DNA from: Nocardiopsis sp. MG754419
GTDB taxonomy: Bacteria > Actinomycetota > Actinomycetes > Streptosporangiales > Streptosporangiaceae
NCBI RefSeq assembly: GCF_018207095.1
Contig: NZ_QOCZ01000068.1
Coordinates: 1 to 49,445, forward strand
Length of the DNA stretch: 49,445 nt
Direction: 5' to 3'
Every line of letters starts with the position of its first letter. Within the stretch, counting starts at the first letter, position 1. Positions 1 to 49,445 of the stretch are shown here, one piece after another. Under the pieces are notes generated by a model that worked only from the letters and a program-made list of their open reading frames with translations, was not told the DNA's origin and searched no databases. Position numbers and translations under genes: made by a program.

Positions 1-1083
1 GGTCGGCTCCAGCAGCCGCATGACCATGCGTGAGAGCGTGCTCTTGCCCGAACCGGACTCCCCCACCACACCCAGGGTCTCCCCCTGGTACAGGTCGAAA
101 CTGACCCCCTTGACCGCCCAGAAGTCACTGGAGCGACCCCACAGGCCACCGCGGACCTTGAAGCTCTGGGACACGTCGCGCACCCGCAACAGCGGCTCGC
201 CCCGCGCGTCGCCCTGGGCCGCGGGGGTGAAGGCATGGAAGGCGGTGGCCCCACCGTCCCGCGTCTCCGCGGCCTCCGCGGTCGGCCGTGCGCGCTGTCG
301 TCCGCGCTCCTTCTCCGCCCGGTCGGCGCGGTCCTGCGCACGGCGGCGGGCCCGGGAGACCTCCACCCGCGGTACCGCGTCGAGCAGCGCCCGCGTGTAG
401 GGGTGCTCTGGCTCGGACAGGACCCTGCGCACGTCCCCGCGCTCGACCGCCCGCCCGTGGCGCATCACGACGACCTCGTCCACCGAACCGGCCACCACGG
501 CCAGGTCGTGCGAGACCAGGATCAGGGCCATGTTCAGATCGCGGCGCAGCTCGTCGAGCAGGTCCAGGATCTGGGCCTGCACGGTGACGTCCAGGGCGGT
601 GGTGGGCTCGTCCGCCAACAACACCTTGGGATCGCACATGAGCCCCATCGCGATGAGGACACGCTGACGCATGCCACCGGAGAACTCGTGCGGGTAGGCG
701 TTGATCCGCTTGTCCGGCTCGGGGATACCGACCCGGTCCAGCGCCTCGACGGCGCGAGTGCGCGCCCGCGCGCGCGGGACCCGGTGGTGGTGCACCCGGT
801 AGGCCTCGATCAGCTGGTCACCGATGGTGTACTGCGGGTGCAACGACTGCATGGGGTCCTGGAAGACCATCGCGATGTCGTTGCCGCGCATCTCGCGGAG
901 CCTCTTACCCGAGGCCGCCACCACGTCGGTGCCCACCACCTCGATCCCGCCGGTGATCTCGGCGCGGCTGCCCCGGTGCAGACCCATCAGGGCCAGGGAG
1001 GTCACGCTCTTGCCCGACATCGGGAACGTCACCCGCAGGTCGTCCACCCGGACGACCGGGTCGAAGGGAGCGGAGTCAGTCAT
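1..1083 (-). CDS. Fused double-ATPase of an oligopeptide ABC transporter (OppD-OppF type), 3' end outside window, first P-loop damaged
   Basis: Leftward gene starting at ATG 1083 and running off the window edge. The first nucleotide-binding domain (residues 1 to about 240) has a Q-loop (VFQDPMQS), an ABC signature (EFSGGMRQRV), a Walker B (LLADEPTTALD) and an H-loop (LVSHDLAVV). After a charged linker, a second domain starts near residue 290 with an intact Walker A, GESGSGKS. Such fusions energise import of peptides by an inner-membrane permease pair. The odd feature is at residues 18-26: DLRVTFP is followed directly by MSGKSVTSLALMGL. About 25 residues normally present between these blocks, including the aromatic A-loop and the GxxG of Walker A, are missing in frame. 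The other motifs are intact, so this looks like a recent deletion or an assembly fault. It lies 15 bp downstream of the permease B gene, in the same operon. Confidence 0.9.
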   Translation of the reverse strand, partial: MTDSAPFDPVVRVDDLRVTFPMSGKSVTSLALMGLHRGSRAEITGGIEVVGTDVVAASGKRLREMRGNDIAMVFQDPMQSLHPQYTIGDQLIEAYRVHHHRVPRARARTRAVEALDRVGIPEPDKRINAYPHEFSGGMRQRVLIAMGLMCDPKVLLADEPTTALDVTVQAQILDLLDELRRDLNMALILVSHDLAVVAGSVDEVVVMRHGRAVERGDVRRVLSEPEHPYTRALLDAVPRVEVSRARRRAQDRADRAEKERGRQRARPTAEAAETRDGGATAFHAFTPAAQGDARGEPLLRVRDVSQSFKVRGGLWGRSSDFWAVKGVSFDLYQGETLGVVGESGSGKSTLSRMVMRLLEPT

Positions 1084-1098
1084 AGGGGACGCCTCTCT

Positions 1099-2112
1099 TC
1101 AGCCGTGGATGCGCACGCGCGGGTCGATGAGCGGGTACAGCAGGTCCACGATCAGGTTGCAGATGACGATGAAGAACGCGCCGAACAGGGTCACTCCGAG
1201 GATCACCGGCAGGTCGCTCTGGGTGATGGCCTGGACGGCGTAACGACCGATGCCGTTGAGCGAGAAGACCTGTTCGGTGAGGACCGCGCCGCCCAACACC
1301 AGGCCGAGGTCCAGGCCGAAGATGGTGACGATGGGGGTCAGGGTGGGGCGCAGCGCGTGCTTGAGCACCACCGTGCGTTCGCTGAGCCCCTTGGCGCGAG
1401 CGGTGCGGATGTAGTCCTCGTTGAGGGTCTCCAGCATCCCCGCACGGGTCTGCCGGGCGTACATGGCCGCGTGCAGGAACGCGAGGGCGAGCCAGGGCAA
1501 CAAGAGCCCCTGGACCCAGCCGAAGGGGTCCTCGGTCAGGGGCACGTAGCCGGGGGTCCCGAACAGACCCCAGGAGTGCACCAGGAAGGCCAGGGCGAGC
1601 AGACCGGTGAAGAAGATCGGCAGCGACACCCCCGCCAGCGCCACGGCCATCGCCAGTCGGTCGAAGAGGCTGCCCTTCCACACCGCCGAGACGACGCCGA
1701 CCGCGATCCCGCCGACCAGCCAGATGATCCCGGCGCCCAGGGCCAGGGAGGCGGTCACCGGTAGCCGCGCCACGATCTCGGGGAAGACCTCCTGGTAGGT
1801 CTGGAACGAGTACCCGAAGCACGGTGCGGAGCACTCGATGGTGTCCCGGCCGAACCGGTACTGCGCGCCGAAGAAGATGCCGCGCACGAACTCGCCGAAC
1901 TGCACGGCGACGGGTCGGTCCAGCCCCAGGCGCTCGATGGTGGCCTGGATCGCCTCGGGGGTGGGGGCGCGTCCCACGTACATGGTGGCGAGCTGTTCGG
2001 TGGTCCGCCCCGCCCAACGGGGCACCACATAGAAGATGGCGAAGGTGACCATGGTGACCACGGCCAGGAGCAGCAGACCGGCGCCCGAACGGCGCAGGAT
2101 GTAGGTCAGCAA
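1099..2112 (-). CDS. Peptide ABC transporter permease (OppB/DppB type)
   Basis: Integral membrane permease of the binding-protein-dependent transport family. It has an N-terminal membrane helix (RRSGAGLLLLAVVTMVTF), a long periplasmic stretch, then several more helices. The cytoplasmic coupling loop near residues 230-250 (LETLNEDYIRTARAKGLSE) is the EAA-type loop that docks the ATPase. It ends with the family-typical DLLYPLIDPRVR. The start is uncertain. TTG 2112 gives MLTYILRRSG, which matches the usual OppB N-terminus. TTG 2202 would add 30 residues without family resemblance. The TTG has only a weak AGAAAG upstream. It is separated from the upstream B12-protein gene by about 140 bp and precedes the fused ATPase. 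Confidence 0.88.
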   Translation of the reverse strand: MLTYILRRSGAGLLLLAVVTMVTFAIFYVVPRWAGRTTEQLATMYVGRAPTPEAIQATIERLGLDRPVAVQFGEFVRGIFFGAQYRFGRDTIECSAPCFGYSFQTYQEVFPEIVARLPVTASLALGAGIIWLVGGIAVGVVSAVWKGSLFDRLAMAVALAGVSLPIFFTGLLALAFLVHSWGLFGTPGYVPLTEDPFGWVQGLLLPWLALAFLHAAMYARQTRAGMLETLNEDYIRTARAKGLSERTVVLKHALRPTLTPIVTIFGLDLGLVLGGAVLTEQVFSLNGIGRYAVQAITQSDLPVILGVTLFGAFFIVICNLIVDLLYPLIDPRVRIHG

Positions 2113-2251
2113 GGCGCGTGCTTTCTGTCGTCGCAGGCCACGGCCCCGAGGCCCGGGTTCGGTTCGGTGGTGGTTCCACCCCGAAGCCAAACCGTAACCC
2201 AACGCACACGCTTGATCACTTCTCGTCGTCGGCGTGTACGCGGGGCGCGCC

Positions 2252-3289
2252 TCAGCCCAACACCCGAACGCCCTCCCGCAGGTGGGTGAGGGTGTCGGGG
2301 TGGTCGCCCAGCTCCGACTCCAGGCGGCCCATGACGGCGAGCAGGCTCGCCGTGGGCACTCCGCGCGCGTCCAGGACCATGCGCGTCCACCGCAGGAAGC
2401 GGGTGAACACCGCGGCGTCGTCCAGGTACAGGGACACCGTGAGGAAGGAGGTGATGTGGCCCAGGTCCTCGACGGTCCGGTCGAGCGCTTTGCCGCGCAG
2501 GTCGCGACCGAGCGCCGCGTACGTGGTCCGTGCGTGCTCGACGCCGACCCGCACCAGATGTCCGCGCAGGCGCACCACGCTGGCGTACTCCGCGGACGGG
2601 GCCGGCACGGCCGTTCGGTCCCAGGGCCGAAGCTCGGGGACCCCGTCGGCCAGGAGCGCGGCGGCGCGGCGGGCGTCGGCCGCCCACAGTTCGGCGCCCA
2701 GGCGGGTGGCGATCGTGTCGTCCGGTCCGAACCCCGCGCCGCCCACGATCACCGGCACGCCCATGCGCCGGGCCGCGGTGATCATGCCGTGCGCGTTGAC
2801 CAGGTGGGTGGGCAGGGAGCAACTGAGGGCCAACAGATCCGCGGGACGTTCCTGCAGGTGCAGGGTGAGCCGTCGGGTGGGGACGCTCGTGCCCAGGAAC
2901 TCCACGTCCCACCCGTGCAGGCGCAGGACCTCGCCCAGCAGCCGGGCGGGCAGGCCGTGCCACTCGCCGTCGACGCAGGCGACCACGATCCGGCCGCGTG
3001 CCGGCGTGCGCTCCGCGCCGTGTTCGACGACCACCCCGATCGCGCGATCACCGATGTGGGTGGCCGCGTGTTCGTCGGCCACGGTCCAGTCGTTGCTCTG
3101 CCACCCGAGCCCCACACGCATCTGACACGGCGCGATGACGTCCAGCAGCAGGGACTCGGGGTCCACCCCCTCGCGCAGGGCGTGGTGGACGAGGTCGAGC
3201 GCGCCCGGCTCGTCGAGCGCGGCGACCCGGGCGAAGTACCCCTCGGCGACCGTCGCGGCACCGCCGGCGACCGGCTCGGTCCGGCTCAT
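2252..3289 (-). CDS. Stand-alone cobalamin-binding protein with CarH-type W-x9-EH photosensory motif
   Basis: A protein of 345 residues. The N-terminal helical cap contains W63, E73 and H74, i.e. W-x9-EH. In CarH/LitR photoreceptors this motif packs against the upper face of adenosylcobalamin. A Rossmann-like B12 domain follows, with D107-G-E-W-H111-G in the place of the DxHxxG loop; H111 is the likely lower cobalt ligand. Further family features are WDVEFLGTSVP and PVIVGGAGFG. The final Gly of DxHxxG is replaced by Pro (EWHGLP). No DNA-binding MerR domain is present. Instead there is an extra helical C-terminal region (about residues 215-345) of unknown function. The ATG overlaps the TGA of the phosphatase gene (ATGA), so the two are translationally coupled. 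Likely role: light- or cobalamin-responsive input to the phosphatase (inference). Confidence 0.85.
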   Translation of the reverse strand: MSRTEPVAGGAATVAEGYFARVAALDEPGALDLVHHALREGVDPESLLLDVIAPCQMRVGLGWQSNDWTVADEHAATHIGDRAIGVVVEHGAERTPARGRIVVACVDGEWHGLPARLLGEVLRLHGWDVEFLGTSVPTRRLTLHLQERPADLLALSCSLPTHLVNAHGMITAARRMGVPVIVGGAGFGPDDTIATRLGAELWAADARRAAALLADGVPELRPWDRTAVPAPSAEYASVVRLRGHLVRVGVEHARTTYAALGRDLRGKALDRTVEDLGHITSFLTVSLYLDDAAVFTRFLRWTRMVLDARGVPTASLLAVMGRLESELGDHPDTLTHLREGVRVLG

Positions 3290-4614
3290 GGGGTCACGTC
3301 CGGCCCCGCGGCGGGGGCCTGGACGGCCAGCACGGTGATGTCGTCGTGTTCCTCGCCGCCCAGCCAGTCGTCGACGTACTGGACCAGACGCTCGCAGACC
3401 ACCGGAGCGGGCATCCCGGCGCACTCGGCCAGGACGCCGTGCACGCGCTCCTCACCGACCATCTGGCCGCCCGACAGCGGATTGCGCGCCTCGGTGACGC
3501 CGTCGCTGTAGACCACCAGGGTCTCCCCCGGGGCCAGGTCGAACTCCCGGTCCCGGAACGGCGCGTCCTCGATGGCGCCGACGAAGATCCCGCCGATGTA
3601 CTCCTCGCGGACGCGTCCGTCGACCCCCACCACCAGGGGCGGCGGGTGTCCGCCCCCGGCGGCCCGGACCCGCAGGCCTCCCGCGGGAAGCGGGGTGACC
3701 CGGCCCAGCACCATGGTGCTGAACTTCTCCGGGTCGGTGCGCAACAGCAGCAGGTTGAGGTGTTCCATCAGACGGAGGGGGTCGTGTTCGACCAGGCGCA
3801 ACGCCTCCAGGGACTGCCGGATCCGGCCGGTCAGCACGGCGGCCTCGTCCCCCTTGCCGGACACGTCCCCGAAGGAGAAGTCGAACCCCCCGGGCACCTC
3901 GTGCACCTCGTAGAAGTCACCGCCGATGCGTTCGGCCTCGAACGCCGAACGGAAGGCGGCGCCCAGGACGGCATGGGGGATGTCCGGCAGGGGTTCGGGG
4001 ACCAGGGCGGCCTTGAGCGTGCTCGCGGCGCGCGCCTGGTACTGGTACAGGTGCGCCGAGGCCAACGCCGTGCCCACGCGTTCGGCGTAGTCGACGAGCG
4101 CGTCCACCTCGGTGTCGTCGAAGCCCCCGTCGGCGCGGTGGAACACCAGGGCGCCGGCGACGTCGGACAGCCCGCGCACCGCCACGGCGCGGAAGGCACC
4201 CCCGGGGCGGGCGACGAACGCCTCCACCGGGTCGCCCGGCGTGGGTTCGACGGATTCGGCGGCCCCGTTGGCGATGTCGTCGAGCCAGGTGGCGTCCGCG
4301 ACCACGTCGCGGTCCCAGGCACCGGACCCCACGAGAACGCCGCGGCGACCGTCCCGCCCCTCATGGGCGTGGACCCAGGGCACCGGGCCTCCCCCGGCCT
4401 CCAGATCGAAGTAGACGCACAGGTCCGCCACCTCCGGAACGGGCAGACGCACGATCTGTTCGATCAGCCGAGCGGGGTTGAGCAGGCCTCCGAGTCGGCG
4501 GGCTGCCGAACGCAGGGCCTCGACGGTGTGGACCGAGGTGCTCCGTGGGGTGCGCGGCCGACCTCTGCTCTCCTCGTCCAGGGGCTCGGGACCGCTGACA
4601 CTCGGGGCGAACAA
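3286..4614 (-). CDS. GAF-like/SpoIIE-type PP2C serine/threonine phosphatase
   Basis: About 442 residues from TTG 4614, the only in-frame start I see close to the domain start; a GGAG lies 8 nt upstream, but the start is not certain. Residues about 25-190 form a GAF-like sensory region. Residues about 205-430 form the PP2C/SpoIIE phosphatase: metal-site motifs IGGDFYEV, FGDVSGKGDEAAVLTG, VVYSDGVTEARNP and HDDITVLAVQ are all visible. These enzymes usually dephosphorylate anti-sigma-factor antagonists in partner-switching circuits. The gene overlaps the downstream B12-protein gene by 4 bp. It lies inside a peptide-transport gene set, downstream of the binding-protein gene and its terminator, so it probably has its own promoter (see the palindrome upstream). 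Target proteins are not encoded nearby. Confidence 0.85.
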   Translation of the reverse strand: MFAPSVSGPEPLDEESRGRPRTPRSTSVHTVEALRSAARRLGGLLNPARLIEQIVRLPVPEVADLCVYFDLEAGGGPVPWVHAHEGRDGRRGVLVGSGAWDRDVVADATWLDDIANGAAESVEPTPGDPVEAFVARPGGAFRAVAVRGLSDVAGALVFHRADGGFDDTEVDALVDYAERVGTALASAHLYQYQARAASTLKAALVPEPLPDIPHAVLGAAFRSAFEAERIGGDFYEVHEVPGGFDFSFGDVSGKGDEAAVLTGRIRQSLEALRLVEHDPLRLMEHLNLLLLRTDPEKFSTMVLGRVTPLPAGGLRVRAAGGGHPPPLVVGVDGRVREEYIGGIFVGAIEDAPFRDREFDLAPGETLVVYSDGVTEARNPLSGGQMVGEERVHGVLAECAGMPAPVVCERLVQYVDDWLGGEEHDDITVLAVQAPAAGPDVTP

Positions 4615-4675
4615 ACGCGGGACTCCAAACGTGCCGATCCTACGGCCCGGTGCGGTGGTTCCGGGCAGTGGATCG

Positions 4676-4702
4676 ATCCTACCCGTAACGGTCGTGACCG
4701 TT
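4676..4702 (-). promoter_or_regulatory. Candidate operator and -10 box ahead of the phosphatase/B12 pair
   Basis: Reading leftward, AACGGTC-AC-GACCGTT is a perfect 7-bp inverted repeat with a 2-bp spacer (4687-4702). It is followed 5 bp later by TAGGAT (4676-4681), a plausible -10 hexamer. No good -35 is seen where expected, which suggests activator dependence or an alternative sigma factor. A second TAGGAT lies at 4637-4642. Confidence 0.45.
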
Positions 4703-4765
4703 GTTCCTAGACAAACAAGTCCGGTCGACGATGTCGCACGTCCGGCGGCCTCGGACGGTGGTGCG

Positions 4766-4788
4766 CGCCCTCCGCACGACGGAGGGCG
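4766..4788 (-). terminator. Terminator of the peptide-binding-protein gene
   Basis: Perfect 9-bp stem (CGCCCTCCG / CGGAGGGCG) with a 5-nt loop, about 46 nt past the stop codon at 4835. It has no U-tract, as is common in GC-rich actinomycetes. Confidence 0.65.
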
Positions 4789-4834
4789 GCGGCCCCCGCT
4801 CCAGGAGACCGCCGCCCTCACACCGCCACGAGCA

Positions 4835-6652
4835 TCAGTCCGTGTTGGTGGTGCCCAACGCCATGTAGTCGTACATGCTGTAGGCCGCGTGGTAGTACAC
4901 GTTGGTCAGTTCGGCCGGACGGTAGAGCACGGTGCGCTCGAACACCGCCGGCAGGATCGCCGCCTGCTCCATGGCCCGCTCGTCGATGCGCGTGTAGATC
5001 TCGGCCCTGGCGTCGGGGTCCTCCTCGGAGACGACCTCGTCGAACCACTGGTTGATCTGGTCGTCGTTCAACTCGGAGATGTTCGAGTTGCCCGCGTCCT
5101 GGATGGCGTCGCCGTCCAGGATCTTGCTCATGAACCCGTAGCCGCTGGCCCAGTCCGGCGCCCATCCGTAGACCGTCAGTCCCAGGTCGTTGTCGTGCAC
5201 GAAGTCCGGGGAACCGGCCTGGGTGTTGGTGTAGGTGTCGGACGGGTACTGCTTGATCTCCGTCTCGATGCCGACCCGGTCCAGGGCCTGCTGGACCGCC
5301 TCGGCGGTGCTCACGTCGGCGGGACGGTCGGCGCGGGCGCCGATCGAGGTGGAGAAGCCGTCCGGCTGCCCGCACTCCTCCAGTTTCTCCCGCGCCATGT
5401 CCAGGTCGCCCTTGCCGTCCTCGGAGGGGTAGGGGTCGATACCCGGGTCCGCGCCGGGCAGCGACGTCGGCATGATCTGGGTGGCGATGTCGCCACCGGT
5501 GTCACCGCCCCAGGCGCGCTGGAGGGCGTCCCGGTCGGCGGCGTACAGGACCGCCTCCCGGCAGGCCGGGTCGTCCAGTGGTTCGACGACGGTGTTGACG
5601 TTGAGGTAGCGCAGGGTGCTGGTCTGCGGATTGTCGACCTGGTGACGCCGCTCCTCGTCGGTGATCAACGTGCCCTTCATCGCCGGTCCCACCCCGGTCC
5701 CACCGAGGTCGACGTCGAGCTCGCCGTTGACGAGGCGCTGGTCGATCTCGTTCTGCTCGACCCCGAGCTGCACCTCGACCCGGTCGGGCAGCGCCCGACG
5801 CGTCGGGTCGGTGGAGGCATCCCACTCCTCGTTGCGCACCAGGTTCAGGGAGACCCCCGGTCGGTACTCCCCGTCGAACTTGTAGGGCCCGGAGGAGACC
5901 ACGTTGCTCTGGTACTGCTCACCGCGGTCGGCGTCGGCCGGGACCGGCGCGGTCTGCGGCTGGACGAGCACGTAGGGGAACTCCGAGAAGCTCTTGTTCA
6001 GGCGAAAGACCAGCGTGTGGTCGTCGGGCGTCTCGATCCCGTCGAAACCCGCGAGCGGGTCGCTCTCGTCGGCGTAGGGGCCCTCGTAGTCCTCGCTGTC
6101 GGCGAGCAGGTCCTGGAAGTACTTCGGCCCGTTGGGCAACGCCTGGTCGCCGAAGTTGCTGCGCGCGATGGCGTACTTGATGTCCTGGGCGGTGATCTCC
6201 GACCCGTCCTCGAAGCGCAGGCCCTGTTTGACGGGGACGGTCCACTCCGTGGAGTCGTCGTTGGCCTCGGGCATGTCCTCGGCGAGGTCGGGTTGCAGTT
6301 CCACCCCCTCCTCGCCGGGGGCCTCGGTGTAGGTCAGCAGCGTCCTGGCGTAGTAGCGGGAGAAGTTCCAGCTGAACGCGTAGTAGGTGTTGCCCGGGTC
6401 CGGAGAGTCGAAGTCGGCGGAGATGGCGTAGCGCAGGGTGCCACCGGTCTCGTCGGAGGGGTTGACGACGGCGGTCTCACCCTCGTTGAACTCGGCGTCG
6501 GACGCGCCGCCGCCACCGCCGCCCCCACCGGCACCGCCACAGGCGGCCAGCAGCAGGGCCAGCGCGGTCCCGGCCGCGGCCGGTGCGGTGGCGCGTCGAA
6601 GCGCGCCGCGCCGCCGCGGCGGCTCCGGGCGCGTGAAGTGATGGGTGGTCAC
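4835..6652 (-). CDS. Peptide ABC transporter substrate-binding lipoprotein (SBP_bac_5 family)
   Basis: A protein of 605 residues. GTG 6652 is preceded by a textbook AGGAGG. The signal sequence has twin arginine-rich N-terminal blocks, a hydrophobic core (AGTALALLLAAC) and a lipobox LAAC near residue 38, so it should be anchored outside the membrane. A Gly-rich spacer follows. The mature part is a family-5 solute-binding protein: GGTLRYAI near the start, then the EITAQDIKYAIARSN block and YLNVNTVVEPLDD, and it ends at ...YDYMALGTTNTD. It delivers oligopeptides (or dipeptides/nickel-like ligands in some members) to the two permeases. It lies 91 bp downstream of permease C; two hairpins occupy that gap. 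Confidence 0.95.
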   Translation of the reverse strand: MTTHHFTRPEPPRRRGALRRATAPAAAGTALALLLAACGGAGGGGGGGGASDAEFNEGETAVVNPSDETGGTLRYAISADFDSPDPGNTYYAFSWNFSRYYARTLLTYTEAPGEEGVELQPDLAEDMPEANDDSTEWTVPVKQGLRFEDGSEITAQDIKYAIARSNFGDQALPNGPKYFQDLLADSEDYEGPYADESDPLAGFDGIETPDDHTLVFRLNKSFSEFPYVLVQPQTAPVPADADRGEQYQSNVVSSGPYKFDGEYRPGVSLNLVRNEEWDASTDPTRRALPDRVEVQLGVEQNEIDQRLVNGELDVDLGGTGVGPAMKGTLITDEERRHQVDNPQTSTLRYLNVNTVVEPLDDPACREAVLYAADRDALQRAWGGDTGGDIATQIMPTSLPGADPGIDPYPSEDGKGDLDMAREKLEECGQPDGFSTSIGARADRPADVSTAEAVQQALDRVGIETEIKQYPSDTYTNTQAGSPDFVHDNDLGLTVYGWAPDWASGYGFMSKILDGDAIQDAGNSNISELNDDQINQWFDEVVSEEDPDARAEIYTRIDERAMEQAAILPAVFERTVLYRPAELTNVYYHAAYSMYDYMALGTTNTD

Positions 6653-6679
6653 CGTGCCTCCTGGTCGGATTCGCTGATG

Positions 6680-6728
6680 GGGACGTGCGTCGCACGTCCC
6701 GATGGGTCGGGGCCCCGCGTTCGGGGCC
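6680..6728 (-). promoter_or_regulatory. Tandem hairpins between permease C and the binding-protein gene
   Basis: Two perfect hairpins in one 91-bp gap: GGCCCCG/CGGGGCC with a 4-nt loop (6711-6728), 15 nt past the permease stop, and GGGACGTGC/GCACGTCCC with a 3-nt loop (6680-6700), about 16 nt before the AGGAGG of the next gene. They could act as partial terminator and mRNA-end protector, giving the binding protein a different level from the permease. Confidence 0.5.
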
Positions 6729-6743
6729 GCGGATCGGGGTCCG

Positions 6744-7769
6744 TCAGTCGGAGGAGCGCGGATCGAAGGCGTCGCGCAGTCCGTCGCCGAAGAGGTTGAA
6801 GGCCAGGACGGTGACGAAGATGGCCAGCCCCGGGATGATCACGAAGTGCGGTGAGGTGGTGTAGAAGCGCAGGGCGTTCTCCAACATGCCGCCCCAGGTC
6901 GCCATCGGCGGGTTGATGCCCACACCCAGGAAGCTGAGAGCCGCCTCGAACAGGATGTTCGTGGGGATGAGCAGGGTGGAGTAGACCAGGATCGGGGTGA
7001 CGAGGTTGGGCAGGATCTCACGGAAGACGATGTGGGTGCTGCCCGCGCCGAGGCTGCGGGCCGCCTCCACGAACTCGCGTTCCTTGAGGGTGAGGGTCTG
7101 TCCGCGCACGATCCGGCCGATGTAGGGCCAGTTGAAGAACCCGATGATGAACACCAGGACACCGATGCGCAGGTTGTTTCCCTCCAGCCCGAAGGCGCCG
7201 TCGGGGATGACGCCCACGAGGGCGATGGCGAACAGCAGCAGCGGGAAGGCGAGGAAGATGTCCATGGTGCGGCTGATGACGGTGTCGACCCATCCACCGA
7301 AGTAGCCGGCGAGGATGCCCAGGACGGTGCCGATGACGACGCAGACCAGAGTGGCGACCGTGGCCACCAGCAGTGAGGTGCGGGCACCGTAGACGATGCG
7401 GCTGAACAGGTCGCGCCCGTTGACCGGTTCGACGCCCAACAGGTGTTGGGCGCTGATGCCGCCCCAGGGGTCGAGCCCCTGGGCGGGATCGTCGGGATCG
7501 CGCAGGACACCACCGGTGAGCGGGTCGACGAGCCCCTGGGCGAACTGGTTGGGCGGGTGGCCGAACAGTGCGGTGAGCAGGGGCGCGAAGAGGGCGACGA
7601 GGATGAGCAGGAGCACCACGACGCCGCCGGTCATGCCGACCTTGTCCTTGCGGAAGCGCCGCCAGGCGATCTGGCGCAGGGATCTGCCGGCGGTGTCCCC
7701 GGCACCCGCGACGACGGCTTCTGGATCGGCGTGCTGAGACGACTCGGGCACGTCCATCGGCGCGGTCAT
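6744..7769 (-). CDS. Peptide ABC transporter permease (OppC/DppC type)
   Basis: Start chosen at ATG 7769 (MTAPMDVPES), giving 341 residues. Upstream in-frame starts have no family resemblance. It has the typical OppC N-terminal block IAWRRFRKDKVGMTGG followed by a membrane helix. Next come an extracellular loop with QHLLGVEPVNGRDLFSRIVYGARTSL and four to five helices. The EAA loop EFVEAARSLGAGSTHIVFR contacts the ATPase. It ends FGDGLRDAFDPRSSD, the usual C-terminus. It is the first gene of the leftward transporter set: permease C, binding protein, [phosphatase, B12 protein], permease B, ATPase. Confidence 0.93.
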   Translation of the reverse strand: MTAPMDVPESSQHADPEAVVAGAGDTAGRSLRQIAWRRFRKDKVGMTGGVVVLLLILVALFAPLLTALFGHPPNQFAQGLVDPLTGGVLRDPDDPAQGLDPWGGISAQHLLGVEPVNGRDLFSRIVYGARTSLLVATVATLVCVVIGTVLGILAGYFGGWVDTVISRTMDIFLAFPLLLFAIALVGVIPDGAFGLEGNNLRIGVLVFIIGFFNWPYIGRIVRGQTLTLKEREFVEAARSLGAGSTHIVFREILPNLVTPILVYSTLLIPTNILFEAALSFLGVGINPPMATWGGMLENALRFYTTSPHFVIIPGLAIFVTVLAFNLFGDGLRDAFDPRSSD

Positions 7770-8352
7770 GTACCCCTGCCCCCACTCTCTATGAGTGACT
7801 ACATCACCACACAGAGTGTGCACCAGGGAGGGGGAGGTTTCCAGTGCCGCGCCGACCACCGGCGCACAAAAGTCCATGTCAGGGCATATGAGGTGGTCTC
7901 GTGCGCGGGCGAAGGGTCCGCGTCCCCGAGTCCCGGGGCCGGAGAACCGCCCGGGATCGACCACGGTGCGTCATCCATGGACGTCACATACCGTCACCGC
8001 GCAGACGTCGCCACCGCGCGCCCCGTTACCGGCCGGCGGCGGACGTGCTCGGGTCGCGGGCGCGCGGCACGGGTGCCCGCGGCCGTTCGTCGCATGAGGG
8101 GGTCCTGCGCGCGGTTCCCCTGGCCACCCGGGGCGCTGTGGATGCGCGGCTCACCGCGTCACGGGGGTGGGGTCGGACGCCGACGGACCGTGCCCTCCCC
8201 GACCCGGGAAGGTATTCGGAAGGGGGAGCGCGACGAACGTGCCCTCACACCGGAGGAGCCACGGGTTGGTGTCCGGCCGTGGACCGCCCGGACACGGGCC
8301 CGAGCGCGGTGAGGGCCCTCAGCGAACGCGAGGCGGGTCCCGCTCCCCTTGG
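7770..8352. other. Non-coding interval upstream of the transporter genes
   Basis: About 580 bp between the pgi terminator and permease C. Open frames here are Arg/Pro-rich shadows without a family. The segment next to the permease (about 7780-7900) is less GC-rich and holds a short CACTC/GAGTG inverted repeat around 7784-7798. It presumably contains the transporter promoter, but I cannot fix -35 and -10 boxes. Confidence 0.5.
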
Positions 8353-8390
8353 TCCGGGCGCGTCCGCGCGCGACGGCGTACGCGCCCGGA
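8353..8390 (-). terminator. Terminator of pgi
   Basis: Perfect 11-bp stem TCCGGGCGCGT / ACGCGCCCGGA with a 16-nt loop, starting 7 nt past the pgi stop codon. Confidence 0.75.
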
Positions 8391-8397
8391 GCCCGCC

Positions 8398-10086
8398 TCA
8401 GCGTCCGCGCGAGGCGCGGTAGCGGCGCACCAGTGCGCGGGTGGAGGCGTCCAGCCCGGACACCTCGGCGCCCTCGGTCAGGGCGGGCTCCACCTTCTTG
8501 GCGAGCACCTTGCCGAGCTGCACCCCCCACTGGTCGAAGGAGTTGATGTTCCACACGGCGCCCTGCACGAACACCTTGTGCTCGTAGAGCGCGATGAGCT
8601 GGCCCAGCGTCGACGGGTCGAGCCGGTCGGCCAGGATCGTGGTGGTCGGTCGGTTGCCGTGGAAGGTGCGATGCGGCACCAGGTCGGCCCGGACCCCCTC
8701 CGCGGCGACCTCCTCCTCCGTGCGCCCGAAGGCGAGGGCCTGACCCTGCGCGAACAGGTTGGCCATCAGCAGGTCGTGCTGGGGCACCAGCCCCTCGGGC
8801 AGGTCCGGGGCGGGTCGGGAGAAGCCCAAGAGATCGGCCGGGACGAACCGGGTGCCCTGGTGCAGCAACTGGAAGTAGGCGTGCTGACCGTTGGTGCCGG
8901 GGGTGCCCCACACCACCGGACCGGTCTGCCAGCCGACGGGACGGCCGTCGCGCTGAACCGACTTGCCGTTCGACTCCATGTCCAACTGCTGCAGGTAGGC
9001 GGTGAAGCGGGACATGTGGTGGCTGTACGGCAGCACCGCGTGCGACTGGACGTCGAAGAAACCGCCGTACCACACGCCGAGCAGACCGAGCAGGAACGGC
9101 AGGTTGCGTTCGGCGGGGGCCGTGGCGAAGTGGGTGTCCATGAGGTGGAAACCGCCGAGCATCTCCCGGAACCGCTCCGGGCCCAGCGCCACCATGAGCG
9201 AGAGGCCGATGGCGGAGTCGTAGGAGTAGCGGCCGCCCACCCAGTCCCAGAACTCGAACATGTTGGCGGTGTCGATGCCGAACGCGGCGACCTCGTCGGC
9301 GTTGGTGGAGACGGCCACGAAGTGGCGCGCGATGGCGTCCTCGCCCGCCCCGAGTCCGTCGAGCAGCCAGTCGCGGGCGGCGGTGGCGTTGGTGATGGTC
9401 TCGATGGTGGTGAAGGTCTTGGAGGCCACCACGAACAGGGTGTGTTCGGGGTCGGCGTCGATGAGCGCCTCGTGCAGGTCGGCGCCGTCGACGTTGGAGA
9501 CGAACCGGAACTCCAGTCCGCGGTCGGTGTAGGGGCGCAACGCCTCGTAGGCCATGGCCGGACCCAGGTCGGAGCCGCCGATGCCGATGTTGATCACCCG
9601 GGTCACCGGACGACCCGTGTACCCGAGCCAGGTACGGGCGCGCACCTTCTCGGCGAACTCCGCCATCGCGTCCAGGACCCGGTGCACCTCGGGGACCACG
9701 TCCTCGCCGTCGGCGCGGATCACGGACCCACGGGGCGCGCGCAGCGCGGTGTGCAGGACCGCGCGGTCCTCGGTGAGGTTGATGTGGTCCCCGCGCAGCA
9801 TGGCGTCGCGCAGCCGGGCCACACCGGTGGCGGCGGCCAGGTCGGTGAGCAGCCCCAGGGTCTCGTCGGTGACCAGGTTCTTGGAGTAGTCGACGTAGAG
9901 CGAACCGACGCCGAGGCCGTACCGGTCGGCCCGCGCGGGGTCGTCGGCGAAGAGTCGGCGCAGGTGGGTGGCGCCGAACCGGTCACGGTGCTCGCGCAGT
10001 CGGATCCACTCGTCCCGGCGGTCCAGGGGAACACCGGCCCGGTCTCCGGTGTCCTCGGTTCGAGGGAGGGGTGTGCTGGCAGACAT
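8398..10086 (-). CDS. pgi: Glucose-6-phosphate isomerase
   Basis: Interconverts glucose 6-phosphate and fructose 6-phosphate in the cytoplasm (glycolysis/gluconeogenesis). It has 562 residues from ATG 10086 ([12 protein letters not shown]), preceded by GAGGAG, close to the usual length of the long bacterial form (about 550). Visible signatures: [14 protein letters not shown] near residue 165, and the first PGI signature region with FVSNVDG. The active-site block [23 protein letters not shown] lies near residue 395. The second signature region is [18 protein letters not shown], near the end. It is a single-gene unit with its own terminator. Nothing unusual is seen in the sequence. Confidence 0.98.
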
Positions 10087-10232
10087 CCGGTCGCTCCTCG
10101 TCGTCCATGGTCTGGGTGGAGACGCGGTGCCGCGCGTGCTCACTCCACGCACCACGCCCACAGTTCGCGGCTGCGCCCCCACCTTCCCATGAAAGACGCC
10201 GATCGTGGGCTCTTCGCCGCACGTCGACGACC

Positions 10233-11126
10233 TCAGACGGGGCTGCGGTCGCCGTCCCGGTCGGCGCGCTCTCCACGCAGGTGAGCCACTTCCTCCCGCA
10301 GAGCGCGCAGCTCGGCGAGGATCTCGCGTTGTCCGGCGTCCGGGCCTCCCTGCGGGCCGTCGTCCGGCCCCTCGGCCCCGTGTCCGGACTCGCCACCGCC
10401 CCCGGCCTCGCGTTCCTCGTGTCCGGCCTTGTCGAGCGCCTCCACGGCCACGGCGATGAACAGGTTCAGTGCGATGAGCGTGGACACCAGGACGAAGACC
10501 ACGAAGAAGACCCAGGCCAGGGGTTGACCCTTCATGACGTCCTGCGCGATGTCACCCCAACCGTCCGCGGTGAAGATCTGGAAGAGGGTGAACAGGGACG
10601 TCCACAGGTCACCGAAGTAGCGGGGGCTGTCCTCACCGAAGAGTTTGGTGGCCATCACCGCCGAGACGTACAGCAGCAGCCCCACCAGCACCATGATGGA
10701 GGCCATGCCCGGCAGGGCGCGGAAGAGCCCGGCCACCACGTGGCGCAGGGTCGGTATCACCGACAACAACCGCAGGACGCGCAGGACCCTGAGCACGCGC
10801 AGGACGGCGTAGGGGCCGGTGGCCGGCATCAGCGCGATGCCGATGATGACCGTGTCGAACCAGCTCCAGGGGTCCCGGAGGAAGTCCCTGCGGTGGGCGA
10901 ACATGCGCAGCGCCAGCTCGATGACGAACAGGGCCAGGATCACTCTGTCGATACCGGTGAGCAGGTCGCCGTGGGCGTCCATCATCCGCTTCGACGTCTC
11001 GATGCCGAGGATGACGGCGTTGATGAGGATGAGGGTGATGACTCCGGCCTGGAACCAGGGGGCGTCGACCAGGGATCGGACCCGTTCGCGTGCGGTCACT
11101 GGAGGCAGAACTCCGTCTCTTGTCAT
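10233..11126 (-). CDS. Voltage-gated ion channel, single-domain six-helix type (BacNav-like)
   Basis: 297 residues. S1 ([20 protein letters not shown]), S2, S3 and a voltage sensor S4 with regularly spaced arginines ([14 protein letters not shown]) are visible at about residues 108-122. S5, a pore loop and S6 ([28 protein letters not shown]) follow. The C-terminus has a Gly-rich linker and a charged helix ([20 protein letters not shown]) that probably forms the tetrameric coiled coil. The filter region reads FTADGWGD, where characterised sodium channels of this family have TLESW. So Asp takes the Glu position and a second Asp follows; ion selectivity cannot be read from this. No functional partner is adjacent; pgi is downstream and a small acidic-protein gene is divergent. 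Confidence 0.9.
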
Positions 11127-11263
11127 CGGTGGGGCGGCGAAAGAGCCTACCCTCGGGCGCTGCGCCCCGTTTCGCCCTCGTCGCCCTCGGTGCGCGCCGT
11201 CCTGGTATCCCCCACGCCGCAGTGGGCATGATCACCTTAGGTACCGAGGCGAGGGGGCCGCCG

Positions 11264-11587
11264 GTGACGGAATCCGCGAACACGTCCGGGGAGCCGGGCG
11301 GTGACGACACGGACGTCGACGACGTCGACGCCGCGATGGACGTGGGTGCCCCGGGCCAGGACACCGCCGTGGCGGAGTACCTGGAGGAGCACCCGGACGA
11401 CTATCAGATCGAGGAGATCGAGGATCACGAGGTACTCGGTATAGACGCCGAGGTGGGTCGGGAGGTTCCGGAACCCGGTCCCGAACCGGAGGAGTCGCCT
11501 CCACCGGTGCCGGGCCGCGAGGCCATGTCCAGGCTGTTGGACGCCGAACGGTACGCCGAACGCGTGGAGCGTCGGTGGGAACCGTGA
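11264..11587 (+). CDS. Small acidic protein of unknown function
   Basis: 107 residues from GTG 11264, which has a GAGGGGG stretch upstream. ATG 11228 would add 12 residues. It is strongly acidic: the first half is rich in Asp/Glu (DDTDVDDVDAAMDV, EYLEEHPDDYQIEEIEDHEV). A Pro-rich linker follows, then a short basic helix (AMSRLLDAERYAERVERRW). It has no signal peptide or membrane helix. Codon usage (third-position GC) looks coding. It is convergent with the GntR regulator gene, with a 42-bp gap. I do not recognise a family. Confidence 0.6.
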   Translation: MTESANTSGEPGGDDTDVDDVDAAMDVGAPGQDTAVAEYLEEHPDDYQIEEIEDHEVLGIDAEVGREVPEPGPEPEESPPPVPGREAMSRLLDAERYAERVERRWEP

Positions 11588-11629
11588 TCGCCTCCGACCG
11601 GACCGGCGATCCGCCGGGAACGCCCGGGC

Positions 11630-12343
11630 TCAGTACGTCCCGGACCGCCGTTGGGCGTGGAGCCAGCGCTCCACGCGGAGCACGTGCGTGGCCGCGGCGG
11701 ACCGCGCGGCCTCGGGGTCGCGCTCCCGGAGCGCCTCCAGGATGCGCCGGTGGTCCTCGTGCAGGTCGTGGGCGATCCCCTCGGCGTCGTGCCCCGCCCA
11801 CACACGCTCGTTGAGGGTGGGCGAGGACAGTCCCGCGTGCACGGCCGAGAGCGTGGCGTTGCCGGCGCACGCGACGATCCGCCGGTGGAATCCCACGTCG
11901 AACGCTCCCGAGTCGGCGGGGGCGGCGTGGTGATCGGTGTCCTCCAACCGACCCAGCAGCGCGCCGATGCGCTCCAGGTCGTCATCGGTGGCGCGGGCCG
12001 CGGCGATGGCGGTGGCGGCGGGTTCGATCATCCGGCGCACCTGGAGGACCTCCACCAGCGTGGGGTCCGGCGACACCTCGGCCAGGACCCCGAAGGCCTC
12101 CAGGAGGTCGGCGGGGCGCAGGGCCGTGACGTACACACCGGCCCCGTGACGGACCTCCAGGACGCCCAGGGTCGTGAGGGTACGGATCGCCTCGCGCACC
12201 GAGCCACGGGAGACACCGAGACGGGCGGACAGCTCGCGTTCCGTAGGCAAACGCTGCTGAGGTCCTACCTCTCCCCCAGCGATCATCGCCTTGATCTGCT
12301 CGACCGTCCGCTGCGTGACCGGGGTACGCACTCCGTCAACCAC
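11630..12343 (-). CDS. FadR-type GntR regulator, probable repressor of lutABC
   Basis: 237 residues from GTG 12343. Residues 10-75 form the GntR winged helix (QRLPTERELSARLGVSRGSVREAIRTL). Residues about 90-225 form the FCD ligand domain, with the metal/ligand signature FDVGFHRRIVACAGN and DLHEDHRRILEAL. LldR/LutR regulators of this type sense lactate. The gene is divergent from lutABC, and a TGGT-N3-ACCA operator lies in the shared 191-bp promoter region, so control of lut is strongly implied but not shown. Confidence 0.9.
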   Translation of the reverse strand: MVDGVRTPVTQRTVEQIKAMIAGGEVGPQQRLPTERELSARLGVSRGSVREAIRTLTTLGVLEVRHGAGVYVTALRPADLLEAFGVLAEVSPDPTLVEVLQVRRMIEPAATAIAAARATDDDLERIGALLGRLEDTDHHAAPADSGAFDVGFHRRIVACAGNATLSAVHAGLSSPTLNERVWAGHDAEGIAHDLHEDHRRILEALRERDPEAARSAAATHVLRVERWLHAQRRSGTY

Positions 12344-12433
12344 GCCGCTCCCCCGTTTTCTCCGTGAACACGTCAGAATTCTACCCCTCCGAGACGACGA
12401 ACCCCACTTGCCCGCGGGGCGAAGTTGTTGCAC

Positions 12434-12448
12434 AGTGGTCGGACCACT
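12434..12448. promoter_or_regulatory. FadR/LldR-type operator of the lut operon
   Basis: AGTGGTC-G-GACCACT is a perfect inverted repeat containing the FadR-family core TGGTCGGACCA (TGGT-N3-ACCA). It lies 87 bp upstream of the lutA ATG and 91 bp upstream of the regulator's start. Confidence 0.75.
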
Positions 12449-12534
12449 CGACGTGACGGTCAGCGCGTCGAGCGCCCCCACCGGCGGCGAGCCCCGCATC
12501 ATCGAGTGGGACCGGTGGGGCACGAAGGAGGCAC

Positions 12535-13275
12535 ATGCGGATCGCGCTGTTCATCACCTGTGTCAACGACACGCTCTTCCCCGACACCGGCCGATCGGTC
12601 GTCCGGCTGCTGGAGCGCCTGGGACACGAGGTGGTCTTCCCCACCGAGCAGACCTGCTGCGGCCAGATGCACTACAACACCGGTTACCGACGCCCGGCGG
12701 CCCGGCTCGCCGTGCGCTTCGCCCGGACCTTCGACGGCGCCGACGCCGTCGTGGTCCCCTCGGCCTCGTGCGCGGCGATGATCCGTGAGCACTACCCGAA
12801 GCTGGGACGGAGCGGCAGCCGTCTGTCCCGAAGGATGGCCGACCTGGGCCCGCGCGTGTACGACCTCACCGAGTTCCTCGTGGACGTCCTGGGGGTCACC
12901 GACGTGGGCGCCTACTATCCGCACAAGGTCGTCTACCACCCCACCTGTCACGGGCTCCGTTCCCTGGGCCTCGGCGATCGCCCGTATCGGCTGCTGCGCG
13001 CGGTCCGAGGCCTGGAGCTCCTGGAACTGCCCGGGGCGACCGAGTGCTGCGGGTTCGGCGGCACGTTCTCGGTCAAGAACGGCGACGTGTCAGCCGCCAT
13101 GGGTTTCGACAAGGCCCGGCACGCGATGGAGACCGGCGCCGAGGTGCTGTGCGCGGTGGACAACTCCTGCCTGATGCACATCGGCGGGACGCTGTCCCGG
13201 CAACGCTCGGGCCTGCGCATCGCGCACATCGCGGAGATCCTGGCGAGCACGGAGAAGGAGTACGCGACCACATGA
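12535..13275 (+). CDS. lutA: L-lactate oxidation complex subunit LutA, CCG-domain protein
   Basis: 246 residues starting at ATG 12535 after GAAGGAGG. It has two CCG (cysteine-rich) domains: TCCGQMHYNTG at residues 40-50 and HPTCHG...ECCGFGG at about 135-176, which bind a non-cubane Fe-S cluster in this family. With LutB and LutC it oxidises L-lactate to pyruvate and feeds electrons to the respiratory chain. It is the first gene of the operon; its stop overlaps the lutB start (ATGA). Confidence 0.95.
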   Translation: MRIALFITCVNDTLFPDTGRSVVRLLERLGHEVVFPTEQTCCGQMHYNTGYRRPAARLAVRFARTFDGADAVVVPSASCAAMIREHYPKLGRSGSRLSRRMADLGPRVYDLTEFLVDVLGVTDVGAYYPHKVVYHPTCHGLRSLGLGDRPYRLLRAVRGLELLELPGATECCGFGGTFSVKNGDVSAAMGFDKARHAMETGAEVLCAVDNSCLMHIGGTLSRQRSGLRIAHIAEILASTEKEYATT

Positions 13276-14699
13276 GCAGCGCCACGTTCCTGGGCATGCC
13301 GCCCTTCCCGGAGGCGGCCGAGCACGCCGTGCGCGACGCGCGCACCCGGCACAACCTCCACAAGGCCACGCACACCATCCGCGGCAAACGCGACGCGGTC
13401 GTCGGCGAACTGGGCGACGACTGGGCGCGGCTGCGCGCCGAGGGCGAAGCGGTCAAGACGCACACCCTGCGCCACCTGGACCACTACCTGGAGCGGTTGG
13501 AGGAGTCGGTCCAACGCGCGGGCGGCACCGTGCACTGGGCGGCGGACGCCGCCGAGGCCAACGCGATCGTCACCCGCCTGGTCCGACGGACCGGCGAGAC
13601 CGAGGTCGTCAAGGTCAAGTCGATGGCCACTCAGGAGATCGAACTCAACAACGCCCTGGAGGCGGCGGGCATCACCGCCTACGAGACCGACCTGGCGGAG
13701 TTGATCGTGCAGTTGGGCGAGGACCTGCCCTCGCACATCCTGGTGCCCGCGATCCACCTGGGCCGCTCCCAGATCCGGGAGATCTTCCTGGACAAGATGG
13801 CCGAGTGGGGGGTGCCGGCGCCGGCGGACCTGACGGACGACCCGCGCGCGCTGGCCGAGGCCGCCCGGGTCCACCTGCGCGAGCTGTTCCTGCGCTCCAA
13901 GGTGGCAGTGTCGGGCGCCAACTTCGCGGTGGCCGACAGCGGTACCCTGGTGGTGCTGGAGTCGGAGGGCAACGGTCGCATGTGCCTGACCCTGCCGGAG
14001 ACGCTCATCTCGGTGGTGGGGATCGAGAAGATCGTGCCCACGTGGTCGGACCTGGAGGTGTTCCTCCAACTGTTGCCGCGCTCCTCCACGGGCGAGCGGA
14101 TGAACCCCTACACCTCGACCTGGACCGGGGTGACCCCCGGGGACGGACCGCAGGACTTCCACCTGGTGTTGTTGGACAACGGCCGCACCGACGTGCTCGC
14201 CGACACCGTGGGACGGCAGGCACTGCGCTGCATCCGGTGTTCGGCCTGCCTGAACATCTGCCCGGTCTACGAACGCACCGGTGGGCACGCCTACGGTTCG
14301 GTCTATCCCGGGCCGATCGGCGCCATCCTCACCCCGCAGCTGCACGGGATGTCCTCGGAGGTCGACCGCGCCCTGCCCTACGCGTCGTCGCTGTGCGGCG
14401 CCTGCTACGACGTGTGCCCGGTGGCCATCGACATCCCCGAGGTGCTGGTGCACCTGCGCGAACAGGTGGCGTCGGCCCCGGGGCACATGGGCGAGAAGGC
14501 CATGATGGCCGGGGCCGAGGCGGTGTTCGGTTCCTCGACCGCCCTCGACGCGGCGCAGCGCGCCGCCGGGCTGGTCGGCGGCGCGATCCCCAAACACCTG
14601 CCGGGGACGGCGGGCAAGTGGACCGACACCCGGGACCTGCCCGAGATCCCTCGGGGTTCCTTCCGGCAGTGGTGGAACGAGCGAGAGGAGGACCGTTGA
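13272..14699 (+). CDS. lutB: Lactate utilization iron-sulfur protein LutB
   Basis: 475 residues. The N-terminal LUD domain (about 60-290) contains FAVADSGTLVVLESEGNGRM. The C-terminal ferredoxin-like part has two 4Fe-4S motifs: CIRCSACLNICP near residue 320 and CGACYDVCP near 375. A DUF3390-like tail follows (SSTALDAAQRAAGLV). It probably transfers electrons from lactate oxidation. It overlaps lutA by 4 bp and lutC by 1 bp (TGATG), so all three genes are translationally coupled. Confidence 0.96.
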   Translation: MSSATFLGMPPFPEAAEHAVRDARTRHNLHKATHTIRGKRDAVVGELGDDWARLRAEGEAVKTHTLRHLDHYLERLEESVQRAGGTVHWAADAAEANAIVTRLVRRTGETEVVKVKSMATQEIELNNALEAAGITAYETDLAELIVQLGEDLPSHILVPAIHLGRSQIREIFLDKMAEWGVPAPADLTDDPRALAEAARVHLRELFLRSKVAVSGANFAVADSGTLVVLESEGNGRMCLTLPETLISVVGIEKIVPTWSDLEVFLQLLPRSSTGERMNPYTSTWTGVTPGDGPQDFHLVLLDNGRTDVLADTVGRQALRCIRCSACLNICPVYERTGGHAYGSVYPGPIGAILTPQLHGMSSEVDRALPYASSLCGACYDVCPVAIDIPEVLVHLREQVASAPGHMGEKAMMAGAEAVFGSSTALDAAQRAAGLVGGAIPKHLPGTAGKWTDTRDLPEIPRGSFRQWWNEREEDR

Positions 14700-15343
14700 T
14701 GGGCGGCTCCCGCGAACGTGTGCTGGCCCGGGTCCGTGCGGCCCTGGCCGACGTGCCCGCTGACGAACCGGTGGAGCGTCCTTCGGAACACCCCTACGCC
14801 GACGCCCACTCCGAGGGAGACACCCTGGAGGTGCTGGCGGACCGCTTGTTGGACTACAAGGCCTTGGTGGAGCGGGTGACGGAGGCCGACCTGCCGGGTC
14901 GGATCGCGGCGGCGTTGGACCGGCGCGGGGCCGGGCGCGTGGCGGTCCCACCGGGGCTGCCGCAGGCGTGGCTGGCCGAGAGCTCGGTGGAACGCGTGGG
15001 CGACACGGCCGAGGCTCCGCTGTCCGCCGCCGACCTGGACGCCACCGACGGAGTGGTGACCGCCTGTGCGGTGGCGATCGCCGAGACCGGCACCCTCGTC
15101 CTCGACGCACGGCCGGACCAAGGCCGCCGGGCTCTGACCCTGGTGCCCGACTACCACCTGTGCGTGGTCCGCGCCGGCCAGGTGGTGGACGGCGTACCGC
15201 AGGCGGTGCGACGGCTGGACCCGGGACGTCCGCTCACCTGGATCAGCGGCCCCTCCGCCACCAGCGACATCGAGCTCAACCGGGTGGAGGGCGTGCACGG
15301 ACCGCGCACTCTGGAGGTCCTGCTGGTGGAGCCGGACACCTGA
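14699..15343 (+). CDS. lutC: Lactate utilization protein LutC
   Basis: 214 residues, single LUD domain. The hallmark region is VAIAETGTLVLDARPDQGRRALTLVP-like, near residues 123-147. It ends with the typical SDIELNRVEGVHGPRTLEVLLVE block. It is the third component of lactate oxidation, needed with LutA and LutB. It begins within the lutB stop codon and is followed by a strong hairpin terminator. Confidence 0.95.
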   Translation: MGGSRERVLARVRAALADVPADEPVERPSEHPYADAHSEGDTLEVLADRLLDYKALVERVTEADLPGRIAAALDRRGAGRVAVPPGLPQAWLAESSVERVGDTAEAPLSAADLDATDGVVTACAVAIAETGTLVLDARPDQGRRALTLVPDYHLCVVRAGQVVDGVPQAVRRLDPGRPLTWISGPSATSDIELNRVEGVHGPRTLEVLLVEPDT

Positions 15344-15380
15344 GGGGTCCCGGTGCGTCGCAGGTGGCGGCGGCCGAGGT

Positions 15381-15415
15381 AGGGCGCGCCTCACCCTCGT
15401 GGTGTGGCGCGCCCT
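15381..15415 (+). terminator. Terminator of lutABC
   Basis: 10-bp perfect stem AGGGCGCGCC / GGCGCGCCCT extended by CACC/GGTG after one mismatch. It starts 38 nt past the lutC stop. Confidence 0.75.
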
Positions 15416-15506
15416 CGGCATGGTGTCCGGCCCGCACCCTCGTGCGACGGGGTCCCGCAGACCTAGCGTTTCCAGGGCAACGAAACCGACACGATGGACG
15501 GTGCCC

Positions 15507-16670
15507 ATGCAACGCCCCCACCGAACGATCGGCGCTCTGGCCGGTGCCCTGAGTCTGGCGACCGTGGCCGCCTGCGGTGCCGAGAGCGCGACCCTGGCCG
15601 GTTCCGACGACGAGAGCCCCGCGCCCCGGGCCTCCCTGCCCGCCCCCACCGGGGAACACCCCGTGGGCAGTACCACGCACCACCTGGTGGACCACGAACG
15701 TGAGGACCCCTGGGCCGGCGGGGACCGCGAGCTCATGGTGACTCTGTGGTACCCGACCCCGACCGACACCGGGGAACGGGCCCCCTACCTGACCGAGGCG
15801 GAGGCCGAGGCGAGCCTGGTCGCCCTCGGCCTGGATGACCTGCCGGTCGAGTCCCTCGTCGAGGTGGGCACCCACTCCGCCCCGGACGTGGAACCGATCG
15901 ACGGCGAGCTGCCGTTGGTGCTCTTCTCACCCGGCGCCGGCGTCTCACGGGTGTGGGCGACCTCGTTGGCCGAGGAGCTGGCCTCGCACGGGTTCGCGGT
16001 GGCCGGGATCGACCACCGCCACGAGGCGGCGCCGGTGGAGTTCCCCGACGGCCTGGTCGAGGAGTGCACCGCCTGCGTGACCCAGGACTGGGATCTGGGC
16101 GGGGTCACCCGCGCGGCGGACGTGGGCTTCCTGTTGGACGAGATCGACACCGGCGCCCTGTCGGCGTGGTCCGCCGCCCTGGACACCGACGCGGTGGGCA
16201 TGATCGGGCACTCCTGGGGCGGGACGGCGGTCGCCCAGAGCCTCCTGGACGAGGAGCGGGTGGCCGCGGGGATCAACCTGGACGGCCCCTACCACGCCTC
16301 CCAGCTGGAGGGCGAGATCGACCGCCCACTGGCCCTGCTCACCAACGACCAGGGGCACGCCTGGGAGGGGTGGGACGAACGCTGGGACGGCCTGACGGGT
16401 GACCGCCGGTGGATCCGCGTGACCGACTCGGGCCACTCCAACGCCTTGGACCGCGGTGTCCTCATGGACCGACTGGACCTGCGGGACGTGCTCACCCCCG
16501 AGCAGTGGCGGGCCCAGTTCGGTGACCTGGACCCCGAACACGGGGTGCGCCTGGTGCGCGACTACTCCACGGGTTACTTCGACCATCACCTGCGCGGCGG
16601 CGCACAGCCGATCGTCGACGACCCGCAGAGCGTGCACCCCGAGCTGGTCGTGGTGGACCCCGAGGGGTGA
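15507..16670 (+). CDS. Secreted lipoprotein alpha/beta hydrolase (platelet-activating-factor acetylhydrolase-like)
   Basis: 387 residues from ATG 15507. The signal peptide ends in a lipobox TVAAC with Cys23. After a short linker comes an alpha/beta hydrolase: LMVTLWYPTP (start of the fold), LPLVLFSPGAG (oxyanion-hole region) and nucleophile elbow GHSWGG with Ser near 235. An acidic residue follows in INLDGPY, and candidate His residues are in TDSGHSNALD. The layout resembles bacterial homologues of platelet-activating-factor acetylhydrolase, which cleave short acyl esters. The true substrate is unknown. The gene is monocistronic, convergent with the P450 gene. Confidence 0.85.
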   Translation: MQRPHRTIGALAGALSLATVAACGAESATLAGSDDESPAPRASLPAPTGEHPVGSTTHHLVDHEREDPWAGGDRELMVTLWYPTPTDTGERAPYLTEAEAEASLVALGLDDLPVESLVEVGTHSAPDVEPIDGELPLVLFSPGAGVSRVWATSLAEELASHGFAVAGIDHRHEAAPVEFPDGLVEECTACVTQDWDLGGVTRAADVGFLLDEIDTGALSAWSAALDTDAVGMIGHSWGGTAVAQSLLDEERVAAGINLDGPYHASQLEGEIDRPLALLTNDQGHAWEGWDERWDGLTGDRRWIRVTDSGHSNALDRGVLMDRLDLRDVLTPEQWRAQFGDLDPEHGVRLVRDYSTGYFDHHLRGGAQPIVDDPQSVHPELVVVDPEG

Positions 16671-16692
16671 GACCGACACCCCCCGCGGGCGG

Positions 16693-18228
16693 TCACCGTG
16701 GCCGCCAGGTGCGCAACAACTCCTCCAGCGGGTCCGGGACGTGGGCCTGCCCGGCGAAGGGCGCCTGGTAACGGGCGCCCGCGCCGGGGACGGATCGGCG
16801 GGGGCGGGAGGCCGAGCGTGCCGGGGCCGCGCCCCTTCCGGTCGCGTCCATGGTGTCCTCGGCCGGCTCCCCGCGACCCAACGGGGCCTGGTAACGGGCG
16901 CCCCGGGGTGCGGGAGCGCGCTTCCTGCGGCGGCGCACCCACCGGGTGACGGTCGTGCCGCCCTCCGGCTCCCCCGGTTCCTCGCTCGGGCCGCGCTCAC
17001 CCGTGGGGGTGAACCACACCGGCAGCTCCACCAGGCCGTGCACGGTCAACGAGGGCCGCCGGCGCAGCTCCTCCGGTTCCACGGACAGGACCATGCCGCG
17101 CAATCGGTCCACGGCCATGTCGATGGCGGTGCGCACGAACTCCCGCACGAAGGCCGTGGCCGGGCACCGGTGCGCCCCCGCACCCCAGGAGAGGTGCGCA
17201 CGGTTGCCCGCCAGGGCCAGGGTGTCGTCGGCCACGCGGGCCACCGAGGGGTCGGTGTGCGCCGCGGCGAACCCGAACAGCAGGGGTTCGCCCCGGCGGA
17301 TCGTGGCACCGGCGAAGCGAAGGTCCGTGGTGGGATAGCGGCCGGCGAGCACGCGGAGGGGCGGGTCGGTCCACATGATGTGGTCGACGAAGTCCTCCGG
17401 TGTGAGGGTGCCGCCGAGGTAGGCGGTCCACACCACCGGATCGTCCAGGAGCGTGAGCAGGGCGTTGCCGATGAGGTGCGTGGTGGGTTCGTGGCCGGAC
17501 TCCCACAGCAGGGACAGCGCCTCGACGGCCTCGTCGTCGGTGAGTCGGTGCGGGTGCGCCAGGAGCGTGCTGGTGAGGTCGGTGCCCGGATCGGCGCGCT
17601 TGCGGGCGACCAGCCCACGGAAGTAGGCGCGCACCGCGAGCGCGGCCGGCTCGGCCCGGGCCGGATCCCCGCTCCACCGTCGTTCACCGAGGTCGGCCAG
17701 CAAGTGACCGTACTCGTCGGGCAGGCCGAAGAGCGCGTTGAGCACCAAGGCGGGCAGCGGCGCGGCGTACCGGCCGATGAGGTCGGCCCCGCCCTCGGCG
17801 GCGATCCGCCCGAGCAGGTGCACGGCGGCGCGCTCGACCACCGGGACCAGGCGCGGCGTGCCCACCGAGGCGAGCGCCTCCACGATGGGAAGGCGCAGGC
17901 GCTGGTGGTCGTCGCCGTCCCGCGCGAGGGCCCCGGTACGGGCAGGTCGCGCGCCCGACGGGTCCCACCGGCGGGGGTCGGCCGAGAAGTACTCCTGGTC
18001 GCGCAGCACCCGAAGGTTCTCCTTGTAACCGAGCAGGAGCCAGCCGGACACCCCGGGGGCGACCTCGACCGGCACGATGCCGCCGTGCCGCTCCCGCAGG
18101 TGTCGCCAGGACGGCTCGGCGTCCCGGTACAGAGGCAGGGCCGTGTCGCCGCTGACCGGGCAGCGCGAGCCGTCCACCGCCTCGCGGCCGCTGTGGTCGC
18201 GTCCGGCGTCGCCGGCTCCCTCGCGCAT
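16693..18228 (-). CDS. Cytochrome P450 lacking the K-helix ExxR, with repeat-containing C-terminal tail
   Basis: 511 residues from ATG 18228, preceded by GAGGAG; P450s of this class usually have about 400. The I-helix region reads ESGHEPTTHLI. The heme loop SWGAGAHRCPA puts the Cys ligand near residue 355, with the usual upstream Phe replaced. In the K-helix, where almost all P450s have ExxR, the sequence is TDPPLRVL, so the Glu position is Pro. Loss of ExxR is known for the CYP157 family of actinomycetes; whether this belongs there needs alignment. After about residue 405 an Arg/Pro-rich tail carries GARYQAP twice. The methyltransferase gene is divergent. No ferredoxin gene is adjacent. Confidence 0.9.
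   Translation of the reverse strand: MREGAGDAGRDHSGREAVDGSRCPVSGDTALPLYRDAEPSWRHLRERHGGIVPVEVAPGVSGWLLLGYKENLRVLRDQEYFSADPRRWDPSGARPARTGALARDGDDHQRLRLPIVEALASVGTPRLVPVVERAAVHLLGRIAAEGGADLIGRYAAPLPALVLNALFGLPDEYGHLLADLGERRWSGDPARAEPAALAVRAYFRGLVARKRADPGTDLTSTLLAHPHRLTDDEAVEALSLLWESGHEPTTHLIGNALLTLLDDPVVWTAYLGGTLTPEDFVDHIMWTDPPLRVLAGRYPTTDLRFAGATIRRGEPLLFGFAAAHTDPSVARVADDTLALAGNRAHLSWGAGAHRCPATAFVREFVRTAIDMAVDRLRGMVLSVEPEELRRRPSLTVHGLVELPVWFTPTGERGPSEEPGEPEGGTTVTRWVRRRRKRAPAPRGARYQAPLGRGEPAEDTMDATGRGAAPARSASRPRRSVPGAGARYQAPFAGQAHVPDPLEELLRTWRPR
16763..16903. repeat. Two 18-bp direct repeats inside the P450 tail
   Basis: GCCTGGTAACGGGCGCCC occurs at 16763-16780 and exactly again at 16886-16903, 123 bp (41 codons) apart and in the same reading frame. 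Both encode the GARYQAP motif of the P450 tail. Confidence 0.85.
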
Positions 18229-18763
18229 GGTGACTCCTCGGTGGCTGTGGATCACGGCGACGTTATGCCGCGGATGTTTCCGGCGTGCTTCCACGAGGAA
18301 AGCCCGGCCTTTCGTCACCCGGCAGCACGCCCCAGGCCACCCCAGCGCGCCGCAAGAGGGGCGAACCGGCAGGGGACGTGCGAACGACGCCTTCGTGTCC
18401 CGACCGGCACACGGGCACCACCGCGCGGGAGGGGACGAGCTCGTGTTCTCCCGGACCTCCGCCGCGTTCCGGCCGGTGTCCGCGCGCCCACGGCGCGGCG
18501 GGAGCCCGCGGGACCGGGGTGGAAGTGCTCGCTCGGCGCGATCCCGCCTCCGTTCCACCTCGACCGCGCCGTCAGCACCACCCGGGGCGCCCGAACACGG
18601 GAACGGCCGCTCCGGTGCGACCCGCCCCCGGACCTCGACGCGGCCCATGCGCGGCCCGTGAGGACCGATGTGGCGGGCCTTCCCGCCTTGTGGAGGCGGG
18701 TACCCGGCCGGGACAATACGGCTGCCCGGTCGCCACGACGGCGGCCGACAGCGAAGGGAACCG
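18229..18763. other. Divergent promoter region between P450 and methyltransferase genes
   Basis: 535 bp without a supported gene; the open frames present are low-complexity shadows. The P450-proximal side (18240-18310) is comparatively AT-rich and probably holds the P450 promoter. The methyltransferase side holds the repeat/promoter described separately. Confidence 0.5.
18672..18717 (+). promoter_or_regulatory. Candidate methyltransferase promoter with three alternating repeats
   Basis: GGCGGG (18672), CCCGCC (18682) and GGCGGG (18695) allow the middle arm to pair with either neighbour. A candidate -35 TTGTGG (18688-18693) and -10 GACAAT (18712-18717), spaced 18 bp, overlap the right half. 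The start codon is 47 nt downstream of the -10. Confidence 0.4.
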
Positions 18764-19555
18764 ATGACGGACGCCACCCCCGCCTTCGACGCGACCGTCC
18801 CGCACTCCGCCCGGGTGTGGAGCTACTGGCTCGGTGGCAAGGACCACTACCCCGCCGACCGTGGTCTGGGGGAACGGATCCGACGCGACGCCCCCGAGAT
18901 CGTCGAGATCGCCCGCGCCGACCGCCGCTTCATCATCCGCTCCATCACCCACCTGGCCGCGCGGGAGGGGGTCCGCCAGTTCCTGGACGTGGGCACCGGC
19001 CTGCCCACCGACGACAACACCCACGAGGTGGCCCAGGCGGTGGCCCGGGACGCCGAGGTCGTCTACGTGGACAACGATCCGATGGTGCTCGCCCATGCGC
19101 GGGCCCTGCTCACCGGAACCCCCGAGGGCGGTACCCACTTCATCGACGCCGACCTGCTGGAGCCGGAGGAACTCCTGGGCCGGGCGCGCGCGTACCTGGA
19201 CTTCACCCGGCCGATCGCGCTGACCTTCATGAGCACCCTCGGCCACTACCCCGCGGACGAGAGGCTCTACGCGCTGATCCGCACCTACGTGGACGCTCTG
19301 CCCTCGGGTTCCTTCCTGGCGCTCAACGACAGCACGCACACCAGTCCGCAGATCGTCGACTCCGCCGTGAAGTGGAACCAGAACAGCGCGCTGCCGATCC
19401 ACCTGCGCTCCCCGGAGCAGATCGAGGCCTGCTTCGCGGGTCTGGAGCTGTTGGATCCGGGTGTGGTCTCCCTCCCGTTCTGGCGGCCCGATCCGGCGCG
19501 GCACGAGGAGACCCGTGAGGTCGCTCAGTACGGGGGCGTGGGGCGTAAACCGTAA
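18764..19555 (+). CDS. SAM-dependent methyltransferase of the DUF574 (Methyltransf_19) type
   Basis: 263 residues from ATG 18764, with AAGGGA upstream. The family-typical N-terminal block is visible (PHSARVWSYWLGGKDHYPADR). The SAM-binding motif I is FLDVGTGLPTDDNTHEVAQ, with motif II acidic residue in VVYVDNDPMVLAHA. IALTFMSTLGHY and FLALNDSTH also follow the fold. This family is widespread in actinomycetes; the substrates are unknown. The gene is complete and followed after 78 bp by the DUF2786 gene in the same direction. Confidence 0.92.
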   Translation: MTDATPAFDATVPHSARVWSYWLGGKDHYPADRGLGERIRRDAPEIVEIARADRRFIIRSITHLAAREGVRQFLDVGTGLPTDDNTHEVAQAVARDAEVVYVDNDPMVLAHARALLTGTPEGGTHFIDADLLEPEELLGRARAYLDFTRPIALTFMSTLGHYPADERLYALIRTYVDALPSGSFLALNDSTHTSPQIVDSAVKWNQNSALPIHLRSPEQIEACFAGLELLDPGVVSLPFWRPDPARHEETREVAQYGGVGRKP

Positions 19556-19633
19556 GATACGTGGCCACAGCAGGCACCCTGTGGACGGTAGGATGGTCCG
19601 TCGGTTCAGGCCCCCTTCGACCAGGGAGAACAC

Positions 19634-20917
19634 GTGGGCAGGAAAGGTCGCCGGCGCGACACCGACCGGACGGACCGGGAGTGGGCCGGCCCCACCCCCG
19701 GCGACACTCCGGTGGAGGTGGTCGCCAAGGCCGTGGACGCCCTCGTGCGCGGCCAGGAGGGGTCCGGAGTGGACCTGGCGTCGGCCCGTCTGGCCGACGT
19801 GGAGAACCCCCACTGGGCGGGGGCGGCCGCACGCGCGCTCTTCGACACCCTGCTGTTCGGGGTGGCCGACGCCTGGGCCCGGGGCTGGCAGCCCGGCGAA
19901 ACCGTACGGCACGTGCGGCGCGAGGCCGGTCCGCTGGCCGCCGCGGTGTGCGCCGACGCCGTCGCCGCCGACCTGGAACGTCACTCCTCCGCCACCGTGG
20001 ACCCCCGATGGGCCGACCAGGTGCGCGCGCTGGGTGTGGACGTCGGCTCCGTCACGGGTGAACGGCACCTGGAACACCTGGCCGCCGCACACGACCTCAT
20101 GCGCTTCGAGGCGGTCGAGGCGGTGTTGCGGCTGCTGGCCGTCCTGCGGACCCTGCCGCCCATGCGCAGGCTGGGCCCGCCGCCCGGGACGTTCCGGCCC
20201 GGCACCCGCACCACGCACACCGTGGACCGGGGGCGCCTGCAGCGTGTCCGCGCCCTGCTGGCCAAGGCCGAGTCCACGGAGTTCCCGCAGGAGGCCGAGG
20301 CGTTGACCGCGCGGGCCCAGGAGATGATGGCCCGGCACAGCATCGACCTGGCCCTGGTGGCGGCCGACCCCGAGGAACCGGAGGCCGCCTCGGCCCGCCG
20401 TCTGCCGGTCGATTCGCCCTATGACGAGCACCGGGCGGTACTGCTCAACGAGGTGGCCGAGGCCAATCACTGTCGCGCCGTGTGGCACCGCGAACTGGGC
20501 CTGAGCACCGTCATGGGCTTTCCGGGGGACGTGGAGGCGGTGGACCTGCTGTACACGTCGCTGTTGGTGCAGGCGGAGACCGCGATGCGCGTGAACGGAG
20601 CGGCCCGGGACCGCTCCGGGCGCGGTGCCCGCAAGGACTACCGGGCCTCGTTCCTGGCCGCGTTCGCGGTACGGGTGGGCGAACGTCTGACCGAGTCGGC
20701 GCGGGCCACCGAGGAGGCGGTCGGCGCCGAGACCGGTACCGACCTGGTCCCCGTGTTCGCCGCCCGGGAGCAGGCGGTGGAGGCCGCGGTGGACGAGGCC
20801 TTCGGAGCCCTGACCACCTCGCGTGTGCGCGGACCGGCCGACGCCGAGGGCTGGTACGAGGGGCGTGCCGCGGCGGACGCCGCGTCACTGGGCGCACGCA
20901 CCCACGTCACCCGCTGA
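19634..20917 (+). CDS. DUF2786 domain protein of unknown function
   Basis: 427 residues from GTG 19634. Residues about 199-238 are a DUF2786 module (RVRALLAKAESTEFPQEAEA..., ARAQEMMARHSID). The N-terminal 190 residues are helical and Ala-rich. The C-terminal part (GARKDYRASFLAAFAVRVGERL, then ending GLGARTHVTR-like) is shared by many actinomycete DUF2786 proteins. TAGGAT at 19591-19596 is a possible -10. No signal or membrane segment is visible and no enzyme activity is established for the family. Confidence 0.88.
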   Translation: MGRKGRRRDTDRTDREWAGPTPGDTPVEVVAKAVDALVRGQEGSGVDLASARLADVENPHWAGAAARALFDTLLFGVADAWARGWQPGETVRHVRREAGPLAAAVCADAVAADLERHSSATVDPRWADQVRALGVDVGSVTGERHLEHLAAAHDLMRFEAVEAVLRLLAVLRTLPPMRRLGPPPGTFRPGTRTTHTVDRGRLQRVRALLAKAESTEFPQEAEALTARAQEMMARHSIDLALVAADPEEPEAASARRLPVDSPYDEHRAVLLNEVAEANHCRAVWHRELGLSTVMGFPGDVEAVDLLYTSLLVQAETAMRVNGAARDRSGRGARKDYRASFLAAFAVRVGERLTESARATEEAVGAETGTDLVPVFAAREQAVEAAVDEAFGALTTSRVRGPADAEGWYEGRAAADAASLGARTHVTR

Positions 20918-20999
20918 GCCGCGCTCTGTCGGATCCTCCACAGCGCTCCGGCCCGACCGCGATCCCGGCCACGCCGCCCACGACGACACCCGGCTCACC

Positions 21000-21360
21000 G
21001 TGACGGTGCTGTCGGGGCCGCCCGGCGTGGGAAAGGACCACTGGATCCGCACGCGGCTCCCGGACCCGCCGGTGGTGAGCCTGGACGCCCCGCGCGCCGA
21101 ACCGGGGTCGGACGGTCCTTCGGGTGGAAGGCCGCGCACGTCTCCCGCGACCTGCGCGGTCGGCCCGTGGGGGCCGGCCGCGGACGATCGGGCCAGAGTG
21201 GAGATCACCGTGTTGGAGGCCCCGCCCGACGTCCCGCGAGGACGGACGGCGCGCAGGGAACGGCCCGCAGCGCACGCGGCGATTGGAACGTCCGCTCCGC
21301 CGGTGGGGGTCGCCCGTTCCGGCCGAGGCCCACCGGGTCGTCCACGTCTCGACCGTCTGA
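21000..21360 (+). pseudogene. Decayed P-loop (polynucleotide-kinase-like) ATPase, several frameshifts
   Basis: The first frame gives VTVLSGPPGVGKDHWI (Walker A), then VVSLDAPRAEPG. About 15 codons later the family-like block FGWKAAHVSRDLRGRPVG is found only in another frame (around 21128-21180). Next, DRARVEITVLEAPPDV returns in the first frame. The typical end, RRWGSPVPAEAHRVVHV, is in the third frame, stopping at 21360. All pieces are in the order expected for a small P-loop kinase (GPPGxGKS; VxLEAPPDVLxxRN; RWxVPxxxEAHRV). Sequence between the first two pieces also seems lost. This is a gene wreck rather than a functional gene. It follows the DUF2786 gene after 82 bp. Confidence 0.7.
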
Positions 21361-21417
21361 ACCGGTGCCGCTCTCGGCCCGCCGGAGGCGGCGTCACCGA
21401 GATGCCGCGCACCCCCC

Positions 21418-21987
21418 TCAGCGGCCCTCCACCCGGTGGAGCAGGACCCGCGCCAGGACGTCCTCCCACTGCGACCAGTCGTCGATCCGCGGCCCCGCGA
21501 GGAGTCGGTTGTAGTGGCGGGTGAACCGCACGAGCGACCAGCGCGGTCGAGCACGGCCGGTGACCTCGGGTTTGTCGTCGATCAGTACGTCACCGACCAC
21601 GCGCGTCTTGTCGCGCGTGATGACGGTGGAGTGCGACAGATCCGCGCCCAGGTGTTCCTCCACCCAGCGCAGCTTGTCCGAGGCGCAGGTCGGGTTGCTC
21701 ATCCAGGGACTGGTGCACACCGCGACGTCGATGCCCGCCCCGACCATCCTCTCCACGGCCTCCACACCGCCGGGGACCGGCTTCAGAGCGGCGAAGAACC
21801 CTGGTTCGTCGAGCACGGTGAGGGTGGCCGCGCGGTCCTCCTCGGAGAATCCGGTGAAGAGGTCGAAGCTCTCCCGGCCGCCGGGGTCGGCGATGGGCAG
21901 GTGCGGAAAACGACGCCGCCGGGAGGAGACGAAATGGTCCGCCCAGCCGCAGAGGACGTCGTCCATGTCCACGAGGACGGTGGGCAC
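21418..21987 (-). CDS. 5'(3')-deoxyribonucleotidase-like HAD phosphatase
   Basis: 189 residues from GTG 21987, which has AAGGAGGGG directly upstream; ATG 22041 would add 18 residues with no clear ribosome site. The HAD nucleophile motif VDMDDVL lies at residues 6-12. VCTSPW (motif II, Thr/Ser), DKTRVVGDVLIDDKPEV (motifs III and IV) and GWSQWEDVLA-like end sequences match the NT5C family. Those enzymes remove phosphate from deoxynucleoside monophosphates. It stands alone, convergent with the kinase remnant. Confidence 0.85.
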   Translation of the reverse strand: MPTVLVDMDDVLCGWADHFVSSRRRRFPHLPIADPGGRESFDLFTGFSEEDRAATLTVLDEPGFFAALKPVPGGVEAVERMVGAGIDVAVCTSPWMSNPTCASDKLRWVEEHLGADLSHSTVITRDKTRVVGDVLIDDKPEVTGRARPRWSLVRFTRHYNRLLAGPRIDDWSQWEDVLARVLLHRVEGR

Positions 21988-22481
21988 GCGCCCCTCCTTC
22001 TCCATGTGGAGATCCAGGGCGCGGGGCAGAAGATCACTCATCCGTTCAGCATGATCCATGCCGCCGCGCACGTCGGCACCGCCCCCGACCTCGGGAAGGT
22101 GTCCGAGCCGACCATGAGGCCGCGGCTCCCCCCGCACGAGGACACCCGGTGAACGAGACGCCCCCCTTCGCGCCCTGGCCCGGTGGCGGGGTTTCCTCGC
22201 GGTGAGCGACGGGTGGGACCGTCCCCAGGGTGCGGCCGACCGTGTCCACGGGTGCGCCGATCTCCCGTGGTTTCGTGAGACCCACACGGGGTGGACCTCA
22301 TCGAGATCCCCGGGGCCGAGCCCCAGGGTTCGGGGTACTGCTCGCGCTGTTCGAACGTGCGCGGGAGATCGCCGGGCACGAGGTGGTGTGGTTGTTCGAT
22401 CCCGGGAACGTGGCCGCCCCTGCCCCGGACGATGGCCGGTGCGGCGGCCCCTCTCCGGCCCGCCCCTCCCGGGTGGAGGGC
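21988..22481. other. Non-coding interval upstream of the nucleotidase
   Basis: About 490 bp between the nucleotidase start and the symporter terminator. Frames present are Arg/Gly/Pro-rich and show no family. It must hold the nucleotidase promoter, which I cannot place with confidence. Confidence 0.45.
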
Positions 22482-22520
22482 GCGGTCCGGCGGGGCCCGC
22501 ACCGGGCTCCGCCGGACCGC
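22482..22520 (-). terminator. Terminator of the symporter operon
   Basis: Perfect 12-bp stem GCGGTCCGGCGG / CCGCCGGACCGC with a 15-nt loop, 5 nt past the symporter stop codon. Confidence 0.8.
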
Positions 22521-22525
22521 ACGGT

Positions 22526-24016
22526 TCAGGCGTCCTCGTGCGTACCCCCGCGCAGCTTGTCGCCCACTTCGAGGGGAGCGCGCTCCTCGGTCAACCGGCG
22601 CAGCGCCTCCTCCCGGGAGATGGGGGTGGGCGGGGTGACCAGGCTGACGATCACACCGGCGAGAAGCGCCACCACCAGCGACGGGATCACCGCGTTGCCC
22701 CAGTAGGCGGCGAAGGAGTCCACGCCGTTGACGACCAGCGCGGCCACGGACCCGCCGAGCATCGCCGCGATCCCGCCCTGCCAGGTGGCGCGGGGCCAGA
22801 ACTTGCCCAGGATCGAGGCCACGAGCAGACCGGTGAGCACCGTGGAGATCATCAGGGTGATGTACTCGATGAGGGTCGTGGCCATGAGGGAGAACACCAG
22901 GGCGAGCCCCATCACCCCGGTCAGCGCCCACCGCGAGTACCGCACGAGGCTCTCGGCCTGGGGAAGTCGACCGGTGACCACCTGGGAGATGTCGCGCACC
23001 AGGATGGTGACGCCCACGATGGCGTCGGAGTCGCCCGAGGACATCGTGGCCGACAGGCCAGCGACGAGCAGGAACGCGCCCAGCCACACCGGGAACAGGG
23101 TGGTGACCAGGTAGGGGAAGGCCATGTCCGGATTCTCGAGAGCGGGTTCCATGGTCCTGGCGGACATGCCGGCGATCGCCGGGAGGATCGAGAAGGCGGC
23201 GAAGAGGACACCGGCGAGGAGGAAGCTGCGCCGAACGGTGCGCACGTTGACGGCGGAGTAGATCCGCTGACGGTACGACGGGGTGGCCAGGACACCGACG
23301 CCGATGACCACGGCGAGCGACAGGGCGGGCAGCGGGCCGAGGGCCTCGTACCCGAACAGCGAGAGCGCCTCCTCCGAGGACCCCTCGTTCAGTCCGTCGA
23401 GCCCACCGACGCTGACCAGCGCCAGGACCGCCAGGATGGTGAAGCCGAGGAAGAGGATGGTGCCCTGGATGGCGTCGGTGATGACCACCGCCAAGTAGCC
23501 GCCGACGATGGTGTACACCCCGAACCCGAGGGCGATGACCACCTTGGCCGTGTTCTGGTCCATGTCGGTGAGGAAGGCGAGGTACATGGCCCCGCCCATG
23601 ATGTGCGCGCCCAGCCATCCCACCGAGGCCAGGAACAGGAGGATGGCGACCACGCCCTTGATCGCGCGACTGGCGCCGAAGTAGTAGCTCATCTCCTCCG
23701 GGAAGGTCATGAACCCCTTCTCGCGCACGTCGGCGAAGAGCAGGAGGAGCAGGAACAGGCCGACCGCTCCACCGATCCCGTAGAGGGTCCCCGCCCAGCC
23801 GTTCTGGTAGGCGAAGCCCACCGCCCCCAGGCTGGAGCCGGTACCGACCAGGGTGGCCAGCGTGCTCCCCATGACCAACGGGGTGCCGAGCCTGCGCCCG
23901 GCGAGAAGGAAGTCCTCACCGTCCTTCGTGCGCCGGGCGACCCACCAACTGATGGCGATCATCAGCAGTACCGACGCGAGCAGCGCCGACAGGTACACCA
24001 CATTGGCTTGGCTCAT
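22526..24016 (-). CDS. Sodium:solute symporter (SSS family)
   Basis: 496 residues from ATG 24016. About 13 membrane helices are visible. The SSS N-terminus contains the DFLLAGRRLGTPLVMGSTLATLVGTGS-like region, split here as GEDFLLAGRR and GSTLATLVGTGSSLGAVGFAY. Further matches are YTIVGGYLAVVITDAIQG and the sodium-site region FLLVAGLSATMSSGDSDAIV. The C-terminus is soluble and charged. SSS carriers import sugars, amino acids or organic acids with sodium. As the last gene of the leftward operon with RidA, a PLP enzyme and an amidohydrolase, it is the likely importer of their substrate. Confidence 0.92.
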   Translation of the reverse strand: MSQANVVYLSALLASVLLMIAISWWVARRTKDGEDFLLAGRRLGTPLVMGSTLATLVGTGSSLGAVGFAYQNGWAGTLYGIGGAVGLFLLLLLFADVREKGFMTFPEEMSYYFGASRAIKGVVAILLFLASVGWLGAHIMGGAMYLAFLTDMDQNTAKVVIALGFGVYTIVGGYLAVVITDAIQGTILFLGFTILAVLALVSVGGLDGLNEGSSEEALSLFGYEALGPLPALSLAVVIGVGVLATPSYRQRIYSAVNVRTVRRSFLLAGVLFAAFSILPAIAGMSARTMEPALENPDMAFPYLVTTLFPVWLGAFLLVAGLSATMSSGDSDAIVGVTILVRDISQVVTGRLPQAESLVRYSRWALTGVMGLALVFSLMATTLIEYITLMISTVLTGLLVASILGKFWPRATWQGGIAAMLGGSVAALVVNGVDSFAAYWGNAVIPSLVVALLAGVIVSLVTPPTPISREEALRRLTEERAPLEVGDKLRGGTHEDA

Positions 24017-24152
24017 GACGAATCTCCTGGGAAGACGGGGAGGGGTGGGCGCCCGGTCCGCGTGAAGACGCGCGGGCGAAGAGGGGGCGGGGACCGCGCG
24101 GCCGGGAGGCGGGCCGCACGGTCCCGGGGATGGGGTGCTCCGGGCTACGGAC

Positions 24153-24536
24153 TCAGCAGGCCGGTCGGTACAGCACGGCGTCGACCTCGATGTCGAAACC
24201 GGGCAGGTCGGCCTGGATGGTGGTGCGCACCGGGGGTTCGTCGCCGAAGTATTCCGCGAACACCCCGTTCATCGCCTGGAAGTCGTCCAGGTCGCGCAGG
24301 TAGACCCGGGCCTGGACGGCGTCGGCCAGGCTCGACCCCGAGGCCGCCGCCACCGTCGCGAGATTGTCGAAGGTGGCCCGCGCCTGCTCCAGGAACGGGC
24401 CGTCGACCAACGAGCGGTCGGTCCGGTGCGGCGTCGCCCCGGCGAGGTACACGAAGTCCCCCGCGACGACCGCGTGGGAGTACGGGCCTCCGGGCGGTGC
24501 GGCGTCCGGTGTGTTGACGATCTGCTTCTTTGCCAT
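24153..24536 (-). CDS. RidA-family enamine/imine deaminase
   Basis: 127 residues, the usual length. Matches: GGPYSHAVVAGDFVYLAG, ARVYLRDLDDFQAMN and the catalytic arginine region PPVRTTIQADLP, with IEVDAVLY at the end. RidA hydrolyses reactive 2-enamines released by PLP enzymes such as serine/threonine dehydratases. Its placement 44 bp downstream of a PLP deaminase/aldolase-like gene fits that role. SD AAGGAGG lies just before the ATG at 24536. Confidence 0.93.
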   Translation of the reverse strand: MAKKQIVNTPDAAPPGGPYSHAVVAGDFVYLAGATPHRTDRSLVDGPFLEQARATFDNLATVAAASGSSLADAVQARVYLRDLDDFQAMNGVFAEYFGDEPPVRTTIQADLPGFDIEVDAVLYRPAC

Positions 24537-24580
24537 GAACCCTCCTTGGGATCGGTGGTGCCGGTGGTGACCGGACCGGG

Positions 24581-25915
24581 TCAGAACAGGGTGCGAACGG
24601 CGTCCACGACGCGGCCGTCACCGTCGAGGACGGGGATCAGGGGCCACTTGTCGAACACCGTGCAGGGATGGGAAAGCCCGAGTTCGACGACGTCGCCGAC
24701 GCGCACCGCCTCCTCCGCGGGTCCGTCGAGGTCGAGGAACGCGTGGTGGTCGTTGAGCTCGACGACCCGCGCCCCCTCTCCCAGGGGGGACCGTTCGCCG
24801 TCGCGCAGCAGCGCGCGCGGGACGGGCAGGTCGATGTCGAACGAGACGTCGCGCTTGCCGACCCCCAACAGGGCACGGCCCGGTTCGGGGCGGGACAGCA
24901 CACGTGCGTAGCAGCTCAGCGCGGGACGCAGGGGGTCCTCGTCGGCGGCGGAGCGCAACGGGGACGCGCGCTCCATGAACAGGTCGTCGTGGGTCAGGTA
25001 GCAGCCCGAGCGCACGATCCGACGGACCGGCAGCGACAGCGCGGGGGGCTCGGCGAGGGCGTCCGAGACCAGGTCGGGGTAGCTGCTGCCGCCCGCGGTG
25101 ACAATCACCTCCTCGGCTCCGTCGAAGAGGTGTTCGGCGTCGGCCCGCCGCGCGAACGCGTACAGGCGGTCCAGCCAGGAGCGCACGCGGGTGGGGGAAT
25201 CATCGTCCCGGCGCTGCGGGAAGACGCCCTCGAAGGCCTCGACGCCGACGAGGGCGAGTCGGGGGTGCTCCGCCACCGCACGGGCCAGTTCCAGGGCCTC
25301 GTCCAGGTCCCGGACCCCCGCGCGGCGGCCGTCCACCCCCAGCTCCACCAGGACCGGGAGCGGTCGGGGGGCGTCGGCCAGAGCCCGATCCATGATCCGG
25401 ACCCCGGCGAGGGAGTCCACCAGGCACAGTGGTTCGAAGTCGGGGTCGCCGAGCGCGTCGGCCAGCCACGCGAGCTGGTCCGGTTCCACGACCTCGTTGG
25501 CGATCAGGACCCTGGGCACGCCGAAGCGGCGCATCACCCGGGCCTGGGCGACCGTGGCGGCGGTCAGCCCCCACGCACCCCGATCCAACTGCTCCGCCCA
25601 CAACCGGGGCGCCATCGTGGTCTTGGCGTGCGGGGCCAGATCGACGCCCCGTTCGGCGCACCAGCGGGCGAAGCGGTCGAGGTTGTGTCGCAGCGCCGCC
25701 TCGTCCAGGGTGACGGCGGGCAGCCACAGGTCGCGCAGGTGCAGTCCCGCGGCGCGGACCCGTGCGACCGTGGTGGGACTGTCGGGCACGGAGCGGGCCT
25801 CGATCGGCGTGCCGTCGAGGTCCTCCCATGCCGCGGCCGAGGTCCCGGAACCGGCGGCACGAGCGGTGCGCCCGCCCGTCGGTGCCCGTCCCGGAGGCGG
25901 AGTGTGCTCTGTCAA
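24581..25915 (-). CDS. PLP-dependent D-amino-acid deaminase / D-threonine-aldolase-like protein
   Basis: 444 residues from TTG 25915 (GGGAGCG upstream). The N-terminal barrel carries the PLP lysine in DLAPHAKTTMAPRLW, the motif of the D-threonine aldolase/D-serine dehydratase group of alanine-racemase-fold enzymes. Further matches: VEPDQLAWLADAL, VELGVDGRRAGVRD and VTAGGSSYPDLV. The C-terminal beta domain ends with NDHHAFLDLDG and LGLSHPCTVFDKWPLIPV, where the His and Cys of the metal site (HxxC) are found. It probably cleaves or deaminates a D-amino acid. It lies between the amidohydrolase (26 bp) and RidA (44 bp) genes. Confidence 0.88.
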   Translation of the reverse strand: MTEHTPPPGRAPTGGRTARAAGSGTSAAAWEDLDGTPIEARSVPDSPTTVARVRAAGLHLRDLWLPAVTLDEAALRHNLDRFARWCAERGVDLAPHAKTTMAPRLWAEQLDRGAWGLTAATVAQARVMRRFGVPRVLIANEVVEPDQLAWLADALGDPDFEPLCLVDSLAGVRIMDRALADAPRPLPVLVELGVDGRRAGVRDLDEALELARAVAEHPRLALVGVEAFEGVFPQRRDDDSPTRVRSWLDRLYAFARRADAEHLFDGAEEVIVTAGGSSYPDLVSDALAEPPALSLPVRRIVRSGCYLTHDDLFMERASPLRSAADEDPLRPALSCYARVLSRPEPGRALLGVGKRDVSFDIDLPVPRALLRDGERSPLGEGARVVELNDHHAFLDLDGPAEEAVRVGDVVELGLSHPCTVFDKWPLIPVLDGDGRVVDAVRTLF

Positions 25916-25941
25916 GGTGCGCTCCCGTCTGTGTCCGGCGC

Positions 25942-27219
25942 TCAGGCCGGGGTCTCGGTGGCGGGCCGGGGGAAGTGTTCGTGGAAGTCCTCGGGTCGGT
26001 CCAGGCGCCGCACGGCGGTGCGGATCCGCTCGTGGCGATCCTCCTCCGCCCGCTGCTGGGCGGAGCTGAGAGGCACCCACACCGGCGGTGGTTCGGCCGC
26101 ACGCGGCGCGAGCAGACGACCACCGGCGTAGGTCGCCGTGTTGCTGAGCCGCAGGGGCGCCTCACGTGTGCCGCCGTGCACGTCGACCACGGGGAACCGC
26201 CCCTCCTCGACCTCGAACACGGCGATGTCCGCCGTGGCGTCCGGTGCCAGCGTTCCCGCCGCGAGGCCGAAGGCGCGTGCCGGACGGTGCGTCGCCGCGG
26301 CCACGACGTCGGTCAGGCCCATACCGGCGGCCAGGGCCTTGCCCATGACGGTCGGCAGGTCGTACGCGGGCCCGTACACCGAGCGGATGTGCAGGTCGGT
26401 GGAGAGGAGGGGGACCATGCCGGCCGCCAGTTCGGCCTCCAGCACGTCGAAGTCGAAGGCCCCGGAGCCGTGTCCCAGGTCGAGGAGCACGCCGGAGTCG
26501 TGCAGGCGCCTCAGGATGTCGGTGGGGCGGCCGTCGACCACCAGGTCGGCGGCGACGCCGGTGGCGCAGTGGGTGATGAGGTCGCCCTCGGTGAGGAAGG
26601 GCGCGATGTCGGCGAGGTCGGGCGGCCCGTAGCCGATGTGCACCATGAGCGGGACGTCCAGGCGCCGCGCCAGCGACGCGGCCCGGCGGAGTGGTTCCAG
26701 GCCGTGCGTGCCGACGGTCTGGCTGTCCATGCGCGCCTTGACCCCGCAGACGAGGTCGCCGTTGCGCGCCGCCACGGCGACGGCCGCGTCGACGTCGAGG
26801 TTCTCCAGGACGTGGTGCTCACCCGTGCGGCCGACCAGGCCGATCCCGGAGACGTTGATGAGGGCGCGGACGCGGAACGGAGCGGGTTCGGCCACGAAGC
26901 GGCGCAGCCCGTCCAGCCCGTAGGCGCCGGCCGATCCGGCGTCGATCCAGGTCGTGACGCCGGTGCGCCAGGCGATCGACTCCGGGTCCACGCCCCAGTA
27001 GGTGGAGCTGTGCGACACATGGGTGTGCGCGTCCACCAGGCCGGGCAGTACCAGCCGTCCGCCGACGTCCACGGTGCGCACCGCACGATCCTCGGGCAGG
27101 TCGGCGGCCACCTCGGCGATCCTTCCCGCACGCACGGCGACATCGGCCGTCCCGTCGCGTCCGGAGGCCGGGTCGATGACGCGGCCTCCGCGCAACAACA
27201 GATCCCACACTCCCACCAC
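25942..27219 (-). CDS. Amidohydrolase/deacetylase-family metallohydrolase
   Basis: 425 residues; GTG 27219 and GTG 27216 are both possible after GAGGGGG. Metal-site residues of the amidohydrolase barrel are all visible: DAHTHVSH (HxH), the bridging Lys in CGVKARMDSQ, His in LMVHIGYGP and THCATG, and the catalytic Asp in LLSTDLHIRS. It resembles the deacetylase group that includes D-aminoacylase-like and dihydroorotase-like enzymes. A substrate of the N-acyl-D-amino-acid type is inferred from the next gene. First gene of the leftward operon, under the palindromic operator. Confidence 0.88.
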   Translation of the reverse strand: MVGVWDLLLRGGRVIDPASGRDGTADVAVRAGRIAEVAADLPEDRAVRTVDVGGRLVLPGLVDAHTHVSHSSTYWGVDPESIAWRTGVTTWIDAGSAGAYGLDGLRRFVAEPAPFRVRALINVSGIGLVGRTGEHHVLENLDVDAAVAVAARNGDLVCGVKARMDSQTVGTHGLEPLRRAASLARRLDVPLMVHIGYGPPDLADIAPFLTEGDLITHCATGVAADLVVDGRPTDILRRLHDSGVLLDLGHGSGAFDFDVLEAELAAGMVPLLSTDLHIRSVYGPAYDLPTVMGKALAAGMGLTDVVAAATHRPARAFGLAAGTLAPDATADIAVFEVEEGRFPVVDVHGGTREAPLRLSNTATYAGGRLLAPRAAEPPPVWVPLSSAQQRAEEDRHERIRTAVRRLDRPEDFHEHFPRPATETPA

Positions 27220-27236
27220 TCCCCCTCATGCTGCGT

Positions 27237-27259
27237 ATAGCGCAACACTGTTGCGCTAT
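27237..27259. promoter_or_regulatory. Perfect 11-1-11 palindrome within the divergent promoters
   Basis: ATAGCGCAACA-C-TGTTGCGCTAT. Rightward promoter candidate: -35 TTGCGC (27251-27256) inside the palindrome and -10 TAGCAT (27275-27280), spacing 18. Leftward candidate: -35 TTGTTC (27260-27265), with the palindrome filling the spacer and the -10 (CTATAC/TATACG). This is where a repressor would block both arms. The TTGCG..CGCAA core resembles known IclR-type sites, and the cluster encodes an IclR regulator. Confidence 0.7.
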
Positions 27260-27344
27260 GAACAACACCTTGAATAGCATTCGTGTGTGACGCAGGTCAA
27301 TAGAGCCCGTGAGCCCCGCCACCAGGACGAACCGGAGGCCGTGA

Positions 27345-28361
27345 GTGAGCACGCAGCGACGGAACGCGGGGGGAGCGCCGTCCACACCCGCAGGCGCTGA
27401 GGACGTCCCCCTCCCCCGACTCGACGCCGTGTGCGTGGGCGAGACGATGGCACTGCTCGTCCCCGAACCGCACGAGGACGCGGCCCCCCGGTTCCGCACC
27501 GAGATCGGTGGAGCCGAGTCCAACGTCGCGGTGCACCTCGCCCACGCCGGACGCGCCGTCGGCTGGCGCAGTGCCCTCGGCGACGACGTGTTCGGGCACC
27601 ACGTGCGCGCACGCCTCACCGACTCCGGCGTGCGCTGCCTGCTCCGCGAGGACCGCACGCGCGGCACCGGCCTGTACATGAAGGAACCCGGCCCCGAGGG
27701 GACACGGGTGCGCTACTGGCGCCGAGGCTCCGCGGCCTCCGGACTGACCGGGGACGACGCGGCCGAAGTGTGGCGGTGGCACCCGCGCCTGGTGCACACG
27801 AGCGGGATCACGGCCGCCCTCTCCGACACGGCCGAGGACCTGGTCCGGGCACTGCTCGAAGAGGCGCCCCCGGGGACGCTGCGCAGTTTCGACGTGAACC
27901 ACCGCCCCGCACTGCACGGTGCGCACAACGCCGGGACGGTGCTGGATCTGGCACGCCGGGCCGACGTGGTGTTCTGTGGTCTGGACGAGGCACAGGCGCT
28001 GTGGGGGGTGGAGACCCTGACGGAACTGGGCGCACTCCTGACCGACACGGACCCGGCTCCCGACCTGCTCGTCATCAAACAGGGGGCGCAGGGGGCCACC
28101 GCCCTCCGCGACGGGCGGACCTGGTTCCAGCCCGCGCCCCGGGTCGAGGTCGTCGAACCCGTCGGAGCCGGGGACGCCTTCGCCGCCGGGTTCCTCGACC
28201 GGCTCCTGGACGGCGCACCGCTGCCCGAGTGTCTGGCCGAAGGGGCCAGACTGGCGGGGGTGGTGCTCGGGCTCACCGGCGACATCACCGGTGTCCAACA
28301 GTGTCGAACGCGCCCTGCGCATCCTCGTGGAGCTGTCCGAGGGACCCACCACCATCAGTGA
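27345..28361 (+). CDS. PfkB-family sugar kinase (2-keto-3-deoxygluconate-kinase-like)
   Basis: 338 residues from GTG 27345 after CCGGAGG. PfkB features: VCVGETMALL at the start, EIGGAESNVAVHLAHAG (substrate pocket), FDVNHRPALH and the ATP/anion-hole motif PVGAGDAFAAGF with the catalytic Asp. The pattern is closest to 2-dehydro-3-deoxygluconate kinases, which phosphorylate KDG in sugar-acid breakdown. The last 23 codons overlap the IclR gene in another frame and encode a His/Arg-rich tail that looks non-native. First gene of the rightward arm. Confidence 0.87.
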   Translation: MSTQRRNAGGAPSTPAGAEDVPLPRLDAVCVGETMALLVPEPHEDAAPRFRTEIGGAESNVAVHLAHAGRAVGWRSALGDDVFGHHVRARLTDSGVRCLLREDRTRGTGLYMKEPGPEGTRVRYWRRGSAASGLTGDDAAEVWRWHPRLVHTSGITAALSDTAEDLVRALLEEAPPGTLRSFDVNHRPALHGAHNAGTVLDLARRADVVFCGLDEAQALWGVETLTELGALLTDTDPAPDLLVIKQGAQGATALRDGRTWFQPAPRVEVVEPVGAGDAFAAGFLDRLLDGAPLPECLAEGARLAGVVLGLTGDITGVQQCRTRPAHPRGAVRGTHHHQ

Positions 28362-29037
28362 GCTCGGCCGCCGTCTCGACGTGCACCGCACCACCTCGCT
28401 GCGCCTGCTGCGCACGCTGGAGGAGGAACGGTTCGTGCGCCGCGCGGACGACGGGAGCTACCGGTTGGGCCCCAGGATGGCCGCGCTCGCCGCGGCGGCC
28501 CTCGACGGACTCGACATCCGGGCGAGCGCCGCCCGACACCTGGCCGCGCTGGGCCGGACCTGCGGACAGACCATCCATCTGGGTGTTCTCGAAGACGGCC
28601 AGGTGATGTACCTGGACAAGGTGGAGTCCCGTCAGGCCGTGCGCATGTACTCCCACATCGGCGCCCTGGCGCCCCTGCACGCCACCGGGATCGGTAAGGC
28701 GCTCCTGGCCTACATGTCGGCCGGAGAGCGCGACGCGCTGCTCGGCGAGGCGCCCTACCCCCGGTGCACGCCCCACACGCTCACGGACCGCGCCGCCCTC
28801 GACACGGTCCTCGACCGCATCACACGCCAGGGGTGGTCGCTCGACGACTTCGAGCACGAGGAGTACATCCACTGCGTGGCCGCCCCCGTGTTCGACGCGG
28901 CCGGCCGGGTCGCGGCGGCGATCTCCATCTCGGCGCCGAGCATGATCCTCGACCGGCCGGGTCTGCTCGCGTTCACCGAGGATCTGACCGCCACCGCCCA
29001 GGCCATCAGTGAGGAGTTGGGGTGGCGCCGACGATGA
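28291..29037 (+). CDS. IclR-family transcriptional regulator
   Basis: 248 residues from GTG 28291. The N-terminal winged helix has TISELGRRLDVHRTTSLRLLRTLEEE at about residues 18-44. The C-terminal effector domain (about 75-245) has GQTIHLGVLEDGQVMYLDKV, LAPLHATGIGKALLAYM and VAAAISISAPSMIL. It overlaps the kinase gene by 71 bp. It is the obvious candidate to bind the palindrome at 27237-27259 and to control both arms, including its own gene. Confidence 0.92.
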   Translation: MSNSVERALRILVELSEGPTTISELGRRLDVHRTTSLRLLRTLEEERFVRRADDGSYRLGPRMAALAAAALDGLDIRASAARHLAALGRTCGQTIHLGVLEDGQVMYLDKVESRQAVRMYSHIGALAPLHATGIGKALLAYMSAGERDALLGEAPYPRCTPHTLTDRAALDTVLDRITRQGWSLDDFEHEEYIHCVAAPVFDAAGRVAAAISISAPSMILDRPGLLAFTEDLTATAQAISEELGWRRR

Positions 29038-29553
29038 CCCGGTCTCGTGCGCACGACGGGCCGGTCGACGCGGACCTGCGACCGGACGCGCTCACCGATC
29101 GGGGCGCCTTCCTCGGCACCGGCTCTCCTCCGTCCCCCCGGTCCCCGTTCCGCGGGTCACGGGCCGGGCACGGCGGTCCCCGGGGGACGACGCGCGCTCG
29201 CCGGGCCCGTCCGGGCCGAGGCCGGGGTAGGGTCCCCCACCTCCTCGTGCCGTGGCCCGGGGCGCGGCGCTCCGCGCCCCGGGTGAACGACCGGAATCGA
29301 CATTCGGGCGGACCTCAAGAGAAAAAGGGAACGAACGTACTTTCCCTATCGACACTCTCCCTCTCACGTTGCACGGGAGCGAACGACCGCGACCTTTTCT
29401 CGGTACGATGAGCGCCGCACCGGGGAACGGTGTCGACCACGTGTCCGGGTCACGAAAGACCTGAACAGACCATACGTGCCGATTTTTCTTTTTCACCAGA
29501 ACACCCCTTGAGGGTCTTTCGGTCCGCACCGTTCGGCCCCGGCACGGATAGCG
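29038..29553. other. Non-coding interval upstream of the MFS gene
   Basis: 516 bp. The second half (29300-29520) is clearly less GC-rich than the surroundings, with runs such as GAAAAAG and TTTTTCTTTTT. It contains an AGGGAA/TTCCCT inverted repeat (29325-29357 region). It probably carries the MFS promoter; I see no gene here. Confidence 0.5.
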
Positions 29554-30939
29554 ATGTCCAGAACAGACGAACCCGTTGGTGAGAGCGCCCGGTCGCGGGT
29601 CGCCGATTGGCGTCGCCACTTCGCGCTGTTGTGGAGCGGCCTGGCCCTGTCCGGCCTGGGCACCATGACGTTCGGGCTGGCCCTCCCCCTCCTGGCGCTG
29701 GCGTACACCGGTTCCGCCGCCCTGGCCGGGTGGATCGCCGCGGCCGGAATGGTGCCTCGGACCCTGCTGCACATCCCGGTCGGGTGGGTGGTGGATCGTC
29801 ACGAACCCAAGCACGTGATGGTCGTGGGGCTCATCGGGCGTCTCCTGTGCCTGGCCCTGTTCGTCGCACCCGTACTGCTGTGGGACGCCCCGGTGGTGAT
29901 CCTGGCGCTGGCCTCCGCGCTGCACGGGGTCTGCGGCACCCTGCACTCCACCGCCGGCGCCGCCGCCGTCCCTCTCCTGGTCCCGACGGAGGAACTGGCC
30001 GGGGCCGCCGCCAAGAACCAGGCACGCAACGACGCCACACAGATGGCCGGTCGCCCCCTGGGCGGCGCGCTGTACGGTCTGGCGCACGGCGTGCCCGCCC
30101 TCTTCGACGCCCTGATGTGCCTGCTGTCCCTGGGGGCCGCCCTGCTCCTGGCCCCCATCCGCGAGCCCGGCTCGTTGCCCCGGCGGGAACCCCTGGGGCT
30201 CGCACTCGCGGCGGGCTTTCGCCTGCTGCGCGGTGACCGCTTCCTGCTGCTCTCGCTCCTGGTGTGCGCGGTCACCAACGCCCTGTTCCAGGTGGTGTGG
30301 TTGGTCATCATGCTCATGGCCACCGCTGAGGGCGTCTCTCCGTTCGCCCTGGGGCTGGTCCTGGCCGCCACCGGGGCGGGCGGACTGGTCGGCGCGATGG
30401 CCGCTCCGTACCTGGTCCGTCGCTCACCCCCCGCCCGCATGATCCTGCTGTGCACGTGGGCGTGGCTGGCCCTGACCCTGGCGCTGCCGGTCGCCGACCG
30501 GGTCGGCCCCGACTGGACGACGGTGATCCTGACGCTGGTCTGGGGCGGGATCGGGTTCGTCGGCGCGCACATGAACGTCACCGTGGTGACCTACCACACC
30601 ACGTACGTCCCACCGGAGCTCCTGGGACGCCTCACCGGCACGACCCGCTTCGTCCTCTGCGCCGCCCTGCCCCTGGGCCTGCTCTCGGGGGGCCAGGCAC
30701 TGGAGAGCCTGGGCGTGCGCACCACCCTCTTCCTGGTGGTGGGCGTGACCGGTGCGGTCGCGCTGGTCGTCACACTGGTTCCTCTGACGCCCCGGTCCCA
30801 CCGGCGTGTCCACGGCGCCCGAACACCTCCGCCAGCCCGCGCAACCCCTCCACCAGGGCACGATGCGCCGAATCCGCACCGCCACCGGGATCCGGCCGTA
30901 CCTGGACGTGCCCGAGGGTCCGATCCACCGCCTCCCTGA
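29554..30939 (+). CDS. Major facilitator superfamily exporter-like protein
   Basis: 461 residues from ATG 29554. About 12 membrane helices; the cytoplasmic loop 2-3 motif reads HIPVGWVVDRHEPKHVM. The layout resembles macrolide-efflux-type MFS proteins of actinomycetes (helix block FALLWSGLALSGLGTMTFG at the start). Transmembrane sequence ends near residue 410. The last 50 residues are Pro/His/Arg-rich and read through 170 bp of the oppositely oriented coiled-coil gene, suggesting that the original stop codon was lost. It borders the RiPP/STAND genes and could serve as exporter, but that is speculative. Confidence 0.87.
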   Translation: MSRTDEPVGESARSRVADWRRHFALLWSGLALSGLGTMTFGLALPLLALAYTGSAALAGWIAAAGMVPRTLLHIPVGWVVDRHEPKHVMVVGLIGRLLCLALFVAPVLLWDAPVVILALASALHGVCGTLHSTAGAAAVPLLVPTEELAGAAAKNQARNDATQMAGRPLGGALYGLAHGVPALFDALMCLLSLGAALLLAPIREPGSLPRREPLGLALAAGFRLLRGDRFLLLSLLVCAVTNALFQVVWLVIMLMATAEGVSPFALGLVLAATGAGGLVGAMAAPYLVRRSPPARMILLCTWAWLALTLALPVADRVGPDWTTVILTLVWGGIGFVGAHMNVTVVTYHTTYVPPELLGRLTGTTRFVLCAALPLGLLSGGQALESLGVRTTLFLVVGVTGAVALVVTLVPLTPRSHRRVHGARTPPPARATPPPGHDAPNPHRHRDPAVPGRARGSDPPPP

Positions 30940-31339
30940 GACGGTCGACCGCCGTCTGGTCGTGCGCCGGGAGGAGATCGCGCACCCGCTCCACGGCGAT
31001 CACGGCCTCGTACATGTGACCGCGGCACTCGCGCACCTCCTCGGCCAGATCGTTGCCGCCCTCCCCCGGCGGGCCGAGCCGACGCAGCTCCCCGATCTGC
31101 CGCATCCCCTGGTCGAGTCGGTGGACCCGCAGACGCACGTCCTCCAGACGCCGCCGGACCTCCTTTGCGCGGGCGAGCTCCCGCTCGTGGGCCCGGCGTT
31201 CACGTTCCACCTTGAGGGTGTGCTCGGCGCGCCAACGTTCCACCGTCTCGGCACGCCACGCGGACAGGGCGGTGGCCCCCAGGGTGCTGAGCGCCGTGAC
31301 GACACCGGTGATGAGCCCCACCAGAACGGTCGTGTCCAA
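30770..31339 (-). CDS. Membrane-anchored coiled-coil protein of unknown function
   Basis: 189 residues. One N-terminal membrane helix (residues 4-26, VLVGLITGVVTALSTLGATA). A long charged helix follows (WRAEHTLKVERERRAHEREL, ARAKEVRRRLEDVRLRVHRL), likely a coiled coil. The C-terminus is helical (TAVDRLREAVDRTLGHV) with a flexible end. It starts 3 bp after the stop of the STAND ATPase gene, so the two form an operon, possibly with the precursor peptide gene. Its 3' end overlaps the MFS gene. No family is recognised. Confidence 0.75.
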   Translation of the reverse strand: MDTTVLVGLITGVVTALSTLGATALSAWRAETVERWRAEHTLKVERERRAHERELARAKEVRRRLEDVRLRVHRLDQGMRQIGELRRLGPPGEGGNDLAEEVRECRGHMYEAVIAVERVRDLLPAHDQTAVDRLREAVDRTLGHVQVRPDPGGGADSAHRALVEGLRGLAEVFGRRGHAGGTGASEEPV

Positions 31340-31342
31340 TCC

Positions 31343-33031
31343 TCACCCTTTCCCTCGGTCCTCGACGGCACCGTCGCGGATACGGCCTCGGGTGCGCCGC
31401 GCCTCGGTGACCCCGCCACCGCCCACCAACGCGCCCTCCAGCTCGTCCAGGGCCGCCCCACCCTGCCCGACCAGCCAGAGCACCTGACCGATCCCGACCC
31501 GCAGGCTGGGGTCGCCGTGCACCCTCCCGGCGATCGAGGCGAGCAGCGCCAGGGCGGTGGAGCGTTCCGCGCACAGAAGCCGGGTGCGCGCCTCGGCGAC
31601 GAGCAGCCGAAGGACGGCCGCCTCGGCGCCGACGGCCCGCCGAGACCGCGCCGCCTCGGCGTAGTGTTCGGCCGCGGTCCGGTGCTCGCCCCGTTCGAAG
31701 GCCAGGTCCGCCATCAGCGTGGTGAACAGGGCGTGTGCTCCCGGCCCCGGGGGAGGTCGGGACCGCAGCGCCTGCGCGGCGTGTTCGGCGGCCAGCCCGG
31801 CCTCGCCGCGCGTGCGCACCCCGTTGGCCACGGCCAGCCGGTCCTGGTCGCTCCAGGAGCGCAGGCCCCGGGCGTGCGGGGACAGTGCCAGCCCCAGGAG
31901 CGGACGGGCGAGCCGAGGATGGCGCAGTCTCCAGGTGTGCCCCTCGACATGGGTCGTGACCAGGGAGCGGTCCTCCAGCGCGTGGATCACGCCGAGGGTG
32001 AGGGAGCTCTCCGGATCGTCGCGGACGGGGCCGACCGCGTCCGTGGCGGCGGAGACGACGAGTCGGCGCAGCCAGGCCTGGGGAACGTCGGGCGGCACCA
32101 GGTGTTCCGCGGCGACCTCCTCCAGGAGACCGGCCAGGCGTTCGGTGAGGGCGCGGTCGAGTTCGACGTCGTCGTCGGGGACCAGGGTGGGGGCGCCCTC
32201 GACCGCCTCCTCCCACAGGGTGAGGCCCACCAACTGCAGCAGCGCGGGCTCCACGGCGTCGGTCCGACGGACCTCCCGCCCGTCGGTGGCACGGACGGAG
32301 CGGGCCTCCTCCACCAGACGCGCGGGTTCGGCGGCGCCGACCCGCGATCCGACCCGGGCCAGACAGCCCGCCACGACGGACCGGGCGGTGTCGGGCGGGA
32401 ACGGGCCCAGTTCCATCTCGGTGTGTTCGGCCTCGCTCTTGTCCACCAGGCGCCGGAGCTCGTCGAGGTGACCGGTGCGCACGACCACCAACAGACGCAG
32501 GTCCTCACAGGCCTCCACGGCGCCGAGGAGCTCCTCCAGGAAGTCCTTGCGCCACTGTTCGGGCACGGACGATCGGCGCAGGAGGAGCTCGGCCGAGTCC
32601 AGGACGGCGAACACCGGGCGAGACCGACCGTAGCGATCGGTTCCGCCGCGGGCCCGCAGGAAGTCGACCACGGACGTGCCGGGGCCGTGGGTGGGGAACT
32701 CCTCGGGGCTCCACACCGCGAGCAGCGCCCGTGTGTAGGGGTTCTGGCCGGGCAGCACGGCCGAGGGGAAGGCGGGGTCGAAGCACAGGTCCCCGGTGGC
32801 CAGGACCGTGTGGCCCTGATCGGCGAGGGCGGGGGCGGCGCCGGCCCGCACCAGTGAGGTCTTGCCGACGCCGTTGTCACCGTGCAGCACCGTGAGCCGG
32901 TGACGCGACCAGGCCCGGACCAGGGCGGCGGTCTCCTCGTCGCGGCCGAGGAACAGGGGGCGGTCCCGGGCCAGGTAGGGGCGCAACCCGATGAAGGGAC
33001 CGTGTGCGCGCCCGAGGACGGCTCGTGTCAT
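31343..33031 (-). CDS. STAND-type P-loop ATPase with helical repeat C-terminus
   Basis: 562 residues from ATG 33031 (GGGAG upstream). FIGLRPYLARDRPLFLGRDEET is split across residues 13-34 and is typical of actinomycete nSTAND proteins. Walker A GDNGVGKTS lies at 51-59 and a Walker B-like strand PVFAVLDSAELLL near 138-150. LLVVVRTGHLDEL is the sensor region. The C-terminal third is Ala/Leu/Arg-rich TPR-like helical hairpins (LMADLAFERGEHRTAAEHYAEAA). STAND ATPases are nucleotide-driven switches that gather partners on ligand sensing. It follows the precursor peptide gene after 250 bp and precedes the coiled-coil gene by 3 bp. Confidence 0.82.
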   Translation of the reverse strand: MTRAVLGRAHGPFIGLRPYLARDRPLFLGRDEETAALVRAWSRHRLTVLHGDNGVGKTSLVRAGAAPALADQGHTVLATGDLCFDPAFPSAVLPGQNPYTRALLAVWSPEEFPTHGPGTSVVDFLRARGGTDRYGRSRPVFAVLDSAELLLRRSSVPEQWRKDFLEELLGAVEACEDLRLLVVVRTGHLDELRRLVDKSEAEHTEMELGPFPPDTARSVVAGCLARVGSRVGAAEPARLVEEARSVRATDGREVRRTDAVEPALLQLVGLTLWEEAVEGAPTLVPDDDVELDRALTERLAGLLEEVAAEHLVPPDVPQAWLRRLVVSAATDAVGPVRDDPESSLTLGVIHALEDRSLVTTHVEGHTWRLRHPRLARPLLGLALSPHARGLRSWSDQDRLAVANGVRTRGEAGLAAEHAAQALRSRPPPGPGAHALFTTLMADLAFERGEHRTAAEHYAEAARSRRAVGAEAAVLRLLVAEARTRLLCAERSTALALLASIAGRVHGDPSLRVGIGQVLWLVGQGGAALDELEGALVGGGGVTEARRTRGRIRDGAVEDRGKG

Positions 33032-33174
33032 GAAACAGCTCCCGGCCGGCGAGAACAGGGACGGTTCTGGCGCGAAACAGCGCTGTCCATGGTGCCACGA
33101 ACCGGGTCGGCTTTCGAGGGCCGGCGACATTCCTGTGGCCTTTTCACCGCATCCGGCCACGACCGTCGGCGCGA

Positions 33175-33186
33175 TTCTCTAGAGAA
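33175..33186. promoter_or_regulatory. 12-bp perfect palindrome upstream of the STAND ATPase gene
   Basis: TTCTCTAGAGAA is self-complementary, in the 250-bp gap between the precursor and STAND genes. It is a possible operator; no partner site is seen. Confidence 0.35.
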
Positions 33187-33238
33187 CCCTCCCGCGAGAA
33201 CGCGCCGTCATTCCACGTGCCAGGGTAACGGGAAACGA

Positions 33239-33261
33239 GGGCACGGAGAACCTCCGTGCCC
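33239..33261 (-). terminator. Hairpin directly after the precursor peptide gene (terminator/attenuator)
   Basis: Perfect 10-bp stem GGGCACGGAG / CTCCGTGCCC with a 3-nt loop, 20 nt past the precursor stop codon and ahead of the STAND ATPase gene. Such a hairpin would favour high precursor transcript over downstream genes. Confidence 0.75.
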
Positions 33262-33281
33262 GTGACCGGGGACCCGTCACC

Positions 33282-33452
33282 TCATTCGGGGTCGTTGACG
33301 AAACCGGCGACCACTTCCGCCCCCGCCGCCCGGGGGTCGAGCACCGAACGCAGGGCCTCCACGATCACCGAATCCCCGATCCCGTCGAGGTCGCGCAGGG
33401 ACAGTTCCCCGACGTCGACCAGGATGGACCCGCCGAGCTCGTGTTCCGCCAT
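33282..33452 (-). CDS. FxsA-like RiPP precursor peptide, C-terminus FVNDPE
   Basis: 56 residues from ATG 33452, preceded by AAGGGAGG. The leader (residues 5-40) reads ELGGSILVDVGELSLRDLDG then IGDSVIVEALRSVLDP. This is the LVDV..LSL.DL..L.DSV...ALR.VL pattern of FxSxx-COOH precursors. The core is the C-terminal segment AGAEVVAGFVNDPE. Classical members end in F-x-S-x-x; this one ends F-V-N-D-P-E, so the aromatic-x-Asn triplet FVN is the likely cyclophane site (inference). The enzyme genes are on the same strand but about 3 kb upstream, with the TPR gene in between. A strong hairpin follows the stop codon. Confidence 0.8.
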   Translation of the reverse strand: MAEHELGGSILVDVGELSLRDLDGIGDSVIVEALRSVLDPRAAGAEVVAGFVNDPE

Positions 33453-33711
33453 GTGCCTCCCTTCGTGTCCGCGCCTTTCGACGGCCGGGCGCGAAAGGAC
33501 GGCGAGCACCACCCTTTCACGCGCGCATTCCCATCGATCCTCGTAGGGAGTTCCTACCACGCACCTGTCGCCGGCTAACATCTTCGCCTACCCTGAGTTT
33601 CCGACCTTCATTCCCGCGCACCATCCACCGACACAACAGAACACCAGGGCCTTTTCACGCAGCGATAAACAAAGCACCTGGTGGGGACTATGTGAAAACG
33701 GAGGACACCGA
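33453..33711. promoter_or_regulatory. Divergent promoter region between precursor peptide and TPR genes
   Basis: 259 bp, less GC-rich than the surroundings. It holds a GTAGG/CCTAC repeat (33543-33557). GACTAT (33686-33691) is a possible -10 for the rightward gene, whose GTG 33712 has GGAGG in front. Exact promoters cannot be fixed. Confidence 0.45.
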
Positions 33712-36267
33712 GTGACCACTTCCCAGGGGAATCCTCCCGGTCAGGGCAGAAACCGATTCCCGGAGGTGTGGGGCAGGGTCCCACCGCGCCACAAGAACTT
33801 CACCGGTCGCACCGACCAGCTCAACGAACTCCGCGCGGGGCTGCTGAACCAGGTCACCGCGGTCGTCCCCACGTCCGAGCCGATCGTGCCGCGGACCCTG
33901 CACGGGTACGGCGGGGTCGGCAAGACGCTCATGGCCGTGGAATACGCGCACCGTTTCCGCGACGAGTACGACCTGGTGTGGTGGGTCATGGCGGACCAGC
34001 CCGGCCTGGTCCGCTCGTCACTGGCCCACCTGGCCCCGCACCTGGACCTGCCCGGGCCTGCCGTCACGGGCGTGGAGGAGGCCGCCAACGGGGTCCTGGA
34101 GGCGTTGCGCAAGGGCGAGCCCTACCTCAGGTGGCTGCTCGTCTTCGACAACGCCGACGAACCCGAGGAACTCAACGAGGTCATCCCGCAGGGGCCCGGG
34201 CACGTCCTCATCACCACCCGCAACCACCGCTGGGGCGGGGTGGCCGAGACCGTTCCGGTGAACGTCTTCGCCGAGCACGAGAGCGTGGAGTTCCTCAAGA
34301 AGCGTATCCCCCGGGGCATCGACACGCAGGAGGCAGTGGAGCTGGCCGAGGCCCTCGGCCACCTGCCGCTGGCGCTGGAGCAGGCGGGCGCCCTGCAGTC
34401 CGAGACGGGCATGTCGGTCCAGGAGTACCTGACCCTGCTGACGGAGCGGACCGGACCACTGCTGCGCGAGGGCAAACCGCCCGAGTACCCCCAGCCCATG
34501 ACCGCCGCCTGGCAGCTCTCGGTGGCCAAGCTCCAGGAGAACCTGCCCGAGGCGATGGAGCTCCTGCGGTGCTGTGCCTTCTTCGGTCCCGAGCCGATCC
34601 CCCGCGACGTGTTCTTCCCCGTGGAGGACGGCGTGGTGCGCCCCGAGATGGCACGGCTGATGGCCGACCCCATCCGGCTGAGCAAGGCCATCGGCCAGCT
34701 GGGTCGGTACGCGCTGGTACGTCTGGACAACACCAGCCGCACCATACAGGTGCACCGGCTGATCCAGGCTCTGGTGCGCGAGGAACTGGACGAACAGACC
34801 CAGGAGTCGATCCGCGTGGAGGTGTGGTCGTTGCTCAGCGCGGCGGCCCCGGACAGCTTCACCGACACCGCCTCGCACGCCCGCTACCTGGAGCTGCTCT
34901 CTCACCTGCGCCCGGCGAGGGTGGCCGAGTCCACGATCCCCGACGTACGGGAGTTCGGGCTCGACATGCTCAACTTCCTGTACACCTCGGGCGACTACGA
35001 GACCGCGAGCCTGCACGCACTGGGGTTCATCGAACGGTGGAGCGCCGACTCCGGCGAGGAGGACCCCTACCTGCTGCGCGCGCAGGCCAAGTACGCCAAC
35101 CGACTCCGCGACCTGGGTCGGTTCACCGAGGCCCAGGACATCAACCGCACGATCCTGCCCCGGATGACGGGGATCCTCGGCGCCACCCACCCGGACACCC
35201 TGTCGGTGCTGTCGGGCCGCGGCGCCGACTACCGGGCCCGCGGCGACTTCTGGAAGGCCCGCGAGCACGACGAGGAGGTCCTGCGTCAGTACGAGGACGC
35301 CTTCGGACCCAACGACCCCGCGACCCTGCGCGCCCTCAACAACCTCGCGCTGGACCACGCGCTGACCAGCGACTTCGTCGCCGCGCAGATCAAGCACGAA
35401 CGTGCCTACATGTTGTTCAAGCGGATCGGACCGGCCGGCGGCTCCCCCGTGCTGTTGGCGTACTGGAACGGCCTGGCCCAGGTGGTGCGTCTGGCCGGCG
35501 ACTACACGGAGGCGTGCGACCTGGGCGAGGACGCCCTCGCCTACGGCCGCGAACAGTTGGGGGTGGACGATCCCCGGACCCTGCGCACCCAGGTCGACCT
35601 GGCCATCGCCCGCCGCCTGTCCGGGGAGGTCGACGAGGCGCTCGAACTGGGGCAGGACGCGCACTCCCGCTACCTGCGCCTGTACGGCATCCACCACCCC
35701 AGCACCCTGGCGGCGGCGATGTGCCTGGCCAACCTGTGGCGCATGACCGGTGAGTTGGACGGCGCGCTGGAGCTGGCCGAGGACACCGACGTGCGGTACG
35801 CCCGCGCCTACGGTCACGACCACCCCTACAAGCACGGGTGCACCAGCAACGTCGCGCTGTTGTACCGCTTGGCGGGGGATCCGGAACGGGCACGGGCGAT
35901 GAACGAGGGGGCCCTGACCGCCCTGGAGGCCCGTCTGGGCCGCAACCACCACTACACGCTGGCCGCCGCCACCAACCTGGCCGGTGACCTGTCCGCGCTG
36001 GGCGACGCCGACAACGCCGTCCGGCTGGGCCAGGGATCGCTGCGCCGTTACCACGAACTGCTGGGACCGGACCATCCGAGCAGCCTGGGCTGCGCCTCCA
36101 ACCTGGTGCTGGACCTGCGGACCGAGAACAAGATCCTGGAGGCCAAACAGCTCGCCGATCCGACGTACGACTCCTACGTGCGCACGTTGGGACGGGAGCA
36201 CCCCTTCACCACGGCCTGTGAGGAGAACCGTCGTCTGGTGGCCGACTTCGACCCGCCCCTGTTGTGA
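33712..36267 (+). CDS. NB-ARC/TPR STAND protein of the FxSxx-COOH system type
   Basis: 851 residues from GTG 33712. The N-terminus has the family-typical FPEVWGRVPPRHKNFTGR. The NTPase core follows: Walker A HGYGGVGKT (residues 64-72), Walker B WLLVFDNAD (about 140-148), sensor VLITTRN (about 165) and LGHLPLALEQAG (GLPL motif). A winged-helix region (RTIQVHRLIQALVREEL) comes next, then roughly ten tetratricopeptide repeats (LGATHPDTL, FGPNDPATLRALNNLA, LGRNHHYTLAAATNLA). These repeats follow the 42-residue kinesin-light-chain spacing. Such proteins sit next to FxsA/FxsB and probably act as sensor or switch. It is divergent from the precursor gene. Confidence 0.93.
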   Translation: MTTSQGNPPGQGRNRFPEVWGRVPPRHKNFTGRTDQLNELRAGLLNQVTAVVPTSEPIVPRTLHGYGGVGKTLMAVEYAHRFRDEYDLVWWVMADQPGLVRSSLAHLAPHLDLPGPAVTGVEEAANGVLEALRKGEPYLRWLLVFDNADEPEELNEVIPQGPGHVLITTRNHRWGGVAETVPVNVFAEHESVEFLKKRIPRGIDTQEAVELAEALGHLPLALEQAGALQSETGMSVQEYLTLLTERTGPLLREGKPPEYPQPMTAAWQLSVAKLQENLPEAMELLRCCAFFGPEPIPRDVFFPVEDGVVRPEMARLMADPIRLSKAIGQLGRYALVRLDNTSRTIQVHRLIQALVREELDEQTQESIRVEVWSLLSAAAPDSFTDTASHARYLELLSHLRPARVAESTIPDVREFGLDMLNFLYTSGDYETASLHALGFIERWSADSGEEDPYLLRAQAKYANRLRDLGRFTEAQDINRTILPRMTGILGATHPDTLSVLSGRGADYRARGDFWKAREHDEEVLRQYEDAFGPNDPATLRALNNLALDHALTSDFVAAQIKHERAYMLFKRIGPAGGSPVLLAYWNGLAQVVRLAGDYTEACDLGEDALAYGREQLGVDDPRTLRTQVDLAIARRLSGEVDEALELGQDAHSRYLRLYGIHHPSTLAAAMCLANLWRMTGELDGALELAEDTDVRYARAYGHDHPYKHGCTSNVALLYRLAGDPERARAMNEGALTALEARLGRNHHYTLAAATNLAGDLSALGDADNAVRLGQGSLRRYHELLGPDHPSSLGCASNLVLDLRTENKILEAKQLADPTYDSYVRTLGREHPFTTACEENRRLVADFDPPLL

Positions 36268-36276
36268 GGTCGCCTC

Positions 36277-36307
36277 CCGCTCCGGCCCCTTCCGAGCGCC
36301 GGAGCGG
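36277..36307 (+). terminator. Terminator of the TPR gene
   Basis: 9-bp perfect stem CCGCTCCGG / CCGGAGCGG with a 13-nt loop, 10 nt past the stop. It could also serve the convergent HExxH gene on the other strand. Confidence 0.7.
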
Positions 36308-36402
36308 TCGGGCCCACCGATCGCTCGTCCCCGCGCCCACTCCGGGGCGTGAGCGGGGCACGGTGCGTCGCGCACGACGTCTCGTCCGCGGGTGATGGTC
36401 TC

Positions 36403-37716
36403 TCACCAGGGAGCGCCGTTGCGAGCGCGCCACCGCGCGAGGTGGCGACGGGCCGCGTCTCGAGCCGCCCGTTCGGCCTCGTCGGGCACGGGTTCCTCGC
36501 ACCAGTCGCGCAGGGTGCGGTCGGTCAGGGCGAGGAACCGACGGCCCTCGGTGGTGAGCCGTCCGGAGTCGGCCAGGGCGCGGGCGGCGTCGACGGTGGA
36601 CCGGCGCCAGTGCGCGAACTCCACGTGGGCGCGGCGCGCCTCCTCCCCCGCGGTGACGTGTCGGTGTCGACGCCAGAACCCGGCCACACCCAGGTGGGCG
36701 TACACGCCCTGGAGGAGGCCGGAGGCCGGTCGGGGGTCGGGGCGCCAGGGCGCGTAGTAGCGACTGCCGTCCTCGGACCGGGTGAGCGCGACCAGATCGA
36801 GCAGGGCCGTGAGCTTGGCGTGCTGCACCTCGTGCGCGAACGTGAGCGCGAACGGGACCGCGCCTTCGGGACGGGACAGCCCCAGGTTCCCGAAGGCGTG
36901 TCGGGTGGTGGCGCTGGTGTGGACCCGCCCGCCCGGCGCGGTGAGGGGGGTGAGCGTCACGACGAGCGCGTCGGTCTCCGCCGCGAGGGTGCCGTGGTGA
37001 TCCACCAGGAGCTCCCAGGCGCCCTGGAGCGTGTGCCGCCACCAGCGCAGTTCGTCCACGCCGAGCCGGTGGGCGACCAGGTCGGTCCCGGGCATGCGGT
37101 CGGGGTCCTGGTCGTCCAGGAACAGTTCGACGCGTCCGCCACGGTGTTCGGCGACCAGCCGACGGAGGGCGTGCCATCCGGGGGCGTCCTCGTGCGGGTC
37201 CTCGGGGACCTCCACTTCGGGGCCTCCCCTCACCCGCACGGTGGCCCGGCCTCCACCGACCTCCACCAGTGCCGACGCCCCCTCCCCGACCAGGGCGCGC
37301 CCCAGGGACGGCAACGGCGCGGTGGGTCCGTCCAGGGGGATCTCGACACGGGCGTCCACACCGGCGCGCAGCGCGGCCGCGGCCGCGAGGGCGCCGAGCG
37401 TACCGACCCGGGGCGGCTCGGGACGGTGCCCGGCCAGGGCCAACGCGGTCCGGCGCGCCCACACTCCGACGGCGGGGGTGCGGAGCGCGCCCCCGACCGG
37501 ACCCGGCGCGTGCTCCTGGGCCCGGGCCACCAACGCGAAGGCGTCGTGGGCGCGGTCGGCCTCGGGGTGACCGACCTCGCGTGCGACGTCCACCACGCGA
37601 CGCAACAGGAGCAGGTGCTTGCCGTACTGGGCGGCGCGCAGGTGCGCTGCGGCGGCGTGGCCGCCACCGCCCCGGGCCAGGGCGTCGAACAGTGGATCGG
37701 GGACCGGCCCGGGCAT
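36403..37716 (-). CDS. HExxH-motif protein, aKG-HExxH-type peptide beta-hydroxylase family
   Basis: 437 residues from ATG 37716. The N-terminal region is helical (HLRAAQYGKHLLLLRRVVDV), then mixed. The metal motif AHEVQHAKL puts His295, Glu296 and His299 in place. WRRHRHVTAGEEARRAHVEFAHWR follows, split here as GFWRRHRH and HVEFAHWRRS. This family, found next to or fused with FxsB-type radical SAM enzymes, includes members shown to be 2-oxoglutarate-dependent peptide beta-hydroxylases rather than proteases. The start codon directly abuts the FxsB stop (TAG-ATG), so the two are co-translated. The likely substrate is the FVNDPE peptide (inference). Confidence 0.87.
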   Translation of the reverse strand: MPGPVPDPLFDALARGGGGHAAAAHLRAAQYGKHLLLLRRVVDVAREVGHPEADRAHDAFALVARAQEHAPGPVGGALRTPAVGVWARRTALALAGHRPEPPRVGTLGALAAAAALRAGVDARVEIPLDGPTAPLPSLGRALVGEGASALVEVGGGRATVRVRGGPEVEVPEDPHEDAPGWHALRRLVAEHRGGRVELFLDDQDPDRMPGTDLVAHRLGVDELRWWRHTLQGAWELLVDHHGTLAAETDALVVTLTPLTAPGGRVHTSATTRHAFGNLGLSRPEGAVPFALTFAHEVQHAKLTALLDLVALTRSEDGSRYYAPWRPDPRPASGLLQGVYAHLGVAGFWRRHRHVTAGEEARRAHVEFAHWRRSTVDAARALADSGRLTTEGRRFLALTDRTLRDWCEEPVPDEAERAARDAARRHLARWRARNGAPW

Positions 37717-38934
37717 CTAACGCCCCTTCCTGATCCGGGCCACGTCGGCGGCCACGGTCCGGCGGATGTGGGTGATGAGGTGGTAGAGGTCGGCGCAGTA
37801 GACGGAGGGGTTGAGGAAGCCCGCGCCGGAGCGGTACCGGTGCGGGTAGAGTCCGCCGCCGCACACCCCGGCCAGCGGGCAGGTCGCGCAGGTGGGGCTC
37901 AGGGCGCGGGCGCCGATCTGGCGGGCGGCGACCGAGGGCAGGTAGAGGGCCTCGTCCAGGGCGTGGGTGAAGGTGTGGAGGGGGGTGCGGGCCGCCCCGG
38001 GGAAGGCCGACTTGAGGCTGTCGACCTGTTCGATGCTCCCGTCGGTCTCCACGACCACCAGCGCGGCCGGCGACAGTCCGATGCTCTCGGTGCGGGAGGG
38101 GCCGCCCAGGACGAGGCGGATGATCTCGTTGAACATGCGGATGGTGGTCTCGCGTTCGGCGGCGCCGTACCAGCGGTCGAACACCGCCGCCAGCCACGTT
38201 CCGTAGCGGGGTTCGGTGGGCGACCAGCCGGGGGGCGGTTCGTCCCAGTTGCCGTGCGGGAGGAGGAAGTCGACGCCGGGCGGGTGGTAGCCGATCAGGT
38301 GCTCGAAGGTGGCGACCGGGTCCGACTCCAGGTCGACGGTGGCGAGCAACCCCGAGAGCAGGTGAGCGTGGCGCTCGTTGAGACGCTCGATGCCGGCCTG
38401 CACCTCGGCGTGGGTGCCCCGTCCGTTGGCGCGTGTGCGGTGACGGTCGTGGTCCTGCCGTGCGCCGTCGATGCTGACACCGACTCGGATGTCGAACTCC
38501 TCGAACAGGTCGAGGTAGTTCCGGTCGATGAGCACGCCGTTGGTCTGCATGCGCAGGGTCGCGCGCACGTCGGGTTCACAGGCCTTGCGCACCGACTCGG
38601 CGACGTGGCGCAGGTGGTCGGGGCCCACGAGGAGGGGCTCTCCGCCGTGGAGCACGATGTCCACCCGGTCACGGCCGTGCGTGCGCGCGTGCTCGGCGAT
38701 CCTCTCGGCGACGCGGTCGACGGTCGCCCTGGCCATGCGCCGGGGTTGGGAGCGCCAGCCCTGGTCGGCCATCTCGTACATGTAGCAGTAGTCGCAGGCC
38801 AGGTTGCAGCGACTGTGGATCTTGAGGATGAACTCGCGGAAGGGGGTGGGGCGCCAGCCCTGGCCGAGGAGACCGTCGACGTCCATGTCGTCGGGCCATT
38901 CGGCAGGTCTGTCGGGGTCGGTACTCCTTGCCAC
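37717..38934 (-). CDS. fxsB: FxsB-type radical SAM/SPASM cyclophane-forming enzyme
   Basis: 405 residues from GTG 38934, with AGGAGG 8 nt upstream. The radical SAM motif CNLACDYC has Cys at 43, 47 and 50. Then come VDIVLHGGEPLLVGPD, RATLRMQTNGVLID and VGVSIDGARQDHDRHR. The C-terminal SPASM-like region has TCATCPLAGVCGGGLYPHRY and VYCADLYHLI, with Cys for auxiliary clusters. FxsB enzymes join an aromatic ring to the beta-carbon of the residue two positions on, making a three-residue cyclophane. Complete and unfused. Followed without a gap by the HExxH gene. Its promoter must lie in the 730-bp region upstream. Confidence 0.93.
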   Translation of the reverse strand: MARSTDPDRPAEWPDDMDVDGLLGQGWRPTPFREFILKIHSRCNLACDYCYMYEMADQGWRSQPRRMARATVDRVAERIAEHARTHGRDRVDIVLHGGEPLLVGPDHLRHVAESVRKACEPDVRATLRMQTNGVLIDRNYLDLFEEFDIRVGVSIDGARQDHDRHRTRANGRGTHAEVQAGIERLNERHAHLLSGLLATVDLESDPVATFEHLIGYHPPGVDFLLPHGNWDEPPPGWSPTEPRYGTWLAAVFDRWYGAAERETTIRMFNEIIRLVLGGPSRTESIGLSPAALVVVETDGSIEQVDSLKSAFPGAARTPLHTFTHALDEALYLPSVAARQIGARALSPTCATCPLAGVCGGGLYPHRYRSGAGFLNPSVYCADLYHLITHIRRTVAADVARIRKGR

Positions 38935-39665
38935 GCCGGTGACCTCCTGAGATGGGAGCACGCGCGGAACACGGCCGATCATCGCCTCGACCCGCGTCAC
39001 GCACTCTCGTGGTATTCCCACAAACGTCGCCGCGGGGCGTCCACCCCCGCCTCGCGGCGCCCGCGATCCGCCCGGAAGGCCCACGCCGACCGTTCTCGTC
39101 GCGCAGCGCACACCGCACACGACCTCCTCTCACCCTCGACCACCGCGCCTCCCGTGCCGGCCGATAGCGGCCGGCGACACCACGATGCCCCGACGCGGCC
39201 GAGGCCCCTCCCCTCTCCCTCTCGCACACTGAGGCGAGTCCCGCGCCCCGATCTCTCGCCTTTTCCCTCCGCTCCACGGCGCCATCACCCGCCCCGAAGG
39301 CCAGGGCTCTGTGTTCCGGACCCTGACCGCGCGAGGCTCCCCGCTCGTGCCGGATCCGCACGCCCGAGGGGCGGTCCGGGCCTCGGCACACCCCCACCGG
39401 GGCCGTTCTCGGCCGTGGGAGGACGGCCGTCGCACTCGTGGTCGTTCGGTGACGCCCGGAACGGTCCGGTGTGCGGCCGCCGGGGGCGGGATGCGCGGCC
39501 GGGTGACGGACATCCCGGGGCGACGGGGGCGGCCCACCCGGAGCGCCGACCGACCGGGGCGCAGGTCGACCGGGCGCAGGTTTCGTCGTTTCCCGTGCGA
39601 TCGCCGCTCGCCGCGGCTAGCCTGATGCCGTTTCGACCCTTCGCATCACGTTCGGTGACGTTCCC
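38935..39665. other. Non-coding region upstream of fxsB and of the next rightward gene
   Basis: 731 bp without a supported gene; I looked for a second short precursor and saw none with an FxsA-like leader. It holds a perfect hairpin GCCGGCCG-atag-CGGCCGGC (39156-39175), about 220 nt upstream of fxsB. The two promoters of the divergent genes must be here. TAGCCT at 39618-39623 is a possible -10 for the rightward gene. Confidence 0.5.
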
Positions 39666-40934
39666 ATGACTGAGCGCCTGCTTCCTGCCCTGTCCGCCTG
39701 CCTCGACTGGGCGCACACCGTCGATCCATCGCCCCCGCTGGGCGTCGAGGCGCTCGTGCTCCTGCTCAGCGCACACCAGGACGCGGGGGCCACCGATCCC
39801 GGAGACTGGTTCGTGGCCGATGTCAGGGAGGTCGCCGCGACGGTCCGCCGGCGGGAGGAGTTGCCTCCACTGTTCCGGGAGAGCTGGCTGACCTGGTGCG
39901 ACCACCTGGTCGACGCGGGGCTGTTGGTGTCGACGGAGAGCCCACGGCGGTTGCGGACGGCGATCGCGGAGATCGACCTGACACCGACCGACACCGCCGA
40001 GCCCGACCCCGAGCCGCCTCCGGAAGTCGCGGCGCCCCTCCTGGAGCGCCTGGGGTACGGGGCGACCACGGACGACGGGCCGGCACGCCCGTACCTCCCG
40101 GCGTCCGCCACCGAACTCGACGCCCACGCCGTGTCCTGCCCCACCTTGTATCTGGCGGCGCGGCTGTCGGCCTGGACCGATCCATGGGTGCTGTTGCGCT
40201 CGGGGACCGACGATGACGCCCTCGGCGAGGACGACACCGCCGAGGCCGCCCGAGAGCTGGACGTCTCCCCCGAAGAGGTCGCGTTCCTATTCTCCGTCGC
40301 CCGCTCCGCGGGGCTGCTCCGCACCACGTACCTTCAGGCCCTACCAGGGCCGGCGGCCCAGGCCTGGGCCCGGGAGACACCGGGGGCGATCGCCGACGCC
40401 TGGGCCGACGCCCTGAACACCATGACCGACCTGCCCGGACCCACACCCTTCCTGGTCCTCGGCGAGCTCTTCCTCACCGGTCGCGAGCTCTCCGTCGAGG
40501 AGCTGGCCCACGTGTGCGTCGAACCGGACCCGGCCGCGCATCTGCCCCGGGTCCTGCGCGTCCTGACCGAGACCGGAGCGATCGAGACGACCACCGAGGG
40601 CCGGCACCGGATCACCGGTCTGGGCGACCACTGCGTCGCCCGCCGCCTGCGCGCCTGTGGGGTCGAGGTGCCCCGGACCCCACCCGTGCTCGGACTGGAC
40701 GCCGCCGCATGCCTGGACCTGGTGGAGCGGGCCCGCCCGGTCGACACGGCGCGTCTACTGGACCGGTGGCTGGCGGGGCGGGACCCCGCCGACGCCGCCC
40801 GCGGTCTGTTGGAGGCCGGTCTGGCCCCCGAGGACCCCGCGGCCTTCGTCGACGCGGTCGTCGCCCGCCCTCGGGGCCGCACCGTCCTGGACCTGGTCGG
40901 GGAGGACCTGTGCACCGCCCAGCCCCTCCGCTGA
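39666..40934 (+). CDS. Hypothetical protein with LTxLG-type helical module
   Basis: 422 residues from ATG 39666. Predominantly helical, Ala/Leu-rich, with two winged-helix-like segments (residues 60-100 and 195-225). Near residue 312 it has RITGLGDHCVARRLRACGVEVP, which aligns with RYG-containing blocks in the two related proteins at 42289 and 45853. The C-terminus has short helical repeats (DPADAARGLLEAGLAPEDPAA). No signal, membrane helix or catalytic motif is visible. I do not recognise a function. Confidence 0.75.
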   Translation: MTERLLPALSACLDWAHTVDPSPPLGVEALVLLLSAHQDAGATDPGDWFVADVREVAATVRRREELPPLFRESWLTWCDHLVDAGLLVSTESPRRLRTAIAEIDLTPTDTAEPDPEPPPEVAAPLLERLGYGATTDDGPARPYLPASATELDAHAVSCPTLYLAARLSAWTDPWVLLRSGTDDDALGEDDTAEAARELDVSPEEVAFLFSVARSAGLLRTTYLQALPGPAAQAWARETPGAIADAWADALNTMTDLPGPTPFLVLGELFLTGRELSVEELAHVCVEPDPAAHLPRVLRVLTETGAIETTTEGRHRITGLGDHCVARRLRACGVEVPRTPPVLGLDAAACLDLVERARPVDTARLLDRWLAGRDPADAARGLLEAGLAPEDPAAFVDAVVARPRGRTVLDLVGEDLCTAQPLR

Positions 40935-41328
40935 GCGGCCACCGGTCGACGACGCGTGCCGGTCCCGCCCGCCGTGTCGGCGGGGCCACCGCCCACGGTG
41001 GCGTCTCGCCGGGTGGAGCGTCGACCGCAGGAGCGTCGGCACGACGGTCCCGCTCACACCGGGCCGGCCGCTCACCCGGTGCGGCGCCGTGGTGCACGGC
41101 GCACGGTCGTGGATCGATCCCCCCGTCGGTCGGGTCGTGGCCCCCTCACCATGGTCGAAGGTGTCCCCGAGGCCGTTCGTTCGGCACCTGCGGCAGGCAC
41201 GGGTGAGCGTGTGGGCGGGACGTGCGACGCCTCACGGACCGTGCACCCGCCCGGAGCCCGGCCGACCGACGCCGCACCCGGGTCGATAGCCTCGGGACCC
41301 CGTCACCGTCGTCGAAGGGTCCCCGTCC
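40935..41328. other. Non-coding interval before the SDR gene
   Basis: 394 bp holding one clear hairpin (listed separately) and a possible -10, TAGCCT (41288-41293), shortly before the SDR ATG. No gene is seen. Confidence 0.5.
41084..41102 (+). terminator. Candidate terminator after the hypothetical gene
   Basis: 8-bp perfect stem GCGCCGTG / CACGGCGC with a 3-nt loop, 150 nt past the stop codon at 40934. Confidence 0.45.
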
Positions 41329-42066
41329 ATGAGCCGCCACGTCCTGGTCACCGGTGCCGCACGAGGGATCGGCCGCGCGATCGCCGTCGCCTTCGCCGAG
41401 GCGGGCGATCGGGTCGCCGTGCACTACGGATCCCGGCGGGAGGAGGCCGAGGAGACCCTGCGGCTCCTCCCCGGGGACGGGCACCTGGCGGTCCGCGCCG
41501 ACCTGCGCGACCCGGCCGCCGCGGCCGGGCTGGTCGACACCGTCGTGGAGCGACTCGGAGGGGTGGACGTGCTGGTCAACAACGCGGCGGTCAACCTCCC
41601 CCACCCGATCGCCGACACCCCCTTCGACGCGTGGGCGGACGTGTGGCGCGAGACCCTCGACGTCAACGTCCTGGGCGCGGCCTACGTCGGTCACCGCGCC
41701 GCACGGCACATGATCGACCACGGCGTGCGGGGGCGCATCGTCAACGTCGGTTCGCGGGGCGCGTTCAAGGGCGAACCCGACCACCCGGCCTACGGCGCGA
41801 GCAAGGCCGCCCTGCACGCCATGGGCCAGTCCCTGGCCGTGGCGTTGGCACCACACGGCATCGGGGTGGCGTCGGTCGCGCCGGGCTTCGTGACGACCGA
41901 GAGGGTCGCCCATCGGCTCGACGACCAGGTGCGCGCGCAGAGCCCGTTCGGGCGGGTGGCGGCTCCCGAGGAGGTCGCGGCGGCGGTGCGGTTCCTGGCC
42001 TCGCCCGAGGCCGAGTGGGCCTCCGGGACCGTCCTGGACCTGAACGGCGCCTCCCACTTGCGCTGA
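41329..42066 (+). CDS. Short-chain dehydrogenase/reductase (SDR)
   Basis: 245 residues, classical SDR. The cofactor motif TGAARGIGRA lies at residues 8-17. VLVNNAAVNLP (NNAG region) follows, then Ser in VNVGSRG and the catalytic YGASK near 154-158. PGFVTTERV follows, and the C-terminus has ASGTVLDLNGASHLR. NADPH preference is suggested by the basic residues after the second strand (HYGSRREEAEE). The substrate is unknown. The gene stands alone in front of the paralog cluster. Confidence 0.93.
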   Translation: MSRHVLVTGAARGIGRAIAVAFAEAGDRVAVHYGSRREEAEETLRLLPGDGHLAVRADLRDPAAAAGLVDTVVERLGGVDVLVNNAAVNLPHPIADTPFDAWADVWRETLDVNVLGAAYVGHRAARHMIDHGVRGRIVNVGSRGAFKGEPDHPAYGASKAALHAMGQSLAVALAPHGIGVASVAPGFVTTERVAHRLDDQVRAQSPFGRVAAPEEVAAAVRFLASPEAEWASGTVLDLNGASHLR

Positions 42067-42288
42067 CCGCCCACGGGGCACCACTCGGCCGGCGGTCCAT
42101 GGCCGGCGCCCCGGACATTTGGTCAGCGGTCCCCGATTCCCGGGTGTTCCACCGCGAGCCGTCGGACCCGAAACCCCGCTTTCAGAGTTCCCGTTCCCAC
42201 CAGGTCCACGAAACCACCACACGGGCGCGCGACGGCGCTGTACAAGGGAGAGAAAAGAAGCTCCAGACACCAGGACCCGGGGGCACAG

Positions 42289-43674
42289 ATGTCTTCTCAG
42301 CACTCGGGCGCGTCGGCTCGTCGTCGATTCTCCGCCCGGCCGGTGTCCCTGCGTTCGCACACCGAACTCGCCAGGGCGGCACTGGAGAGCCCGCTGTTGA
42401 GCACCGCCCTGGAACTGGCCGACTGGTGCGGCCCCATCACCGACGTGGACGTGGACGGCCTGCCCGACCTGCACGACACCCGCAACGCGATCCGCCGGTT
42501 CGGACTCTGGCCCCGGCACCTGTGCCGGGACCCCCGTCGGCGCGACGACTGGTTGCGCCGGATCAGCTCGCCCCGGCAGGCACACCGCTTCCTCCACCCC
42601 TGGCGCACCGCCCTGCGGCTGGGGCTGGTCGAGTGCGAGACCGCGCAGGCGCGCCCCGCCCCGGGACTGGGGCGACGGATGCGCTCCTCCGAGCAGGTCC
42701 TGCGCTGGTGGATGCTCAGCTTCCGCGAATGCGTGGACCGTTCACTGAGGGAGGTGGCCGGTGTGGAACCCGACACCGCGTTGAGTCGCCTGTACGAGTC
42801 CCCCGACGGCGCTCGGATCCCACCCCGGATGATGACCCACGAGGTCATGACCGCGCAGGAGGAGAGCTACCTACCGATGTCGTGTCCCGGGCGCAGCACC
42901 GGCAGGCTCGCCCGGGGGTTGCGGGAACTGCGGGACTCCGGCGCGGTCGAGCTGGGGCACGGTCTGACCGCGCCATCGAGGGACATGCCCCGCGACCACC
43001 GCAACGACCCTCTGTGGGTGGAACTGACCGCGCTGGGCCGCTACGGGATCCGGCAGATCCTGCTGTCGCAGCGGCGATCGGCCCCCCTGCTCGGAGAGTT
43101 CGTCCGGCTCGACGCGGGCGCGTTCCTGGACGCCCTGGCCTCGTTCTCCCCCGACGGTCAACTGGTGGCGCTCACCTCGTGGTCGGACGCGCGCACCCCG
43201 GAGGAGACCCTGCGGGAGATCGTCGCGGTGTCCGCAGGTCCGGGACGGGCGCTGCGCCGGTGGAACGCGGCGCTGACGCTGGGCACGACCAGTTCCCGTA
43301 TCGAACCGCGGCTGCGTCGGTTGCTCGACGAACGCGATCCCACGGTGGCGAGTCTGGCGTCGGTCGTCCTGCTCGCCTCGCAGATGCTCTCGGAGCAGGA
43401 GCGCCGGACGTTGACCGCCCGGTTCGGACACTGGACCGCCATCGACGTGTTCGCGGCGGCCACCGCCCTGGGCGAGACGGGGCTGCGGTCCTTCCTGGTC
43501 TCGGAGGCCGCCGAGGGGATCGACCGGCACCTGTTCGACGACGTCCACCGGTTGTGGGCTCCGGAACATCCCGACACCCGGGAGGTCCTGCGGGTCCTGG
43601 GGCGCTACCACCCCGATCCGTCGGTGGCGGCGCGGGCGCGGGCCGTCCGGGCCCGCGCTCCGCACCCGCCCTGA
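42289..43674 (+). CDS. Hypothetical helical-repeat protein, paralog A
   Basis: 461 residues from ATG 42289. The N-terminal block ARPVSLRSHTELARAALESP, RNAIRRFGLWPRHL is repeated closely in the protein at 45853 (ARPVSL..., RSAISRFSLWPHDL). The middle has VELTALGRYGIRQILL, and the C-terminal third is HEAT-like hairpins (RRWNAALTLGTTSSRIEPRL, ASLASVVLLASQML). Overall identity to paralog B looks high enough for local duplication. No catalytic motif. Convergent with the helicase-associated-like gene. Confidence 0.8.
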   Translation: MSSQHSGASARRRFSARPVSLRSHTELARAALESPLLSTALELADWCGPITDVDVDGLPDLHDTRNAIRRFGLWPRHLCRDPRRRDDWLRRISSPRQAHRFLHPWRTALRLGLVECETAQARPAPGLGRRMRSSEQVLRWWMLSFRECVDRSLREVAGVEPDTALSRLYESPDGARIPPRMMTHEVMTAQEESYLPMSCPGRSTGRLARGLRELRDSGAVELGHGLTAPSRDMPRDHRNDPLWVELTALGRYGIRQILLSQRRSAPLLGEFVRLDAGAFLDALASFSPDGQLVALTSWSDARTPEETLREIVAVSAGPGRALRRWNAALTLGTTSSRIEPRLRRLLDERDPTVASLASVVLLASQMLSEQERRTLTARFGHWTAIDVFAAATALGETGLRSFLVSEAAEGIDRHLFDDVHRLWAPEHPDTREVLRVLGRYHPDPSVAARARAVRARAPHPP

Positions 43675-43782
43675 ACCGCGATCCGCCCGTGTCGGCGACC
43701 CACCGCCCGGCACCGTCCGAGACACGCCCGCGTCAGCGCGCAGGGCCGAGGATCACGTTCACCCCGGCCACGGTGTCTTACG

Positions 43783-43805
43783 ACCCGGATCGGGTTCGGC
43801 ACCCG
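43783..43805. terminator. Three-arm hairpin between convergent genes
   Basis: ACCCG (43783), CGGGT (43791) and ACCCG (43801): the central arm can pair with either side, making a short terminator readable in both directions. Confidence 0.4.
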
Positions 43806-43820
43806 TGTCCAGGCCCGCGT

Positions 43821-45653
43821 TCACGCCCACGGGCGGCCGAACAGCCGCCGCGCCCACCCCGCCAACTCCCGGTGCCGGATCCGCCACGGCCCCGCCAGCG
43901 CGACCGGGCCGCCCCAGGTCTCCTCGGACGTCGGGGCGCCCAGGCCAAGGGTCTCGCGGACCGCCGCCGACACGACCTCACCCGCACCCTCCTGAACCTG
44001 CGGGGCCGACCGCACCCGTTCCGACAGTGCCCACCCCACCCGGGTGGCGGCCCCGGCGTACACCACCCCCAGGACCTCCGCCTCGTGGTAGGCGCGCATG
44101 ACGCGGAACTCGTGGTCGGGGTCGGTCGCGGTCATGGGCTGGTACCAGTAGGCGGCCGACAACAGCCAGCGGGTCCCGGCGACCCGGGTGCCCTCCTCCG
44201 CCAGTTCCCGTGCGGCCCGCGCGCCGGAGATGCCCAGCGTGACGCCGCGCGGTACGTCCCGCAGCGCGCACACCACCGCCCATCGGGTTCGGGCGTCGGC
44301 ACCTTGGTCGAGCGCCCCGGCCGCCACGGGTTCGTCGTCGGTGGGCCACCACCGGGCGTCCTCGGCCCTCCTGGCCCACCCCTCCAACAGGGTCGCCAGA
44401 CGTGCCTCGGGTGCGGAGGCCGACCAGGTCCGCCGCCCCTGCGCGGACAGGGTGACCTGCCCGCTGTCCGCGACCAGGAGTCCGGTCTGGGCGCCGACCT
44501 CCACCCAGGTCCTGGCCAGGTCCTCGTTCCCACCCGCCTGTCTGGTGAGTCTGCGCCGGGACGGCACCCCCAGGTGACCGTCGGCGCGCAGCCGGCCGGG
44601 GCGCTCGGCGAGGGCGGCGGTGAGCCGGGTGTCGATCCCGGCCAGGGTGGTGAGCGCCGCCCGGGAGGCCTCCTCCACCGCGTCCGGCCCCCGGCCCGGC
44701 AGCATCTCCTCGACCGGGGGTCCCATGATCTGCTGCGGCGCGGGGTCGAACGGGTACGGCCGGGAGCGCCGGATCGCCAGCGCCACCTCGCGTGGGACCG
44801 CGAAGGTCCGCGACCGGCCCACGCCCTCCCCTCCGTCGGCCGTGGGCATGAGCAGTCCCCGGTCGAGCAGCCAGTCGAGTTCGTCGTCGCCCGAACCGTC
44901 CACGGGCATGTGGAACCGGTCCGCCCCTCCGAGCCCGGCCACCTCCACCTCCTCGGCGTGGAAGCCGCACTCCAGGATCCGGTGCCCCACGTCGTGCGGG
45001 GCGTGGCGCACCAGGTGGTGCACGCGCCGACGGTCGGTGAGCACCCGGATCAGTCCGGTGATCAGGGTCGCCCGCTCCGCCGTGGGGTCCAGCCCCAGTG
45101 TCAACGCCATCCGGCGCAGGGTGGGCAGGTCGTACTCCTCCTCCAGGGCCTCCCGCACCGGCCGTGGGTAGTGGTGCACACCGAACTGGTGGCCCGCGTC
45201 GTCGGGCAGGTGGTACCCGCCCTGACCGTCCGGCCACAGGATCGCCAGGTCCACGAGGTCGGCCACGCACTCCTCGGCGCGCATCCGGGCCAGTCCGGGA
45301 CGGTCGGCGCCGACCCGACCCACCAGGGTCTCGTGGTCGACCGGCCCCAGGACGACCGTGTCGAGGAGAAGGGTGCCCCGGGTCCGGGGTTCCGTGTGGT
45401 CCCCTGGCGCGGGGCGCAGGTCGCGCTCCTCCTCGGCGGCACCGACGGCGGCGCGCAGGATCTGGTGGTGCGGCAGGGTCAGACGTTCGTAGGCCGTGGG
45501 CCGGTAGGCGACGACCATGATGAGGTCCAGCAACGTGTCGGGGGTGGCCGTGCGATACCGGACGGCGCCCTCGGGGATGGTGGCGAGAATGTCCGCGACC
45601 CGCTCCGGTGGCATGGATCGGATGTGGGCGTCCAACGCGGCGAGTCGGTCCAT
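43821..45653 (-). CDS. Helicase-associated-domain-like protein
   Basis: 610 residues. The N-terminus resembles the non-catalytic module of actinomycete XPB-like helicase-associated proteins: RMPPERVADIL-like start, LLDLIMVVAYRPTAYERLTL, then ALILWPDGQGGYHLPDDAG-like winged-helix segments. The C-terminal half has GQVTLSAQGRRTWSASAPEARLATLLEGW and YHEAEVLGVVYAGAATRVGWALS, both usual for that group. No Walker motifs are present, so it is not a helicase itself. It is flanked by paralogs A and B on the opposite strand, convergent with A and divergent from B. Confidence 0.72.
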   Translation of the reverse strand: MDRLAALDAHIRSMPPERVADILATIPEGAVRYRTATPDTLLDLIMVVAYRPTAYERLTLPHHQILRAAVGAAEEERDLRPAPGDHTEPRTRGTLLLDTVVLGPVDHETLVGRVGADRPGLARMRAEECVADLVDLAILWPDGQGGYHLPDDAGHQFGVHHYPRPVREALEEEYDLPTLRRMALTLGLDPTAERATLITGLIRVLTDRRRVHHLVRHAPHDVGHRILECGFHAEEVEVAGLGGADRFHMPVDGSGDDELDWLLDRGLLMPTADGGEGVGRSRTFAVPREVALAIRRSRPYPFDPAPQQIMGPPVEEMLPGRGPDAVEEASRAALTTLAGIDTRLTAALAERPGRLRADGHLGVPSRRRLTRQAGGNEDLARTWVEVGAQTGLLVADSGQVTLSAQGRRTWSASAPEARLATLLEGWARRAEDARWWPTDDEPVAAGALDQGADARTRWAVVCALRDVPRGVTLGISGARAARELAEEGTRVAGTRWLLSAAYWYQPMTATDPDHEFRVMRAYHEAEVLGVVYAGAATRVGWALSERVRSAPQVQEGAGEVVSAAVRETLGLGAPTSEETWGGPVALAGPWRIRHRELAGWARRLFGRPWA

Positions 45654-45852
45654 GCACTCACCCTAGGGAGCCAGGCCCCCGCGCGCACCATCCTTCTTCG
45701 GGCCTGTGGACGGGGCCCCTCCGTCACCCCCTCGTTCGCGGCTTCGTACCGATCTGCGCGAAACAGCCCCACCGCCCGAGCCCGGAACGGTAGTAAGGGG
45801 GCAGCCTCGCTCACGCTCACATCCACACCCGATGCTGGAAACGGGACCGGAC

Positions 45853-47259
45853 ATGCCCTCTCACGAACCGTCTCGACCGAGGCACCCTCCCCTGTCGGCC
45901 AGGCCCGTGTCACTGCCGCCGCACGACGTCCTCGCCCGAAGGGCGCTCGACTCCCCCCTGCTCTGCGACGCGCTGAGCCTGGCCCGGTGGAGCGGCCCCG
46001 CCACCCCGGTCACCTCCGGCGGGGTGCCCGGCATCGACGACGCCCGCTCGGCGATCTCCCGTTTCTCACTGTGGCCCCATGACCTGTCCGGTCGCATCGA
46101 GGAGCGGGTCACGTGGCTCGGTGGACTGCACTCGGCCGCCGAGGTCGCGCACTTCGTCGTGCCCTGGTCCGCGGCACTGCGCCTGGGGTTGGTCCGCATC
46201 GACGGTTCCCTCGCACGGCCCCACCCCGACCTGGAGCGTCGGATCCGCGACCCCGAACAGGTCCTGGAGTGGTGGTTCCACGAGTTCGAGCACACCATCG
46301 CCCACGCCCGCGGCGACCTGGCCCGTCCGCACGACCCGGGGCCCGGCACCACCGGACCGGACCTGCTGCCGGAGGTTCTGCGGTTCCTGTACGAGGCCCC
46401 GGACGGGCACCGACCCGACCTGGACACGTTGGCGGCGACGGCCCTGACCGGACCGCCCCCGCCCGCCGCCCCGGGCCTGCCCCGCACCACCGACCTGCTC
46501 CTGCACGTGTTGTGGCAGCTCTCCGACACCGGGGCGGTGGCCCTGGACCACCACCCCGACGGTGAGGGCGAGGACCGGTGCACGGTCGAGCTCACCGGGC
46601 TGGGCCGTTACGGCGTGCGCCTGCTGCTCCTGGAGGTGGGGATCCACGCCCCCCTCGTGGACACCCTCGCCGAGGCCTGCGCCTCCCGGTTCCTGGACGC
46701 GCTGGCGGTCCTGCCCTTCGAGGAACGCTCACCCGAGGCCGCGGCCTGGCTGGATCGGCGCGGCTCGGACGAGGCGCTGCGGCAGATCACCGAGGTGGTG
46801 CGCGGCCCCGGGCTGGCCCTGCGGCGGTGGGTGGCGGCGCAGGTCCTCAACAACACCAGCTCCGAACTGGAGCCGCGGCTGCGCGCGCTGCTCACCTCAC
46901 CGCGCGCCACGGAGGCGTGTCTGGCCGCGATGGTGCTGCTCTCGTCCGGCATGCTCGGCCAACGCGGTATCGATCACCTCTTGGCCGAGTACGGTCCCTG
47001 GGTGGTCGTGGACATGGTCGCCGCGGCGATGTCCCCCGACGGTTCGGCGCTGCCGGCCTTCTTGGCGGCCGACGACACCCCCGACGTGGACCGGTTGTTG
47101 CTGGTGGGGGCCGATCCACACGTGGTGGGCGCCCATCCCGACGCTCTCATGGTCCTGGACGGACTGGTCCACCACCACCCCGACCCGGACGCGGCCGCGC
47201 GGGCCCGTGAGCTGGCCGTTCGGTTACGCGTGGGCGGCCGGTCCACCGACGGGCCCTGA
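45853..47259 (+). CDS. Hypothetical helical-repeat protein, paralog B
   Basis: 468 residues from ATG 45853 (MPSHEPSRP), matching the N-terminus of paralog A; ATG 45832 would add 7 residues. Conserved blocks with A: ARPVSLPPHDVLARRALDSP, ISRFSLWPHDL, VPWSAALRLGLV, VELTGLGRYGVRLLLL, and HEAT-like RRWVAAQVLNNTSSELEPRL. Divergent from the helicase-associated-like gene; TAGTAA at 45791-45796 is a possible -10. Function unknown. The 3' end overlaps the damaged gene on the other strand. Confidence 0.8.
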   Translation: MPSHEPSRPRHPPLSARPVSLPPHDVLARRALDSPLLCDALSLARWSGPATPVTSGGVPGIDDARSAISRFSLWPHDLSGRIEERVTWLGGLHSAAEVAHFVVPWSAALRLGLVRIDGSLARPHPDLERRIRDPEQVLEWWFHEFEHTIAHARGDLARPHDPGPGTTGPDLLPEVLRFLYEAPDGHRPDLDTLAATALTGPPPPAAPGLPRTTDLLLHVLWQLSDTGAVALDHHPDGEGEDRCTVELTGLGRYGVRLLLLEVGIHAPLVDTLAEACASRFLDALAVLPFEERSPEAAAWLDRRGSDEALRQITEVVRGPGLALRRWVAAQVLNNTSSELEPRLRALLTSPRATEACLAAMVLLSSGMLGQRGIDHLLAEYGPWVVVDMVAAAMSPDGSALPAFLAADDTPDVDRLLLVGADPHVVGAHPDALMVLDGLVHHHPDPDAAARARELAVRLRVGGRSTDGP

Positions 47260-47974
47260 GGGGTCGGGCCCGCCCCTCGGCCACCGCACGGGCGATCCGC
47301 TCGGTCATGTCCCGGGCGACCCCGTCCGCGTGGTGAGCCGGGTGCTCGGGGTCGAGTCCCTCCAGGGCGGCGCCGAACCCGGTGATGTCGGTACCGGCGT
47401 CGCCCCGCCGGGGAGCGGGATGAGCAGTGTGTCGGTGCCCCGGAAGGAGACCCGCGTGCCGTGCCGGCCGAGGACCCCGCGCAGTGCGGCCATCGCACGG
47501 TCGTCGGGCGCCGCGACGAGTCCCTGCCCGCACGCCCCGCGGGCCACGCGGCGGGCGACGCCCGCGGCGTTGACGGGCCACCGGTCGGTGGAGGCGACCT
47601 CCGCCCGTTCGAAGGTCTCCACCAGGTCGTTGGGCGCGAAGGGTCCTCGCCCGGGGATGAGCAGACGCACGCTCGTCGGCGGCAGGTACGCGGCCGACAG
47701 GCCCTCCTCCTCGAACGCCGCGCTGATCGCGGCGTTCGAGGAGGAGGGCCGTCGCCGGGATCTCGATCCCCTCGGGCGTCGCGAACTCCCGGAGCGTGCC
47801 GTCGGTGGACGGTGCGACGATGTCGTCGTCGGTGAAGCCGCCCACCCGACGGGTGCGGTAGAGCACGGTCCGCCAGTCCTGCGGCACGAGGTCGACCAGC
47901 GCACGCGCGATCTCCTCGACCGTCAGCTGCTGCCGGCTCACGGGTGGCGTCGTGTCCTCGGGGGACGCGTTCAT
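47147..47974 (-). pseudogene. Unrecognised gene broken by two compensating frameshifts
   Basis: Starts at ATG 47974 (MNASPEDTTPPVSRQQLTV). The first frame gives EEIARALVDLVPQDWRTVLY and TRRVGGFTDDDIVAPSTDG up to about 47740. Coding character then moves to a second frame: AAFEEEGLSAAYLPPTSVRL, LIPGRGPFAPNDLVETFERA, ALRGVLGRHGTRVSFRGTDT. Near 47403-47413 it returns to the first frame: GTDITGFGAALEGLDPEHPA, RDMTERIARAVAEGRAR. The first switch coincides with a 23-bp perfect inverted repeat, the second with CCCCG-c-CGGGG. The N-terminal part loosely resembles small YezG/SMI-like immunity proteins, but I do not claim that. Either a mutated gene or two assembly errors. Confidence 0.65.
47700..47750. 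repeat. Perfect 23-bp inverted repeat with 5-nt loop
   Basis: Left arm 47700-47722 (begins GGCCCTCCTCCTCG, ends CGCCGCG), loop ctgat 47723-47727, right arm 47728-47750. It is the longest perfect hairpin I found in the window and lies inside coding sequence, exactly where the reading frame breaks. Confidence 0.92.
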
Positions 47975-48041
47975 GGGGGCTCCGTGGTGCCGGGGGCGGG
48001 GTGATCGCCCCTTTCCACGGCGTGCCGCCGACGGATCGTGC

Positions 48042-48060
48042 GGGCCGCGCGTCGCGGCCC
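48042..48060 (-). terminator. Terminator of the YchJ-family gene
   Basis: 8-bp perfect stem GGGCCGCG / CGCGGCCC with a 3-nt loop, 24 nt past the stop codon. Confidence 0.6.
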
Positions 48061-48083
48061 CGCCGAAACCGGGGTGAGGTGGA

Positions 48084-48539
48084 TCAGCCGTCGAGGGCGT
48101 CCAGGTAGACCCACGCGCCGTCGTGCCGACGGAAGCGGCTGTGCTCGCGCAGTTCGGCGTCGCGGCCGTTCTCCCGGAAGCGGGCCCGGAACTCCACCGT
48201 GCCCTCCTTGTGGAAGGGCGTGCCCTCGGTCGTGCGCAGGATCTCCAGCCCCGTCCACACCGTGTCCGGGTCCGGTTCCACCCGCCGGGGGCGGGTGGTG
48301 GGGTCCCAGGAGCGCAGCAGGTAGTCCTCGTCGCCCACCGCGAAGGCGCAGTAGCGGGACCGCATCAGTTCCTCGGCCGTGGCGGCCCGCGCCGTGCCGG
48401 CGTGCAGGCGCCCACAACAGTCCCCGTAGTGCCCGGACGCGCCGCACGGGCAGGGCGCGTCGGCGGCCGGAGGCCGTGGGGCGTGCGACGACCGTCGGGT
48501 GGTGGAGGGCTGTGATCGGTGGGAACGCTGCTGGGCCAT
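48084..48539 (-). CDS. YchJ-family (UPF0225) SEC-C motif protein
   Basis: 151 residues from ATG 48539. The N-terminal SEC-C zinc motif is PCPCGASGHYGDCCGRLH at about residues 29-46. The NTF2-like YchJ domain follows: TAEELMRSRYCAFAVGDEDY, LLRSWDPTTRP, VEFRARFRENG, LREHSRFRRHDGAWVYLDA. A role in protein quality control is often assumed for SEC-C proteins, but no activity is established for this family. The first 28 residues are Ser/Arg/Pro-rich and may be an extended start. Confidence 0.93.
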   Translation of the reverse strand: MAQQRSHRSQPSTTRRSSHAPRPPAADAPCPCGASGHYGDCCGRLHAGTARAATAEELMRSRYCAFAVGDEDYLLRSWDPTTRPRRVEPDPDTVWTGLEILRTTEGTPFHKEGTVEFRARFRENGRDAELREHSRFRRHDGAWVYLDALDG

Positions 48540-48818
48540 GCACCCATTCTGGCGTGCCCGGGCCACTGCCCGGCCCGCACGGGTCGACCCGGCGCGGACG
48601 ACGTGGTCAGGCACCACCGTCACCGGGGCGCCGCGGTGGCGGCGGCGGTAATCGCCGAGGCGGCGGACCATCGTCGGGTGCGGGACGAGGGTGAGGGATC
48701 GGGAGCGCGTTCGCGTGTGCGTAGTCCATATCCATCCCCTGGGGTAGTACCCCGCACCCCCCGAGGAACGAAACACGCCGGATGTCCTGTTTCAGCGCCG
48801 GAACGGACCGATATCCGA
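48540..48818. other. Non-coding interval between YchJ-family and phosphatase genes
   Basis: 279 bp. It contains GAAACA/TGTTTC (48768-48793 region), a weak hairpin past the phosphatase stop, and presumably the promoter of the YchJ-family gene around 48700-48760, where GC is lower. No gene is seen. Confidence 0.4.
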
Positions 48819-49406
48819 TCAGTGGAACCGGTTCCAGAACGTCATCACCGGACGGTCGTGCTCGGTTCCCAGGGCGCTGATCGACCCCGTGTCCAGGCGG
48901 AAGAGCGCACCGCCCCAGGACGGCAGGCCCAGGCGGCGCGCGGTCAGCGCGCGGAGCACGTGCCCGTGCGCGACGAGCACGACGTCACCGTCGTCGAGCT
49001 CGGGAACGACCTCGTCCAGGACCCGCGCGACGCGGTCGGCGACCTGGTCGGGGTTCTCGCCCGGGAAGCCTGGGGCGCCCTCCGGCACACCGTCGGTCCA
49101 CAGGTCCCACCCCGGGCGGTCCTGGTGGATCCGGGCGCTGGTGATGCCCTCGTAGGCGCCGTAGTCCCACTCGGCCAGGTCGGGCAGGACGACCGTGTCG
49201 GACAGTCCGGCCAGTTCGGCGGTGCGCACGGCCCGGCCCAGGGGGCTGGTCACGACCCGCGCGATCCGGCGCTCGGCCAGCAGGGGACGCAGGGCCGCGG
49301 CCTGACGTTCCCCCTCCTCGGTGAGGGGCACGTCGGTGCGTCCGGTGTGTCGGCGCCCCTTGCTCCACTCGGTCTGCCCGTGTCTGACCAGCACCAGTTC
49401 GCCCAT
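48819..49406 (-). CDS. Histidine phosphatase superfamily protein (phosphoglycerate-mutase-like)
   Basis: 195 residues from ATG 49406. The catalytic motif LVLVRHGQTEWS has the phospho-accepting His near residue 9. The other pocket residues are in VVTSPLGRAVRTAEL (Arg), LAEWDYGAYEG (Glu) and VVLVAHGHVLRAL (second His). Size and order match the small cofactor-independent phosphatases (CobC/GpmB/acid phosphatase type). The exact substrate is not predictable, and no cobalamin-synthesis genes are adjacent. It starts close to the window edge. Confidence 0.93.
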   Translation of the reverse strand: MGELVLVRHGQTEWSKGRRHTGRTDVPLTEEGERQAAALRPLLAERRIARVVTSPLGRAVRTAELAGLSDTVVLPDLAEWDYGAYEGITSARIHQDRPGWDLWTDGVPEGAPGFPGENPDQVADRVARVLDEVVPELDDGDVVLVAHGHVLRALTARRLGLPSWGGALFRLDTGSISALGTEHDRPVMTFWNRFH

Positions 49407-49445
49407 GTGGTCTGTGGTGCCCCACCCGTCACCGCACCAACCCTC

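Follow-up and report, generated by a model that had tools for sequence, protein, structure and literature searches.

We confirmed an island of six genes in the soil bacterium Nocardiopsis sp. MG754419, with nearly the boundaries first assigned to it, in a stretch of 49,445 nt that was analysed as a whole and is referred to here as the window (Table 1). Seven reading frames, including that of an MFS transporter gene, were re-translated. The MFS gene is convergent with the coiled-coil gene, overlaps its 3′ end and lies mostly outside the island as originally delimited; both this gene and the order-wide link to the STAND gene had been overlooked by the first-pass annotation. The genes for FxsA, the STAND protein and the coiled-coil protein share one direction and have an operon-like appearance, with the TTG start of the last adjoining the STAND stop codon. 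As had been noted earlier, FxsB and the HExxH protein are joined stop to start, the FxsB stop codon abutting the ATG of its neighbour. Scans of the window for tRNAs and Rfam families gave no matches, and PADLOC run on its proteins returned only a generic radical-SAM match (pVip, for FxsB) and weak P-loop matches. We also weighed an ORF at 39666-40934 as a possible further part of the island but rejected it: 35 of 40 Nocardiopsis genomes carry it, island-free ones included, and no island genes lay beside it in the two island-free genomes whose surroundings were examined.

Table 1. Features of the island and its surroundings, with positions in the window
Feature	Position	Strand	Basis	Suggested role
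MFS transporter	29554..30939	+	PF07690	candidate peptide exporter
One-TM coiled-coil protein, 189 aa, TTG start	30770..31339	-	hydropathy	candidate effector
nSTAND1 ATPase with C-terminal helical repeats, 562 aa	31343..33031	-	PF20703	
GC-rich hairpin between FxsA and STAND	33230..33267	-	-21.5 kcal/mol	
FxsA precursor peptide, 56 aa, core ...AGFVNDPE	33282..33452	-	TIGR04268	
Conserved non-coding block upstream of fxsA	33549..33591	-	base conservation across loci	possible promoter
NB-ARC/TPR protein (FxSxx system TPR protein)	33712..36267	+	NF040586, PF00931, TPR	
alphaKG-HExxH protein	36403..37716	-	TIGR04267, PDB matches	predicted peptide beta-hydroxylase
FxsB radical SAM/SPASM protein	37717..38934	-	TIGR04269, PDB match	predicted cyclophane synthase

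The family assignments made earlier all passed curated cut-offs. FxsA scored 40.8 bits against TIGR04268 (cut-off 28), FxsB 469.6 bits against TIGR04269 (cut-off 370), with the motif CNLACDYC, and the HExxH protein 166.6 bits against TIGR04267 (cut-off 40), with its motif intact as HEVQH. The NB-ARC/TPR protein reached 969.6 bits against NF040586 (cut-off 300), and Pfam placed PF00931 and TPR repeats in it. To judge from sequence, the FxsA/FxsB/HExxH/NB-ARC-TPR core, each member of which exceeds its NCBIfam cut-off, is thus the known part of the island, a FxSxx-COOH/triceptide system. The STAND protein contains the nSTAND1 domain (85.1 bits against PF20703, cut-off 27.1) and had no NCBIfam match at E ≤ 0.1; its P-loop residues G54, G56, K57 and S59 are invariant in 19 homologs. 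Foldseek matched its predicted structure (pLDDT 88) to those of STAND-TPR, Avs4, NLRP7, NOD2 and AVAST5, with low query-normalised TM-scores of 0.20-0.36. The one-TM protein matched no Pfam or NCBIfam family above cut-off; its hydropathy maximum (1.86) falls at residues 5-23 and its coiled-coil character was read by eye.

FxsA is a member of the precursor family, as had been proposed, although its C-terminus is FVNDPE, a Phe-x-Asn form rather than a literal FxSxx-COOH. Among 25 distinct Nocardiopsis precursors, F-x-N was found in 20 and F-x-S in five, so that one or the other is present in every case. The last nine residues are invariant across nine close relatives, yet seven of the nine codons vary. 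The F-V-N of FxsA is an aromatic-x-x core motif of the triceptide type. FxsB matched the solved structure of ChlB (PDB 9gm3, E=2.8e-78), and the HExxH protein matched PDB 22nu (E=4e-45) and, weakly, ChlH (8s5f, E=0.0032). Taken together, these matches and the Phe-x-Asn/Ser core in 25/25 precursors agree with the earlier prediction that the peptide would carry a cyclophane and a beta-hydroxylation. The Nocardiopsis locus G016 is without the HExxH gene.

The hairpin noted after FxsA does exist, but it has no U-run, and when followed through 21 loci its site held other hairpins or other sequence in the relatives, with no conservation of sequence; it was therefore dropped as weak evidence. The non-coding block upstream of fxsA kept 33-40 of its 43 bases in seven of nine other fxsA-bearing loci tested, and 30 (with a gap, L108) and 24 (L116) in the remaining two. 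In fxsA-less loci it kept 36/43 in G007 and G015 and 27 in G035, the last near the background of 24.

Synteny was compared across 24 Nocardiopsis loci and 80 regions centred on STAND genes in other genera of the order (Streptosporangiales), and the expected conservation was found. These regions were chosen manually in descending order of score and blind to their context, some matches being skipped (e.g., G248, G155, G111, G068), and loci were taken as they stand, ignoring kinship, in all linkage and core-type counts; on this footing, the FxSxx-type TPR gene was present in 79 regions, FxsB in 66 and HExxH in 56. The gene set recurs across many genera, with STAND identities near 30-38% to that of the window, and also in another family of the class. 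Among 249 genomes of the order, 127 have both STAND and FxsB, five STAND only, 42 FxsB only and 75 neither. Thus, 127 of the 132 STAND genomes have FxsB, and 42 of the 169 FxsB genomes are without STAND at the threshold used. Because matches to the TPR family are plentiful in Nocardiopsis (9-29 per genome), TPR linkage alone is weak; FxsB is rare, with 1-5 matches per positive genome. The new part of the island is the nSTAND1 ATPase, which is a regular partner of the FxSxx core.

The MFS gene is a further partner and part of the gene set. It is present in 21 of the 24 Nocardiopsis loci and, in the regions from other genera, in 43/80 (within 2 kb of STAND in 42/80), with none shown in 37. Its homologs are few (25 in 10 genomes), and it is this low number that counts: the best MFS match was STAND-adjacent in nine of the ten genomes, which is no independent test because in all ten the region was already known to hold an MFS gene or was our own. 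The coiled-coil gene is present in 23 of the 24 Nocardiopsis loci (G009 is without it), and a homolog occurs in only five of the 80 regions, none of them with a SIR2 gene. In 45/80 regions the gene directly upstream of STAND encodes a SIR2 protein like ThsA and KomC, and neither SIR2 nor a recognizable coiled-coil gene is found in 30/80. The two were not seen together, the window's lineage having the coiled-coil gene in place of SIR2. Around the 52 STAND ORFs with a nearby SIR2 gene, SIR2 was upstream and on the same strand in every case; the TNYD motif was present in 48 of 52 SIR2 ORFs and HG in 51. No SIR2 domain was found by Pfam among the scanned ORFs of the window or in its STAND protein. 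A crude ORF filter found a small unrecognized TM gene after STAND in 0/52 STAND ORFs of SIR2 regions and in 2/35 of the others, counts that are uninformative on the absence of such a gene because the filter missed the known cases L167 and L177. The 47 precursors of other genera, from 44/80 regions, had F-x-N in 0/32 with SIR2 and in 6/15 others; core type may co-vary with effector type. The earlier idea of a coiled-coil protein delivering the peptide to the membrane found no support, and the replacement of its gene by SIR2 in 45/80 regions, against five with a homolog, makes a role as effector a better fit.

Three of the 24 Nocardiopsis loci have no FxsA, FxsB or HExxH gene, and these are the same three from which the MFS gene is absent; the TPR, STAND and coiled-coil genes are retained there with open frames. 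In these peptide-less loci, dN/dS of the retained genes is well under 1. For the TPR gene it is 0.29 in the peptide-less pair, higher than the 0.14-0.19 of three pairs with the peptide, which hints at relaxed selection. The co-loss represents one or two events only. Its pattern divides the genes into a sender and a responder set. It bears on two points raised by the first-pass annotation: in these three loci the ATPase and coiled-coil genes do occur without fxsB, but the precursor was lost with it, and the view that the NTPases mainly control peptide production finds no support, as they persist there together with the coiled-coil gene.

We consider, with a probability of roughly 0.4, that the island represents, in Nocardiopsis, a two-module system widespread among actinobacteria, with a peptide-making sender and a responder of NTPases and effector. 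In the sender, FxsB would cross-link FxsA, with the Phe ring predicted to be joined to the Asn Cbeta in F-V-N, the HExxH enzyme would hydroxylate near the ring, most likely on Asn or Asp, and the MFS protein would export the modified peptide. In the responder, the NB-ARC/TPR protein and the nSTAND1/repeat ATPase would be switches, held off until the peptide or a peptide-dependent trigger is sensed, which would then assemble and fire the effector. In many relatives this effector would be a predicted SIR2 NADase, encoded directly upstream of STAND; in the window's lineage the one-TM coiled-coil protein would take that part, with the membrane as its predicted site of action. The responding cell, we infer, may then stop growing or die, as happens in SIR2-STAND (Avs5-type) and other NLR-like defences. 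The regular partnership of the genes, the split shown by the co-loss, the SIR2 neighbours and the structural resemblances of the STAND model speak for this reading. Against it stand the small number of co-loss events, the hint of relaxed selection, the FxsB genomes without STAND, the regions with neither effector gene or with no MFS gene, the gaps in G009 and G016, and the low TM-scores. A bolder version of the two-module reading, doubtful but worth stating, is that of a peptide-gated bacterial NLR. Here, paired STAND-type receptors would have the cross-linked, hydroxylated, exported RiPP as their dedicated ligand and would set off an interchangeable effector, either a SIR2 NADase or a one-TM protein, in nearby cells of the same kind. 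If so, strains with receivers but without senders would be listeners.

An intracellular two-step defence is an unlikely but serious alternative. In it, the NTPases would sense an invader directly, the modified peptide would be a toxin, signal or amplifier, and the SIR2 or one-TM protein a further effector. Such a role was proposed for FxSxx peptide-processing systems in the text of Kaur et al. (2020; PMC7159879), and it agrees with the Avs4 and AVAST5 structures among the matches of the STAND model and with the ThsA-like SIR2 neighbours; most of its supporting facts are shared with the two-module reading. However, by itself it leaves the MFS gene, and its loss alongside the peptide genes, unexplained. 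A RiPP pathway with built-in control, in which the NTPases regulate peptide production or activity on a trigger and delivery of the peptide to the membrane falls to the coiled-coil protein, would suit the operon-like arrangement and the tight linkage. We regard it as improbable, since three loci with neither peptide nor maturases still keep both NTPases and the coiled-coil gene, neither NTPase has a DNA-binding domain above the Pfam cut-off, and SIR2 genes would be unexpected for a regulator of production. That the STAND, coiled-coil and MFS genes are mere neighbours, by chance or inheritance, is very improbable: common descent alone could preserve their order within Nocardiopsis, the 39666-40934 ORF is probably such a neighbour and the TPR linkage carries little weight, but this explanation is largely refuted by the 80-region survey, in which the set recurs at STAND identities of about 30-38%, reaching another family of the class, and the rare FxsB is present in 66 regions.

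FxSxx peptides are common in actinomycetes, and to our knowledge no biological role has been established for them. The regular link to an immune-type STAND ATPase and a transporter, joined in many genera by a ThsA-like SIR2 gene, suggests that the peptide could be an alarm, a kin signal or a trigger of self-killing. In many relatives the same switch lies next to a gene whose product is predicted to destroy NAD, so the island may serve as an alarm or a means of self-destruction tied to the peptide, and not as an ordinary cluster for an antibiotic. If the two-module reading is true, RiPP chemistry and NLR-like immunity are joined in one system.

A search of the open-licence literature, covering text without figures or supplements, found no paper combining most of STAND NTPase, SIR2, RiPP, radical SAM and tetratricopeptide. 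The closest relatives of the core are the FxSxx-COOH systems (Kaur et al., 2020; PMC7159879), which, as described in that text, share the small precursor, FxsB, HExxH and NB-ARC (AP-ATPase)/TPR proteins. The window differs from them in its F-x-N core and in its nSTAND1, one-TM/SIR2 and MFS partners; the terms 'Sir2', 'MFS' and 'nSTAND' do not occur in the text of the paper. In the VMAP ternary system described there, the peptide genes have MoxR and vWA genes as neighbours, which sets it apart from the island: 16 frames of 24581-46082 gave no Pfam match to MoxR or vWA at E ≤ 0.001. Triceptides and the ChlB/ChlH enzymes, as far as covered in PMC11002830 and PMC12636437, resemble the island in the Phe-x-Asn/Ser core, the ChlB-like FxsB and the HExxH protein, which is like 22nu and weakly like ChlH; there, however, the radical SAM and HExxH enzymes are fused, whereas in the window they are encoded by separate abutting genes, whose reactions are predicted. 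The nSTAND1 conflict systems (Kaur et al., 2021; PMC8195603) share the nSTAND1 clade of NTPase. According to the text of that paper, in which 'FxSxx' and 'radical SAM' do not occur, nSTAND1 is sometimes found in EACC1 systems, in which a one-TM protein is the constant component; the one-TM protein of the window differs in having no Pfam family above cut-off. The NADases ThsA of Thoeris and KomC of Kongming are both matched by the SIR2 neighbours of the relatives, with TNYD and HG kept, while none is found among the scanned ORFs of the window. In SIR2-STAND defences of the Avs5 type, SIR2 and STAND are parts of one protein, an arrangement that the window does not have. The likeness to Avs5 and other Avs defences lies in the coupling of a STAND NTPase to a SIR2-type effector in many relatives and in the fold matches to Avs4 and AVAST5; the difference is that SIR2, absent in the window, is a separate gene in nearly all loci of the relatives, and that a RiPP module is attached.

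The island recognised in the first-pass annotation was confirmed: every frame was re-translated, codon-position GC supports a coding role for the larger frames, and the FxsA, FxsB, HExxH, TPR and STAND assignments pass the cut-offs listed below. Among named relatives, the STAND protein is closest to those of Nocardiopsis sp. JB363 (78%) and of N. alkaliphila (71%), which places the window in a Nocardiopsis genome. Of 40 Nocardiopsis genomes, 35 conserve the 422-aa ORF in the table, whether or not they have the island, and several have second copies.

Coordinates of the island genes and other features in the window
Feature	Position	Strand	Family test	Remark
FxsB	38934-37717	-	NCBIfam curated cut-off passed	
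HExxH	37716-36403	-	NCBIfam curated cut-off passed	ATG abuts FxsB stop
NB-ARC/TPR (TPR)	33712-36267	+	NCBIfam curated cut-off passed	divergent
43-base block	33549-33591			upstream of fxsA
FxsA precursor	33452-33282	-	NCBIfam curated cut-off passed	
nSTAND1 ATPase (STAND)	33031-31343	-	Pfam nSTAND1 passed	
One-TM protein	31339-30770	-	no family	
MFS gene	29554-30939	+		converges on one-TM gene
422-aa ORF	39666-40934	+	no family	

Among Nocardiopsis genomes (G-numbers; L-numbers denote loci or regions fetched from genomes), STAND was found in 24 (21 of 37, plus G060-G062) and FxsB exceeded its cut-off in 21 of 40; both are present in 21, STAND only in 3 and neither in 16, and no genome has FxsB without STAND. 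The 24 loci, window included, carry TPR (24), the one-TM gene (23), FxsA (21), FxsB (21), MFS (21) and HExxH (20), counting as present genes that are damaged (several frameshifts in G013; TPR in two frames in G009) or split (STAND in pieces on two contigs in G022; two contigs each in G027 and G034). The commonest order is MFS, one-TM protein, STAND, FxsA, TPR, HExxH, FxsB. G009 has no one-TM gene at the locus, and HExxH is cut by the contig end in G027 and missing from G016, whose locus (L123), with FxsB and an FxsA of core FENDK, offers a natural test case for a cyclophane minus hydroxylation. At two loci (L122 of G021 and L130 of G034), FxsA is present in two additional copies each, with differing core sequences, and a second TPR gene lies close to FxsB.

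The link between STAND and FxsB extends through the order. With a STAND profile built from 19 of 57 homologs, selected by similarity regardless of context, STAND was found in 132 of 249 genomes (E<=1e-40) and FxsB in 169 (E<=1e-60); both occur in 127, STAND only in 5, FxsB only in 42 and neither in 75 (Fisher p about 1e-26, descent ignored). Outside Nocardiopsis, 80 regions with a maximum length of 20 kb, containing 87 STAND ORFs, were then hand-picked in descending order of STAND score (40 high and 40 lower, with some matches skipped and some genomes represented twice or more). Partners anywhere in these regions were TPR in 79, FxsB in 66, HExxH in 56, SIR2 in 45, FxsA in 44, MFS in 43 and the one-TM protein in 5; region L217 had none of them, and FxsB lies farther out on the same contig in at least two FxsB-less regions (L182, L214). 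As in the window, TPR is upstream of STAND on the opposite strand for 78 of the 86 STAND ORFs with TPR within 5 kb. Because TPR-family matches are common (9-29 in each Nocardiopsis genome), linkage to FxsB carries more weight. In another family of the class, FxsB, HExxH, TPR and STAND stand in the same order in 4/4 regions, taken from 4 of 10 matched genomes; SIR2 is present in 2, and FxsA was undetected in these four with our own profile. Five regions (L171, L172, L179, L180, L181) hold mirrored island pairs, back to back within 20 kb, each island carrying STAND, SIR2, TPR, FxsB and HExxH (by tblastn, one of the L172 FxsB genes is just a fragment). Many genomes also have FxsB domains that score higher; these sit in 700-850-aa frames, probably FxsB-HExxH fusions, mostly distant from the islands described here.

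FxsA, FxsB, HExxH and MFS are absent together at the loci of G007, G015 and G035, the first two being identical in TPR and STAND. Genome-wide, neither FxsA nor FxsB reached its cut-off in these three genomes, and of MFS only paralogs of ~33% identity or less were found (the ortholog has 66-68% in G019 and G003); G007 and G015 have a distant off-locus HExxH homolog (52 bits, cut-off 40) some 4.4 kb from a different radical SAM gene. The 43-base block, kept in most fxsA-bearing loci tested, is retained in G007 and G015 (36/43) and eroded in G035 (27/43; background 24), which suggests that fxsA was deleted. In protein trees the three loci sit among peptide-bearing loci, requiring one or two changes. 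The dN/dS of G035 versus G015 is 0.29 for TPR, 0.36 for STAND and 0.34 for the one-TM gene, compared with 0.14-0.19, 0.28-0.32 and 0.20-0.42 in three peptide-bearing pairs and 0.22-0.27, 0.31-0.36 and 0.33-0.43 in two mixed pairs; the genes of the peptide-less loci therefore remain open reading frames under constraint, TPR showing a hint of relaxed selection. Thus the genes behave as two units, one made up of the peptide, its maturases and MFS and the other of the NTPases and the one-TM protein, in a small sample of one or two loss events.

A SIR2 ORF lies <=200 bp from STAND in 45/80 regions (52 ORFs); for 52/52 STAND ORFs concerned it is upstream in the same orientation. Three separate examples passed Pfam SIR2_2 and matched PADLOC ThsA, and one compared with PDB matches KomC and ThsA. 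The presumably catalytic TNYD and HG motifs are present in 48/52 and 51/52; the ORF lacking both is a long NB-ARC-SIR2 frame in L178. Long frames near the island (L178:5690-8380, L185:9094-11661, L188:1360-3996) have an NTPase part followed by a SIR2-like part, the former being NB-ARC/DUF7779 in the two scanned. One-TM homologs occur in 5/80 regions, none with SIR2, and the Nocardiopsis loci fetched yielded no SIR2. The pattern resembles an effector swap, though it tracks lineage and 30/80 regions show neither gene. Core type divides in parallel: an exact FxSxx end was found in 24/32 precursors from SIR2 regions versus 3/15 from others (Fisher p=0.0006, descent ignored), using an FxsA profile built from F-x-N-rich precursors. 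MFS lies <=2 kb from STAND in 42/80 regions, downstream in 42/42 and on either strand. Homologs of the window MFS number just 25 across ten genomes (E<=1e-20), so few should fall beside STAND by chance. In 9/10 of these genomes, the window's included, STAND adjoins the best match; they were already known to have such a gene, and the figure is therefore not independent evidence.

The STAND model (pLDDT 88) comprises an NTPase part and C-terminal helical repeats. Its top Foldseek matches, with low TM-scores, include ORC/Cdc6, a STAND-TPR protein (6mfv), Avs4, NLRP7, NOD2 and AVAST5, interspersed with general AAA+ ATPases. When aligned with most relatives, the protein shows its highest identity in the NTPase part and less in the middle and the repeats, which fits a switch whose sensor is diverging.

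The peptide chemistry is well founded on known families, the precursor, FxsB, TPR protein and hydroxylase being already named in NCBIfam. Window FxsB matches solved ChlB (E=2.8e-78), and the HExxH protein matches 22nu (E=4e-45) and, weakly, ChlH (E=0.003). The window precursor ends in FVNDPE; therefore the predicted ring is F-V-N. Cores are F-x-N in 20/25 and F-x-S in 5/25 distinct Nocardiopsis precursors (26 from relatives, less two second views of the same genomes, plus the window). The last nine residues are invariant in nine close relatives while seven of the nine codons vary silently, which points to purifying selection acting on the core. We take IPR026335 to be the FxsB family. Phe C4 is reported to be joined to the Cbeta of Ser by MscB (IPR026335) and to that of Asn by XncB and OscB (PMC11002830); radical SAM-fused HExxH proteins are described as alphaKG-dependent beta-hydroxylases of cyclophane peptides (PMC12636437).

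We propose that the peptide would be made, cross-linked, hydroxylated and exported by the sender set (FxsA, FxsB, HExxH and MFS), and that the switches may answer it, directly or as a component of the trigger, and fire the operon's effector gene, SIR2 in many genera and the membrane protein in the window. Both the connection of the peptide to the switches and that of the switches to arrest or death are inferred. In the chief alternative, the peptide would work inside the cell as a toxin or amplifier. The earlier suggestion that the NTPases control peptide production is not well founded.

In the texts searched we found no description of FxSxx-type peptides linked across the order to nSTAND1, to SIR2 or a one-TM protein, and to MFS, and we therefore regard this association as the new part. 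The FxSxx-type core is already known: peptide-processing systems combining a zincin-like protein, a radical SAM enzyme and an AP-ATPase/TPR protein, certain of them free-standing in actinobacteria, are described by Kaur et al. (2020, PMC7159879).
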